Below are positions 1-44,815 of a stretch of DNA of 44,815 bases, piece by piece. The number at the start of each line of letters is the position of its first letter. Within the stretch, counting starts at the first letter, position 1. Position numbers and translations under genes: made by a program. The stretch covers positions 1-44,815 of the forward strand of contig JACQFS010000155.1 in assembly GCA_016199935.1 (NCBI GenBank), read 5' to 3'. Below the pieces are notes generated by a model. That model saw nothing but the letters and a program-made list of their open reading frames with translations, did not search any database and was not told where the DNA came from. Origin of the DNA: Verrucomicrobiota bacterium (GTDB lineage Bacteria; Verrucomicrobiota; Verrucomicrobiia; Limisphaerales; JACQFS01).

Positions 1-2409
1 GAGCTTCTCGTCGTCGCGCGGCAGGTCCGCCCTCACCACGGCCGGTGAGAAGCGCCCGACGGCGAGCCACGCGTAGGCGGTGCCGCCGTCGCCATCGGTG
101 AGTTCGAGGCGCACGGATTTCTTCTCGTGCGCGACGAGGCTCCACTCGACGCGACGCGCGGTGTCGCTGCGCGGCGGATACGCGCGCGAGAGTTCGGCCC
201 CGGTCGCCGCGTCCACGAGCCGGATGAAATTCAGCTCGTGCGCCGGCGCCGTCTGTAAACCGCGATGACCGCAAATCCAAAAGCTCAACGACACCGGACA
301 CGCAAACTCTCGCGACACGAGCGAACCTATCCGCCGCTCGATGGCCCCGCCCCGCGGCGCGGGCAGACTCGTGAGCATCCTGATGGTGTGGCCGTCGGCG
401 CACAGCCGCTCATCGAGCCCCCACGGGCTGGGACCGCCGGGATTTTGCGCGAGCGGCACGGCCGTCCACGCGCGCGGTTCGGCGGACTCCACGTCGCGCA
501 GCAACTGGTAAATGAGGTCGGAAGCCCATTCGTAAGGCGCGGTGGACTGAAGGTTGTGGTTCGCTTCGAGCCCTTCGCGCAGCGCGTTGAGCAGCGTGAT
601 CGAATCTTCGTGAGAACCGAATCGCGTGTGGATCAGGCGCACAAAATCATCCTCTTCCTGCGACGTAACGTGGCGCGCGATGGTCGTGAGCGTGGCGGCC
701 AGGCCGGGCGGCGCTTCGCGTTGACGGCCGAGCCACGCGGAGAGCCACTGCGCGGATTCGCGTGAGTCCACGGCCCGCACAATCGGAAGCAGGTCGGCAT
801 CGGCCGCGGTGACTTTGCTGAGTTCGTAAAAAGCGCCGGGCACTTCGAGATGATTTCGCAACGCGATGCGCAGCGTGTGCCGCAACGCCTCGTCATCCGC
901 GGACGAACCCCGAAGCAAAGAGAAAAGACCCGGGATGGCCTTCACGTCGGGATGAAACGCGACGCCCTCGGCCACGACGCGGCGCACGCGTCCGTCGAGT
1001 TTCGGGTCCGCCAACAGCGCGAACGCTTCGTCGCGGAGCGCAGCGGGCCACGCGGATTTTTCATTTTCGGTCCAGCGCCAGCGTTGCGCGAGTTGCTCGT
1101 CGCGCGTGGGCGGCTGCGGTTTCGTCGCGCCTTTTTTCGCGATGCGCCAGATGCGTCCGCGCTCGCGGTCGCGGCCGGGATGTTTCCGATCCACTTCGTA
1201 GTGGCCGATGATCTTGTTGTAAAAATCGGCGACGTAGAGCGCGCCGTCGGGGCCGGTTTGCAAATCCACGGGCCGGAACCACGGGTCTTCGCTCACGAGA
1301 AAATCCGGCTGCTCTTGCGCGTGCGCGGACGCGCCGGTGAAGGCGATGTGGTCGTGATTGATGCGCGAGGTGACGACATTTCCGAGCAGCACGTGGTCGT
1401 CCCAATCCGCGCCCCACATTCCACCGCCGACATAGATCGCGCCGCACAATCCAGTCGAGCCGTGGCGATGCGGACACATCACGGGACCGAAGCCGAGGCC
1501 GTCGTGCGGCTTGCCGAAGCTCGGGTAGCACGCGCCGCGCAGCAGTTGCATGAGCGGATCGGAGTGGCAGTCCACGCTGTAGATTTGCGCGAAGCGGTCG
1601 AGGCAGAGGCCGAACGGATTCACCTGGCCGCGCGTCCAGCTTTCCACCGCGGTGCCGTCGGGGCGGAAGCGGAAGGTGTTGCCGGAATTCAATTCGAGCA
1701 CGGTGCCGGCGTCGCCGAGCTTGCGTTTGCCGAGGCGGTCGGCGCGCACTTCGAAGCGGCTGGTGTTGTTGAAGCCGTGCGTCGCGTAAATCCAGCCGTC
1801 GCCGCCGAGTCGGAGGCTCGCGATGTTTCCGTGCACGTCGCGCTCGTAGCCGAGCGGACCGAAGAGCACGGTGCGCTTGTCGCAAATGCCGTCGCCGTCA
1901 GTGTCCTCCAACAGCCAGAGATTCGGCACGCTCCACGCGATGCAGCCGCGGCCGTAAGGCAGCACGCCGACGGGAATGTTCAGCCCATCGGCGAAAACGG
2001 TAACCTTGTCCGCGCGACCGTCGCCATCGGTGTCTTCGAGAATGCGGATCGCGTCGCGGCTGCCGCGCACGCGCGAGCCGAGCGCGTCCTCCCAGCGGTT
2101 CGTGTCGGCGGCGAACGGATACTCCGTCGTGGACGAGACCCACAGCCGGCCGCGCGCATCGAAGGCGAGATTGATCGGCTTGTTGATCATCGGCTCCGCG
2201 GCGAAGAGCTGCACGTCGAAGCCGGCGGGGATTTTTAATTTCACCCGCTCCTGCTCCGGCGTGAGCGCGTCGGTGGGACGGACGAGCGCTTGAAACGGAT
2301 CCTCTGCCGCGCGCGCGGAAAACGAGGGGAGTGTGACGAGGAAAGTGAGCGCGCCGAACAGAAACACGCGCCACCCACAGTGAATCAGATTGGGAACGGC
2401 GCGGCTCAC
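1..2409 (-). CDS. PVC-type membrane-bound dehydrogenase/heme-binding protein (C-terminus beyond the window)
   Basis: The frame stays open from a GTG at 2409 to the left edge, about 803 codons. Residues 1-36 form a signal peptide ending in SFSARA. Next is a beta-propeller-like region with VQLFAAEP near residue 60, repeated [18 protein letters not shown] calcium-loop-like motifs, HGFNN and a later [13 protein letters not shown] motif. From about residue 430 there are helical HEAT-like segments, then a beta-rich part. This is the layout of the putative membrane-bound dehydrogenase family of planctomycetes and verrucomicrobia; members often end in a c-type heme domain, which would lie outside the window. 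The GTG start overlaps the TGA of the upstream DUF1501 gene (GTGA), which suggests translational coupling and supports this start. It probably acts in the periplasm on sugars or alcohols; the substrate is unknown. Confidence 0.85.
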
Positions 2410-3866
2410 GCGAGAATTTCGCGGATGACATTTCCGTGCACGTCGGTCAGCCGGAAATCGCGCCCGCCGAAACGGTAGGTGAGTTTCGTGTGCTCGATGC
2501 CCAGCAGATGCTGCACGGTCGCCCAGAAGTCGTAGATGTCGCACTTGTTCTCGACCGCGTGGTAGCCGAGGTCGTCCGTCGCGCCGAAGACGGTGCCGCC
2601 CTTCACGCCGCCGCCCGCGAGCCAGAGGCTGAAGCCAAACGGATTGTGATCGCGCCCGTCGCTGCCCTGCGAGAACGGCGTGCGGCCGAACTCGCCGGAG
2701 AAAATGATGAGCGTCTCGTCGAGCAGCCCGCGCGCCTTGAGGTCCGTGATGAGGCCAGCGATGGGCTGGTCCACCTGCCGCGCCATCTTCGTGTGGCCCT
2801 TCTGCAACGCGCCGTGCTGATCCCACGGGTTCGGCCCCTGCCCTTCGCCGATCTCCTGCGGCAGGCAGCTCAGTTCCACAAAGCGCACGCCGCGTTCGAT
2901 GAGCCGCCGCGCCACGAGCGCCTGCTTGCCGTAAGCCACCGTCGGCGCGTGCGGCGAGTCGAGGCCGTAAAGTTTTTTCGTCGCGTCGCTCTCGCCACGC
3001 AAGTCGCACAACTCCGGCACCGCCGACTGCATCCGATACGCCGTCTCGTAATTCAAAATCGCGCCCTCCACCGCCGCCTCGTGCGTGCTCGCGGCAAAGC
3101 CCTCGTCCATCGCGCGGATGAAGCCGAGCCGCTGCCGCTGGAGCGCGTCGCTCTCGCCGGGCTTGATGTTCGCCAGCGCCGGATCGGAGTCCACGCGGAT
3201 GAGGCTCGCCTGATGTTGCGCGGGCAGGTAGCCGTTGCTGAAGAGACCCACGCCGCCATGCGGCACCGTCGAGTCGCCCGCGTTGAGCACCACGAAGCCG
3301 GGTAGGTTTTCGTTTTCCGTGCCGAGGCCGTAGCTCATCCATGCGCCCGCGCTCGGATGGCCACTGAACGAGAAGCCGGTGTGAAAAAAATAATTCCCCT
3401 GCGCGTGCTCATTGACCTTGCTCGTCATCGAACGGATCACCGCGAGGTCGTCCGCGCGCGCGGCGATGTGCGGGAAGAGATCAGTCATCACGATGCCGCT
3501 CTGCCCGCGCGGCTTCGCGGCCCACGGGCTGGCCATGATGTTGCCGTTGTTGTTGAACATCGTGGGCTTCACCGGCACGGGCATCGGCTGGCCGTGGCGT
3601 TTCACCAGCTCAGGCTTGGGGTCGAACGAGTCCACATGCGACACACCGCCGCTCATGTAGCAGAAGATGACGTGCTTCGCGCGCGGCGTGAAATGCGGAC
3701 GGCGCATCGCTGTGCTCGTAGCCGCCGAAACCGCCCCCGAACTTTTCTCCGCGAACAATCCCGCAAGCGCAACCGACCCGAAGCCCATCGAGGCGCGCCG
3801 CAGCATCTCGCGGCGGGAGTGCACACGTGCCGATGCGCGAGGGGGAAATATGAAGGGCGTATTCAT
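2406..3866 (-). CDS. DUF1501 family Tat-exported protein
   Basis: This 486-residue protein starts with a twin-arginine-like signal ([14 protein letters not shown], then AGLFAE) near residues 18-42. The body matches DUF1501, a sulfatase/alkaline-phosphatase-fold family, with [20 protein letters not shown] after the signal, then [19 protein letters not shown] and a late [20 protein letters not shown] region. DUF1501 genes in planctomycetes and verrucomicrobia nearly always sit beside DUF1549/DUF1553 cytochrome genes, as here: the cytochrome gene ends 7 bp upstream. Its last bases overlap the start of the membrane-bound dehydrogenase gene by 4 bp. The biochemical role of the family is not established. 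A periplasmic partner of the neighbouring cytochrome is the usual inference. Confidence 0.92.
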
Positions 3867-3873
3867 AGCGGAC

Positions 3874-6800
3874 TCAGCGAACGTAAATGAATTCCTTCAA
3901 GTTGAACAGCGACTGCGCGAAGTCCTGCCACACGCGCGGGCTTTCCAGTGACTGCTCGCCGCCCGCGCCGTGCGCCTGCGCGAGCGCGGCGAGATACTCC
4001 TGCATCGTCCCCTGCTCCGCCGCCGTCGGCGCGCGGCCCGTGGCGGTCATGAACATTCGACGCGCGCGCGCCTCCGCCGTGGCGTCGCCGGAATTTTGCA
4101 TCGCCGACTTCGCCCAGCGCGCGGCGCAATGGATGACGAACGGGTCGTTCAGCAGCGCGAGCGATTGCGCGGGGACGTTCGTCACGTCGCGCTTGCCGAG
4201 CGTGGTGAACGGTTTGGGCGAGTCGAAGGCTTCGAGGAACGCGCTGAGGGAATTGCGCCGCACCGCGAGGTAAATGCTGCGCCGCGTCCGGTCGCCCGTG
4301 CTCACGGGCTTGCCGAACATCGTGGAATCCAACTCGCCCGACACCGCGAGCATCGAGTCGCGAATCGCCTCCGCCTCCAGCCGTCGCACGCGGAAGTGCG
4401 AGAGCAGCTCGTTGGCGGCATCGGCTTCGCGCGCCTGCGCCGAGGCCTCGCTGCTCATCTGCCACGCGCGCGAAGTGACGAGGAAACGAATCATCTTCTT
4501 CGTGGACCAGCCGTCCTCCACGAATTTCGCCGCGAGATAATCCAGCAACTCCGGATGCGTGGGCTTCTCCCCGAGCCGGCCAAAATTATCCGTGGTCGGC
4601 ACGAGCCCGCGGCCGAAAAGCTGGTGCCAGATGCGATTCACCATCACGCGCGCGGTGAGCGGATTCGCCGGCGACGCGATGGCGTCAGCCAGTTCAAGGC
4701 GTCCGCTTCGTCCGCTGGTAGCAGCCGACGTAAGGAGGCTCTGACTTTTTTCCACGTTCCGCGTTCCGCGTTCCGCGTTTGAAGTGAGCCTCCTCACGTC
4801 GGCTGCTACCTCGGTCGAGGAGAAGGCCGTCTTCCCGAGCACCTGCAAATACCCACGCGGCACCGGCTCGCCGGGCTTCAGGTGATCCCCGCGCGGCATC
4901 AGCGGAGCGTCGTAAGTCGTCCCCTCGATCAAGCCGGGCGCGCGGCGCGGCACCGGCACCTCCGCTTCGAGCGAGCGATACCCACCCACCAACGCCGTCA
5001 CTGACGGCAACTCGCCGAGCGAATTCGGCAGCAGCCCGCGCCGCACGAAGTAATCGAGCAACGCGCACTGCGCCTCGTCCGCCTTGCCCGCGCGCCACGC
5101 GCTCACGGCGTCGGCCAGTGTGCGTTGATATTTTTTCGCGAGCGCGTCCGCGTTCTCCGGCGCGACACCGGCGAGCAACGCGCCCGCCGCGACGTTCTCC
5201 TTCTTGGGCGCCTCCTTGCCGTCGTGCATCGCCACCTTCCACGCGCCGAACCACGAGCGGCCGTCGGCGGGCCGGTCCTTGCCCTTGGCGAGGATGGGAT
5301 GGGTGAGGTCGTCGTAGTTGGCGAATTCGAGATAGGCCCACGTGCCCTTGCGATACGACGTGTCCATGCGAATCCACTTCGGCTCGTCGCTCTCCAGCCG
5401 CGCGACCTGGAAAATCTGCCCGTTGTTCAGCGGATAATTGTCCACAATCACGCGCACCATCGAGCCTCTGCCGCCCGCCGCGAGCACGCTGATGTTGTCC
5501 GTTTCGATCTTGAAACGCGGCGAGGTCAGCAGCCCCGCGTCCTTCTGCGAAAGAGCGTGCGTGAAAAATCCCGCCGGGTAAATGCCGGTCACCACACGCT
5601 CGCCCACCGGCTCGATGGCGAACTCGCCGGCAATGTGGGGCAGGCGTCCCGCCTGCCCTTCTGTTTGCGACACGCTCTGGGTTCCGCCGGCAGGCGAGAC
5701 GCCTGCCCCACTATCGAACGCGCTCCCGTTCTTGAACCACTGCGCGCCATCGCGGGCCAGGTCCCACTTCAACGTGAAGCCCTCGCGGTTCGCGCGCCGC
5801 GTCCGCTCCGTCAACTCGCTCTGGCTCGCCGACAATTCCTCCCATGCGCGCGCGAAGTCGGCGGCGGGCTTGTCGTGGAGGCTGGCCCACACGTGCAGCG
5901 GGCTTTGCGGATTGCGCGCGGCCTCGGCGAGTTCGGTGCGCCACGCGTCCGCGCCGGCTTTCTCTTCGCGTGATTTGAGTTCCGTTTGCGCCCGCGCGAG
6001 TTCGGTTTTGAGCCCGGCAAATTTCTCGCGCTGCTCCGGCATCATGGCCGCGGCGAGTTCCTCCTCGCTCACGCCCGCCGGGCCGGCGCGGAACGACGCG
6101 GCGATTTGCTCATCGGTCAAAGCGCGGTCGTAAAGGCGCGCCTCGTCAATTTCCCCGGCGAGAAACGCGTGACCACCGCCCGTGTGCCGCCGGCCGAGCA
6201 GCACGTGCGCGTCGCCAGCGGTGAACGTGTGCAGCGTGCTCTCCGGACCACTCGGCGTGTAAGGCGGAGCGTAAGGCTCGCCGTTGCGATAAATCGCGAT
6301 GGAGTTGTCCGCGCGATAAACGACGGCGAGGTGCACAAGCTCACCGGGCTTCGCGGTTTCATCGGCACCCTCCACAACCTTGGAGCGGCGGAAATTGTTG
6401 CTGCCATTCACCCATTTCTTCGCCGCCTTCTCCGCGAACACGATGGAGTCAAAGATGGAACCCTTCGCTGATTCGATCGTGATGACGCCGCCGCCGCGTT
6501 GGTCGAGATCGCCGAGCGCGACCCACGCTTCGAGAGTCTTCTCGCTGAGGTCGCGTGTGAAGGTGGCCGAGCGGAAATGCGCCTCCTGGCCGTCGAGCAC
6601 AAGGCGGCCGTTGCGAACCGTCGCGCCGCCGAGCAACTCGCCATGGAGATTGCCGACCTGATCGCGCGCGTCACGGTCGAAACTCCAGCGGGAGATGGGC
6701 GGCGGCAGGAGCGCGGGCGGCCCGCCCGCCGGTTCGTCCGACGCCGCACCAACGCGCGGGCGTGCCGCCCGCGCTCCGTTCACTTTCGCGCGCGCGATCG

Positions 6801-8289
6801 CCTCCAACTCGCCCGTCTCCTCTTCGATCTCACTCACGCGCTGGCGCAACGAGCTGAGATCGCGATCGTCCGGAGTCTCACCCAGCAGCCGCGCGGGAAG
6901 TTTCTCGAGGGCCGCGAGCCATTCATCGGCGAGCGCGGTTTTGATTTGCGACTTGAGCGCGGTGAGTTCGGCGCGGCTTTTCTCCTTCACCTCGGGCGCG
7001 TCCACCGTCACCTGGGCCGGGCGGCTGCTCGCGAGGATTCCGAAGAGCGCATAGAAATCACGCTGGCCAATCGGGTCGAACTTGTGGTCGTGACAGCGCG
7101 CGCACGCGAGCGTGAGTCCCTGAAACGATTTGCCGAGCACATCAATCTGGTTCTCGATGGTCTTCACCTGCTCGTCGAGCGTGTCCACGGGCTGGTAGCC
7201 GTGCTCGGTGAAGCGCAAGCTGGCGATGCCGTGGATGGATTCGTTGAGACCTTCGGCGAGATTCAGGCGCGGGTTCGGGAGCAAATCCCCGGCGATGTGT
7301 TCGCGGATGAGTTGATCCACAGGCACGTCGGTATCGAAGGCGCGGATGAGGTAATCGCGATAGCGCCACGCCTCGCGAATCTCCGGGTCGCCCTCGCTGC
7401 CGTGCGTCTCGGCGTAACGCACGAGGTCCATCCAGTGCCGCGCCCAGTGCTCGCCGAATTGGGGAGAGGCGAGAAGCGCGTCCACCATCTGCTCAATCTC
7501 CTTGTCTCCCTGTCTGATAGTCTGCCTGTCTTTGGCCGAAGATGGGGAGACAGGGAGAGAGGGAGACAAGGAGACTGTGCCCACGAACGCCTCGATCTCC
7601 TCCGGCTTCGGCGGCAAGCCGGTGAGCGCGAAATGGAGTCGGCGGATGAGCACACGCAGCTCGGCCGGTGAAGCGGGCTGAAGCCCGCGCTCCTCCATCT
7701 TCGTGAGGAGGAAACGATCAACCGGATGTTCGCTCCATCCGGCGTTCTTCGACGTGGGCACCGTGGGCTTCTGCACCGGTTGAAAACTCCACCACGTTTT
7801 GCGCGCAGCGAGTGTCGCGTCCCAAGAACTTCCGGCGCTCGTCAACTCGGCCGGCGGTGAATCGCGCGGATCGGGCGCGCCCATGTTCACCCAGGCGATG
7901 AAATTTTCAATCACCTCTCCGTCGAGCTTCACGCCCTTCTCCGGCATCTTGAGGTCGTCGCGCTCATGCGTGATGGCGGTGATGAGCAGACTTTTCTTCG
8001 CATTGCCGCGCACGATGGCCGGTCCGTTCTCGCCGCCCTTGAGCAACGCGTCGCGGGAGTCGAGGCGCAGTCCGCCCTTTTGCTTTTTCGCGGAGTGGCA
8101 CTCGTAGCACTCACCCGCGAGCACGGGCCGGATTTTTTTCTCGAAGAATTCTGTTTGAGCGGGAGTGGGCGAAGCAGCCGAAATGAGACCTGCGGACGCG
8201 AGCAACAGTAGCGCGGTCTTCAGGCCGTTTCGACGTGAAAATCCAGACAGACGCCCGGTGAAATTCAATGGTGCAATTCTCTGACGCAA
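3874..8289 (-). CDS. Giant PSCyt1-DUF1549-LamG-DUF1553 c-type cytochrome protein
   Basis: About 1471 residues from a TTG at 8289. A second TTG at 8268 and an ATG at 8520 are alternatives; the ATG would force translation through a palindromic repeat, so a TTG is preferred. Order: signal peptide ([14 protein letters not shown], about 24-38); planctomycete cytochrome domain with heme motif CYECH at 61-65; DUF1549 with [11 protein letters not shown] and a second heme-like motif CARCHDH near 396-402; a concanavalin/LamG domain about 533-733 ending [13 protein letters not shown]; a long linker; and a C-terminal DUF1553 domain with [15 protein letters not shown] near 1210. Four different palindromic repeats lie in frame (7497-7574, 6708-6777, 5635-5711, 4718-4809), all in or near linkers. 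The family is thought to be periplasmic and redox-active; substrate unknown. The frame extends to 9303, but that part overlaps the permease and is a shadow. Confidence 0.88.
4718..4809. repeat. In-frame palindromic repeat, family A (GTAGCAGCCGACGT)
   Basis: Two 24-bp arms, 4718-4741 and 4786-4809, are inverted copies with one mismatch. The interior holds tandem copies of GTTCCGC. The element lies in the coding sequence of the giant cytochrome gene and is read through as a linker just before the DUF1553 domain. A second copy of the same family is intergenic at 23854-23930. Confidence 0.9.
5635..5711. repeat. In-frame palindromic repeat, family I (GTGGGGCAGGCGT)
   Basis: Arms 5635-5657 and 5689-5711 are 23 bp each and inverted, with one mismatch. 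The element is translated within the cytochrome gene, giving an AGVSPAGG...GQAGRLPH peptide between the LamG-like part and the DUF1553 domain. Confidence 0.9.
6708..6777. repeat. In-frame palindromic repeat, family J (GGAGCGCGGGCGGC)
   Basis: Arms 6708-6729 and 6756-6777 are 22 bp each and inverted, with one mismatch. It is translated as a Gly/Ala/Pro/Arg-rich linker ([11 protein letters not shown] ... [10 protein letters not shown]) immediately before the LamG-like domain of the cytochrome protein. Confidence 0.9.
7497..7574. repeat. In-frame palindromic repeat, family K (TCTCCTTGTCTCCCTGTCT)
   Basis: Arms 7497-7515 and 7556-7574 are 19 bp each and inverted, with one mismatch. It is read as [18 protein letters not shown] within the DUF1549 part of the cytochrome gene, just after the LTGLPP...EEIEAFV motif. 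Confidence 0.88.
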
Positions 8290-8343
8290 CTTGAAGAGGC
8301 CTAAAGGCCGCGCTCCGCTCGCGCACCGCGCCTCGTCGCCTGT

Positions 8344-8500
8344 CCTCTCATTAGCACCCGGCTTTAGCCGGGTGTCCGACGCGCACTGAGCGACGCCAAC
8401 CGCTTCAGCGGTTTCCCCCGCCGGCGCGGAAACCGTTAAAACGGTTCCCGCATCCACGCGCTCGCCTGACACCTGGCTAAAGCCGGGTGCTAATGAGAGG
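8344..8500. repeat. Nested palindromic repeat, family F, in the permease-cytochrome gap
   Basis: The gap 8290-8612 has no convincing gene. It is mostly filled by a 157-bp element. Outer arms 8344-8376 and 8468-8500 (33 bp) are inverted with one mismatch, and each contains its own palindrome CACCCGGCTTTAGCCGGGTG or a close variant. An inner pair around 8400-8450 (AACCGCTTCAGCGGTT and AACCGTTAAAACGGTT) forms further hairpins. It separates the transporter block of the operon from the cytochrome block. Confidence 0.9.
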
Positions 8501-8612
8501 TTGGCAAACAGATTGAGCATGGTTTCGTCGTCACTCGCCGCCGTCGTCGTCATCGTCTCCGCGCGGCGCGCACATTGCGCCGCACTCGTTTCGTTTCGCG
8601 CGCGTTGGCATC

Positions 8613-9977
8613 CTACGCCCGCGTCACCGCTTTCCAACTCCAGCCGCGCTGGCGGAACTGGTCCAGCAGCACCGCGGCGAGGATCACCAGGCCGAGCACG
8701 ACTTTTTGCGTGTAGCTTTCGACGTTCGTCAGGTTCATGCCATTCTGAATCACTGCGATGATGAACGCGCCGATGAGCGTGCCGAACATCCGCCCCTCGC
8801 CGCCGCTCAGGCTCGCGCCACCGACCACCACCGCGGCGATGACGTAAAGTTCGTTCATCTGTCCGAACGTCGGCGAGCCGCTCTTGAGTTGCGACGCGAG
8901 CACCACGCCACCGAGGCCCGCGAGCAATCCGCTGACGACGTAGCTCACCAGCAACACGCGCCGCACCGGCACGCCGGAAAACCTCGCCGCCACGCGGTTG
9001 CCGCCGACGGCATAGAGGTAACGCCCCAGCGTCGTGCGCGACATGACAATGTGCGCGGCGATGTAGAGCAGCGCCATGAGCAACACCGCGTTCGGCACGC
9101 CGAGCACGTCCGCACCGCGCCCGAGCCAGACGAATGAGTCCGGCACCTGATAAACCGACTGCCCGTGCGTGAGCAGATACGCCGTGCCGCTCGCCACTAG
9201 CATCATCGCCAGCGTGACGATGAACGGCGGGATGTTGAACAGCGTGACGAATGTGCCGGTCGCGCCACCGGCGAGGCCGCAGATGAGCATCGCGCTGAGG
9301 CACGCGAGCGTCATGCCGAGCGCGCCGGCCTGTTGCGCACCGGCGAACTCGCGGATGAACAGCGCCGCCAGCACCGCCGAGAGCGCGATGAGACTTCCCA
9401 CACTCAAATCAATTCCGCCCGTGATGATGACCATCGTCATGCCGATGGCGACGATGGCGATGACGGCGATCTGGTTGGCGATATTAAGCAGATTGTCGCG
9501 CTTGAGGAAGTTGGGCCACTTGTAGCTGCGCGGCTGCAGCACGCGCGGCGAGCCGAGCGAGGGGAAATCCTTCGCAAGATCGGCGAAGACGAGCCACGCC
9601 GCGGTGGCTTGGTTGCACGCGATGACATCGAGCTTCGCGCCCCTTGCCGAAAGCTTCTGCAACTCTTCGCGCGCGTCCTTCGGCTCGCCTTTCACCACGG
9701 CGGCAACGATCGCTCCGGCAGACTTCAACTGCGCTTTGAGCTTTGCCGCGAATGAAGTGTCCTCGTTCTGATCGCGCACAGCGATCAGCACGGTCGGAGA
9801 TTTTCCGAACTGCTTCGTGATGCCGGCGGCGAGTTGAACCGCCGCCGCCTCGCCGGTCGGATGCTGCTCGGTGAGCGTGACCGCGCTGAAGAACGCGCAG
9901 AGCAGCACGAGCACGCCCGCCATGCCGTAGTCGCGCACCAGGACGGAGAGTTTGGAACTGGAACCGGGTTCACTCAT
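8613..9977 (-). CDS. RbsC-like sugar ABC transporter permease with a large extra periplasmic domain
   Basis: This 454-residue protein belongs to the ribose/xylose-type permease family (BPD_transp_2). After a first membrane segment (GMAGVLVLLCAFFSAVTL, about 19-36) comes a soluble stretch of about 125 residues, then the normal permease core. The core includes VIITGGIDLSVGSLIALSAV near 185-205, LLTHGQSVYQVPDSFVWLG, and VGGASLSGGEGRMFGTLIGA with the EGR-type loop near 390. RbsC is usually about 320 residues. The extra stretch (VLIAVRDQNED..., LDVIACNQATAAWLVF) has the alternating strand/helix look of half a type-1 periplasmic binding protein. An RbsB-like protein is encoded in the same run, but no ATPase is visible. 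It probably imports a sugar or sugar derivative. Confidence 0.9.
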   Translation of the reverse strand: MSEPGSSSKLSVLVRDYGMAGVLVLLCAFFSAVTLTEQHPTGEAAAVQLAAGITKQFGKSPTVLIAVRDQNEDTSFAAKLKAQLKSAGAIVAAVVKGEPKDAREELQKLSARGAKLDVIACNQATAAWLVFADLAKDFPSLGSPRVLQPRSYKWPNFLKRDNLLNIANQIAVIAIVAIGMTMVIITGGIDLSVGSLIALSAVLAALFIREFAGAQQAGALGMTLACLSAMLICGLAGGATGTFVTLFNIPPFIVTLAMMLVASGTAYLLTHGQSVYQVPDSFVWLGRGADVLGVPNAVLLMALLYIAAHIVMSRTTLGRYLYAVGGNRVAARFSGVPVRRVLLVSYVVSGLLAGLGGVVLASQLKSGSPTFGQMNELYVIAAVVVGGASLSGGEGRMFGTLIGAFIIAVIQNGMNLTNVESYTQKVVLGLVILAAVLLDQFRQRGWSWKAVTRA

Positions 9978-10026
9978 GCGTGCGCGCGAAGACTGGCGGA
10001 GGCAGAAGTCGTGGAGGCGAACTTGC

Positions 10027-10827
10027 TCATTTCACGTGCGCGGGTTCCGCGGCCCAGATTTTCACGTCGTCGAGCAGCGCCTCCTTGCCGCTGATGGTGA
10101 AGTGGAAACGGCTCTTGGTCGGATGGCCGATGCCGGGGGACTTCAACTGGCCCACAAACTTGCCATCGAGGCTCGCGCGCATTTCGTCGCCGACGATATC
10201 CATCGTGAGGCGATGCCACTGGTTCGTTTCGATTTTCATCGGGAAGGTTTTGGTCCGGCCTTCCATGAGCTTCTCGCCTTCGGCTTTGCGATTCGGGTCT
10301 CTGCGCATTTCCAAAATGTCATTGCGCATCCCGCCCTCGCGATCGTCGCCGAGGCGGATGAGCTTGGGCATGATGGTCGCGCGGCAGATGTGGCCCGCGT
10401 GCGAGTTGGTGAAGGCCCGGTCGTCGCACACGGCGTTGATGCTCGCCGCACCCTCGAAGCGGAACCGAAATTCGATCACCGCATCCTTGAACGGCACCTC
10501 CACGCCCGCGACCGCGCCGTGCTGGCCGAGCGGGTGGCCGCCCTTCATCGCGCCACCGACGATGGCAAAGGCGCGCTGGCTTGCCTCCCAACGCGGCCCG
10601 AGCTCGGCACGCTCGAAGTCATCGGAGAAAAGGAGAGCGCCTCTTTTTGCGAATGGTGAAGCCGGGGCATCGGCGGCGAAGCTCAAAGGACAAAGGCCAA
10701 AGCTCAAGGGAAGGACCAGGCACCAAGTTCCAATTGCCCGCACAACCGACGACGCTCGAACGATGGTTTCTGGAGCTTTGAACTTGGAGCTTCCCTTGAC
10801 CTTTGATCTTTGAGTTTTGAGCTTCAT
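10027..10827 (-). CDS. Secreted LamG/DUF1080-like protein with repeat-derived signal peptide
   Basis: A 266-residue protein. The ATG at 10827 is preceded by AAGGAG five bases upstream and lies 1 bp after the stop of the DUF4432 gene. The mature part (LLFSDDFERAELGPRWEA..., then FRFRFEGAASINAVC, NQWHRLTMDIVGDEMRASLDGKFVGQLKSPG, LDDVKIW) has the jelly-roll pattern of the DUF1080/LamG superfamily, whose members bind or hydrolyse glycosides. The first 50 or so residues are unusual: they are translated from a palindromic repeat (10679-10824) and include a usable signal peptide, TWCLVLPLSFGLCPLSFA followed by ADA. It is likely periplasmic. Enzyme activity is not shown by the sequence. Confidence 0.75.
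   Translation of the reverse strand: MKLKTQRSKVKGSSKFKAPETIVRASSVVRAIGTWCLVLPLSFGLCPLSFAADAPASPFAKRGALLFSDDFERAELGPRWEASQRAFAIVGGAMKGGHPLGQHGAVAGVEVPFKDAVIEFRFRFEGAASINAVCDDRAFTNSHAGHICRATIMPKLIRLGDDREGGMRNDILEMRRDPNRKAEGEKLMEGRTKTFPMKIETNQWHRLTMDIVGDEMRASLDGKFVGQLKSPGIGHPTKSRFHFTISGKEALLDDVKIWAAEPAHVK
10679..10824. repeat. Palindromic repeat, family L (AAGCTCAAAGGACAAAGG), coding for a signal peptide
   Basis: The arms 10679-10733 and 10776-10824 are imperfect inverted copies rich in AAGCTCAAA, TCAAGGGAAG and CCAAGTTC. The element covers almost the whole signal-peptide region of the LamG/DUF1080-like gene and ends three bases before its ATG. Confidence 0.85.
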
Positions 10828-10828
10828 C

Positions 10829-12067
10829 TCACTCCTTCTTCTCCGGCTTCTCCTCAATCACCGGCTTCTTGCTTCCCTGAATCGCCGCGACTCGATCGCT
10901 CACGCCCTTCACTGACTCGGTGCCAATGTGGATGGTGTAATCAATCGTCGCCGACCAGCTCGCCCCGGGGGCGAGCTTGGGGACGCGGCCGAGTTTGCGT
11001 TCGATGCGGCGGTTGTTCGGGAAGTTCGTGCCGGGTTCGAGGCCGGTCACATAGCCTTCGCCTTCGCTCGCGGTGTTTTTCCAGAGCGTCACATAGGGGA
11101 GTTCCTTCACCAAAAAGGCCATCGAAACGGCGCGGTCGCCGGCTTTGTTCTTCAACGCGATGATCGTCCGGCCTTGCGCATCGGCGAGCGGATGGAGGCA
11201 ATAGACCTGTTCGACAAAGCCCGCCTTCGGCGCGTCGTAGGTTGCGTAGGTCTTCACCGACTTCGCGGCGTGGTCGTTGAACGGAATCACGCGCGACACC
11301 GGCGCGAGAAACGTCGCGCCCGCCTCCAGCAGCGGCCAGCCGTGGTTGCAGTGGTAGAGCATCTCGAACTCCTGCTCGGGCGCGCCGCGGTTCGTGATCG
11401 TGTCGGCGATACGCAACTCGCTGCTGCCCGGCTCGGTGGAAATCTCCGTCCACAACTCCAGCTTCGGCCCGTAAAAACTCCGCTCGTCCACGCGCCCGCG
11501 CACGCGGATGCGATACGGCGGCTCGCGATCCACCACCACCTCGACCTCGCTCGCCGGGATGTTCGCGATCTTGCCGTGGAGCGTGAGTTCCATCGTCGCC
11601 TTGTCGCCGACGTTGTTGATGAACTCGTCCGTGCCGGGATGGCCATTGCTTTCGAGTCCGCAGCGAACCATCCATTCGTTGAACCCTTCGAGCCAACCGA
11701 GTCCGCCGCGGCTTTGGAGATTGATGTGGCGCGGGTGAACCACTTCCTTCACCGGCGAATTCCATCCGAGCCGCACGTCGCCGAGCTTCACCTCGAGCAC
11801 ACCCATCCCGCGCGTCGGCACGACGGTAAACTGGAGCTTGCCGTTGTTGACGATGACCACGTCCACGCCCTCTTGCTTGCCGCCGTGGAGCGTGACTTTC
11901 TTCACGGACCAGCCGGGCGCCTTGGGTGTCACCTTCTTGCCGGAAATTTCCAGCGCAGCCACGCGAAGGTTCTTGTCCACGCTGATGAGCGGCGCGCGGA
12001 AAGGTTCGGCGGCTCCGGCGGCGGCGACCGTTGCGGCGAGAGCGGTGGTCATGACGAGATTGTTCAT
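10829..12067 (-). CDS. DUF4432 family aldose-epimerase-fold protein, secreted
   Basis: A 412-residue protein with a short signal peptide (MNNLVMTTALAATVAAAGAA). Motifs typical of DUF4432, a galactose-mutarotase-fold family, include VVPTRGMGVLEVKLGDVRLGW near 85-105, GFNEWMVRCGLESNG, a beta-sandwich with LYHCNHGWPLLEAGA near 245, and EPGTNFPNNR towards the end. The family binds sugars and may interconvert anomers or epimers. Being exported, it probably acts on the sugar before import. It lies 24 bp after the AroE-like gene and 1 bp before the LamG/DUF1080-like gene, so it is in the same operon. The C-terminal tail (EEKPEKKE) is charged and likely disordered. Confidence 0.85.
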   Translation of the reverse strand: MNNLVMTTALAATVAAAGAAEPFRAPLISVDKNLRVAALEISGKKVTPKAPGWSVKKVTLHGGKQEGVDVVIVNNGKLQFTVVPTRGMGVLEVKLGDVRLGWNSPVKEVVHPRHINLQSRGGLGWLEGFNEWMVRCGLESNGHPGTDEFINNVGDKATMELTLHGKIANIPASEVEVVVDREPPYRIRVRGRVDERSFYGPKLELWTEISTEPGSSELRIADTITNRGAPEQEFEMLYHCNHGWPLLEAGATFLAPVSRVIPFNDHAAKSVKTYATYDAPKAGFVEQVYCLHPLADAQGRTIIALKNKAGDRAVSMAFLVKELPYVTLWKNTASEGEGYVTGLEPGTNFPNNRRIERKLGRVPKLAPGASWSATIDYTIHIGTESVKGVSDRVAAIQGSKKPVIEEKPEKKE

Positions 12068-12091
12068 AGTTCAAAGCGGTTACGGAACCAA

Positions 12092-12943
12092 TCAGTCTCC
12101 AAGTGCTTCCTCAACTGCCTTGCGCATCACGGTCGGCTCCGGGTTCACGCCGGTCCAATACTGGATGCTCACGACGCCCTGATTCACAATCATACCGAGG
12201 CCGTCGAGCGCCGTGCAACCGCGCGACTCGGCTTCGCGGATGAGGCGCGTGCGGGGCGGGCTGAAAATCACGTCGGCAACCACCATGCCGGGCTTCAGAG
12301 AATTCACATCCAACGCGAGGCGAGCCTCGGAGTCGTAGAGGCCGATGGAGGTGCCGTTGATGACGAAATCGGTGCCGGCGGGAATCGAGTAGTCGCCGCA
12401 CCAGATGACGAGTTCGGCATCGAGCTTTAGTTTTTCGCGAAGCAGCTTCACGAGTTCGCCGCCGCGGGCTTCGTCGCGATTCACAACTGTGATGCGCTTC
12501 ACGCCCGCGAGGCCGAGTTCGACCGCGATGGCCCGCGCCGCGCCGCCGGCACCGAAGAGCACGACGGATTTGCCCTTGGGGTTCGTGACGGATTCGAGCG
12601 ACTTGAGGAAGCCTTTGCCGTCGGTGTTCTCGCCGATGAGTTTGTCGCCACGGCGCACGACACAGTTCACCGCGCCCATGATGCCGGCGGATTCACCGAG
12701 GCCATCGAGGTGCCGGATGACGGCGACCTTGTGCGGCATGGAGCAGTTGAAGCCGCGGAAGCCCATCGCGCGCGCGCCGCGCACGGAGTCCGCGAGATCG
12801 GCGGGCGTAACCTCGATGTTGACATAGCGCCAATGCAGGCCGTGGTGACGAAACGCAGCCTCAATCATCGCGACGGTGGGATTGCCCGCCGCGCCTTGGG
12901 ACATGGAGCCGACGAGTTCGTGGAGGAAATTCTTCGCGGCCAT
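12092..12943 (-). CDS. Shikimate dehydrogenase-like oxidoreductase with altered substrate pocket
   Basis: A 283-residue AroE-fold enzyme. The start ATG at 12943 lies 1 bp after the stop of the sugar-binding protein gene. Seen motifs: FNCSMPHK near 65-75 with the catalytic lysine, GENTDGKGF near 105 with the catalytic aspartate, the NADP-binding loop VVLFGAGGAARAIA near 128-141, NRDEARG after the second strand, INGTSIGL near 200, and DGLGMIVNQG near the end. In ordinary AroE the N-terminus carries HSxSPxxHN, whose two serines hold the shikimate carboxylate. Here the aligned stretch is GNPTVAMIE, so both serines and the histidine are missing. Its place inside a sugar-transport operon, away from other aro genes, suggests oxidation or reduction of another polyol or cyclitol-like substrate. 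Confidence 0.85.
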   Translation of the reverse strand: MAAKNFLHELVGSMSQGAAGNPTVAMIEAAFRHHGLHWRYVNIEVTPADLADSVRGARAMGFRGFNCSMPHKVAVIRHLDGLGESAGIMGAVNCVVRRGDKLIGENTDGKGFLKSLESVTNPKGKSVVLFGAGGAARAIAVELGLAGVKRITVVNRDEARGGELVKLLREKLKLDAELVIWCGDYSIPAGTDFVINGTSIGLYDSEARLALDVNSLKPGMVVADVIFSPPRTRLIREAESRGCTALDGLGMIVNQGVVSIQYWTGVNPEPTVMRKAVEEALGD

Positions 12944-12944
12944 G

Positions 12945-13928
12945 TTACTTGAGCGATGAATCCTTCTCCCCATCAGCCTTCCGGTAGAGGCTCGTGGGGA
13001 TGAGCATTTCCTTGGGCACGTCCTCGCCCTTCGAGTGCTTGATGATGGCGCGGACGATCTCGACGCCCATGCGGTCGGGGAACTGGATCGGGTCGGCGTA
13101 AATCTTTCCCTCCTTGATCGCCTGCTTGCCCTCGGGCTGGCCGTCGAAGCCGACGATGACCACCTGCGCGGTCTTGTTCGCCTTCTCCAATGCCGCGCGC
13201 GCGCCGAGCGCGGACGGGTCGTTGATGGCGAAGAAGCCGCGCAAATCCGGCGTGGCCTGGAGCGCGTCCTCGGCGGCCTTGTAGCCCACGTCCTTCGCGC
13301 CGCCGCCGTCGAGTTCCATCACGAGGTCAATCTTGTTCGCGGCGGTGGCGTTGCGCGCGTCAATCACCTCGCGGAAACCTTTCACGCGCAGGCGACACGA
13401 CTCGGCTTGTTTGAAATGGAGGATGGCCACCTTGCCGCCCGACGCGCCGAGCGCCTCGATCATCGCGCGGCCGGCTTCCTTGCCGCCGCCGTAATTATCC
13501 GTGGCCACCTGCGTGAGCAACTTCACGCCCGGCTCGTTGCACGGGATGTCCACGGTGAGCACGGGGATGCCGGCGGCGTTGGCCTCCTGGATCACCGGCA
13601 CGATGGAGCGCGACTCGCACGGGCTGAGCACGATGGCGGCGCAACGCTTCACGATGAAATCCTTCACGTGATTCGCCTGCCGCGCGACGTCGTTGTCCGC
13701 GCTCAACACGATGGTGTCGTAGCCCGCCTTCGCGGCCTCGGCGGTGATGTGGTCGCCGATGACCTTGAAGAACGGGTTCTGCAACGAGAGCAGCGTGACG
13801 CCGATGGTGCCGTTCCTGGGCGCGGGCGGGGAGGCAACGTCGGGCTTGGGAGCGTCGCCGGACTTGTTGCAACCGCTGGCGAGGACGAGCGCGGCGGCGA
13901 GGGCGGAGCACAGGCGGAGGGTTTTCAC
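12945..13928 (-). CDS. RbsB-like sugar-binding lipoprotein of an ABC transporter
   Basis: A 327-residue type-1 periplasmic binding protein. The signal peptide ends in a lipobox LASGC (about residues 16-20), so it is probably membrane-anchored. The two-lobe fold is clear: GTIGVTLLSLQNPFFKVIGD, a VLSADNDVARQANHVKDFI segment, IVLSPCESRSIVPVI, AAGIPVLTVDIPC, VATDNYGGGKEAG, KVAILHF, RGFFAINDPSALGA and VVIVGFDGQPEG. This matches ribose/allose/inositol-binding relatives; the ligand cannot be read from sequence. It is the first gene of the minus-strand run, so the promoter should lie in 13929-14499, next to the 22-bp tandem array. Confidence 0.92.
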   Translation of the reverse strand: MKTLRLCSALAAALVLASGCNKSGDAPKPDVASPPAPRNGTIGVTLLSLQNPFFKVIGDHITAEAAKAGYDTIVLSADNDVARQANHVKDFIVKRCAAIVLSPCESRSIVPVIQEANAAGIPVLTVDIPCNEPGVKLLTQVATDNYGGGKEAGRAMIEALGASGGKVAILHFKQAESCRLRVKGFREVIDARNATAANKIDLVMELDGGGAKDVGYKAAEDALQATPDLRGFFAINDPSALGARAALEKANKTAQVVIVGFDGQPEGKQAIKEGKIYADPIQFPDRMGVEIVRAIIKHSKGEDVPKEMLIPTSLYRKADGEKDSSLK

Positions 13929-14499
13929 GCGCGCAGCTTAGGCGCAAGCGAGCGGGCGATGCAACGCCGGTGTGCTTCGTCTTCTCCACAGCCGCGGCAC
14001 GAGGTGAAATGCGGCTGCGCCCACCGCCGTGAACGCGTGGGGTGGAGGGCAAACACGCCTACCCCCGAAGTCAGCGTCGGTCCCCCTGCCAGTGGACGAC
14101 GGTCCCTGTGGCAGTGAGGAGCGCTCCCCCCGCCAGTGAGCGCCGCCCCCTGTGGCAGGGGGCAACGCCCCCTGCGGCAGGGGCGAGCGCCCCCTGTGCC
14201 AGTGGACGACGCTCCCCCCGCCAGTGGACGGCGGCCCCTATGCCAGTGGGCGGCGTCCACTGTGCCAGTGGGCGGCGTCCCCTGTGGCAGGGGACGGCGG
14301 TCCCTGTGGCAGTGGGCGACGCCCCCTGCGGCAGTAAGCAGCGGCCCCTGTGGCAGGGGGCGATTTCCCCCCCGGGGGTGGGTGCGGCGTGGGGCGGGCT
14401 GGGAATTGGGGAATCCCGCTGGACAGGGCCGGGGCCGGGAATAAAGTGGCGGCATGACCGCCGCAGACCGCTACTTGTCAGGCCGCAAACTCCGGGTGG
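13929..14499. other. Gene-free region with a tandem array upstream of the sugar-transport operon
   Basis: About 570 bp separate the divergent starts at 13928 and 14500. Very GC-rich DNA leaves several frames open on both strands, but none looks like a protein. The main content is the 22-bp tandem array. Operon promoters must lie here, but I could not identify convincing -35/-10 boxes. Confidence 0.7.
14080..14365. repeat. Tandem array of 13 units of exactly 22 bp
   Basis: Thirteen head-to-tail units follow without any length change. A typical unit is CCCCTGYGGCAG followed by a G-rich part and ending (A/G)CG. Many units contain the inverted pair CCCCTG / CAGGGG around a 3-base centre, so each could fold as a small hairpin. 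A degenerate unit of 21 bp precedes the array at 14059-14079. There are no spacers, so it is not a CRISPR. The period is not a multiple of three and no frame repeats, which argues against a coding role. Confidence 0.93.
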
Positions 14500-14868
14500 A
14501 TGCCTATTCGGCATAACAACATGGCATTCCTGTGGTATCTCGTAAGCGTGCCGGATCTTCCACACGAAGTGAAAGATCAATTCAAGGCTGTGGAGATTGT
14601 TCACTATCATACGCGGGAGAAGCAGATGGTCGATGTCGGCACGCCCATCTTGAGAGTGAAGACGTGGTGGGCTTTGCTGGACTTGGTTTCAACAGGCAAG
14701 GGACAGATAGAAAAGAACCTCTTCGATAATCCGGCAGTTCGCGGTTGCCGCGTCTCCATCGGCCATCCACTTTCTCTCGTCTTCGCCAACGCCGACGAAC
14801 AAGTTTATGCGAAGCCGCCCTATTGTGAGGTCCGGGTTGTAGAGATTTTGAAGGTCAAGCCACAATAG
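14500..14868 (+). CDS. Small hypothetical protein, possibly lipoyl/biotinyl-like fold
   Basis: A 122-residue protein in DNA clearly less GC-rich than its neighbours, which hints at transfer or a different history. An in-frame ATG at 14521 is an alternative start. The pattern VDVGTPILRVKTWWALLDLVSTGKGQI...RGCRVSIGHPLSLVFANADE resembles the alternating short strands and 'V..G..L' turn of lipoyl/biotinyl domains. The usual lysine-containing EAMKM turn is absent, so covalent modification is not expected. No neighbour explains its role. It is divergent from the sugar-transport operon and convergent with the DHH phosphoesterase gene. Confidence 0.6.
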   Translation: MPIRHNNMAFLWYLVSVPDLPHEVKDQFKAVEIVHYHTREKQMVDVGTPILRVKTWWALLDLVSTGKGQIEKNLFDNPAVRGCRVSIGHPLSLVFANADEQVYAKPPYCEVRVVEILKVKPQ

Positions 14869-14932
14869 AGCCGTGTAAGGGCACTCCAGTGAGCCGCCGC
14901 ATTGCAACCCGTTTCCCCACCACCCGCCGCCC

Positions 14933-15880
14933 TCACCCTTTCGCCGGCGTGAAGCCGTCCAGGAGGGAGCCGAGGCTGTTGAGCGGGCCGGTGGTCGCGG
15001 GCGGATTCCCCTCCAGCACCTTGCGCAGGTGCAGCACCGCCTCGGCCGCGTTGGTCACGGAGCGCGGGAGCGTGGCGCCGGACGCGTTGGGATGCCCGCC
15101 GCCCGCCAGTTTCTCCGCCACCCGCAGGGCGCCGCCGTCGCGGCTGCGGAAGCTGGCGATCATCAGGCCGTTGGCCTTGCGGAAGAGCGTCACGAGCACC
15201 GGGTGCGGCACCGCCCACTCGTCGAGCAGGCGATAGACGATGAGGTTCACGTTGCCGATGACGGTGTTCACCAGCCCCAGCTCGGGCGTGATGGCGACGA
15301 CGCGCGGCCGGCTCCACTCGTAGCCCAGCGGGTCCTCGAGGCGGCGCTTGACGGCGATGACTTCGAGGAGCGGGTGGTCGAGGAGGCGTTCGAGTTCGCC
15401 CTCGATGACGGCGTGGAGGTTCCAGAAGCCGTAGGTCTTCACGAGGTTCGCGTAGTCCTGCGCGAGGACGAAGTCGGGGTCGTCCTCAAGGAAGAGGTCG
15501 GCGACGTTGTTGAAGTGGACGAGGCGGTCGAGCGCGGGCGAGGCGAGGCCCTCGGCGCGGCAGAGGTCGTAGGCGAGGAGGCCGGCGGACCTGGTCTTGT
15601 CGTGGATGAGCTGCGCCTGCTTGGGCGCGAGGTCGGTGGTGTGGTGGTCCACGATGAGCCAGTCGGCCTTGTCGAAGCGCGGCTCGTAGGTGAAGTCGCA
15701 GATCCACGCGACGCGCTCGGACATGGGGCGGTTCTTCCACGCCTGGTAGTTCCACGCTTCGAGGCGCACGTCGGCGCCGTGGAGCTTCTTCGCGAGGCGC
15801 CGGAGCAGGATGCCGGCAGTGAAGCCATCGAGGTCGCTCTCGTGGGTCAGGATGACATCGGGCTTGGCAAAGGTCGGCAT
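14933..15880 (-). CDS. DHH family phosphoesterase
   Basis: A 315-residue protein starting at ATG 15880 (MPTFAKPDV). The DHH-family metal-binding motifs are present: THESDLDGFTAG (about 12-23), CDFTYE near 63, and VDHHTTD near 79-85. A C-terminal DHHA1-type domain ends with GGGHPNASGATLP near 275. Family members cleave phosphodiester bonds of short oligonucleotides (nanoRNase) or cyclic dinucleotides, or related bonds, using Mn ions. Which one applies here cannot be told. The frame continues upstream to 16696 but that part overlaps the divergent SDR gene and a palindromic repeat, so it is not used. Confidence 0.88.
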   Translation of the reverse strand: MPTFAKPDVILTHESDLDGFTAGILLRRLAKKLHGADVRLEAWNYQAWKNRPMSERVAWICDFTYEPRFDKADWLIVDHHTTDLAPKQAQLIHDKTRSAGLLAYDLCRAEGLASPALDRLVHFNNVADLFLEDDPDFVLAQDYANLVKTYGFWNLHAVIEGELERLLDHPLLEVIAVKRRLEDPLGYEWSRPRVVAITPELGLVNTVIGNVNLIVYRLLDEWAVPHPVLVTLFRKANGLMIASFRSRDGGALRVAEKLAGGGHPNASGATLPRSVTNAAEAVLHLRKVLEGNPPATTGPLNSLGSLLDGFTPAKG

Positions 15881-16241
15881 GGCGCGCGCAAGGTAGGCAA
15901 GGGGCGTGGGGATGGCGAGAGGAGAAATGGGATTGTCCGGGCAGGCGCAGCGAGCTTCGTGAGGCGGTCGCGCGACCTCACCCCTCACCCCGGCCCTCTC
16001 CCCGTTGAAGGGAGAGGGAGAAGCGTTCGGACGTCGCAGACCATCGAGCGGTCCCACACTCACCGGACGCGCGCGGGCCGACCTCCCTCTCCCCTCAACG
16101 GGGAGAGGGATTGAGGGTGAGGGGTGAGACGACACGGAGGCGCCACGAACTCCGATGGCGCGCGCGCCCCGATGCGCCGGGGCATTTGCCATTTTTTCCT
16201 TCCGCCCTCCCCTGCCCTCGCGCAGAGTCCGCGCACTCTCT
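15881..16241. other. Divergent intergenic region containing a palindromic repeat
   Basis: The 361 bp between the DHH phosphoesterase and SDR starts hold no gene. A large part is a family C palindromic repeat (15978-16127). No clear promoter boxes were recognised. Confidence 0.6.
15978..16127. repeat. Palindromic repeat, family C (TCACCCCGGCCCTCTCCCC)
   Basis: The arms 15978-16019 and 16084-16127 are inverted copies containing CCTCACCCC, CCCTCTCCCC and GGGAGAGGGA. Related elements occur at 38970-39137 and 43289-43433, always between genes. Confidence 0.9.
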
Positions 16242-17054
16242 ATGGCTGACAATCTATTCGATCTCACGGGCGAAATCGCGGTGGTCATCGGCGCGACGGG
16301 CACGCTGGGCGGGGCGCTGGCGGAAGGTCTCGCGGCGGCGGGCGCGGGCGTGGTCGTCGCCGGTCGAAACGCCGACCGCGGCAACGCGCGCGCGAAGAGC
16401 ATCAAGGATAGGGGCGGCAAGGCGGCGTTCGTCTCGGCGGACGCGAGCTCGCGCGAGAGCCTCGCGAAGGCGCGCGCGGAGATCGAGAAGTCGCTCGGCC
16501 CCGTCTCCATTCTCATCAACGCCGCCGGCGGCAACGACCCGAAGGTCACGGTCACGGCGGAGCGGCCCTTCGAGTCCATCGCGCTCGCCGACTGGCAGGC
16601 GAACTTCGACATGAACCTCGTGGGCGGCGTGCTGCTGCCGTGCCAGGAGTTCGGCCCGGCGATGGTCGCGCGCGGGCGCGGCAGCATCATCAACATCGCG
16701 AGCGTCTCGGCGCACCTGCCGCTCTCACGCGTGGTCGCCTACTCGGCGAGCAAGGCGGCGGTGCTGAGCCTCTCGAACTTCCTCGCGCGCGAGTGGGCGC
16801 CCAAGGGCGTTCGCGTGAACACGATCACGCCCGGCTTCTTCCCAGCGGAGCAGAACAAGAAGCTGCTCTTCGGCGACGACGGCTCGCCGACGCCGCGGAC
16901 GAAGGCGATCTGGGGCCACACGCCGATGAATCGCTTCGGCGAGTCGCACGAGTTGATCGGCGCGTGCATCTTCCTCGCCGCGCACAAGGCGAGCAGCTTC
17001 GTCACGGGCACGGACATCCGCGTGGATGGCGGGTTCCTGAGCCAGACGATTTAG
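16242..17054 (+). CDS. SDR-family oxidoreductase, probably for sugar acids (mannonate/gluconate type)
   Basis: A 270-residue short-chain dehydrogenase. The start ATG at 16242 gives a normal N-terminus (MADNLFDLTGEIAVVIGATG). It has the cofactor loop GATGTLGGALA near 18-28, NAAGGNDP near 90, the catalytic serine in IASVSAH, and the catalytic YSASK near 163-167, followed by REWAPKGVRVNTITPGFF and a C-terminal VTGTDIRVDGGF. The long insert after NAAGGN and the PTPRTKAIWGHTPMNRFG segment resemble the D-mannonate/fructuronate-reductase-like SDR group. The LarA-type gene follows 100 bp downstream on the same strand, which supports a joint role in 2-hydroxy acid or aldonic-acid conversion. The exact substrate is an inference. 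Confidence 0.88.
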   Translation: MADNLFDLTGEIAVVIGATGTLGGALAEGLAAAGAGVVVAGRNADRGNARAKSIKDRGGKAAFVSADASSRESLAKARAEIEKSLGPVSILINAAGGNDPKVTVTAERPFESIALADWQANFDMNLVGGVLLPCQEFGPAMVARGRGSIINIASVSAHLPLSRVVAYSASKAAVLSLSNFLAREWAPKGVRVNTITPGFFPAEQNKKLLFGDDGSPTPRTKAIWGHTPMNRFGESHELIGACIFLAAHKASSFVTGTDIRVDGGFLSQTI

Positions 17055-17058
17055 TTTC

Positions 17059-17142
17059 AACCACGGATGAACACGGATGCACGCGGATAAAGTGGCGGCT
17101 GCCTTGTCTGAAATCCGTGTTTATCCGTGTCCATCCGTGGTT
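17059..17142. repeat. Palindromic repeat, family D (CCACGGATGAACACGGATG)
   Basis: Arms 17059-17088 and 17113-17142 are 30 bp each and inverted, with a few mismatches. The element fills nearly all of the gap between the SDR and LarA-like genes and may form a strong hairpin in the transcript. Confidence 0.92.
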
Positions 17143-17154
17143 TAGTATTCTCCC

Positions 17155-18438
17155 ATGAACGTCATCTCCAAGTCCGCCTTCCCCGGCAAGCTGACCGACG
17201 CGCAGGTCGCCGAGGTCGTCGCGCAGGCGTTGCCGGCGAAAGACTACAAGGGCAAGCGCATCCTCCTCATCGTTCCCGACGGCACGCGCACGGCGCCGGT
17301 GGGGTTGATGTTCAAAACCATCTTCGCGCAGATCGGCGAGGTCACGCAGCACCTCGACATCCTCACCGCGCTCGGCACGCACCCGCCGATGAGCGAGGAG
17401 GCGATCTGCACCCGGCTGGAACTCACGATGGACGAGCGGCGCGGCGCGTATCGCAAGGTGCGCTTCTTCAATCACGAGTGGGACAATCCCGCCGCGCTCC
17501 AGGAAATCGGGACGCTCACCGCGAAGGACGTGAGCGAACTCACCGGCGGCCTCTTCTCGATGGACGTGCCCGTCGAGATCAACAAGCTCGTCTTCAACTA
17601 CGACCAGGTCATCATCTGCGGCCCCGTGTTTCCGCACGAGGTCGTCGGGTTCTCCGGCGGGAACAAGTATCTGTTCCCCGGCGTGGGCGGGCCGAAGATC
17701 CTGAACTTCTTCCACTGGCTCGGCGCCGTGTGCACCAACCCGATGATCATCGGCAACAAGTGGACGCCCGTCCGCAAGGTCGTGGACCGCGCTGGCGCGC
17801 TGGTGAAGGTGGACAAGCTGTGCTTCTGCATGGTCGTCGCGCCGGACAAGTCGCTCGCCGGCCTCAGCGCCGGTTCGCCCGAAGCCGCGTGGGACGCCGC
17901 GAGCGAACTCAGCAAGTCGGTCCACATCGTTTACAAGGACCATCCGTTCAAGACCGTCCTCTCGAACATGCCGCCGATGTATGACGACGTCTGGGTCGCC
18001 GGCAAGGGCATGTATAAACTCGAGCCCGTGGTGGCCGACGGCGGCGAGCTCATCATCTACGCGCCGCACGTCTCGGAGATTTCCGTCACGCACGGCCGGA
18101 TCATCGAGGAAGTCGGCTACCACTGCCGCGATTATTTCCTCAAGCAGTGGGACAAGTTCAAAGGCTATCCGTGGGGCGTGCTCGCGCACTCGACGCATGT
18201 GCGCGGCCTCGGCACCTACGAGAACGGAGTCGAGCAATGCCGCATCCAAGTCACGCTCGCCACGCAGATTCCCGAGGCGACCTGCCGCAAGATCAACCTC
18301 GGCTACCGGGACCCCAAGAGCATCCGCGTGGAAGACTACGCGAACCGCGAGGACGAAGGCGTGCTCTACGTCCCGAAAGCCGGCGAGATGCTCTACCACC
18401 TCAAGAAGCAACCCAAGTGGGCGGGCGGGACGGAGTAA
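17155..18438 (+). CDS. LarA-family nickel-pincer racemase/epimerase
   Basis: A 427-residue protein of the lactate racemase superfamily. Visible motifs: PDGTRTAP (41-48), GTHPPMSEE (74-82), NHEWDNP with H107, and PHEVVGFSGGNKYLFPGVGG with H161 and K171, then H187. By spacing these correspond to H108, H174, K184 and H200 of Lactobacillus plantarum LarA, which bind the nickel-pincer cofactor, so the active site looks intact. LarA homologues racemise or epimerise various 2-hydroxy acids, including aldonic acids. The neighbouring SDR suggests a sugar-acid substrate. The cofactor-making genes larB, larC and larE are not in the window and must be elsewhere if the enzyme is active. Confidence 0.9.
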   Translation: MNVISKSAFPGKLTDAQVAEVVAQALPAKDYKGKRILLIVPDGTRTAPVGLMFKTIFAQIGEVTQHLDILTALGTHPPMSEEAICTRLELTMDERRGAYRKVRFFNHEWDNPAALQEIGTLTAKDVSELTGGLFSMDVPVEINKLVFNYDQVIICGPVFPHEVVGFSGGNKYLFPGVGGPKILNFFHWLGAVCTNPMIIGNKWTPVRKVVDRAGALVKVDKLCFCMVVAPDKSLAGLSAGSPEAAWDAASELSKSVHIVYKDHPFKTVLSNMPPMYDDVWVAGKGMYKLEPVVADGGELIIYAPHVSEISVTHGRIIEEVGYHCRDYFLKQWDKFKGYPWGVLAHSTHVRGLGTYENGVEQCRIQVTLATQIPEATCRKINLGYRDPKSIRVEDYANREDEGVLYVPKAGEMLYHLKKQPKWAGGTE

Positions 18439-18644
18439 CGGCGACGGCGTGACGAGTCTCTGACAGACCGAAGGTTTCCGCACACGTCGCATTCTTGACT
18501 GGACGAGACCCCGCCCGCCGAAGAAATCCGGCGAACCAGCCGAACAGTGATTGCCTTCCGCCCCCGCTCCGTCCCATGCTCCACCCACAAGCACGCCAAG
18601 CATTGGAAAAACGAACCGGCCCCGCCACGCCCAACCCGTCGCGC

Positions 18645-19568
18645 ATGAAAAGCAAATCCACCGCCCGCCGTTCCGCCGCCGCGTCCGGCGGGAAGATTCA
18701 TCACGTGGTGATTTATCCGTTCCGGCAGCCGCGCGATTATGCCGATCTCGCGCACCTTTACCAACTGGTCGCACGCCTCAACGCGGACCCGGCGACTTAC
18801 GCGCGCCCCATCACCGTGGTGGATCGCAAGACGCACTTCGCGAACCAGAGCGACCGCCGCTACCAGCAGTTCCGCCAGCGCACCGTGGCGCGTCACTCGG
18901 ACGTGCTCGACGCGTGGTGCGTGGACACGTGCCAGATGTGGTATTCGGGACTCGGGCTGGCGCTGGAGCGCGGCGGCGCGCGCGACGTTTATTGGCTAAT
19001 CCCCGGCGACTTCAACTACGGCTCGCCCGCGGGCCGCGAGGTGCTCGGCCGGCTGCACGACCTGCCGGAAATCTGCCTCGAACTGAAGCAAGACTTCTGC
19101 ATCGGCGAGATTGCCACGGATCACAACCACCCGAAGCAACTCATCGACACCTACGGGACGTTTGCGCTGCTCTACAACTGGTTCCCGACTGAGGCGCGGG
19201 AAATCCGTCAATACACTGAACGCCCGCGCTCGGAGTTTTTCGCGGTGCGCCACGACTTCCTGCGCGAGACGATGTGCCGGCGCTGGTTCGCTTACGAGCA
19301 GACGGTGGTGATGCTGTTGAAGGCGGTGATCCGCGGCAAACGGATCAGCCGTTTCAACGTGGGCGGGATTTGCGACCTGCCGCAGGGCCGCGAATCGCTC
19401 AGCGCGATGATGCAGCAGGTGGAGCGCACCGAGCGCGTCCTCAAAACCGTCTGGCGCGGGCAGAACGACACCAAGCCCGGCTGGAGCGCGCGTTACCGCA
19501 TCCTCGAAGCGCAGTCGGATCAGGTCCGCCGGACCGCGCTGACGTTGCTGGAGAATCTTTTGGGCTGA
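18645..19568 (+). CDS. Conserved protein of unknown function
   Basis: A 307-residue protein from ATG 18645 (MKSKSTARRSAAASGGK). The frame stays open to 18495, and ATG 18576 is possible, but the upstream residues are low-complexity. Soluble mixed alpha/beta sequence: HHVVIYPFRQPRDYADLAHLYQL near 20-40, ARPITVVDRKTHFANQSD near 55-70, DVYWLIPGDFNYGSPAGREV near 115-135, then DHNHPKQLIDTYGTFALLYNWF. No signal peptide or membrane segment. I do not recognise the family; the central part could be a nucleotide-sugar-type fold, but no catalytic motif supports that. A separate glycogen-binding-type domain gene follows 36 bp downstream, which hints at carbohydrate metabolism. Confidence 0.75.
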   Translation: MKSKSTARRSAAASGGKIHHVVIYPFRQPRDYADLAHLYQLVARLNADPATYARPITVVDRKTHFANQSDRRYQQFRQRTVARHSDVLDAWCVDTCQMWYSGLGLALERGGARDVYWLIPGDFNYGSPAGREVLGRLHDLPEICLELKQDFCIGEIATDHNHPKQLIDTYGTFALLYNWFPTEAREIRQYTERPRSEFFAVRHDFLRETMCRRWFAYEQTVVMLLKAVIRGKRISRFNVGGICDLPQGRESLSAMMQQVERTERVLKTVWRGQNDTKPGWSARYRILEAQSDQVRRTALTLLENLLG

Positions 19569-19604
19569 CCCCCCTCGAATTACTTTTCCCGAACCGCCGT
19601 AAAC

Positions 19605-19919
19605 ATGAACCCGAGCACCAGCACTTACCGCGCACACCGCCGCCCCGGCCCGCACGTCAACACGCGGGCGATGAATTTCATCTGCAACGCGCCCCTCGCA
19701 AAATCGGTCAGCCTGGTGGGCGACTTCAACAACTGGAATGCGGGGGCGCATCGCCTGAAGCTGATGAGTGACGGCGCGTGGCTGCTCTCGGTGGAACTCC
19801 GGCACGGCCACCATCGCTACGCCTTCCTCGTGGACGGCGCGCTGACGCTCGATCCGTTCGCGCACGGCGTCACCCGCAGCGACAAGGGCGAACGCGTCTC
19901 GCTCATCGCGGTGAGCTGA
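19605..19919 (+). CDS. Stand-alone CBM48/glycogen-binding domain protein
   Basis: A 104-residue protein made almost only of a CBM48/AMPK-type glycogen-binding domain: FICNAPLAKSVSLVGDFNNWN near 24-45 with the hallmark GDFNNW, then MSDGAWLLSVELRHGHHRYAFLVDG and DPFAHGV. These domains bind alpha-glucans and are normally fused to branching or debranching enzymes. Here it stands alone, 36 bp after the uncharacterised 307-residue protein, so the pair may act together. The first 20 residues are basic. There is no signal peptide, so it is cytoplasmic. Confidence 0.9.
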   Translation: MNPSTSTYRAHRRPGPHVNTRAMNFICNAPLAKSVSLVGDFNNWNAGAHRLKLMSDGAWLLSVELRHGHHRYAFLVDGALTLDPFAHGVTRSDKGERVSLIAVS

Positions 19920-19926
19920 AGTGGCG

Positions 19927-20040
19927 GCGGACCGCCAGCCGGCCCCGCTCGCAGCGGCCACGGCAATGGGCGGGAGTTCGGGTAATCAGGACGCCGCCAC
20001 ACCACGCACGCGCTGCGGGCCGGGACGGCCCGCGGTCCGC
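19927..20040. repeat. Palindromic repeat, family B (GCGGACCGC...CCGCTGCGGGCCGG)
   Basis: Arms 19927-19956 and 20011-20040 are 30 bp each and imperfectly inverted. Related copies lie at 22323-22430 and 41335-41532. Confidence 0.85.
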
Positions 20041-20123
20041 GCCCTCGCGATGGTCACAACGGCGGCCCCGAGTTTTTTCGTGCGTTCCTCCCCGGCACTT
20101 CCTAAGTTCGCGCCTCGAATTTT

Positions 20124-21338
20124 ATGGCCACGCTCAAACCCTTCGCCGCGCTCCGACCGAAACCCGAACTCGCCGCCCGCATCTGCGAGCTGCCTTACGA
20201 CGTGATGTCGTCCGACGAGGCGCGCGTGATGGCGGCGGGCAATCCGCTGAGTTTCCTCCACGTGAGCAAGCCGGAGATTGATCTGCCTCCGGGCACCGAC
20301 CTCCATTCCGCGCCGGTCTATGCGAAGGGCCGGGAAAATTTCCAGAAGCTCATCGCCGAGGGTGCGCTCGCGCAGGACCAGCAGCCGTGCTTCTACCTTT
20401 ATCGTCAGGTCATGGGCGCGCACGCGCAGGTCGGGCTCGTGGCGGCGGCGAGTTGCGAGGAGTATCTGAAGAACATCATCAAGAAGCACGAGTTGACGCG
20501 GCCCGACAAGGAGGACGACCGCGTGCGCCACATCGAGGCGCTCAATTCGCAGACGGGTCCGGTATTCCTGACTTACAAGGCCATGGCGGCGCTGGATGCG
20601 TTTGTGGCGAAAAATATCGCGACTGCGCCGGCGATGGACTTCACCGCAAAGGACGGCGTGCGGCACACGGCGTGGGTCGTGGGCGACGCGGCGGAGATCA
20701 AACTCATCGAGGCGGAGTTCGCCAAGATTCCGTTCCTCTACATCGCCGACGGGCATCATCGCAGCGCGGCGGCGGGGCGTGTGTATCAGTCGCGGCAGGG
20801 CGCGGGGCAGAGCGCGACGTTCCTCACGGTGATCTTCCCGCACAACCAGATGCAGATCCTGCCCTACAATCGCGTGCTGAAGGATCTCCACGGACTCACG
20901 CCCGAGGCATTGCTGCAAAAGCTGGACGCCGTGTTCGTCATCAAGCCCGGCGGTTCACCGAAGCCGGCGCGCAAGCACGAGCTCGCGCTCTTTCTCAAAG
21001 GCCAGTGGCACACGCTGCATTTCCGCCCGCAGTTCGCCGAGACGAGCGACCCCATCGAGAAGCTCGACGTGACGTTGCTCCAGAAATTTGTCCTCGCGCC
21101 GATGTTCGGGATTGATGACCCGCGCACGAGCAAGCGGATCAACTTTGTCGGCGGCATCCGCGGCACGGCGGAGCTGGAGAAGCTGGTGAACGCCGGCGAA
21201 TACGCCTGCGCCTTCTCGATGTTCCCGACGAGCATCGAGGATCTCATGGAGATCGCGGACGCCGGCGGAATCATGCCGCCGAAGAGCACGTGGTTCGAGC
21301 CGAAGCTGCGCGACGCGATGTTCTGCCACCTGATCTGA
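20124..21338 (+). CDS. DUF1015 family protein
   Basis: A 404-residue member of DUF1015: LKPFAALRPKPELAARICELPYDVM near the start, NPLSFLHVSKPEID, YLYRQVMGAHAQVGLVAAASCEEY near 95, HELTRPDKEDDR near 127, FLYIADGHHRSAAAGRVY near 205 and a C-terminal FVGGIRGTAELEKLV and AFSMFPTSIEDLMEIADAGGIMPPKSTWFEPK. A few members are L-serine kinases (SerK/SbnI type), and the DGHHR motif is part of that active site. A serine-kinase role is possible but not shown. It is probably cytoplasmic. The downstream metal-transporter gene is separated by a perfect inverted repeat. Confidence 0.92.
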   Translation: MATLKPFAALRPKPELAARICELPYDVMSSDEARVMAAGNPLSFLHVSKPEIDLPPGTDLHSAPVYAKGRENFQKLIAEGALAQDQQPCFYLYRQVMGAHAQVGLVAAASCEEYLKNIIKKHELTRPDKEDDRVRHIEALNSQTGPVFLTYKAMAALDAFVAKNIATAPAMDFTAKDGVRHTAWVVGDAAEIKLIEAEFAKIPFLYIADGHHRSAAAGRVYQSRQGAGQSATFLTVIFPHNQMQILPYNRVLKDLHGLTPEALLQKLDAVFVIKPGGSPKPARKHELALFLKGQWHTLHFRPQFAETSDPIEKLDVTLLQKFVLAPMFGIDDPRTSKRINFVGGIRGTAELEKLVNAGEYACAFSMFPTSIEDLMEIADAGGIMPPKSTWFEPKLRDAMFCHLI

Positions 21339-21339
21339 G

Positions 21340-21412
21340 GAGTAAGGAGTAATCCGTAATTCGTAATCCTGGAGCGCGGAGTTGTTGCCTGATTACGGAT
21401 TACTCCTTACTC
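21340..21412. repeat. Perfect 21-bp inverted repeat, family E (GAGTAAGGAGTAATCCGTAAT)
   Basis: Arms 21340-21360 and 21392-21412 are exact inverted copies, AT-richer than the surroundings. It directly follows the DUF1015 stop and ends 10 bp before the transporter start, so it could act as a terminator-like hairpin without a U-tract or as an insertion-like element. Confidence 0.95.
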
Positions 21413-21421
21413 ATTACTTCC

Positions 21422-22309
21422 GTGTCCGATCACCGGCTCCAACGCAGTCTGCGCGCCACCTTCCTCGGCATGGCCGTGAACACGCTGCTCGCGGGCGGAA
21501 AATTTCTCGCGGGCATCTTCGGCCATTCGCACGCGCTCGTCGCCGACGCGGTCGAGTCCTTCGCCGACGTGCTGGGTTCGCTCATCGTGTGGCGCAGCCT
21601 CGTGGTGGCCGCGAAACCGGCGGACGAAGACCATCCCTACGGCCACGGCAAAGCGGAACCGCTCGCCGCGGCGGTTATTTCCTCCATGCTGCTGCTGGCC
21701 GCGGCCGGCATCGCGGCGAAGGCGCTGGAGGGAATATTGAATCCGCACGAAAGCCCGGAGCCATTCACGCTCGCGGTGCTGCTGGGCGTCATCCTCATCA
21801 AGGAACTGCTCTATCGCTTCGCCGCGCGCGTGGGTCACGAGGAGCAAAGCACCGTGGTCAAGACCGACGCATGGCATCACCGCAGCGACGCGATCACGTC
21901 GCTCGCGGCGGCGATCGGCATCACCGTCGCGCTCATCGGCGGGAAGGATTACGCGCGCGCGGACGACGTGGCGGCGATTGTGGCGGCGGGCATCATCGCG
22001 TGGAACGGCTGGCAGTTGCTCAAGCCGGCGCTCAGCGAACTCATGGACACCGTGCCCGACCCGGCATTGCGCGGGCGCATCGCGGCCATCGCCGAAAAAG
22101 TTCCGGACGTGCGCGCCGTCGAGAAATGTCTCGTCCGCAAAATGGGCTACCACCTCTTCGTGGACATGCACGTGCACGTGGACCCGCAGATGACGGTGGA
22201 CCGGGCGCACCGCGTGGCGCACGCGGTGAAGGACGCGGTGCGAAAGGAATTGCCGGTCGTGTATGACGTGCTGGTGCACATCGAGCCGGCAAAAGTGCGC
22301 GCCGCCTGA
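21422..22309 (+). CDS. Cation diffusion facilitator (CDF) metal exporter
   Basis: A 295-residue CDF transporter from a GTG start. Membrane segments: about 12-34, 45-63, 83-103, 115-132, 158-178 and 182-200, followed by the cytoplasmic domain (GRIAAIAEKVPDVRAVEKCLVRKMGYHLFVDMHVHVDPQMTV). Signature parts: ADAVESFADVLGS (41-53), DHPYGHGKAEPLA (70-82) and KTDAWHHRSDAITS (147-160). The transport site aligns with E45/D49 in helix 2 and H152 or H153 with D156 in helix 5. Well-studied FieF has D45-D49, so the glutamate is a small departure that may alter metal choice (Zn, Fe or Mn). A perfect inverted repeat lies just upstream. Confidence 0.92.
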   Translation: MSDHRLQRSLRATFLGMAVNTLLAGGKFLAGIFGHSHALVADAVESFADVLGSLIVWRSLVVAAKPADEDHPYGHGKAEPLAAAVISSMLLLAAAGIAAKALEGILNPHESPEPFTLAVLLGVILIKELLYRFAARVGHEEQSTVVKTDAWHHRSDAITSLAAAIGITVALIGGKDYARADDVAAIVAAGIIAWNGWQLLKPALSELMDTVPDPALRGRIAAIAEKVPDVRAVEKCLVRKMGYHLFVDMHVHVDPQMTVDRAHRVAHAVKDAVRKELPVVYDVLVHIEPAKVRAA

Positions 22310-22322
22310 TCTTGCGGCGGAG

Positions 22323-22430
22323 CGCGAGCCGTCCCGGCTCGCAGCGGCTGCGCCGTGAAGGGCGCGCCCGTTCTCTCCCGACCCACTCTCCACTCCGGCA
22401 CCGCTGCGGGCCGGGACGGCCCGCGGTCCG
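22323..22430. repeat. Palindromic repeat, family B, second copy
   Basis: A left arm containing GCGAGCCGTCCCGGCTCG (22323-22346) is inverted against 22401-22430 (CCGCTGCGGGCCGGGACGGC...). It fills much of the gap between the CDF transporter gene and argG. Confidence 0.85.
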
Positions 22431-22548
22431 TCGCCCGCAATTTCTCCTTCCCTCCCCTGCCCCTTTGCCGTTTAGTCGCGCCCTGATTTCGGCCGGGAAT
22501 CCGGCTCCGATTGCTGATTAGGCATCACTCGTTACTCATCACTGCAAA

Positions 22549-23790
<1,242 letters not shown>

Positions 23791-23853
23791 AACGTGGCCA
23801 TCCGGCAGAGGCATATCCGCCGAAGTTTCGCGGCGCGGAAGAACTCCTGATCC

Positions 23854-23930
23854 GTAGCAGCCGAGGTAACGAGGCTCAAATCGCTTTCGGGAAAGAAATT
23901 TAATCAGAGCCTCCTCACGTCGGCTGCCGC
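23854..23930. repeat. Palindromic repeat, family A, intergenic copy
   Basis: Arms 23854-23877 (GTAGCAGCCGAGGTAACGAG...) and 23907-23930 are inverted. The sequence is closely related to the element inside the giant cytochrome gene at 4718-4809, showing the same family both between and within genes. Confidence 0.9.
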
Positions 23931-23946
23931 CCTTTGGGACAGGGGC

Positions 23947-24147
23947 TCAAGGCATTTCGTCTTCGCCCGCGACAACTTTCTCGACGTGCTCGGCCAGCGC
24001 GATGGCGAGTTGGAAGGACTTGTCGCGCAGCTCCTGGTCTCTGGCTTCGCTGTATTGGCCCGCGGCGATGAAGCCGGAAAGGATTTGCGCGGAAGCACTC
24101 AGGACGGCCTGTTCGGAGGGCGAAAGGTGGACGTAATATTTCTGCAT
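23947..24147 (-). CDS. Small hypothetical protein
   Basis: A 66-residue protein from ATG 24147 (MQKYYVHLSPSEQAVL). An open frame continues upstream to 24240 but lacks protein-like sequence. The protein is predicted all-helical (SASAQILSGFIAAGQYSEARDQ, SFQLAIALAEHVEKVV), soluble and acidic at the end. I do not recognise the family; it is convergent with argG and divergent from the next gene. Confidence 0.6.
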   Translation of the reverse strand: MQKYYVHLSPSEQAVLSASAQILSGFIAAGQYSEARDQELRDKSFQLAIALAEHVEKVVAGEDEMP

Positions 24148-24377
24148 GGTGATGATGTTTGGTTGTTGGATCGTCGTGTCGCGGCCGAACGCTGTCCCGG
24201 CACCGGGTGCCGGCACAAGGCGAAACCGCGCGGTCACCAAGCAGTAAGTTTCCCTTCACGCTCGATTTGCGGAATGGGTGAGGCGGCAAATTCCAAGGAG
24301 TGACCGCTTTCCGCACCGGACTAGGGTCAGATGGTGACTTGTCTAGGCCTCGCCCGCGCTATATACACCCGTCATCA

Positions 24378-25676
24378 ATGAAAGCCTCGCCTGTTCCCGT
24401 TCCGGAGGATGCGTCCGCCACGCCGCCCCCGCCCGCGCCCAAGTGGTTTACCCTCTCCCTCACGCCGCGTGCGTTCACCGCGTTGCTCGTGTGCGCCCTG
24501 CTCATCACCGGCCTCCTTGTCGGCGGCAACCTCTGGCGTCCCCGGGCGGTGGTGGATCACCCGAGTCTTTCGCGCGATGGTTTCCTCCCCTGCAAGCCGG
24601 GACCGTGGGGGGATCTGGAATACCTGCCCATCACCATCGAACCGCCCGAGGAGCACATCACCCTGCCACGCTTGAAGCCGGAGGAGGTCCGCTGGTTCTT
24701 CCCGGATCACACCCCGGAGAAACTCGCCGCGCTGTTTGAGCAGGCGGACCTCCAGCCGGCCGAGCGCGCCACCTTGCTGGACCGCCAGCGCTGGGAAATG
24801 TTGAGTAAAGGCATCCGCGTCAATCCCGGCGTCGCCGTCCTGCACTCGCTGCGCCGGGCGTCGCGCCGGGTCATTTATGAAGTCCTCATCGCGAATGTCG
24901 CGGATAATCCATCCGCCGATTTCTTCACCCTGCCGGCGAAAGGGTTCGAGGAACTGTTCACTGACTCGCGGGTGCCCCGCCCGACCATTGATCTGGTCCG
25001 CCAGCTTTGCTTTCCCCGGGGCGACCACCTGGTCTTCGCCGACCTGACGCTGGCACTGGACACCCTGGCGGAATACCCGCAGAAGATTTCGCTCGTCCGG
25101 GCGCTCGACCGCCGGCCCACGCTGCTGCTGCGCCTGCGGGTCCGGCCGGGAGACAAGCTCGAGGATCTCTCCGCCTACTGGGGCAAATCCGTCTGGCACA
25201 AGGATGTGGTCCCCATGCTCGAAGCCCTTCATCGGGTTCCCGGCAGCGCCAGCATGAGCATCGCGTGGCTCCTGCCACCCCTTCCCAGTAGCCAGCTCAA
25301 CACTTTTCCCCTGCCTTCGCAGGCCACCAACGAGCTGCACAAGGACTGCCACTGGACGAGCATGAACTTCTTCCGCGCGGAACCCGACGACCGCTTTCAG
25401 AACAAGGTGTTTGTCGCGGAAACCCTCAAGCGCGACTACTTCCCCATCAGCAGCGGCGCGCGTTTCGGCGATATCGTGACCTTCACGCGGCCCAACGGCG
25501 ACATCATCCACTCCATGGTCTTCATCGCCGATGACATCCTCTTCACCAAGAACGGGGCCACGCCCCTCAGTCCGTGGATTCTGATGCGATTGAAAGACGT
25601 CCAGGTTTGCTTTGCCGAACAAATCCCGAATGGCGACCGCCTCTTTGTCCAAGCCTACCGGTGCAAGAATCTTTGA
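24378..25676 (+). CDS. Membrane-anchored protein with NlpC/P60-like C-terminal region (candidate)
   Basis: A 432-residue protein from ATG 24378. A Pro-rich N-terminus is followed by one membrane segment (about 32-50) and a large outer region. At the C-terminal end, DCHWTSMNFF (C324), FGDIVTFTRPNGDIIHSMVFI (H378) and FTKNG (N392) have the order and spacing of the Cys-His-polar residues of NlpC/P60 or related papain-like amidases, where 'GD.V.F....H.....' is the usual second motif. This is a pattern judgement: the usual DCSG around the cysteine is replaced by DCHW. The middle region (80-300) is unrecognised. It may act on the cell envelope. Confidence 0.7.
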   Translation: MKASPVPVPEDASATPPPPAPKWFTLSLTPRAFTALLVCALLITGLLVGGNLWRPRAVVDHPSLSRDGFLPCKPGPWGDLEYLPITIEPPEEHITLPRLKPEEVRWFFPDHTPEKLAALFEQADLQPAERATLLDRQRWEMLSKGIRVNPGVAVLHSLRRASRRVIYEVLIANVADNPSADFFTLPAKGFEELFTDSRVPRPTIDLVRQLCFPRGDHLVFADLTLALDTLAEYPQKISLVRALDRRPTLLLRLRVRPGDKLEDLSAYWGKSVWHKDVVPMLEALHRVPGSASMSIAWLLPPLPSSQLNTFPLPSQATNELHKDCHWTSMNFFRAEPDDRFQNKVFVAETLKRDYFPISSGARFGDIVTFTRPNGDIIHSMVFIADDILFTKNGATPLSPWILMRLKDVQVCFAEQIPNGDRLFVQAYRCKNL

Positions 25677-25736
25677 ACGCCGCGCGCGCACGAACGGCTC
25701 GCGGCACGGTGAGCACGTCGCCCCCATGCCGCACCT

Positions 25737-25805
25737 TCACCGCCGCTGCGCGGTGATCAGATCGTTGAGCTTGTCCGCCACCGCCAGCAAATCGGCGAGC
25801 GTGGG
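25737..25805 (-). pseudogene. Truncated second copy of the collagen-like gene 3' end
   Basis: The segment 25733-25780 repeats 25945-25992 with 45 of 48 bases identical and encodes the same C-terminal tail (ADKLNDLITAQRR against ADKLNELITAQRR). No collagen part is present. This looks like the leftover tail of a lost tandem paralogue. A palindromic repeat lies between the two copies. Confidence 0.65.
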
Positions 25806-25808
25806 CAA

Positions 25809-25947
25809 GGTAGGGACCAGCCGCTGGCTGGTCCCCGTCGCCGAGCGCAGCGTCAGGCGACGGAAGTGGGACCCACCGTGAGCCCTTGGCCACCGTTCCG
25901 CCCGCTGCTGAACGCGGGCGGGGACGCCGCAGCGCGGCATCCCTACC
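25809..25947. repeat. Palindromic repeat, family M/N (GGTAGGGACCAGCC)
   Basis: Arms 25809-25836 and 25920-25947 are 28 bp each and inverted with divergence inside; each arm is itself palindromic. The form GGTAGGG...TCCCC resembles the element at 35302-35387. It ends just 2 bp before the stop codon of the collagen-like gene. Confidence 0.8.
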
Positions 25948-25948
25948 T

Positions 25949-26344
25949 TCACCGCCGCTGCGCGGTGATGAGTTCGTTGAGCTTGTCGGCCAGCATGAGT
26001 TGCACCGGGTCGGTGATGCCGGAGGTGTCAATCAAGCCCACGCCATTCGTGTTGCCGGAACTGTTCGCGGCGGCGGCGGTGAGCGTGGCGGTGAGGCCGT
26101 CGCTCAACTGCACGGCGCTCACTTCGCCGGGCGTGCCGGCATCGCCGGTGTCTCCCTTGTCGCCTTTGCCGCCGGAATCGCCTTGGTCGCCCTTCACACC
26201 GGGGAGGCCGGGATCGCCCGGGTCGCCCTTGGGGATGAGGGTGATCTCGTCGTGCAGTTCGTCGTGCAGGCCGTTGAACTGGTTGCGGAGCTGGTCGGCG
26301 TCGATGTCTTCGCCGTTCTGGGGTTCGGTGGGGATGAAGGGCAT
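25949..26344 (-). CDS. Collagen-like (Gly-X-Y) repeat protein
   Basis: A 131-residue protein from ATG 26344, with AAGGAAA as a ribosome site upstream. After an acidic head (EPQNGEDIDADQLRNQFNGLHDEL) there are eleven uninterrupted Gly-X-Y triplets (about residues 40-75, such as GDPGDPGLPGVKGDQGDSG), then a Ser/Thr/Ala-rich part and the tail LADKLNELITAQRR. Bacterial collagen-like proteins form triple helices; the ends may trimerise. There is no signal peptide, so it could be cytoplasmic, part of an extracellular fibre exported otherwise, or a fragment of a phage-tail-like protein. No other phage genes are seen. It is divergent from the FN3 protein gene across the 21-bp array. Confidence 0.85.
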   Translation of the reverse strand: MPFIPTEPQNGEDIDADQLRNQFNGLHDELHDEITLIPKGDPGDPGLPGVKGDQGDSGGKGDKGDTGDAGTPGEVSAVQLSDGLTATLTAAAANSSGNTNGVGLIDTSGITDPVQLMLADKLNELITAQRR

Positions 26345-26904
26345 GGTGTTTTTCCTTTCGGATGGTTTCGGGGTTTCGGCGGCCATTTGCTGCCCAAATC
26401 GCAGCCGACACAAGCGCCAAAGGCGGTTCTTTCAAATCCGCACCCGGCCAAAGCAGGCGCGGCGGGGTCAAAACAGGCACTTCCGATCTAAATGGCTCGT
26501 GGGCAACTGATTATCCCTGCCGGGAGGGGCCGGGGAGCGACTGGGGAAATCATTTCCTCGATCGAGGAAATGGTTTTCCCGGTCGAAAAACTCATTTCCC
26601 CGGTCGAAAAACCCGCATCCTTCATCGCCGAACTCATTTCCTTCATCGGGAAACCGGCTTCCGCGGTCGAGGAACTCATTTCCCCCGCCGGGGAAATCAT
26701 TTCCGCCGTCGGAAAAACCATTTCTCCGGTCGAGGAACCGGCTTCCGCCATCGGGAAATTTGCTTCCGCCGTCGGGGAACCGGCTCCCCCGGTCGTGCCG
26801 GGAAAGGCGGTGGATAACTTTTCGCGCAATAGTGTTGTGCCCGCCCCGCCCGAGGAACACGGTCGGCTCACTCACCGGAAGGAAATCAACCACCAGCAAT
26901 CAGC
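26345..26904. other. Divergent intergenic region dominated by a 21-bp tandem array
   Basis: 560 bp between the collagen-like and FN3 gene starts. Apart from the array at 26546-26797 no known gene is seen. Because the unit length is seven codons, several frames on both strands stay open and give heptad peptides. I treat them as unproven. Confidence 0.6.
26546..26797. repeat. Tandem array of 12 units of exactly 21 bp
   Basis: Twelve units without length change follow the pattern GAAxyCATTTCCxCCGTCGxx, with AAA and TTT tracts in phase. A perfect 22-bp palindrome centred on TCGATCGA spans 26551-26572. In the forward frame from 26492 the array reads as heptads such as EIISAVG, KLISPVE and KPASAVE; on the reverse strand GNEFLDR-type heptads appear. 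Both could be by-products of the 21-bp period. Confidence 0.93.
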
Positions 26905-27615
26905 ATGGCCACTTACGGCTCGGGAGCAAAGTATGGGTCCGGTGTGAAGTATGGTGCCGGGGTGACCCGAAAGGCCCGCATGAGTAAATTCAAAAGGGAT
27001 CTGAAAAACGACCCCATCCCCGACAAGACCACCCGCGGCGATCAGATCATCACCGCGAGCACCGGCAACGCCGCCTTGGGCACCATCGCCACCGAACTGG
27101 CGGACTTCGTGACCAAGAACGGCAAACTCCTCACCGACTACAACCTCGCCAACGGTTCGCAGGCGCAGACCACGCATCTGGTCGGCGTGCAGAACGACTC
27201 GAACGGCGAATGGGATGTGTCGTATGAAAACCTCCTCGTCGCCATCGAGAAAAACACGCACGGCGCAAAGGCGATAATGGACACGACCACGGTGCCGACC
27301 TTCGAGCCGGGCGTCCACGGGCCGGCCCCCACGCCCACGAAACCCACCGGGCTGACCGTGTCGCGCGGCGACACCACCACCGCCCTGAACCCGAACTGGA
27401 ACGGGCAGAACCCGCACCCGCGCGTGTTCATCATCCGCATGTGCGAGGAGCCCTACCTGCTGAGCAAGATGCAGCAGGTGGGCACCTCCACCGCGAGCGA
27501 CTACGTGAAGGAGGGCCTGACCTCCGGCACGAAATACTGGTTCGACGTGATCGCCGTGGGCAGCGGCGGCCGGCAAAGCCCGCCCAGCGATCCCATCAGC
27601 GGCACCGCCGGCTGA
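26905..27615 (+). CDS. Fibronectin type III domain protein
   Basis: A 236-residue protein. It begins with short YGSG(A/V)KYG repeats (residues 4-20), then a helical segment (TASTGNAALGTIATELADFVTKNGKLLTDYNLANG, including a net of Asn/Thr), and a C-terminal fibronectin type III domain from about 135 (PTKPTGLTVSRGDTTTALNPNW ... EGLTSGTKYWFDVIAVGSGGRQSPPSDPISG). FN3 domains mediate binding in extracellular proteins. No classical signal peptide is visible. The collagen-like gene runs divergently from it, so both may belong to one surface or fibre system. A strong terminator follows at 27633-27667. Confidence 0.85.
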   Translation: MATYGSGAKYGSGVKYGAGVTRKARMSKFKRDLKNDPIPDKTTRGDQIITASTGNAALGTIATELADFVTKNGKLLTDYNLANGSQAQTTHLVGVQNDSNGEWDVSYENLLVAIEKNTHGAKAIMDTTTVPTFEPGVHGPAPTPTKPTGLTVSRGDTTTALNPNWNGQNPHPRVFIIRMCEEPYLLSKMQQVGTSTASDYVKEGLTSGTKYWFDVIAVGSGGRQSPPSDPISGTAG

Positions 27616-27632
27616 ACGGTTCCCATCATCAC

Positions 27633-27667
27633 GCGCCGCGTGGAATTTTTCCACGCGGCGCTTTTTT
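27633..27667 (+). terminator. Rho-independent terminator after the FN3 gene
   Basis: An 11-bp perfect stem (GCGCCGCGTGG at 27633-27643 with 27651-27661) and a short AT loop are followed by a T-run (27662-27667). Confidence 0.93.
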
Positions 27668-27765
27668 AATTCCAAGGCCGTAAGGCCAAGATGAAACAAG
27701 TTTTCCCTTTGACGCGGCGCGAGGGGATGGCATGGTTCGCCGTCGGTAAAGAAAGAGCGTCTTCA

Positions 27766-28005
27766 ATGTCTGAACCCATCATCTGCCAACGCGGACCGTT
27801 CGTGAAACGAATGGCCGCCGGGACGTATTGGTGGTGCGCCTGCGGGCGCTCCAAGACCCAACCGTTCTGCGACGGCTCGCACAAGGGCACGGGCATCCAG
27901 CCCAAACAGGTGGACCTCTCGATGGCACGTGGCGTGGCGTGGTGCGGCTGCAAGCACTCGAAGGAAGGCGCCTACTGCGATGGCACGCACGAAACGCTGA
28001 AGTAA
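27766..28005 (+). CDS. CDGSH iron-sulfur domain protein (two CDGSH motifs)
   Basis: A 79-residue protein from ATG 27766. Two zf-CDGSH motifs are complete: C24-x-C26...PFC35-D-G-S-H39 and C60-x-C62...AYC71-D-G-T-H75. Each has the 3-Cys/1-His set that holds a 2Fe-2S cluster, so two clusters are expected. Small bacterial double-CDGSH proteins are soluble and thought to have redox or cluster-transfer roles. There is no membrane anchor, unlike mitochondrial mitoNEET. An upstream in-frame ATG at 27691 is possible but would add non-conserved residues. A bidirectional terminator follows. Confidence 0.93.
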   Translation: MSEPIICQRGPFVKRMAAGTYWWCACGRSKTQPFCDGSHKGTGIQPKQVDLSMARGVAWCGCKHSKEGAYCDGTHETLK

Positions 28006-28030
28006 AGCGACGGGCGGCGGGCGGAAATCA

Positions 28031-28070
28031 AAACGGCGGCGGAGTGAACTCCGCCGCCGTTTTGCTTTTG
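28031..28070. terminator. Bidirectional terminator between CDGSH and MglB-like genes
   Basis: A perfect stem AAACGGCGGCGGAG (28031-28044) pairs with 28049-28062 around a TGAA loop. T-runs on either side allow termination of both convergent genes. Confidence 0.93.
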
Positions 28071-28078
28071 AGCGTCGC

Positions 28079-28561
28079 TCAGCCCGTCTTCCGCGGGAAG
28101 AGCGGGCCCGTGTCGGCCATGTTGAGCACCGAAAGGTCGAGGCCGGACTCGGGATCGCGCGCGCCGGCTTTCTTGAGCTGCTCGGCGATGCGCTGGACGG
28201 CCGTGGTGGCGTAGTATTTCACGGCGCCCACGCCGGTCATGCCCTTGAAGATGACGCAGAGGAGCACGTTCTCATCAATGTTGCTGACGAGCAGGCTGTG
28301 CGTCTCGCCCTGCTGGTAGATGTGCGAGAAACTTTTCTCGCCGATCAGGTTGGCGATCTCGCCGTTGGCGGCGTAGGAGCCGGCGCTGAGGGCGGCGACG
28401 GTGGTGCTGTCGAAGTCGTCCCAATGCCCCTGGTTGGTGACCAGGAAGCCGCCCTTGTCAATGACGAGCGCATTGAGGGACTCGCTCTTGGAGACCAGGT
28501 CGCGCAGGGCGGCGTTGATCTCCGTCACGTCCTCTTCGAGGAGTTGGGGGAGAGTGAACAT
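28079..28561 (-). CDS. Roadblock/LC7 domain protein, MglB-like
   Basis: A 160-residue protein with a Roadblock/LC7 fold: LVSKSESLNALVIDKGGFLVTNQG near 22-45, STTVAALSAGSYAANGEIANLIGE near 52-75, and LLVSNIDENVLLCVIFKGMTGVGAVKYYA near 88-115. In Myxococcus xanthus, MglB is a roadblock protein of about 160 residues that is the GTPase-activating partner of MglA. The MglA-like gene lies 4 bp upstream on the same strand, strongly suggesting the same pairing. The C-terminal part (DPESGLDLSVLNMADTGPLF) is poorly conserved. It ends at the bidirectional terminator. Confidence 0.92.
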   Translation of the reverse strand: MFTLPQLLEEDVTEINAALRDLVSKSESLNALVIDKGGFLVTNQGHWDDFDSTTVAALSAGSYAANGEIANLIGEKSFSHIYQQGETHSLLVSNIDENVLLCVIFKGMTGVGAVKYYATTAVQRIAEQLKKAGARDPESGLDLSVLNMADTGPLFPRKTG

Positions 28562-28565
28562 GGTA

Positions 28566-29180
28566 TCAGGCAGCCTTGCGGTTGCTTTCGTTGATGAACT
28601 TGTGGAGGAGCATCCGGGTGATCATGTTGAGCGTCTCGAAGACGCCCTCGCCCTTGTTCGCGCAGGCCCCAAACGTGGGCGCCTGGGTCTCGCGATTGTT
28701 GAGGAGGAACTCCATGTATTCCGTCGGCGCGGCGTTGGGCAGGTCGCGCTTGTTGAACTGGATGACGTAGGGGATGTCGTCGATGTTGAGCTTCAGGCTC
28801 TTGAGGTTGTCCACCAGGTTCTGGAAGCTCTCGACGTTCTCCTGCATCTTCTCGTATTGCGAATCGGCGACGAACACAATCCCGTCCACGCCGCGGAGCA
28901 CGAGCTGGCGGGTGGTGTTGTAGATCACCTGGCCGGGCACGGTGTAGAGCTGGAACTTGGTCTTGAACCCCTTGATCGCCATCGCCTGGATGGGGAGGAA
29001 ATCAAAGAAGAGCGTGCGGTCCGAACTCGTCGCGAGGCTGACGAGCTTGCCCTTGTTGGAGTCGGCGGTCTGCACGTTGGCGTGGACCTGTTCGAGGTTG
29101 GTCGTCTTGCCGCACATGGCGGGACCGTAGTAAACGACCTTGACCTGCAGTTCTTTGGTAGCTTGGTTGATGATGGCCAT
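28566..29180 (-). CDS. mglA: MglA-like small Ras-family GTPase
   Basis: A 204-residue GTPase. Motifs: P-loop GPAMCGKTT (19-27), the DRTLFFDFLP segment near 54-63, TVPGQVIYN (80-88) as the switch II/G3 equivalent typical of MglA (TVPGQ replaces DxxGQ), VFVADSQ near 102-108 and the guanine-recognising NKRD (143-146). All are characteristic of the MglA family, which controls polarity and motility or other surface processes in bacteria. The MglB-like gene follows 4 bp downstream and a Pro-rich roadblock-like protein gene lies 20 bp upstream. The output pathway here is not known; no gliding or pilus gene is in the window. Confidence 0.95.
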   Translation of the reverse strand: MAIINQATKELQVKVVYYGPAMCGKTTNLEQVHANVQTADSNKGKLVSLATSSDRTLFFDFLPIQAMAIKGFKTKFQLYTVPGQVIYNTTRQLVLRGVDGIVFVADSQYEKMQENVESFQNLVDNLKSLKLNIDDIPYVIQFNKRDLPNAAPTEYMEFLLNNRETQAPTFGACANKGEGVFETLNMITRMLLHKFINESNRKAA

Positions 29181-29200
29181 AAATGTGTGTTGGAGGAGGA

Positions 29201-30964
29201 TTACTTGCCCAGGTAGTCGGCGACGATTTGCAGTTCGGGAACGGGAAGTTGCTCGCCGGGTTTGCCGACGACGATGAGGTTGACGCGGGCGGTCTGGAAA
29301 ATTCCGTAGCCCGTGGTCTCGATGGTGAAACCCACCTGGCGCGGCGAGCCCAGGCGCAGCTCGCGGGTGTAATTGGTGATGCGGTTGACCATCTGGGTCA
29401 TCAGCGCGCAGAAATTGTCGCTGCCCACCGGCGAGATGAAATGATCGGCCACCACCAGACCGTCGGGCGTGCAGATGAGCACGCCGGCGACGCCGCGCAG
29501 CGTGGCGGTCTTGCGCGCGACCTCGGCCGGCGTGCAGTTGCGACCGGGATCGGCGCCGAAAACGTCAACGATGTTCTGCGGCACCTTCGCGGCGGCAGGT
29601 GCGGGAGCCGGAGCCGGAGCGGCCACGGGTGCCGGTGCCACCGGAGCCGGCTGCGCCACCGGAGCCGCCGCCGGAGCCGCCGCCGCGGCGGCGGGCTTGG
29701 AAGTCGGCCCAAACAGATTCGGAATCGCCGCGAAGTCCTGCGACGCGAACTTGGACGGCGTGGCCGGCGCGGCACCCACGCGCTTCTGCGCGAGGAACAG
29801 CGGCGCGATGACCCGCAGCGGAAGTTCGAGCAGCGCGCTGTCACTCGGGGACACTGACAACACCTTGGCCACGGTGGGAATCCACACGCGAAGCTGGCCC
29901 CACGTATAGGTCAGGCGACCGACTTTGAGTCCGCGTTCCAGCTCGCCCATCGGCAGCTCGACGATTTCATCCTGCAGGTTGAGCTGCGTGATCTCAGCGG
30001 CCACCGTCGCCGGCCAGTTTTCCATGAGCCGCTGCAATTGAACCTGGAGCGAAGCTCCGCCCGCCGCCACGGGAACCGGTGCGGGCGCGGCCGCCGGACG
30101 GGAGGGAGCAGTTGGAGCGGGCGCGGGACGCGAGTAAGCCGGGGCGGCCGACGCCGACTGATCCGCCATGCGCAACGACTCAACCGGCGCGGGCGCGGGA
30201 GGCGCGACGGGTTGCGGCGCCGTCGGTGCGGGTGCGGGCGCGGCGGGAGCCGGAGCATTCGCCCGGACCGGCGCATTCGTCGCGATGGTCACGGCGGCAC
30301 CGGGCTTGAACAACGGGCTGACCGACTCGGGCACCGAGACTTGTTTTTGATTGTTGCGCCGCGGGAGGTGCGAGGGAGAAAGCCGCGCGATGACCTCATT
30401 CAACGGCAGGGACACCAGGGTCGCGTCCATCCGGTCGGTGTCGAGGAAGGTTCCCGCCGGGGCACGCCGCCGGATGTCACCGAAGGAGATTTTCACGGAA
30501 CCTTTGGAGAGCTGCTGGAGAATCGGCTGCAACGGCAGGGACACGGTCACGTCACTGGCGGGTTGCGCCTTCACCATGGCGGCCAGCTCTTCCGGCAGGC
30601 GCGCGATGAGGCTGCGCAGGGGAATGTTGACCGCGGTGCCGGCGGGTTCGATCGGGGCCGGCGCGCTTTTGGCGGCGGGTGCCGGCGCGGGCGCAGAAGT
30701 TGGGGCAGGCACTGGAAGATTTTTGGGCGCGGGCACCGGCGCCGGCGGCGGCTTGGGCGCCGTGCGCGGGGCGATGGTGGCCTGCCGCGCCCCGGCGCCG
30801 TTACCATTGGCGCCCGCCGGGGAATTGCGGGCCTGCGGTGACGGCATCGTCACCTGACGCGAGGATTTGATCTTGGGCGGCACGCCACGACTCGGAGTAT
30901 TATACGAGCCCTGGTTACGCGTGGGAACCCGCCGCGTGAAAATGTGTTTCAAAAGTTCAAACAT
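29201..30964 (-). CDS. Pro/Ala-rich protein with repeated VxLPL modules and a C-terminal roadblock-like domain
   Basis: A 587-residue protein from ATG 30964 (MFELLKHIFTRR); the frame also opens at a TTG at 30976. Long Pro/Ala-rich spacers (about 45-110, 225-320, 425-470) separate short modules: VNIPLRSLIARLP, VTVSLPLQPILQQL, TLVSLPLNEVIARL, IVELPMGELERGL and LLELPLRVIAPLF. The last 120 residues (FGADPGRNCTPAEVARKTATLRGVAGVLICTPDGL...) have the Roadblock/LC7 pattern. The MglA-like and MglB-like genes follow 20 bp downstream, so it probably works with the GTPase, perhaps as a scaffold. Cytoplasmic; no signal peptide. The module also occurs singly in the 94-residue protein on the other arm. Confidence 0.8.
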   Translation of the reverse strand: MFELLKHIFTRRVPTRNQGSYNTPSRGVPPKIKSSRQVTMPSPQARNSPAGANGNGAGARQATIAPRTAPKPPPAPVPAPKNLPVPAPTSAPAPAPAAKSAPAPIEPAGTAVNIPLRSLIARLPEELAAMVKAQPASDVTVSLPLQPILQQLSKGSVKISFGDIRRRAPAGTFLDTDRMDATLVSLPLNEVIARLSPSHLPRRNNQKQVSVPESVSPLFKPGAAVTIATNAPVRANAPAPAAPAPAPTAPQPVAPPAPAPVESLRMADQSASAAPAYSRPAPAPTAPSRPAAAPAPVPVAAGGASLQVQLQRLMENWPATVAAEITQLNLQDEIVELPMGELERGLKVGRLTYTWGQLRVWIPTVAKVLSVSPSDSALLELPLRVIAPLFLAQKRVGAAPATPSKFASQDFAAIPNLFGPTSKPAAAAAAPAAAPVAQPAPVAPAPVAAPAPAPAPAAAKVPQNIVDVFGADPGRNCTPAEVARKTATLRGVAGVLICTPDGLVVADHFISPVGSDNFCALMTQMVNRITNYTRELRLGSPRQVGFTIETTGYGIFQTARVNLIVVGKPGEQLPVPELQIVADYLGK

Positions 30965-31062
30965 GGCGTTTCGCAATTAGCAGAACGTGCGCCATGTCCG
31001 TGCGAATTTTTTTTCGAGCCTTTGCGAAACCTGTCCCGAGAAATGCTATAGGCGGTGAGAAA
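30965..31062 (+). promoter_or_regulatory. Divergent promoter region with a candidate sigma70-type promoter
   Basis: About 98 bp separate the two arms of the signalling locus. For the plus arm, TTGCGA (31022-31027) and GCTATA (31045-31050) are spaced 17 bp apart, and a GGTGAG ribosome-like site precedes the GTG start at 31063. This is a weak match and is tentative. Confidence 0.3.
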
Positions 31063-32130
31063 GTGCATACTTCATTTATCCAGAAACCGCAGAAAGTGCT
31101 GCTGCTGGACGACGATCGGGCGATCCTTGAGATCTACAAGGAGCTGATCGCGCGTTTGCCCAGCCGTCCCGATGTCCAGGTGGCGGACAGCGGCGCGGCG
31201 GCCGTTTCCCTGTTGGAGACCGAGGAGTTCAATCTGTTGGTGTCCGATTTGCGGATGGCGGAGATGGACGGTTTCCAAGTCCTGGCCATCGTGCGGCGGC
31301 GGCACCCCGCCCTGCGCACGGTGGTGATGACGGCGTTGAACGATGCGCACTTTCGCGCCCGGGCCTACGCGCTGGGGGTGGACCTCTTCATCAAGAAGCC
31401 CACGACGGCCGAAGAGTGGGAGATGTTGTGCGACAGCATCGAGTGGCTCCTCCAATCGGAGGCCCAGGGCGGCTTCCGCGGCATCCAGAACAAGTCCCTC
31501 GTGGACATCATCCAGTTGGAGTGCCTTTCGCACTGCAACTCGGTATTGCGAATCATCAACGGCCCCGCCGAGGGCTGGATCTGGTTCGACAGCGGCGAAA
31601 TCATTGACTCCGCCCACGGCGATCTGACCGGGGAAGCCGCGTTCCGCGCGATTCTCGCCTGGAAGAGCGGATATTTCGAAATCCTCCCGCCCGACAAGGG
31701 ACGGGAGCGCGCGATTTTCAATTCCTACCAGAGCCTCCTGCTCGAGAGTGCCCAGACAATAGACGAGAACCGTAGCCTGGCGGGACACCAGACGGACATG
31801 CTCCGGGGTCCGGTCGCCGAGGACTTCACCCGCTACCCCGGCGTCAAGTTCGTCGTCTCCGCCGACGGGCCCGAGACGGTCGAGGCTTGGGGCGTGGAAA
31901 ATGCTGAACCGCTGGCAGTCTGGATTCGCACGACTATGGAACGCTTCCATAAACTTGGCTTGGACCTGCAACTGGGACCGGTGACCCAGTTGGACGGCGT
32001 TTCCGGCCAGACGCAACTGGTGGTCGTCTCCGCCGGCCCGCGCGACATCTGCCTGGGCATGGACAAACACTCCACCAGCGACCAGTTGCGCCAGACCCTT
32101 GAGAAAGTCCTCTCCAAATGGAACTCCTGA
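31063..32130 (+). CDS. Receiver-PATAN (DUF4388)-roadblock-like response regulator
   Basis: About 355 residues from GTG 31063; ATG 30994 would add 23 residues but lies before the candidate promoter. Domains: a receiver (about 10-125) with acidic D16-D18, phosphorylation site D62 (LLVSDLRMAEMDGF), T90 and K111; a PATAN/DUF4388 domain (about 135-250; FRGIQNKSLVDIIQLECLSHCN, GEIIDSAHGDLTGEAAFRAILAWKSGYFEI); and a C-terminal region (about 265-355; PGVKFVVSADGPETVEAWG, TQLVVVSAGPRDICLGMD) with a Roadblock/LC7-like pattern. PATAN domains are linked to small GTPases and roadblock proteins. It lies divergent from the MglA operon, so it is a likely input to the GTPase. Its stop overlaps the next start. 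Confidence 0.88.
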   Translation: MHTSFIQKPQKVLLLDDDRAILEIYKELIARLPSRPDVQVADSGAAAVSLLETEEFNLLVSDLRMAEMDGFQVLAIVRRRHPALRTVVMTALNDAHFRARAYALGVDLFIKKPTTAEEWEMLCDSIEWLLQSEAQGGFRGIQNKSLVDIIQLECLSHCNSVLRIINGPAEGWIWFDSGEIIDSAHGDLTGEAAFRAILAWKSGYFEILPPDKGRERAIFNSYQSLLLESAQTIDENRSLAGHQTDMLRGPVAEDFTRYPGVKFVVSADGPETVEAWGVENAEPLAVWIRTTMERFHKLGLDLQLGPVTQLDGVSGQTQLVVVSAGPRDICLGMDKHSTSDQLRQTLEKVLSKWNS

Positions 32131-32402
32131 GTCTATTCAGCCGCCAGGTCGATGAACTGCCCCAGCCGATTCCGGCCGGCAGCTTCACCATCAATCGCAA
32201 CGGCCAGATCACGGCGTCCACCCTGCCCAGCTCCTTTCCCAATTCCTTTCTCAACGACATCGCCCAGCACATCCTCACCACCTTTCAGGAAGCCCGCTCC
32301 GTCGAGCTGCCCCTGACCGAGCTCGCGATCAACTATCCCGATTTCAAACTTGCCGCCCGCGAACTCACCGGCGGCGCCATCATTTTCTTCATCCCGCGCT
32401 AA
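32118..32402 (+). CDS. Small protein carrying a single VELPL module
   Basis: A 94-residue protein whose start overlaps the response regulator end by 13 bp. After a beta-like head (ITINRN-type strand: GSFTINRNGQITASTLPSSF) and a helix (LNDIAQHILTTFQEAR), it contains VELPLTELAINYPDFK...AIIFFIP near 62-93. This matches the module VELPMGELERGLKV...VWIP in the 587-residue protein of the opposite arm, with a small gap. I do not recognise a family. Being coupled to the receiver-PATAN gene, it is probably an adaptor of the same signalling system. Confidence 0.85.
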   Translation: MELLSLFSRQVDELPQPIPAGSFTINRNGQITASTLPSSFPNSFLNDIAQHILTTFQEARSVELPLTELAINYPDFKLAARELTGGAIIFFIPR

Positions 32403-32421
32403 CCCTCCACCCATCGAACTT

Positions 32422-32841
32422 ATGTCCAAGGAAGCCGACAAACTCCAACAACTGATCCTCCAGCTCGAGAACTACATCGAGTGCTGGAAGCAGTTCAACC
32501 ACTACCTCACCAAGGCCCGCGAGAAGCGTTTCGACGCCGACGACGAGAGCCAGTTCCTCGACTGCAAATGCGTCATCACGCAGGAGCTCGAGGCCATCCT
32601 CGACAGCGTCGAATGCACCGACCCGACCAAGGAGGACATCCACGCCCTGATGACCCGCTGCCCCTCCCTCAGTTGCCTGAGCGAACAGCAGGAGAGCGTG
32701 CTGCGCCAGGTCGAGAACCAGTGGCACAAGATTTACATCGCCTGGCAGTCCATCCTCGGCCAGCTCAAGGTCGCCATGCGCAAGCAGGAGGACAAGGGCG
32801 GCTGGTCCTTCTCCCTCTTCGGCAAGAAGAAGGAAGCCTGA
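32422..32841 (+). CDS. Hypothetical helical protein of the signalling locus
   Basis: A 139-residue protein from ATG 32422; the frame also reaches upstream to 32350. It looks all-helical and partly coiled-coil (KLQQLILQLENYIECWKQFNHYLTKAREKR near 5-35, then LDCKCVITQELEAIL, LSEQQESVLRQVENQWHKIYIAWQSILGQL) with several cysteines. The end (WSFSLFGKKKEA) is basic. No family recognised. It follows the 94-residue gene by 19 bp and ends at a terminator, so it is the last gene of this arm. Confidence 0.75.
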   Translation: MSKEADKLQQLILQLENYIECWKQFNHYLTKAREKRFDADDESQFLDCKCVITQELEAILDSVECTDPTKEDIHALMTRCPSLSCLSEQQESVLRQVENQWHKIYIAWQSILGQLKVAMRKQEDKGGWSFSLFGKKKEA

Positions 32842-32857
32842 GCCATCTTTCAAACGC

Positions 32858-32889
32858 AAAAGGCCGGCGGATTTTTCCGCCGGCCTTTT
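32858..32889 (+). terminator. Rho-independent terminator of the receiver-PATAN operon
   Basis: A 13-bp stem (AAAAGGCCGGCGG, 32858-32870) pairs with 32877-32889, ending in TTTT, just after the last gene. The A-run on the other strand could also serve the convergent CHRD gene. Confidence 0.92.
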
Positions 32890-32904
32890 GGTTTCGGGAG
32901 AAAA

Positions 32905-33357
32905 CTATTTCCGCCGCAGCGCCCGCAGCCCGAGCAGGCCGAAGCCGACGGCCGACAGGACCAGGACGCCCGGCTCGGGCACCGCAATCAACTGCCCGCG
33001 GATCTCGAAGCCGCCCGCGACGAGCGTCACTGTCCCACTGTAAGACCCGCTGGTGCCACCCAGTGTTGTGTTCCCGGAAAGATTGTAGAGCACGGCTGCA
33101 TTCGTTCCCACTCCCGCAGGTCCGTGGAAATGCGACGCCGTCGAATTGGCGGACAATCCGGAGTAGCTCATGCCGACGAAGGACAGCACGTTCAAGTTCG
33201 TGTCCAGTGTGACCAGGCCGCCGCCGACCCCTGGGCTGGCGTTGGCCGGGACTTCCTGCGCGCCATTGATGGTCACGGCGAAGTTCGTGAAGATCTGCGC
33301 CGAGCCCGGCAGCGCGACGGCCAGGAGGACGCAAACAGAGAGCAGCAGTTTCTTCAT
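32905..33357 (-). CDS. CHRD domain protein with PEP-CTERM sorting signal
   Basis: A 150-residue exported protein from ATG 33357 (MKKLLLSVCVLLAVALPGSAQ signal). The mature part is a CHRD domain: FAVTINGAQEVPANASPGVG near 27-45 and SHFHGPAGVGTNAAVLYNL near 75-95. The C-terminus has the exosortase-recognised VPEPG, a hydrophobic segment and a basic end (LRALRRK), the PEP-CTERM arrangement. Such proteins are anchored and processed by exosortase and often linked to extracellular polysaccharide. The exosortase gene is not in the window. It runs convergently with the receiver-PATAN operon and divergently from the next gene. Confidence 0.93.
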   Translation of the reverse strand: MKKLLLSVCVLLAVALPGSAQIFTNFAVTINGAQEVPANASPGVGGGLVTLDTNLNVLSFVGMSYSGLSANSTASHFHGPAGVGTNAAVLYNLSGNTTLGGTSGSYSGTVTLVAGGFEIRGQLIAVPEPGVLVLSAVGFGLLGLRALRRK

Positions 33358-33481
33358 GGGTGGATTGGGTTCTGGAACGCGGCGACGATGCGCCGCGTCC
33401 CGGTCCGTGCCAAGCCTTTTTTGGGGCCATTGGCTTGCCCTCCCCGCCGTGGCCGCTAGATTCCCGCCAGATTCATCCGCC

Positions 33482-33805
33482 ATGCCGTCCTCTCACCCAG
33501 CGCGCCGCCGGTTCCGCCAGTTCGGCGGGGCCGCGCTTGCGGGACTGCTCGCTGCGCACGCCTTCGCCGCGCAGCCGTTCATCTACGATGTCGAGACGCA
33601 GCCGGTGAACAACTACGTCCTCCTCCACCTCAACACCGAGGCCAACCGCACTTACACCGTCGAGTATGCCGACGTCCTCAAGCACACCAACACCGTGTGG
33701 CTCACGCTCACCGTCATCCCCTCCCTGCCCTTTGAGAACCACTACGTCATCGCCGACACCATGACCAACTCCGCGCGCTTCTACCGCCTCCACGCCTCAC
33801 CGTGA
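33482..33805 (+). CDS. Small exported protein of unknown function
   Basis: A 107-residue protein from ATG 33482 with a basic N-terminus (RRRFRQFGG) and signal peptide ending HAFA. The mature part (FIYDVETQPVNNYVLLHLNTEANRTYTVEYADVLKHTNTVWLTLTVIPSLPFENHYVIADTMTNSARFYRLHAS) is beta-rich, like a small jelly-roll or FN3-type fold seen in verrucomicrobial secreted proteins that end '(A)RFYRL'. Its stop overlaps the next start (GTGA), suggesting co-translation with the beta-barrel protein. Confidence 0.8.
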   Translation: MPSSHPARRRFRQFGGAALAGLLAAHAFAAQPFIYDVETQPVNNYVLLHLNTEANRTYTVEYADVLKHTNTVWLTLTVIPSLPFENHYVIADTMTNSARFYRLHASP

Positions 33806-34806
33806 TTTCCCGCCGCGCCTCACTCATCGTCGCGCTCTGGCTCCTCGCCGCCGCCGCGCGCGCGTGCGAACTCTGCGCCATCTACAGCGCCGACAACGCC
33901 CGGCCCGACGCCGGCCGGGGCTGGGTCGCCACCGTCTCCGAGCAGTTCACGCAACACCACACGCTCCAGTTCGCCGGCCGCGAAGTCCACGTCGCCGACC
34001 CGGACTACCTCGACGAATCCATGACCCACCTCGTCGCCGGCTACAATTTCTCCGGTCGCTTCGGCCTCAGCCTCAACACGCCCTTCGTCCACCGCGACTA
34101 CAAGCGCTCCGCCTTTCATCCGCCGTTCACCTTCGTCCGCGAAGCCGGCACCGTCTCCGGCCTCGGCGACGCCTCGCTCGTCGCGCGCTTCAGCGCGCTG
34201 CGCCATGTGGAAATGGAAAGCGCCGCCGTCCTGAACCTCCTCGCCGGCGTCAAGTTTCCCACCGGCGACACGCAGCACATCCGCAACGAAGTCGCCGCCT
34301 CGCGCGTTTACGACACCTTCTTCCCGCCCGGCCACACCGCGCACGACATCAATTCCTTCAGCGCCGTCCACGAGCACATGCTCTCGCCCGGCTCCGGCTC
34401 GTTCGACGGCGTGTTTGGCGCCACGCTCGCCACGCGCTGGCGGCGCTGCTTCTTCAACGCGCAGTTCCAGTATTACCTCCGCACGCCGGGCGAGGCCGGC
34501 TTCGAGTTCGGCGACGAGGTGCTCATCTCCGGCGGCCCCGGCGCCTACCTGCTGCTGCGCGACGCCTGCACCCTCAGCCTCGCCTTCAACGGCTACTACG
34601 AAAGCGAGACGCGCGTGCGCATTGACGGCCGCCCGTCCGACCACACCGGCATGACCGCGTGGTATGTGGGGCCGCAACTCACCCTCACCCTCGGCGAACA
34701 CTTCAGCCTCAACGCCGGCGCGGACCTGCCGCTGCACGTGGGCAACTACGGCTTCCAAGCCGTCCCCGACTGGCGCGCGCACGGCGGCCTCTCGTGGCGG
34801 TTTTGA
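33802..34806 (+). CDS. Predicted outer-membrane beta-barrel protein
   Basis: A 334-residue protein from GTG 33802 overlapping the previous gene. Signal peptide ALWLLAAAARA, then a CELCAIYSAD segment with paired cysteines. The rest is a run of amphipathic strands (HLVAGYNFSGRFGLSLNTPFVHRDY, ASLVARFSAL, AAVLNLLAGVKFPTGDTQ, AQFQYYLRTPGEAGFEFGDEVLISGGPGAYL, LTLTLGEHFSLNAGADLPLHVGNYG) ending in an aromatic residue (WRF), the common C-terminus of outer-membrane proteins. It looks like the transporter/phenol-degradation-type barrels; ligand unknown. The CELC motif near the mature N-terminus may bind metal. Confidence 0.75.
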   Translation: MISRRASLIVALWLLAAAARACELCAIYSADNARPDAGRGWVATVSEQFTQHHTLQFAGREVHVADPDYLDESMTHLVAGYNFSGRFGLSLNTPFVHRDYKRSAFHPPFTFVREAGTVSGLGDASLVARFSALRHVEMESAAVLNLLAGVKFPTGDTQHIRNEVAASRVYDTFFPPGHTAHDINSFSAVHEHMLSPGSGSFDGVFGATLATRWRRCFFNAQFQYYLRTPGEAGFEFGDEVLISGGPGAYLLLRDACTLSLAFNGYYESETRVRIDGRPSDHTGMTAWYVGPQLTLTLGEHFSLNAGADLPLHVGNYGFQAVPDWRAHGGLSWRF

Positions 34807-34865
34807 AAAGGTGGGGCGAGGTAGCATTCGCGCCTCCGCTGTGGCAGGCGGAGTGGTGTGCGCGG

Positions 34866-35231
34866 TCAACTCGGTGCGAGCATTCGCAAGACGGCGCCCA
34901 GGCAAAATGCGACGATAAACATGACTCCGAAGCAGAGTAATGTCAGGAACGCCCGCACCCCCCGCGATTGGAACAGATAAAACGGAACAAACACCGGCCA
35001 GAAGAAAAAAACCAGCGCTGGGAAACTGAATCCCAACGGGCTTGCTCGGCGGCGAGCGTCGGTCACTACCCAAAGCGCCAGTAAGAATGAAAATGCAAGG
35101 TTGGCGACCATGCGGACTTGGGGCGGCACGCGGTAATTTTCTTCGTCGAGTCTGGAAACGAAGCCCAGGCAAAGAAAGAACGCCCAAAAGAACCATGTCT
35201 CAGACAATGCTTTGACGAGTTTCTTGCCCAT
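34866..35231 (-). CDS. Small inner-membrane protein
   Basis: A 121-residue protein from ATG 35231 (MGKKLVKALSETWF). Hydrophobic segments near 13-27, 42-58, 68-86 and 95-115 suggest three to four membrane helices, with an ARRRASPLG loop on the cytoplasmic side. No family recognised. It is flanked by convergent and unrelated genes. Confidence 0.7.
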   Translation of the reverse strand: MGKKLVKALSETWFFWAFFLCLGFVSRLDEENYRVPPQVRMVANLAFSFLLALWVVTDARRRASPLGFSFPALVFFFWPVFVPFYLFQSRGVRAFLTLLCFGVMFIVAFCLGAVLRMLAPS

Positions 35232-35301
35232 TGTTCCTCGGCAGGTTAGGCACCCCGGCCGCACGTGTCCATCGGCTTTCGGTTACGCGGAAGTCGCGCA
35301 A

Positions 35302-35387
35302 GGTAGGGCTCGCTGTCCTCAGCGAGCCGCGAAAAAGCCGGACGCATTCGGTTCGCCCGCGGCGCGGTGAGGACACCGCGCCCCACC
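35302..35387. repeat. Palindromic repeat, family M (GGTAGGGCTCGCTGTCCTC)
   Basis: Arms 35302-35331 and 35358-35387 are 30 bp each and inverted. Several mismatches are matched by changes within the same arm, because each arm also forms its own stem. Confidence 0.88.
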
Positions 35388-35399
35388 CTTTCGCCCCGC

Positions 35400-35822
35400 T
35401 CAGTCCTTCGCGCCGGGGGCCTTGGTGAAGGCGCTCACGTTCTTGATGCCCGCCAGCTTCGCCGCGTCCATCACGTTGATGATTTTCCCAAACGGCGCGT
35501 CCGTGTCCGCGCGGATGGACATGGTCACCTCCGGGTTGGCCTTGGCGCGGGTCACGAGCGTCTCCTGGAGCTTGTCGAACGTGATCGGGTTCGGGCCGAG
35601 GTAGAAGAACGGCTGCTGCTTCGCCACCGTCACCAGCAGCGGCGCGGTCTCGGAGACGCCCTGCTTCTGCTGCTTCGACTCGGGCAGCGCGAGCTTGATG
35701 GCCGGCTGCTGCTTGAACGTGGTGGTGACGATGAGGAAAATCACCAGCACGATGAGGATGTCAATCAGCGCCACGATGATGACGGCGGGGGTCTGCTTGC
35801 GGCGTTGGCTGGAGAATTTCAT
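35400..35822 (-). CDS. exbD: ExbD/TolR family biopolymer transport protein
   Basis: A 140-residue protein from ATG 35822 (MKFSSQRRKQTPAV). One membrane helix (about 13-34) carries the conserved aspartate D21 (ALIDILIVLVIFLIVTTTF), needed to harvest proton flow with ExbB. A short periplasmic domain follows (KLALPESKQQKQG, LLVTVAKQQPFFYLG, FDKLQETLVTRAKANPEVTMSIRADTDAPFGKIINVMDAAKLAGIKNVSAFTK), the ExbD/TolR pattern. It follows the ExbB-like gene but is separated by 283 bp of nested palindromic repeat. It is the last gene of the energy-transducer cluster. Confidence 0.93.
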   Translation of the reverse strand: MKFSSQRRKQTPAVIIVALIDILIVLVIFLIVTTTFKQQPAIKLALPESKQQKQGVSETAPLLVTVAKQQPFFYLGPNPITFDKLQETLVTRAKANPEVTMSIRADTDAPFGKIINVMDAAKLAGIKNVSAFTKAPGAKD

Positions 35823-35838
35823 GGCGAGGCGGAATTCA

Positions 35839-36064
35839 ACGCCAAGGCGCCAAGGCGCAAAGGCGCGGGGAGGCGGAGCGGGAACCGAAACATCGAACAT
35901 TCGACATTCAACGCCCAACGCTCCGGGCAGCTGCGGATGCCGACCAGTTCGGAGTTCGGTGTTGAATGTGGAATGTTGAATGTTGCTTCAAACAAAACTT
36001 TGCCAAACGAATCGCAGGTCACGGACAGCCCGGCCGGCGTCTTTGCGCCTTTGCGCCTTGGCGT
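35839..36064. repeat. Nested palindromic repeats, families G and H, between exbB and exbD
   Basis: Outer arms 35839-35866 and 36037-36064 (28 bp, two mismatches; CAAGGCGCCAAGGCGCAAAGG) enclose an inner inverted pair at 35890-35915 and 35958-35983 (ACATTCGACATTCAACG type). One palindromic element seems to have been placed inside another. Confidence 0.9.
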
Positions 36065-36105
36065 CAATACCAATCCCCTCCGACTGAGATGGTGCCCGGC
36101 ACTGC

Positions 36106-36768
36106 TCATGGTGCCGGCTCCAGCTTTGCCTTCCTCACGCGCACGGGCGTCTCGGCGGCGGACTCGATGAAGCGATACTGCTGGCGCAGGAAGCCGTCGC
36201 AGATGCTTTCCAATTCCACGGTGAGCGTCTCGACCTTCTTGTTGTAATAGCTCCACGCGATGAGCGTGGGGATGGCGACGAGCAGGCCGACCATGGTGGT
36301 GTGCAGCGCGATGGCGATGCCCTTGGCGACGACGGCGTTGTCGGTGATGCCGGTCTTGCCGAGGTCGCCGAAGAGGACGATGAGGCCGTGGATCGCGCCG
36401 ATGAGCCCGAGCAGCGGCGCGATGCCGACGATGATCTCGAGCACCACGAGGCCGCGTTCGAGTTTCACGACCTCCTGCCGCGCGCGCGTCTCGAGGGCGT
36501 TGACGTTCTCCGGCTTGGGCCAGTCGAGGTGCCGGATGCACGTGCGCAGGAGGCGCGTGAGCGGCGCGTCCATCAGCTCGCACGCGGAGGCGATGGTGGC
36601 GAGTTCCGCGCGCGACTGGCAGCTCTCCACGACCTTCTGCACCTCGGGCGGGATGACCTTCTTGCGCCGCAACACCAGCCCGCGCTCGATGATGAACGTC
36701 ACCGACGCAATGGACGCCAGCACGAGGAGAAACATGACCGGCCCGCCTTCAACCAAGAAATGCCACAT
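36106..36768 (-). CDS. exbB: ExbB/TolQ family proton-channel protein
   Basis: A 220-residue MotA/TolQ/ExbB protein. Membrane segments at about 9-29, 128-148 and 166-186 surround a cytoplasmic loop; RQEVVKLERGLVVLEIIVGIAPLLGLIGAIHGLIVLF (near 108-145) and IALHTTMVGLLVAIPTLIAWSYYN are family signatures. With ExbD it forms the proton-driven motor that energises TonB. The TonB-like gene lies 39 bp upstream on the same strand. A repeat-filled gap precedes exbD. Confidence 0.95.
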   Translation of the reverse strand: MWHFLVEGGPVMFLLVLASIASVTFIIERGLVLRRKKVIPPEVQKVVESCQSRAELATIASACELMDAPLTRLLRTCIRHLDWPKPENVNALETRARQEVVKLERGLVVLEIIVGIAPLLGLIGAIHGLIVLFGDLGKTGITDNAVVAKGIAIALHTTMVGLLVAIPTLIAWSYYNKKVETLTVELESICDGFLRQQYRFIESAAETPVRVRKAKLEPAP

Positions 36769-36807
36769 AGTTTTTTCGAGTTCTTTCGTTTCGTTAAACT
36801 TACCCGC

Positions 36808-37830
36808 TCAGAAGTAATGGAAGGTGAACGTGATCTCGCGGTAGGTCACGCCGATTTCGCGCCGCAGCGTCTCGGGCCACGGCCGGTAGGGCGAGGGCTT
36901 CTCGATGGCGCGCTGGCAGATGTAGGTTGCGATGCCGGTGACGGACGTGGAGTCCACGCGCGCGCCGCGGATGGTGCCGTCGTCGTGGAGGCGGAACTTC
37001 ACCTGCACCTTGCCGCTGATGAGCGCGCCGGCGGGCGAGTCGTCAATGAGCTGATACCAGCAGTTCTGCACGGCGGCGATGAACTCGGCGTCGTAGGCGC
37101 CGAGCGGCGTGCCCTTGGCGTCCACGGCGGAGATGGCCGCGCGCCGTTGCACGCCGCCGTCCTGTTTGCTCTGCACGCCGGGCATCGTCGGAGTGGTCTG
37201 CGCGCGCGCCGCCGCGAGTGTGCGCGGGCGCGGCGGCGTCTCGGGCAACGGCTCGCCGGAGCGCTTGGACAAATCCTCGCCGACGACGGGCGCAGTGGCC
37301 GGCTTGGAGCGCGCCATGTCGCCGGGCTTGGCGGCCTCCTGCGGCTTGAGCGGCGCGGTGGTGCGCTCGACGGCCGGCTGCGGCGGCGGACTCGGCTGGA
37401 GCGGGAAGGCCTTCGCGCGGCTGGACTCGGTGGGCTTGAGCATCTCGGTCTGCTTGCCGGCGAGGTTGGGCTGGGCGGAGTCGAGCTTGAGATCGGGATT
37501 GGCGGCGCGCGAATTGGCGGCGGCGTAATGCTTCGCGTCCTTCGGCGCGTCGGTCACGGCGGCGGGGTCCACGTCCACGAAGAGGAGCGGGAGCTCGCGC
37601 TGCTTGGACTGGTCCTGGGCGGACTTCATTTCCGGCGGATTGATTTTGGGCAGACTGTCCGCGCTCGGACGCATGAAACTGGGCAGCATCATCGCCGAGA
37701 CCCAGCCGAGGCGCGCGCCGATCTCCAGCCCGCCCACCAACGCCAGGTGCGCGAACACCGAGAGCGCGAGCGCCGTGACGAGCGGCTCGCGGGCGCAGAG
37801 GCGTTTCAATTGTTCAACGGACACGTTCAT
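36808..37830 (-). CDS. TonB-like energy transducer protein
   Basis: A 340-residue protein from ATG 37830 (MNVSVEQLKRLC). One membrane helix (about 20-40; LVTALALSVFAHLALVGGLEIGA), a long Pro/Lys/Ala-rich periplasmic spacer (about 60-245) and a C-terminal domain (AYDAEFIAAVQNCWYQLIDDSPAGALISGKVQVKFRLHDDGTIRGARV...) with the TonB/TolA-type alpha-beta pattern. Together with ExbB and ExbD it would pass energy to outer-membrane receptors or a TolA-like process. The C-terminal 'F.FHYF' end is variable in the family. Which receptor it serves is not visible. Confidence 0.88.
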   Translation of the reverse strand: MNVSVEQLKRLCAREPLVTALALSVFAHLALVGGLEIGARLGWVSAMMLPSFMRPSADSLPKINPPEMKSAQDQSKQRELPLLFVDVDPAAVTDAPKDAKHYAAANSRAANPDLKLDSAQPNLAGKQTEMLKPTESSRAKAFPLQPSPPPQPAVERTTAPLKPQEAAKPGDMARSKPATAPVVGEDLSKRSGEPLPETPPRPRTLAAARAQTTPTMPGVQSKQDGGVQRRAAISAVDAKGTPLGAYDAEFIAAVQNCWYQLIDDSPAGALISGKVQVKFRLHDDGTIRGARVDSTSVTGIATYICQRAIEKPSPYRPWPETLRREIGVTYREITFTFHYF

Positions 37831-37904
37831 CGAATTTGTGCCGGCACGCATCACGAGGCAACTGCAACTTCCGCGCCACGCGCCGCCGTTTCAGACGCTG
37901 CCTC

Positions 37905-38117
37905 CTACCAAAGTGTTCGGACGCCGCACGCGCGCATCGCACACCAGCCGCGCAGCGCCTCGAACAGGAGGAACAGCGCGGCGAGCGCCAGCACCACCGC
38001 GAGCCAGCGCACGCCGTTGTTCCACGCGAACACGCCCATGCCCGCCGCGAGCACACCGAGCGCGCCGCGGATCAGGCGTCCCGTGGTGCCGATGTTGGGT
38101 CTCCAAAAACCAGCCAT
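37905..38117 (-). CDS. DUF2892-like small membrane protein
   Basis: A 70-residue protein with two membrane helices (IRGALGVLAAGMGVFAW near 15-31 and WLAVVLALAALFLLFEALRGWC near 38-59) and the N-terminal NIGTTGRLIRGALG, matching DUF2892 (the membrane tail type found in YgaP). CxxxxC near the end (WCAMRAC) may be functional. Function unknown. Confidence 0.85.
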   Translation of the reverse strand: MAGFWRPNIGTTGRLIRGALGVLAAGMGVFAWNNGVRWLAVVLALAALFLLFEALRGWCAMRACGVRTLW

Positions 38118-38184
38118 GCGCGGAGTCTAGCGCGGCCCCTGCGCGATTGCCAGCGGCGAGTGCGCCCGCTAATTTCCGCCGCGC

Positions 38185-38964
38185 ATGGTCGCATCGATCC
38201 TCAACGAATTGCTGAACCTCACCGGCGGAGGCGCAATCGTCTTCTGGATCGGGGGCCTGGGGCTCTTCGTCTTCCAAGTGTGGATGTTCGTAGACGCGGT
38301 GCGTCGCGGCGAATACTTCTGGGCCGTCTTCATCTGGATCGGCTCGCTCATCAGCACCGTGCTCTACTTTTTCCTCGTCTATCGCGACGGCGCGACCGCC
38401 ACGAGCGGCTTCGAGCTGCCCGGTGCCGCCCGCCGCGCGCGCATCAAGGAACTCCAGAGCCAGATTCACCATCTCGACAAGGCGCACCATCACCTCCAGC
38501 TCGGCGACATTTATTTCGCGCAGGGCAAGCTCGACCAGGCCGAGGCCAGCTACCGCGCGTCCATTGAGCGCGACGCGACTGACCCCGACGCCCACGCGCA
38601 TCTCGGTCAGTGCCTGCTGCGCAAAGGCAAACCCGCGGAGGCGCGGCCGTTGCTCGAAAGTGTCGTCGCGCAAAATCCGAAACACGATTACGGCCACACG
38701 CTCATGGCGCTGGCCGAGACGCTCACCGCGCTCGGCGAACAGGACGCCGCGCTCGCCGCGTGGCACCGGGTGCTCGCCGAGCACAGCTACGCCCGCGCGC
38801 GCGTGCAATGCGCCGAGTTGCTCATCGCGAAAGGCGAGACTACCGCCGCACGCCACGAACTGGCGGAAGTCATCTCCGACGACGCACACGCGCCGGCCTT
38901 TCAGCGGCGGCGCGAGCGCATGTGGGTGAAGCGGGCGGGGAAACTTCTGGGTGCGCTGAAATAA
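38185..38964 (+). CDS. Membrane protein with a cytoplasmic TPR domain
   Basis: A 259-residue protein with two membrane helices (GGGAIVFWIGGLGLFVFQVWMF, about 14-35; FWAVFIWIGSLISTVLYFFLV, about 45-66) and then TPR units (HHHLQLGDIYFAQGKLDQAEASYRASIERDATDPDAHAHLGQCLLRKGKPAEARPLLESVVAQNPKHDYGHTLMALAETLTALGEQDAALAAW, about 95-200). TPRs usually serve as protein-binding scaffolds. It is divergent from the DUF2892-like gene. Partner unknown. Confidence 0.88.
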   Translation: MVASILNELLNLTGGGAIVFWIGGLGLFVFQVWMFVDAVRRGEYFWAVFIWIGSLISTVLYFFLVYRDGATATSGFELPGAARRARIKELQSQIHHLDKAHHHLQLGDIYFAQGKLDQAEASYRASIERDATDPDAHAHLGQCLLRKGKPAEARPLLESVVAQNPKHDYGHTLMALAETLTALGEQDAALAAWHRVLAEHSYARARVQCAELLIAKGETTAARHELAEVISDDAHAPAFQRRRERMWVKRAGKLLGALK

Positions 38965-38969
38965 AGACT

Positions 38970-39137
38970 CCCTCACCCCTGCCCTCTCCCATCCGACTCG
39001 CCGCCGCGAAGCGCTTTGGCGGAGCGGGGTGGGAGAGGGAGAAACGAACTCAGCGCGCCGGCTATCGGGCGCGTTCGGACGCAGCACGGCTGCGGAACGA
39101 TTCTCCCTCTCCCTCCGGGAGAGGGCCGGGGTGAGGG
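38970..39137. repeat. Palindromic repeat, family C, second copy
   Basis: Left arm CCCTCACCCCTGCCCTCTCC (from 38970) is inverted against GGAGAGGGCCGGGGTGAGGG (ending 39137). Same family as 15978-16127 and 43289-43433. Confidence 0.88.
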
Positions 39138-39158
39138 CACGTGTTGAGGAGATCGTCC

Positions 39159-40292
39159 CTACGCCGGTTCCTGCTGCGAAATGCAGTGGAACGAACCCAA
39201 TCCCCAGATGAGTTCCGTCGAGTCCACCCCAATGATGCGGCGCGATGGGAAAACTTTCTGCAACGTGTCGAGGGCGACCCGGTCGTTCGCGTGGCGATAC
39301 GTCGGCACGAGCACGATCTGGTTCGCGATGTAGAAATTCGCGTAGCTCGCCGGCAAACGCTGGCCCTCGCATTCCACCACGCCCGGCATCGGCAGCTCCA
39401 CGATGCGCAGCGGTGCGCCGTCCTGTTCGCGCAGCGTGCGCAGGCGCTTCAGATTCTCCCGCAAGATTCCGTGGTTCGCATCCGCCGGGTCTTCCTCCAC
39501 CACCGTCACCACCGTCGTCGCGTTCACGAAGCGCGTGAGGTCGTCAATGTGCCCGTCCGTGTCATCGCCCACGATGCCGTCGCCGAGCCAGAGGACGTTC
39601 GTCACGCCGAGGTAGTCGCGGAGGAATTGTTCGATCTCCGGCTTGGTCAGATCGGGATTGCGGTTTGGATGAAGCAGACAGGCTTCCGTGGTCAGCAACG
39701 TGCCGCGTCCATTCACCTCGATCGAACCGCCTTCAAGAATCACCTGCTTGATCGACGATTCAGATTCGTAGGGGTCACTCGTTAGCCCGATGAAAATCGG
39801 AAGCCCCGGCATCACCGCGAAGCCCGGCGAGAAAAGAGGCAGGCCACGCAGCTTCGCCACGTGTTGCGGCACCGCGTCGTCGAGATCGAACGGCGGGTAT
39901 TTGTTGCCCCACGCGTTGTAACCCCAGTCCACCACGGCGCGCTCGCGTTTCCCGCCGCGCTCGCGCACGAGAAAGATCGGCCCGTGATCGCGGCACCACG
40001 GCTCATACGCCGGAAAGTGATGAAAGCGCACGCGCTCCAGCGGCGTCTTGAGCTTCAGCAAAAGCTCGCGCACCCACGCCTCCATCTCGGCGTTCCACAC
40101 GTTGATGTTCACGTCCTCAACCGCGACGAGGTGCCGGATGAGTTCCGCATAAACCGACGGCACTGAATCGTATTTTCCCGGGAAGCTGATGCCCTCGCGT
40201 CGCGGCCACGTGAACCACGTCGAAGCGTGCGGCTCCCATTCGGCGGGCATGCGGTAGCCCAGTTCGCGTGGTGTTTGCGGCGTCACAGGCAT
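39159..40292 (-). CDS. aguA: Agmatine deiminase
   Basis: A 377-residue member of the guanidino-group-modifying superfamily that converts agmatine to N-carbamoylputrescine. Motifs: MPAEWEPHASTWFTWP near 15-30, YEPWCRDHGP near 96-105, VVDWGYNAWGNKYPPFDLDDAV near 120-141, LEGGSIEVNG near 186-195, GDDTDGHIDDLTRF near 242-255 with H248, and GSFHCISQQ with the catalytic C370. Against typical family members the stretch 151-183 (LPLFSPGFAVMPGLPIFIGL...) looks like an extra insert. No aguB gene is nearby. Polyamine synthesis is the likely pathway. Confidence 0.95.
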   Translation of the reverse strand: MPVTPQTPRELGYRMPAEWEPHASTWFTWPRREGISFPGKYDSVPSVYAELIRHLVAVEDVNINVWNAEMEAWVRELLLKLKTPLERVRFHHFPAYEPWCRDHGPIFLVRERGGKRERAVVDWGYNAWGNKYPPFDLDDAVPQHVAKLRGLPLFSPGFAVMPGLPIFIGLTSDPYESESSIKQVILEGGSIEVNGRGTLLTTEACLLHPNRNPDLTKPEIEQFLRDYLGVTNVLWLGDGIVGDDTDGHIDDLTRFVNATTVVTVVEEDPADANHGILRENLKRLRTLREQDGAPLRIVELPMPGVVECEGQRLPASYANFYIANQIVLVPTYRHANDRVALDTLQKVFPSRRIIGVDSTELIWGLGSFHCISQQEPA

Positions 40293-40328
40293 CGGCGATT
40301 CCCAATCCTCAATTTGAAATTCCCACCG

Positions 40329-41273
40329 TCACGGCAGCGGCTCGCCGCGCGCCACCGTCAGCAGCCGATACCATTCCTCGCGGCTCAACTCCACGTTCAC
40401 CGCCCCCGCGCAGTCCTCGATGCGGTCGCGATCCGTCGAGCCGACGATGGGCACGATGCCGGCGGGATGCTTCAGCAACCACGCCAGCGCCACCGCGGCG
40501 CGGCTCACGTTGCGCTCCGCCGCGAGCAGGTCGAGCACCTTCACCACTTTGCTCACCGGATATTTCTCCTGCCAACGCAATACCTTCTTGCCGCCGTCGG
40601 CGAGCCGGCCGCCGGCCAGCGGACTCCACGCGAGCGGCGTGATTTTTTCCGCGAGACATTGGTCGAGCGTGCCGTCGCTGAACCGCTCCTGCTGCGCGAG
40701 GCTGATCTCGATTTGATTGCAAACGAGTTTCATCGGGCACGCGCGCTGCAACGCCGTGAATTGCGTCGACGAAAAATTGCTCACGCCAAACTCCCGCACC
40801 TTGCCCTGCCGGTGCAGCTTCGCGAACGCGCCCGCGACCTCCGCCGGGTCCATCAGAAAATCCGGCCGGTGCAGTTGGAAAACATCGATCGTGTCCACGC
40901 CGAGCCGCTTGAGCGAACGCTCGCAAGAACGGATGACGTAGCTCGCCGAGAAATCGTAGCGATACGGCGCGCCCGGCGTCGGGTCGTCGGGCTTGCGGAT
41001 GCCGCACTTGGTGGTGATCACGACCTCGGAGCGCATCTTGAGCACCATGCGCAACGCCTGGCCGAAGATCAGTTCGCCGCGACCGTCGGAATAAATGTCC
41101 GCGTGATCGAAGAACGTGTAGCCCGCCTCGTAGGCGGCGATCACCGCGCGCCGGCCGGCGGCCTCGTCGGGCACGGGGTTTTTGCGGTCGCGCGTGAGGT
41201 CACCGATGCGCCAGCAGCCGTAGGCGAGGCGGCTGACCTTGAGCGAACTGTTTCCGAGCGTAAGGCTGTTCAT
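40329..41273 (-). CDS. Aldo/keto reductase
   Basis: A 314-residue aldo/keto reductase (YdhF-like). The catalytic set is visible: D57-type FFDHADIYSDG near 54-64 with the tyrosine, K in ITTKCGIR near 86, and H in FQLHRPD near 135. It also has REFGVSNFSSTQF near 160, CNQIEISL near 185, PLAWSPLAGGRL near 214 and VPIVGSTDRDRIEDC near 280 for NADPH binding. Substrate unknown. It lies 36 bp before the agmatine deiminase gene on the same strand but shares no obvious function with it. Confidence 0.95.
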   Translation of the reverse strand: MNSLTLGNSSLKVSRLAYGCWRIGDLTRDRKNPVPDEAAGRRAVIAAYEAGYTFFDHADIYSDGRGELIFGQALRMVLKMRSEVVITTKCGIRKPDDPTPGAPYRYDFSASYVIRSCERSLKRLGVDTIDVFQLHRPDFLMDPAEVAGAFAKLHRQGKVREFGVSNFSSTQFTALQRACPMKLVCNQIEISLAQQERFSDGTLDQCLAEKITPLAWSPLAGGRLADGGKKVLRWQEKYPVSKVVKVLDLLAAERNVSRAAVALAWLLKHPAGIVPIVGSTDRDRIEDCAGAVNVELSREEWYRLLTVARGEPLP

Positions 41274-41634
41274 GAAATGGTGCGCGGAGTTAAGAAGAAA
41301 GCCGCGGCGGGGAAAAGAGAAAACGGCGCGGACCGCGGACCGCGGGCCGTCCCGGCCCGCAGCGCGTGCATGGTGGCGAAGACGCTGGGATTATCCGAGC
41401 CGCTCACCTTACGCGGCCGCTGCGACCGGGGACCGGTCGCGGTCCAGAGCGCGTGAGCACGTCCAAAGCGTCCGTAGAATCCAAACCCAACAGGCCTGGC
41501 GGACCCGCTGCGAGCCGGGACGGCTCGCGGTCCGCCACCGCGTGCGTTGTCGCTTTTCTTCCCGATGTCCCAATGCATCGAACGGAACCGGCCCGGCTTG
41601 ATTTCAACCGCGCCCGCTCGCAAGCTCCGCCGCG
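41274..41634. other. Intergenic region with composite family B palindromic repeats
   Basis: 361 bp between the divergent aldo/keto reductase and Lnt genes contain no gene. Three GCGGACCGC/CGGGACGGC-type arms are seen at about 41335-41366, 41413-41445 and 41503-41535, the last two inverted relative to the first, a partly duplicated family B element. Confidence 0.7.
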
Positions 41635-43269
41635 TTGAACGTCGCGCCCGCCACCCGAATCCTCCGCCATCCCCTGCCCGGCGCGGTCCTCGGCGCACTG
41701 CTGCTCACGGTTGCGTTTCCGAATTTCAACCTCGCCGGCCTCGCGTGGATCGGCCCGGGCGTCGTCCTCTGCGCCGGGTTGCTCCGTCCCGAGTCCGCGT
41801 TTCGCACCGGCTACGTCGCGGGGCTGGTGCTGCACCTCACGTCACTCTGCTGGCTGCTGAACATCCCCGTCACCTTCGCGCCGATTCTCGGCTGGGTCGC
41901 ACTCAGCGCCTTTCTCGCGCTCTTCCCCGCGACGTGGCTCTGGCTCTGCACGAGGTTGGCGACTGACGCGCGCACGCAAACATCCGGCTCCTCGCCCCTC
42001 GCACTTCACACCTCGTCCCTCCTCTGGCCGCTCCAGTGCGCCGCCGCGTGGGTCGCGTTGGAAATGTTTCAGGCGCGCATCTTCACCGGCTTTCCGTGGA
42101 ACCAGCTCGGCGTCTCGCAGTGGCGGCAGATTCCGCTCGTGCAACTCGCCTCGCTCACCGGCGTCGCGGGCTTGTCGTTCCTCATCGTATGGACTTCGGC
42201 CTCGCTGCTCGCGGCGGTGCTCGCGTTTTTTCGCGCGGGCGGAAAGTCGTCGCGCTGGCGGCTCTCGGTGTTGCCGCCGCTCGTCGCGGTCGCGGCCGTC
42301 GTCGCGTTCGGCACGCACCGCGTCCTGCACGCGCCGGAGCCGACGCGTTTCCTCAACGTCGCCGCCGTGCAGCCGAGCATTCCGCAAACGCTCATCTGGA
42401 GCGGTGCGGCGGACACGAACCGCTTCGCGCGCCTGCTCGCGCTGCTCGAATTGCCTTACGCAAAACCGCCGGATCTTTTTCTCCTGCCCGAGAGCGCGCT
42501 GCCGGGAATGTTGCGCTACGACGACCAGTTCACCCTGCCGCTGCTGGATTTCGTGAAGCGCCGGCACGTGTGGCTCATCACCAGCTCGACCGACGCCACG
42601 CCGAAACGCGGCAGCACCGATCCGAAGGCCGCGGATTTTTTCAACAGCGCGTTCCTCATCGCGCCCGACGGCGTCATCGCCGGGAAATACGACAAGCGCC
42701 GGCTCGTGATCTTCGGCGAATACATTCCGCTCGTGCGCTGGCTGCCGTTTCTGCGCTGGTTCACGCCCATCGGCGATGGCTTCGAGTCGGGCCGGAGCGC
42801 CGAGATTTTTGAAATGAATTCGCTGCGCGCGAAAACTTCCGTGCTGATTTGTTTCGAGGACATGTTTGCCCCGCTCGCGCGCGAGGCTGCCGCGGACGAC
42901 GTGGATTTTCTCGTGAACCTGACCAACGACGGGTGGTTCGGCGAGGCCGCCGAGCAGTGGCAGCACGCGGCGGGCGCCGTCTTCCGCGCGGTGGAGAACA
43001 ACCTGCCGCTCGTGCGCGCGTGCAACAACGGTGTGACCTGCTGGATTGATGCGCAGGGCCGGCTGCGCGATCCGCTGCGTGACGCGAACGGCCGCGTGTA
43101 TGGCGAAGGCACGAGCGTGATGAGCATTCCGCTGCTGAACGAGGGTGAGCGGCGCGCTCCGACACTTTATCACCGGCTCGGCGATTGGTTCGGTTGGGCG
43201 TGTGTCGGATTGACGGCGCTCGCGCTGGCGCGAATCCTCGCGGCACGACGTTCCAAAAAATTTAACTAA
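41635..43269 (+). CDS. lnt: Apolipoprotein N-acyltransferase
   Basis: A 544-residue enzyme from a TTG at 41635 (the start is uncertain, as no ribosome site is seen). The N-terminal half has six or more membrane segments (LPGAVLGALLLTVAFPNFNLAGLAWIGPG...), followed by a nitrilase domain on the periplasmic side. The catalytic triad is intact: E286 (LLPESALPG), K354 (GKYDKRRLVIFGEYIP) and C406 (VLICFEDMF). The enzyme adds the third acyl chain to lipoproteins in the inner membrane; the sugar-binding lipoprotein of this window is a possible client. Confidence 0.95.
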   Translation: MNVAPATRILRHPLPGAVLGALLLTVAFPNFNLAGLAWIGPGVVLCAGLLRPESAFRTGYVAGLVLHLTSLCWLLNIPVTFAPILGWVALSAFLALFPATWLWLCTRLATDARTQTSGSSPLALHTSSLLWPLQCAAAWVALEMFQARIFTGFPWNQLGVSQWRQIPLVQLASLTGVAGLSFLIVWTSASLLAAVLAFFRAGGKSSRWRLSVLPPLVAVAAVVAFGTHRVLHAPEPTRFLNVAAVQPSIPQTLIWSGAADTNRFARLLALLELPYAKPPDLFLLPESALPGMLRYDDQFTLPLLDFVKRRHVWLITSSTDATPKRGSTDPKAADFFNSAFLIAPDGVIAGKYDKRRLVIFGEYIPLVRWLPFLRWFTPIGDGFESGRSAEIFEMNSLRAKTSVLICFEDMFAPLAREAAADDVDFLVNLTNDGWFGEAAEQWQHAAGAVFRAVENNLPLVRACNNGVTCWIDAQGRLRDPLRDANGRVYGEGTSVMSIPLLNEGERRAPTLYHRLGDWFGWACVGLTALALARILAARRSKKFN

Positions 43270-43288
43270 AACCATGCAGTTGAACGCA

Positions 43289-43433
43289 ACCCTCTCCCCC
43301 ACCCTCTCCCATCCGATGGGAGAGGGAGAAGCGTTCGGCCGACCGCGAGCGAGCCGACGCGATTGCACGCACGAAGCGCAAACCGAGACAGCGGTTCCCT
43401 CTCCCCTCGGAGGGGAGAGGGTCAGGGTGAGGG
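43289..43433. repeat. Palindromic repeat, family C, third copy
   Basis: Left arm around ACCCTCTCCCCCACCCTCTC (43289-43310) is inverted against GGAGAGGGTCAGGGTGAGGG (43414-43433), with inner GGGAGAGGGAG and CTCCCCTCGG stems. It fills most of the gap after lnt. Confidence 0.88.
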
Positions 43434-43469
43434 CTTTTCCGTCTGCAAGGATCCAATGAATTGAACACC

Positions 43470-44815
43470 ATGAGCGATGACCTCATATCACTTCGTCCGA
43501 AACTCGGCCTGCTGCTCATCGGCCGCAAGCGCCCCGGCTTCGACACCGAGTGGGCGAAGCAGATCGAGGCCGAGTCACTCGACACGCTCAACGCGCTCGG
43601 CTTCGGCCCCGTGACGAAGGCGCGCGCGGTGGACGACGCCTCGCTGCACGAAGCACTCGCGCAACTCCGCGCCGCCGGCGTGAACACGCTCGTCGTCGGC
43701 CAGCCGACGATCGGCGACGGCCGCCTCGCGCCCACCATCGGCCAAATCTGGAATGACCCCGTGGTGCTCTGGGCCACGCCCGAGCGGCCCGGCGCGGACA
43801 GGGTCACGGCCTGCGCGCTCGTTGGACAGCATCTCTTCGCATCGCTGCTGCGGCAACTGAACCGGCCATTTGAAATCGTTTACGGCCCGACGAACGATGC
43901 GAAAACGAAAGCCGCGCTCGCGGACGCCGCGCGGCTCGTCCACACCGCGTGCGCGTTGAAGCGCGCGAAGGTCGGCCTCGTCGGCTCGCACGTGCCGGGT
44001 TTTTCCAATGTGAGCGTCGAGCCGGCGCGGCTGACCGCTGCGCTCGGAGCGCAACTCGTGCAACTCGGGCTCCATGAATTCATCGAGCTCGCGAAGACGA
44101 TGGACGAGTCGCGCGTGAAGACGGAGGTGGAAAAAGTTCGCACGCTCAAACTTCCGGCGGAGGACGGCATCGGCGAAACCGCACTCGCGCTCGACGCACG
44201 CTACTCGCTCGCGATGGAGGAGTTGCTGGCGTCGCACGGACTCGCCGCGCTCGCGGTGCGGTGCTGGCCGGAGCTGCCGGATATCGTAGGCCAGTGGCCT
44301 TACCTCGCGATGGCGCGGCTCGCGTCGGAGCACAAGGCCATCGCGCTCGAAGGCGACGCGGATGGCGCGCTGTGCTCGCTCATTTCCGAACTTATCGGCG
44401 CGGGTCCGGCGTTCATCACCGACTGGCTCGCGCACGACGAGCATACGATCACCGCGTGGCATCCGGGCCTGGCACCGTTTCAACTCTGCCCCGCCATCGG
44501 CGCGCCCGGCGGCCCGCGGCTCACGCGCCAGTTCAACAACCGCAAACCGCTCTGCGTGGACGCGGAGCTGCGCGCGGGCATGGACGCGACGCTGTTCCGT
44601 CTCTGGTCGTGCGACGGCGGCTATCACCTCACCGCGGTCGAGGCGAAGACCGAGCGGCTCAAGCCGTCGCTCGCCGGCAACTCCGCGCTGCTGCGCCTCG
44701 ATCGGAGCGTGCCGCGGTGGTTCGACGACCTCTGCCACGCCGGGATGCCGCATCACCTTTCGATTGCGGAAGGGAAACAGGCGGAGCGGCTGAGGCGGCT
44801 GGCGCGGCTCGTGAA
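43470..44815 (+). CDS. L-fucose/L-arabinose isomerase-like sugar isomerase (3' end beyond the window)
   Basis: About 448 codons from ATG 43470 to the right edge. N-terminus LGLLLIGRKRPGFDTEWAKQIEAESLDTLNALG, then KVGLVGSHVPGFSN near 170, and a region RCWPELPDIVGQWPYLAMARLASEHKAIALEGDADGALCSLISELI near 268-312, which matches the FucI/AraA-like fold with E in ALEGD as a metal ligand. Later WHPGLAPFQLCPA may give the metal-binding histidine. It probably interconverts an aldose and ketose; similar enzymes act on fucose, arabinose or sulfosugars, and the actual substrate is not evident. The absence of the C-terminal end limits certainty. Confidence 0.82.
   Translation, partial: MSDDLISLRPKLGLLLIGRKRPGFDTEWAKQIEAESLDTLNALGFGPVTKARAVDDASLHEALAQLRAAGVNTLVVGQPTIGDGRLAPTIGQIWNDPVVLWATPERPGADRVTACALVGQHLFASLLRQLNRPFEIVYGPTNDAKTKAALADAARLVHTACALKRAKVGLVGSHVPGFSNVSVEPARLTAALGAQLVQLGLHEFIELAKTMDESRVKTEVEKVRTLKLPAEDGIGETALALDARYSLAMEELLASHGLAALAVRCWPELPDIVGQWPYLAMARLASEHKAIALEGDADGALCSLISELIGAGPAFITDWLAHDEHTITAWHPGLAPFQLCPAIGAPGGPRLTRQFNNRKPLCVDAELRAGMDATLFRLWSCDGGYHLTAVEAKTERLKPSLAGNSALLRLDRSVPRWFDDLCHAGMPHHLSIAEGKQAERLRRLARLV

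Follow-up and report, generated by a model that had tools for sequence, protein, structure and literature searches.

A conserved divergent six-gene locus of Limisphaerales places an MglA-type GTPase beside roadblock-type and receiver-PATAN proteins

What does a divergent locus that joins a small Ras-like GTPase to a receiver-PATAN regulator do for its host, and do its six genes form a unit? Most of what is known about MglA signalling comes from Myxococcus, whose partner set is different and more complex, and the surface motility and polarity of the Verrucomicrobiota have been little studied. The question is raised by the window, a 44,815-nucleotide stretch of contig JACQFS010000155.1 from a Limisphaerales genome, in which two arms of three genes each are transcribed away from one another: P3, mglA and mglB, in that order, on the minus strand, and P4, P5 and P6 on the plus strand. 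We consider it rather probable that the locus encodes a verrucomicrobial MglA polarity module, in which MglA and MglB are placed under two-component control in a manner resembling the RomR-MglC-MglB system and probably act on type IV pili. Being compact and strongly conserved, the locus names probable partners of MglA, including two apparently undescribed families and a new repeat domain. Since all of the parts are predicted to be soluble and co-expressible, two-component control of a bacterial Ras-like GTPase via roadblock proteins is directly testable here.

All six genes were found where the initial annotation had placed them, and searches of same-order genomes returned approximately 33-40 orthologues per gene, nearly always single-copy and in an unchanged arrangement. 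Chance reading frames and misassembly are ruled out by these syntenic orthologues, which come from many families. Several other origins and associations were also set aside, including a phage origin (the MglA query had no relative among viral contigs), a defence role (none of the six proteins matched PADLOC), and partnership with the repeat cassette that adjoins the locus, whose collagen-like family numbers about 20 copies in the genome. The P4 gene, called at 30994..32130 on the plus strand, probably starts at the in-frame GTG at 31063 (355 aa) rather than at the ATG at 30994, because its orthologues are mostly 351-366 aa long; about 98 bp would then lie between the two arms. A sigma-70-like site faces P3 and falls within the P3 reading frame as called; on its own it proves nothing.

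Conservation was assessed in 58 genomes, each from a different family (57 genomes of the same order plus the window's own), of which 34 carry MglA, 37 carry P5 and 39 carry P6. With P5 as the marker of the plus arm and the own genome left out, both arms were found in 31 of 57 genomes, MglA only in two, P5 only in five and neither in 19 (Fisher p 1.1e-8), and the corresponding counts for the 39 genomes that are at least 90% complete were 19, one, two and 17 (p 5.8e-8), p values that serve only as a guide as families are not independent draws. In two of the P5-only genomes (G027 and G035), P3 runs off the contig end, so the arms are truly separated in fewer genomes than counted. All six genes share a contig in 22 cases, the window included, and in every one of the 22 they form two divergent arms. 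A scan of named genomes found 18 six-gene loci, mostly labelled Pedosphaera, Limisphaera, Limisphaerales or Verrucomicrobia subdivision 3. The six-gene locus is real and conserved across many families of the order, and the co-occurrence of its arms in related genomes, on which the initial annotation had staked its reading, proved to be strong.

A divergent layout might also arise from two independent modules, an MglA-MglB-P3 switch and a receiver-PATAN-P5-P6 unit, that merely share a promoter region. Such independence would account for the genome in which the arms lie apart on distant contigs (G011), the one in which the plus arm sits mid-contig without MglA (G053), the two in which P6 occurs alone (G029 and G051), and the two in which P6 accompanies PATAN far from MglA (G070 and G224), but it sits poorly with co-occurrence at p ~1e-8, with the common layout of all 22 six-gene loci, and with the PATAN genes found beside P3-like or MglA genes, in differing gene orders, in several other lineages. 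We regard two separate modules as distinctly unlikely, and as less likely than the main rival, a different output, which is taken up below.

MglA (28566..29180, minus strand, 204 aa) matches the solved MglA 6h17 with an E of 1.9e-64 over residues 1-194, and its P-loop (G24-K25-T26), R55, Q84 and N143-K144-x-D146 are invariant in 30/30 aligned sequences. In Thermus and Myxococcus, R53 and Q82 have been identified as the intrinsic catalytic arginine and glutamine of MglA (PMC6785124); R55 and Q84 are their equivalents, and every catalytic residue examined is kept. A single copy of MglA was found in the own genome (one match at E <= 0.001). MglB (28079..28561, minus strand, 160 aa) adjoins mglA in 22/22 six-gene loci and matches Robl_LC7 (PF03259) at 34.7 bits against a cut-off of 23, and its orthologue profile finds MglB structures as its nearest solved relatives (6izw, 2.8e-25; 6h5b, 4.9e-25). 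The protein scored 72.5 bits against the cut-off of 200 of the NCBIfam equivalog NF052242 (GTPase-activating protein MglB). As the name of this model, MglBThm, hints at a Thermus-type equivalog, MglB falls outside a narrow membership only. These matches bear out the labels of MglA-like GTPase and MglB-like protein given earlier, and MglB is the probable roadblock GAP of MglA.

P3 (29201..30964, minus strand) is a protein of 587 aa with Pro/Ala-rich linkers, for which a first scan with the single sequence found no relatives; whole-genome searches and alignments were needed. In its AlphaFold model, two small alpha/beta domains precede a roadblock at the C-terminus, with pLDDT >90 across most of these stretches. 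The roadblock domain (residues 474-587; 29204..29545, minus strand) is modelled with an alpha1-beta1-beta2-alpha2-beta3-beta4-beta5-alpha3 fold, and 31/33 P3 orthologues match Robl_LC7 (PF03259), the window's own P3 lying below the cut-off. The fold search returned an Asgard roadblock, 9jue_A, at Z 17.1 (rmsd 1.9, 112 aligned) and MglB 6h5b_C at Z 15.5 (rmsd 2.5, 114 aligned), in a list so filled by roadblock-domain matches that the repeat domain was barely probed. This second, (beta-alpha) domain is duplicated at residues ~105-205 and ~303-398, each copy being roughly 90 residues, and has no Pfam match. The two are copies of one another (hhalign P 98.5%, E 1.5e-15), with a score of 83.8 relative to <=16.8 in 40 column shuffles. 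Between roadblock families, hhalign comparison of the positive control (MglB against the P3 roadblock) did no better than shuffles, and weak scores of this kind were not counted against roadblock likeness. The initial annotation of P3 as a Pro/Ala-rich roadblock-like protein was thus right about the roadblock and overlooked the two folded alpha/beta domain copies. We infer that P3 may serve as a scaffold, its disordered linkers joining the roadblock to both copies of the new domain.

The plus arm begins with P4, whose receiver (PF00072, 72.7 bits, cut-off 30.2) and PATAN domain (DUF4388, PF14332, 43.1 bits, cut-off 25) are well supported. The receiver residues D39, D40 and D85 are kept in 33/33 alignment rows with a letter, and K135 in 34/34. 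Because the P4 receiver keeps its phosphorylation residues, the earlier label of a phosphorylation-controlled GTPase switch is reasonable. The C-terminal domain (31807..32127, plus strand) has no Pfam match; its profile finds a roadblock, 7f8f, as best PDB match (positions 8-91 of 115), with an E that improved from 0.096 with 30 sequences to 0.0046 with 46, and it is probably roadblock-like. The proposed receiver-PATAN-roadblock-like architecture therefore holds firmly for its first two parts and suggestively for the third. Of the two larger proteins, both of which had been anticipated to have a roadblock fold, P3 shows it clearly, and in P4 it is suggested.

P5 (32118..32402, plus strand, 94 aa) is probably a minimal roadblock-like protein. 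The sole PDB match of its profile is the roadblock protein 7yh1_D (E 3.5e-4, over 41 residues), and a Pfam match was found in 1/37 orthologues (E 0.17). The stop codon of P4 falls inside P5, and the overlap is exactly 13 nt in 18/22 loci, a conservation that suggests translational coupling. For P5, "third roadblock-like accessory" is a better name than adaptor, a term that had been inferred for the small proteins. As such, one GTPase is encoded among up to four roadblock-type modules (MglB, P3, P4 and P5).

P6 (32422..32841, plus strand, 139 aa), noted earlier as a helical protein, is indeed predicted by AlphaFold to form a four-helix bundle (pLDDT 91.1), with a flexible C-terminal tail whose end is an LFGKK-like motif. 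The fold search returned many kinds of four-helix bundles at Z 10-13 and no specific relative. P6 was found in 4/388 genomes of the phylum, own included, two of them outside the order (G070 and G224); in both of the latter it directly adjoins a PATAN gene and MglA is not nearby, and so P6 seems to be tied to PATAN proteins more than to MglA. Short hydrophobic-basic ends, LFGKK-like in character, are also found N-terminally in P3 and P5 and C-terminally in MglB. The LF-basic motif exceeds shuffles at the P5 N-terminus and the P6 C-terminus; under a loose pattern, P3 was not clearly above shuffles and the MglA C-terminus matched too. That these ends are compatible with docking to the membrane or to a shared partner is only an idea. 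One improbable elaboration is a design like that of the eukaryotic Ragulator: MglB, P3, P4 and P5, perhaps as heterodimers, would form a multi-roadblock scaffold, the LFGKK-like termini of MglB, P3, P5 and P6 would hold it at the membrane, and a single Ras-like GTPase would be loaded onto it under phosphorylation control.

How might these parts work together? In the polarity module that we favour, a histidine kinase would phosphorylate the receiver of P4, the input protein, and the PATAN and roadblock-like domains of P4 would relay the signal to MglA, the predicted GTP/GDP switch, and MglB, its putative roadblock GAP. P5, probably translation-coupled to P4, and P6, the helical bundle linked to PATAN proteins, may be accessory subunits of the P4 arm, to which they are genetically linked. 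The output would probably concern the positioning of type IV pilus motors or how active they are, and this is the weakest step. The proposal draws on the homology of MglA and MglB, conserved active-site residues and the intact receiver of P4; on the roadblock fold or likeness of P3, P4 and P5, the co-occurrence of the arms and the way in which PATAN tracks the system; and on P6 beside PATAN outside the order, the 13-nt P4-P5 overlap, and related neighbourhoods in other lineages.

The closest parallel is the Myxococcus xanthus polarity module (MglA, MglB, MglC, RomR, RomX and RomY), with which the locus shares a GTPase, an MglB roadblock, a second roadblock-type protein and a receiver protein. 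In Myxococcus, MglB joins the receiver protein RomR and the roadblock protein MglC, which lacks GAP activity, in a complex that determines the site of MglA inactivation (PMC10329633). In RomR, the receiver precedes a helical C-terminal region to which MglC binds, whereas P4 has a receiver fused to a PATAN domain and, by profile, a roadblock-like C-terminus. P4 could unite the roles of RomR and MglC, P3 and P5 could supply additional roadblocks, and P6 could be a helical subunit. By domain content, P3, P4 and P5 are all candidates for the role of MglC, a second roadblock protein to which both MglB and the receiver protein bind. The Limisphaerales system also differs from that of Myxococcus in the extra roadblock within P3, in the presence of P5 and P6, in the gathering of its genes in one locus, and in the lack of a CheW match in the own genome. 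In Myxococcus, the response-regulator partner, RomR/RomX, is the source of exchange activity (PMC10329633), and with no RomX-like protein identified in the locus, it is conceivable that P4 or P6 takes RomX's part as the exchange factor (GEF) of MglA instead of positioning the GAP. Neither sequence nor fold supports such a role, P6 resembling common four-helix bundles only, and MglB may itself have exchange activity, as it does in Myxococcus (PMC6785124); we consider a GEF among these two proteins unlikely.

DUF4388 (PATAN) was found in 37/58 genomes, comprising 33 of the 34 with MglA (the exception being G055) and four with the plus arm only, and in 0/17 genomes having no trace of MglA, P5 or P6. 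With four PATAN matches and one MglA in the own genome, a single GTPase may be the meeting point of several PATAN proteins. One of the four matches is an FHA-PATAN gene that lies ~1.6 kb from a pilT-type gene, and another is a receiver-PATAN gene that adjoins a HEAT-repeat gene. PATAN response regulators of Synechocystis bind PilB (PMC10519157), and MglA acts on pili and gliding in Myxococcus. The PilB and Myxococcus findings and the PATAN gene near a pilT-type gene favour a pilus output over the main rival, in which the same MglA/roadblock/receiver-PATAN switch would place other machinery, for example for cell-wall synthesis, secretion or cell division. The rival gains from the genomic context: PilT-type ATPases occur in 58/58 genomes and PilM in 56/58, with or without the locus, so pilus genes do not discriminate; the genes that recur around the locus include no pilus motor gene; and the conserved gene most often found downstream of P6 is undecaprenyl-diphosphatase-like (15 loci). 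A different output is a serious possibility, if a somewhat less than even one. As for the input, CheW was found in 30/58 genomes, which led to the rejection of chemosensory input as a general rule, and the absence of a CheW match in the own genome makes Frz- or Chp-like input unlikely there.

Association of PATAN with MglA is not in itself new. Makarova and co-workers reportedly described MglA loci with PATAN genes nearby in 2006. PATAN genes have been noted as "occasional" neighbours in MglA group 1/5 loci, with Verrucomicrobia listed in group 5 (Wuichet and Sogaard-Andersen 2014, PMC4316618), in agreement with the association that the initial annotation had named. Those loci likewise have MglA/MglB beside PATAN genes; in the present one, by contrast, the six genes form a fixed unit, which adds two more families and a putative duplicated-domain scaffold. 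The Synechocystis PATAN-CheY regulators (PixE, PixG and LsiR) also combine a receiver with PATAN, but they are not known to come with an MglA locus and have PATAN at the N-terminus, whereas P4 runs receiver-PATAN and ends in a roadblock-like domain. Streptomyces conservons (CvnA-D) similarly tie a GTPase and a roadblock protein to two-component signalling; the conservon includes the histidine kinase CvnA, while here a receiver protein and other partners take its place, and a Pfam scan of the six proteins found no histidine-kinase domain. A search of open-licence papers found no account of this locus in Verrucomicrobiota, and neither the six-gene unit nor P5, P6 or the P3 repeat domain appears to have been described so far.

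Finally, the wider distribution of the genes hints at their history. P3 plausibly originated by addition of the repeat domain to a small roadblock protein, with P5 and P6 recruited afterwards. In Chthoniobacterales-type Verrucomicrobiota, Lentisphaerota and Kiritimatiellia, MglA-MglB adjoins a P3-like gene that includes the repeat domain; a PATAN gene is often close by, and gene order varies. Upstream of mglA in Zixibacteria, Planctomycetota and others lies a gene for such a small roadblock protein, which matches P3 at the C-terminus only.

Downstream of P6, the gene for the predicted four-helix bundle, the commonest conserved neighbour is an undecaprenyl-diphosphatase-like gene, which lies there at many of 15 loci (for example, at positions 7581-8456 of L102, one of the loci compared); in the window, such a gene does not adjoin P6. 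Downstream of mglB, the window carries a gene for a small protein that by eye is of the CDGSH iron-sulphur type (27691-28005), and relatives of this protein are found close to the locus in three other genomes. Also beside the locus is a cassette comprising a collagen-like ORF on the minus strand (25949-26344) and an FN3-like ORF on the plus strand (26905-27615); the stretch separating the two ORFs holds a degenerate tandem repeat with a 21-nt unit (26545-26795). In the window's own genome, 28 match segments of the collagen-like family are spread over about 20 places.

Receiver-PATAN genes adjoined by a HEAT-repeat-like gene recur in several genomes (loci L259, L264, L265, L266, and L269), including the window's own, where the pair occupies positions 2782-6072 of L259 on contig C5. 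These pairs are sometimes accompanied by an extra small protein, roadblock-like by eye, and the genes possibly provide the same MglA with a second input. The same contig encodes an FHA-PATAN protein (C5:22343-23326; L258 8344-9327), near a pilT-type gene (C5:19696-20733).

Outside the order, some P3-like proteins (L169, L173) show by eye a ComEA-like helix-hairpin-helix motif, placed between the repeat and roadblock parts. At locus L142 (335-5916), a very large ORF of 1688 aa, beginning by eye with a receiver domain, has a second copy of P5, the probable roadblock-like protein, directly upstream. Finally, the window contains a GC-rich 22/66-nt tandem repeat array at 14090-14363 (12.5 copies of the 22-nt unit).
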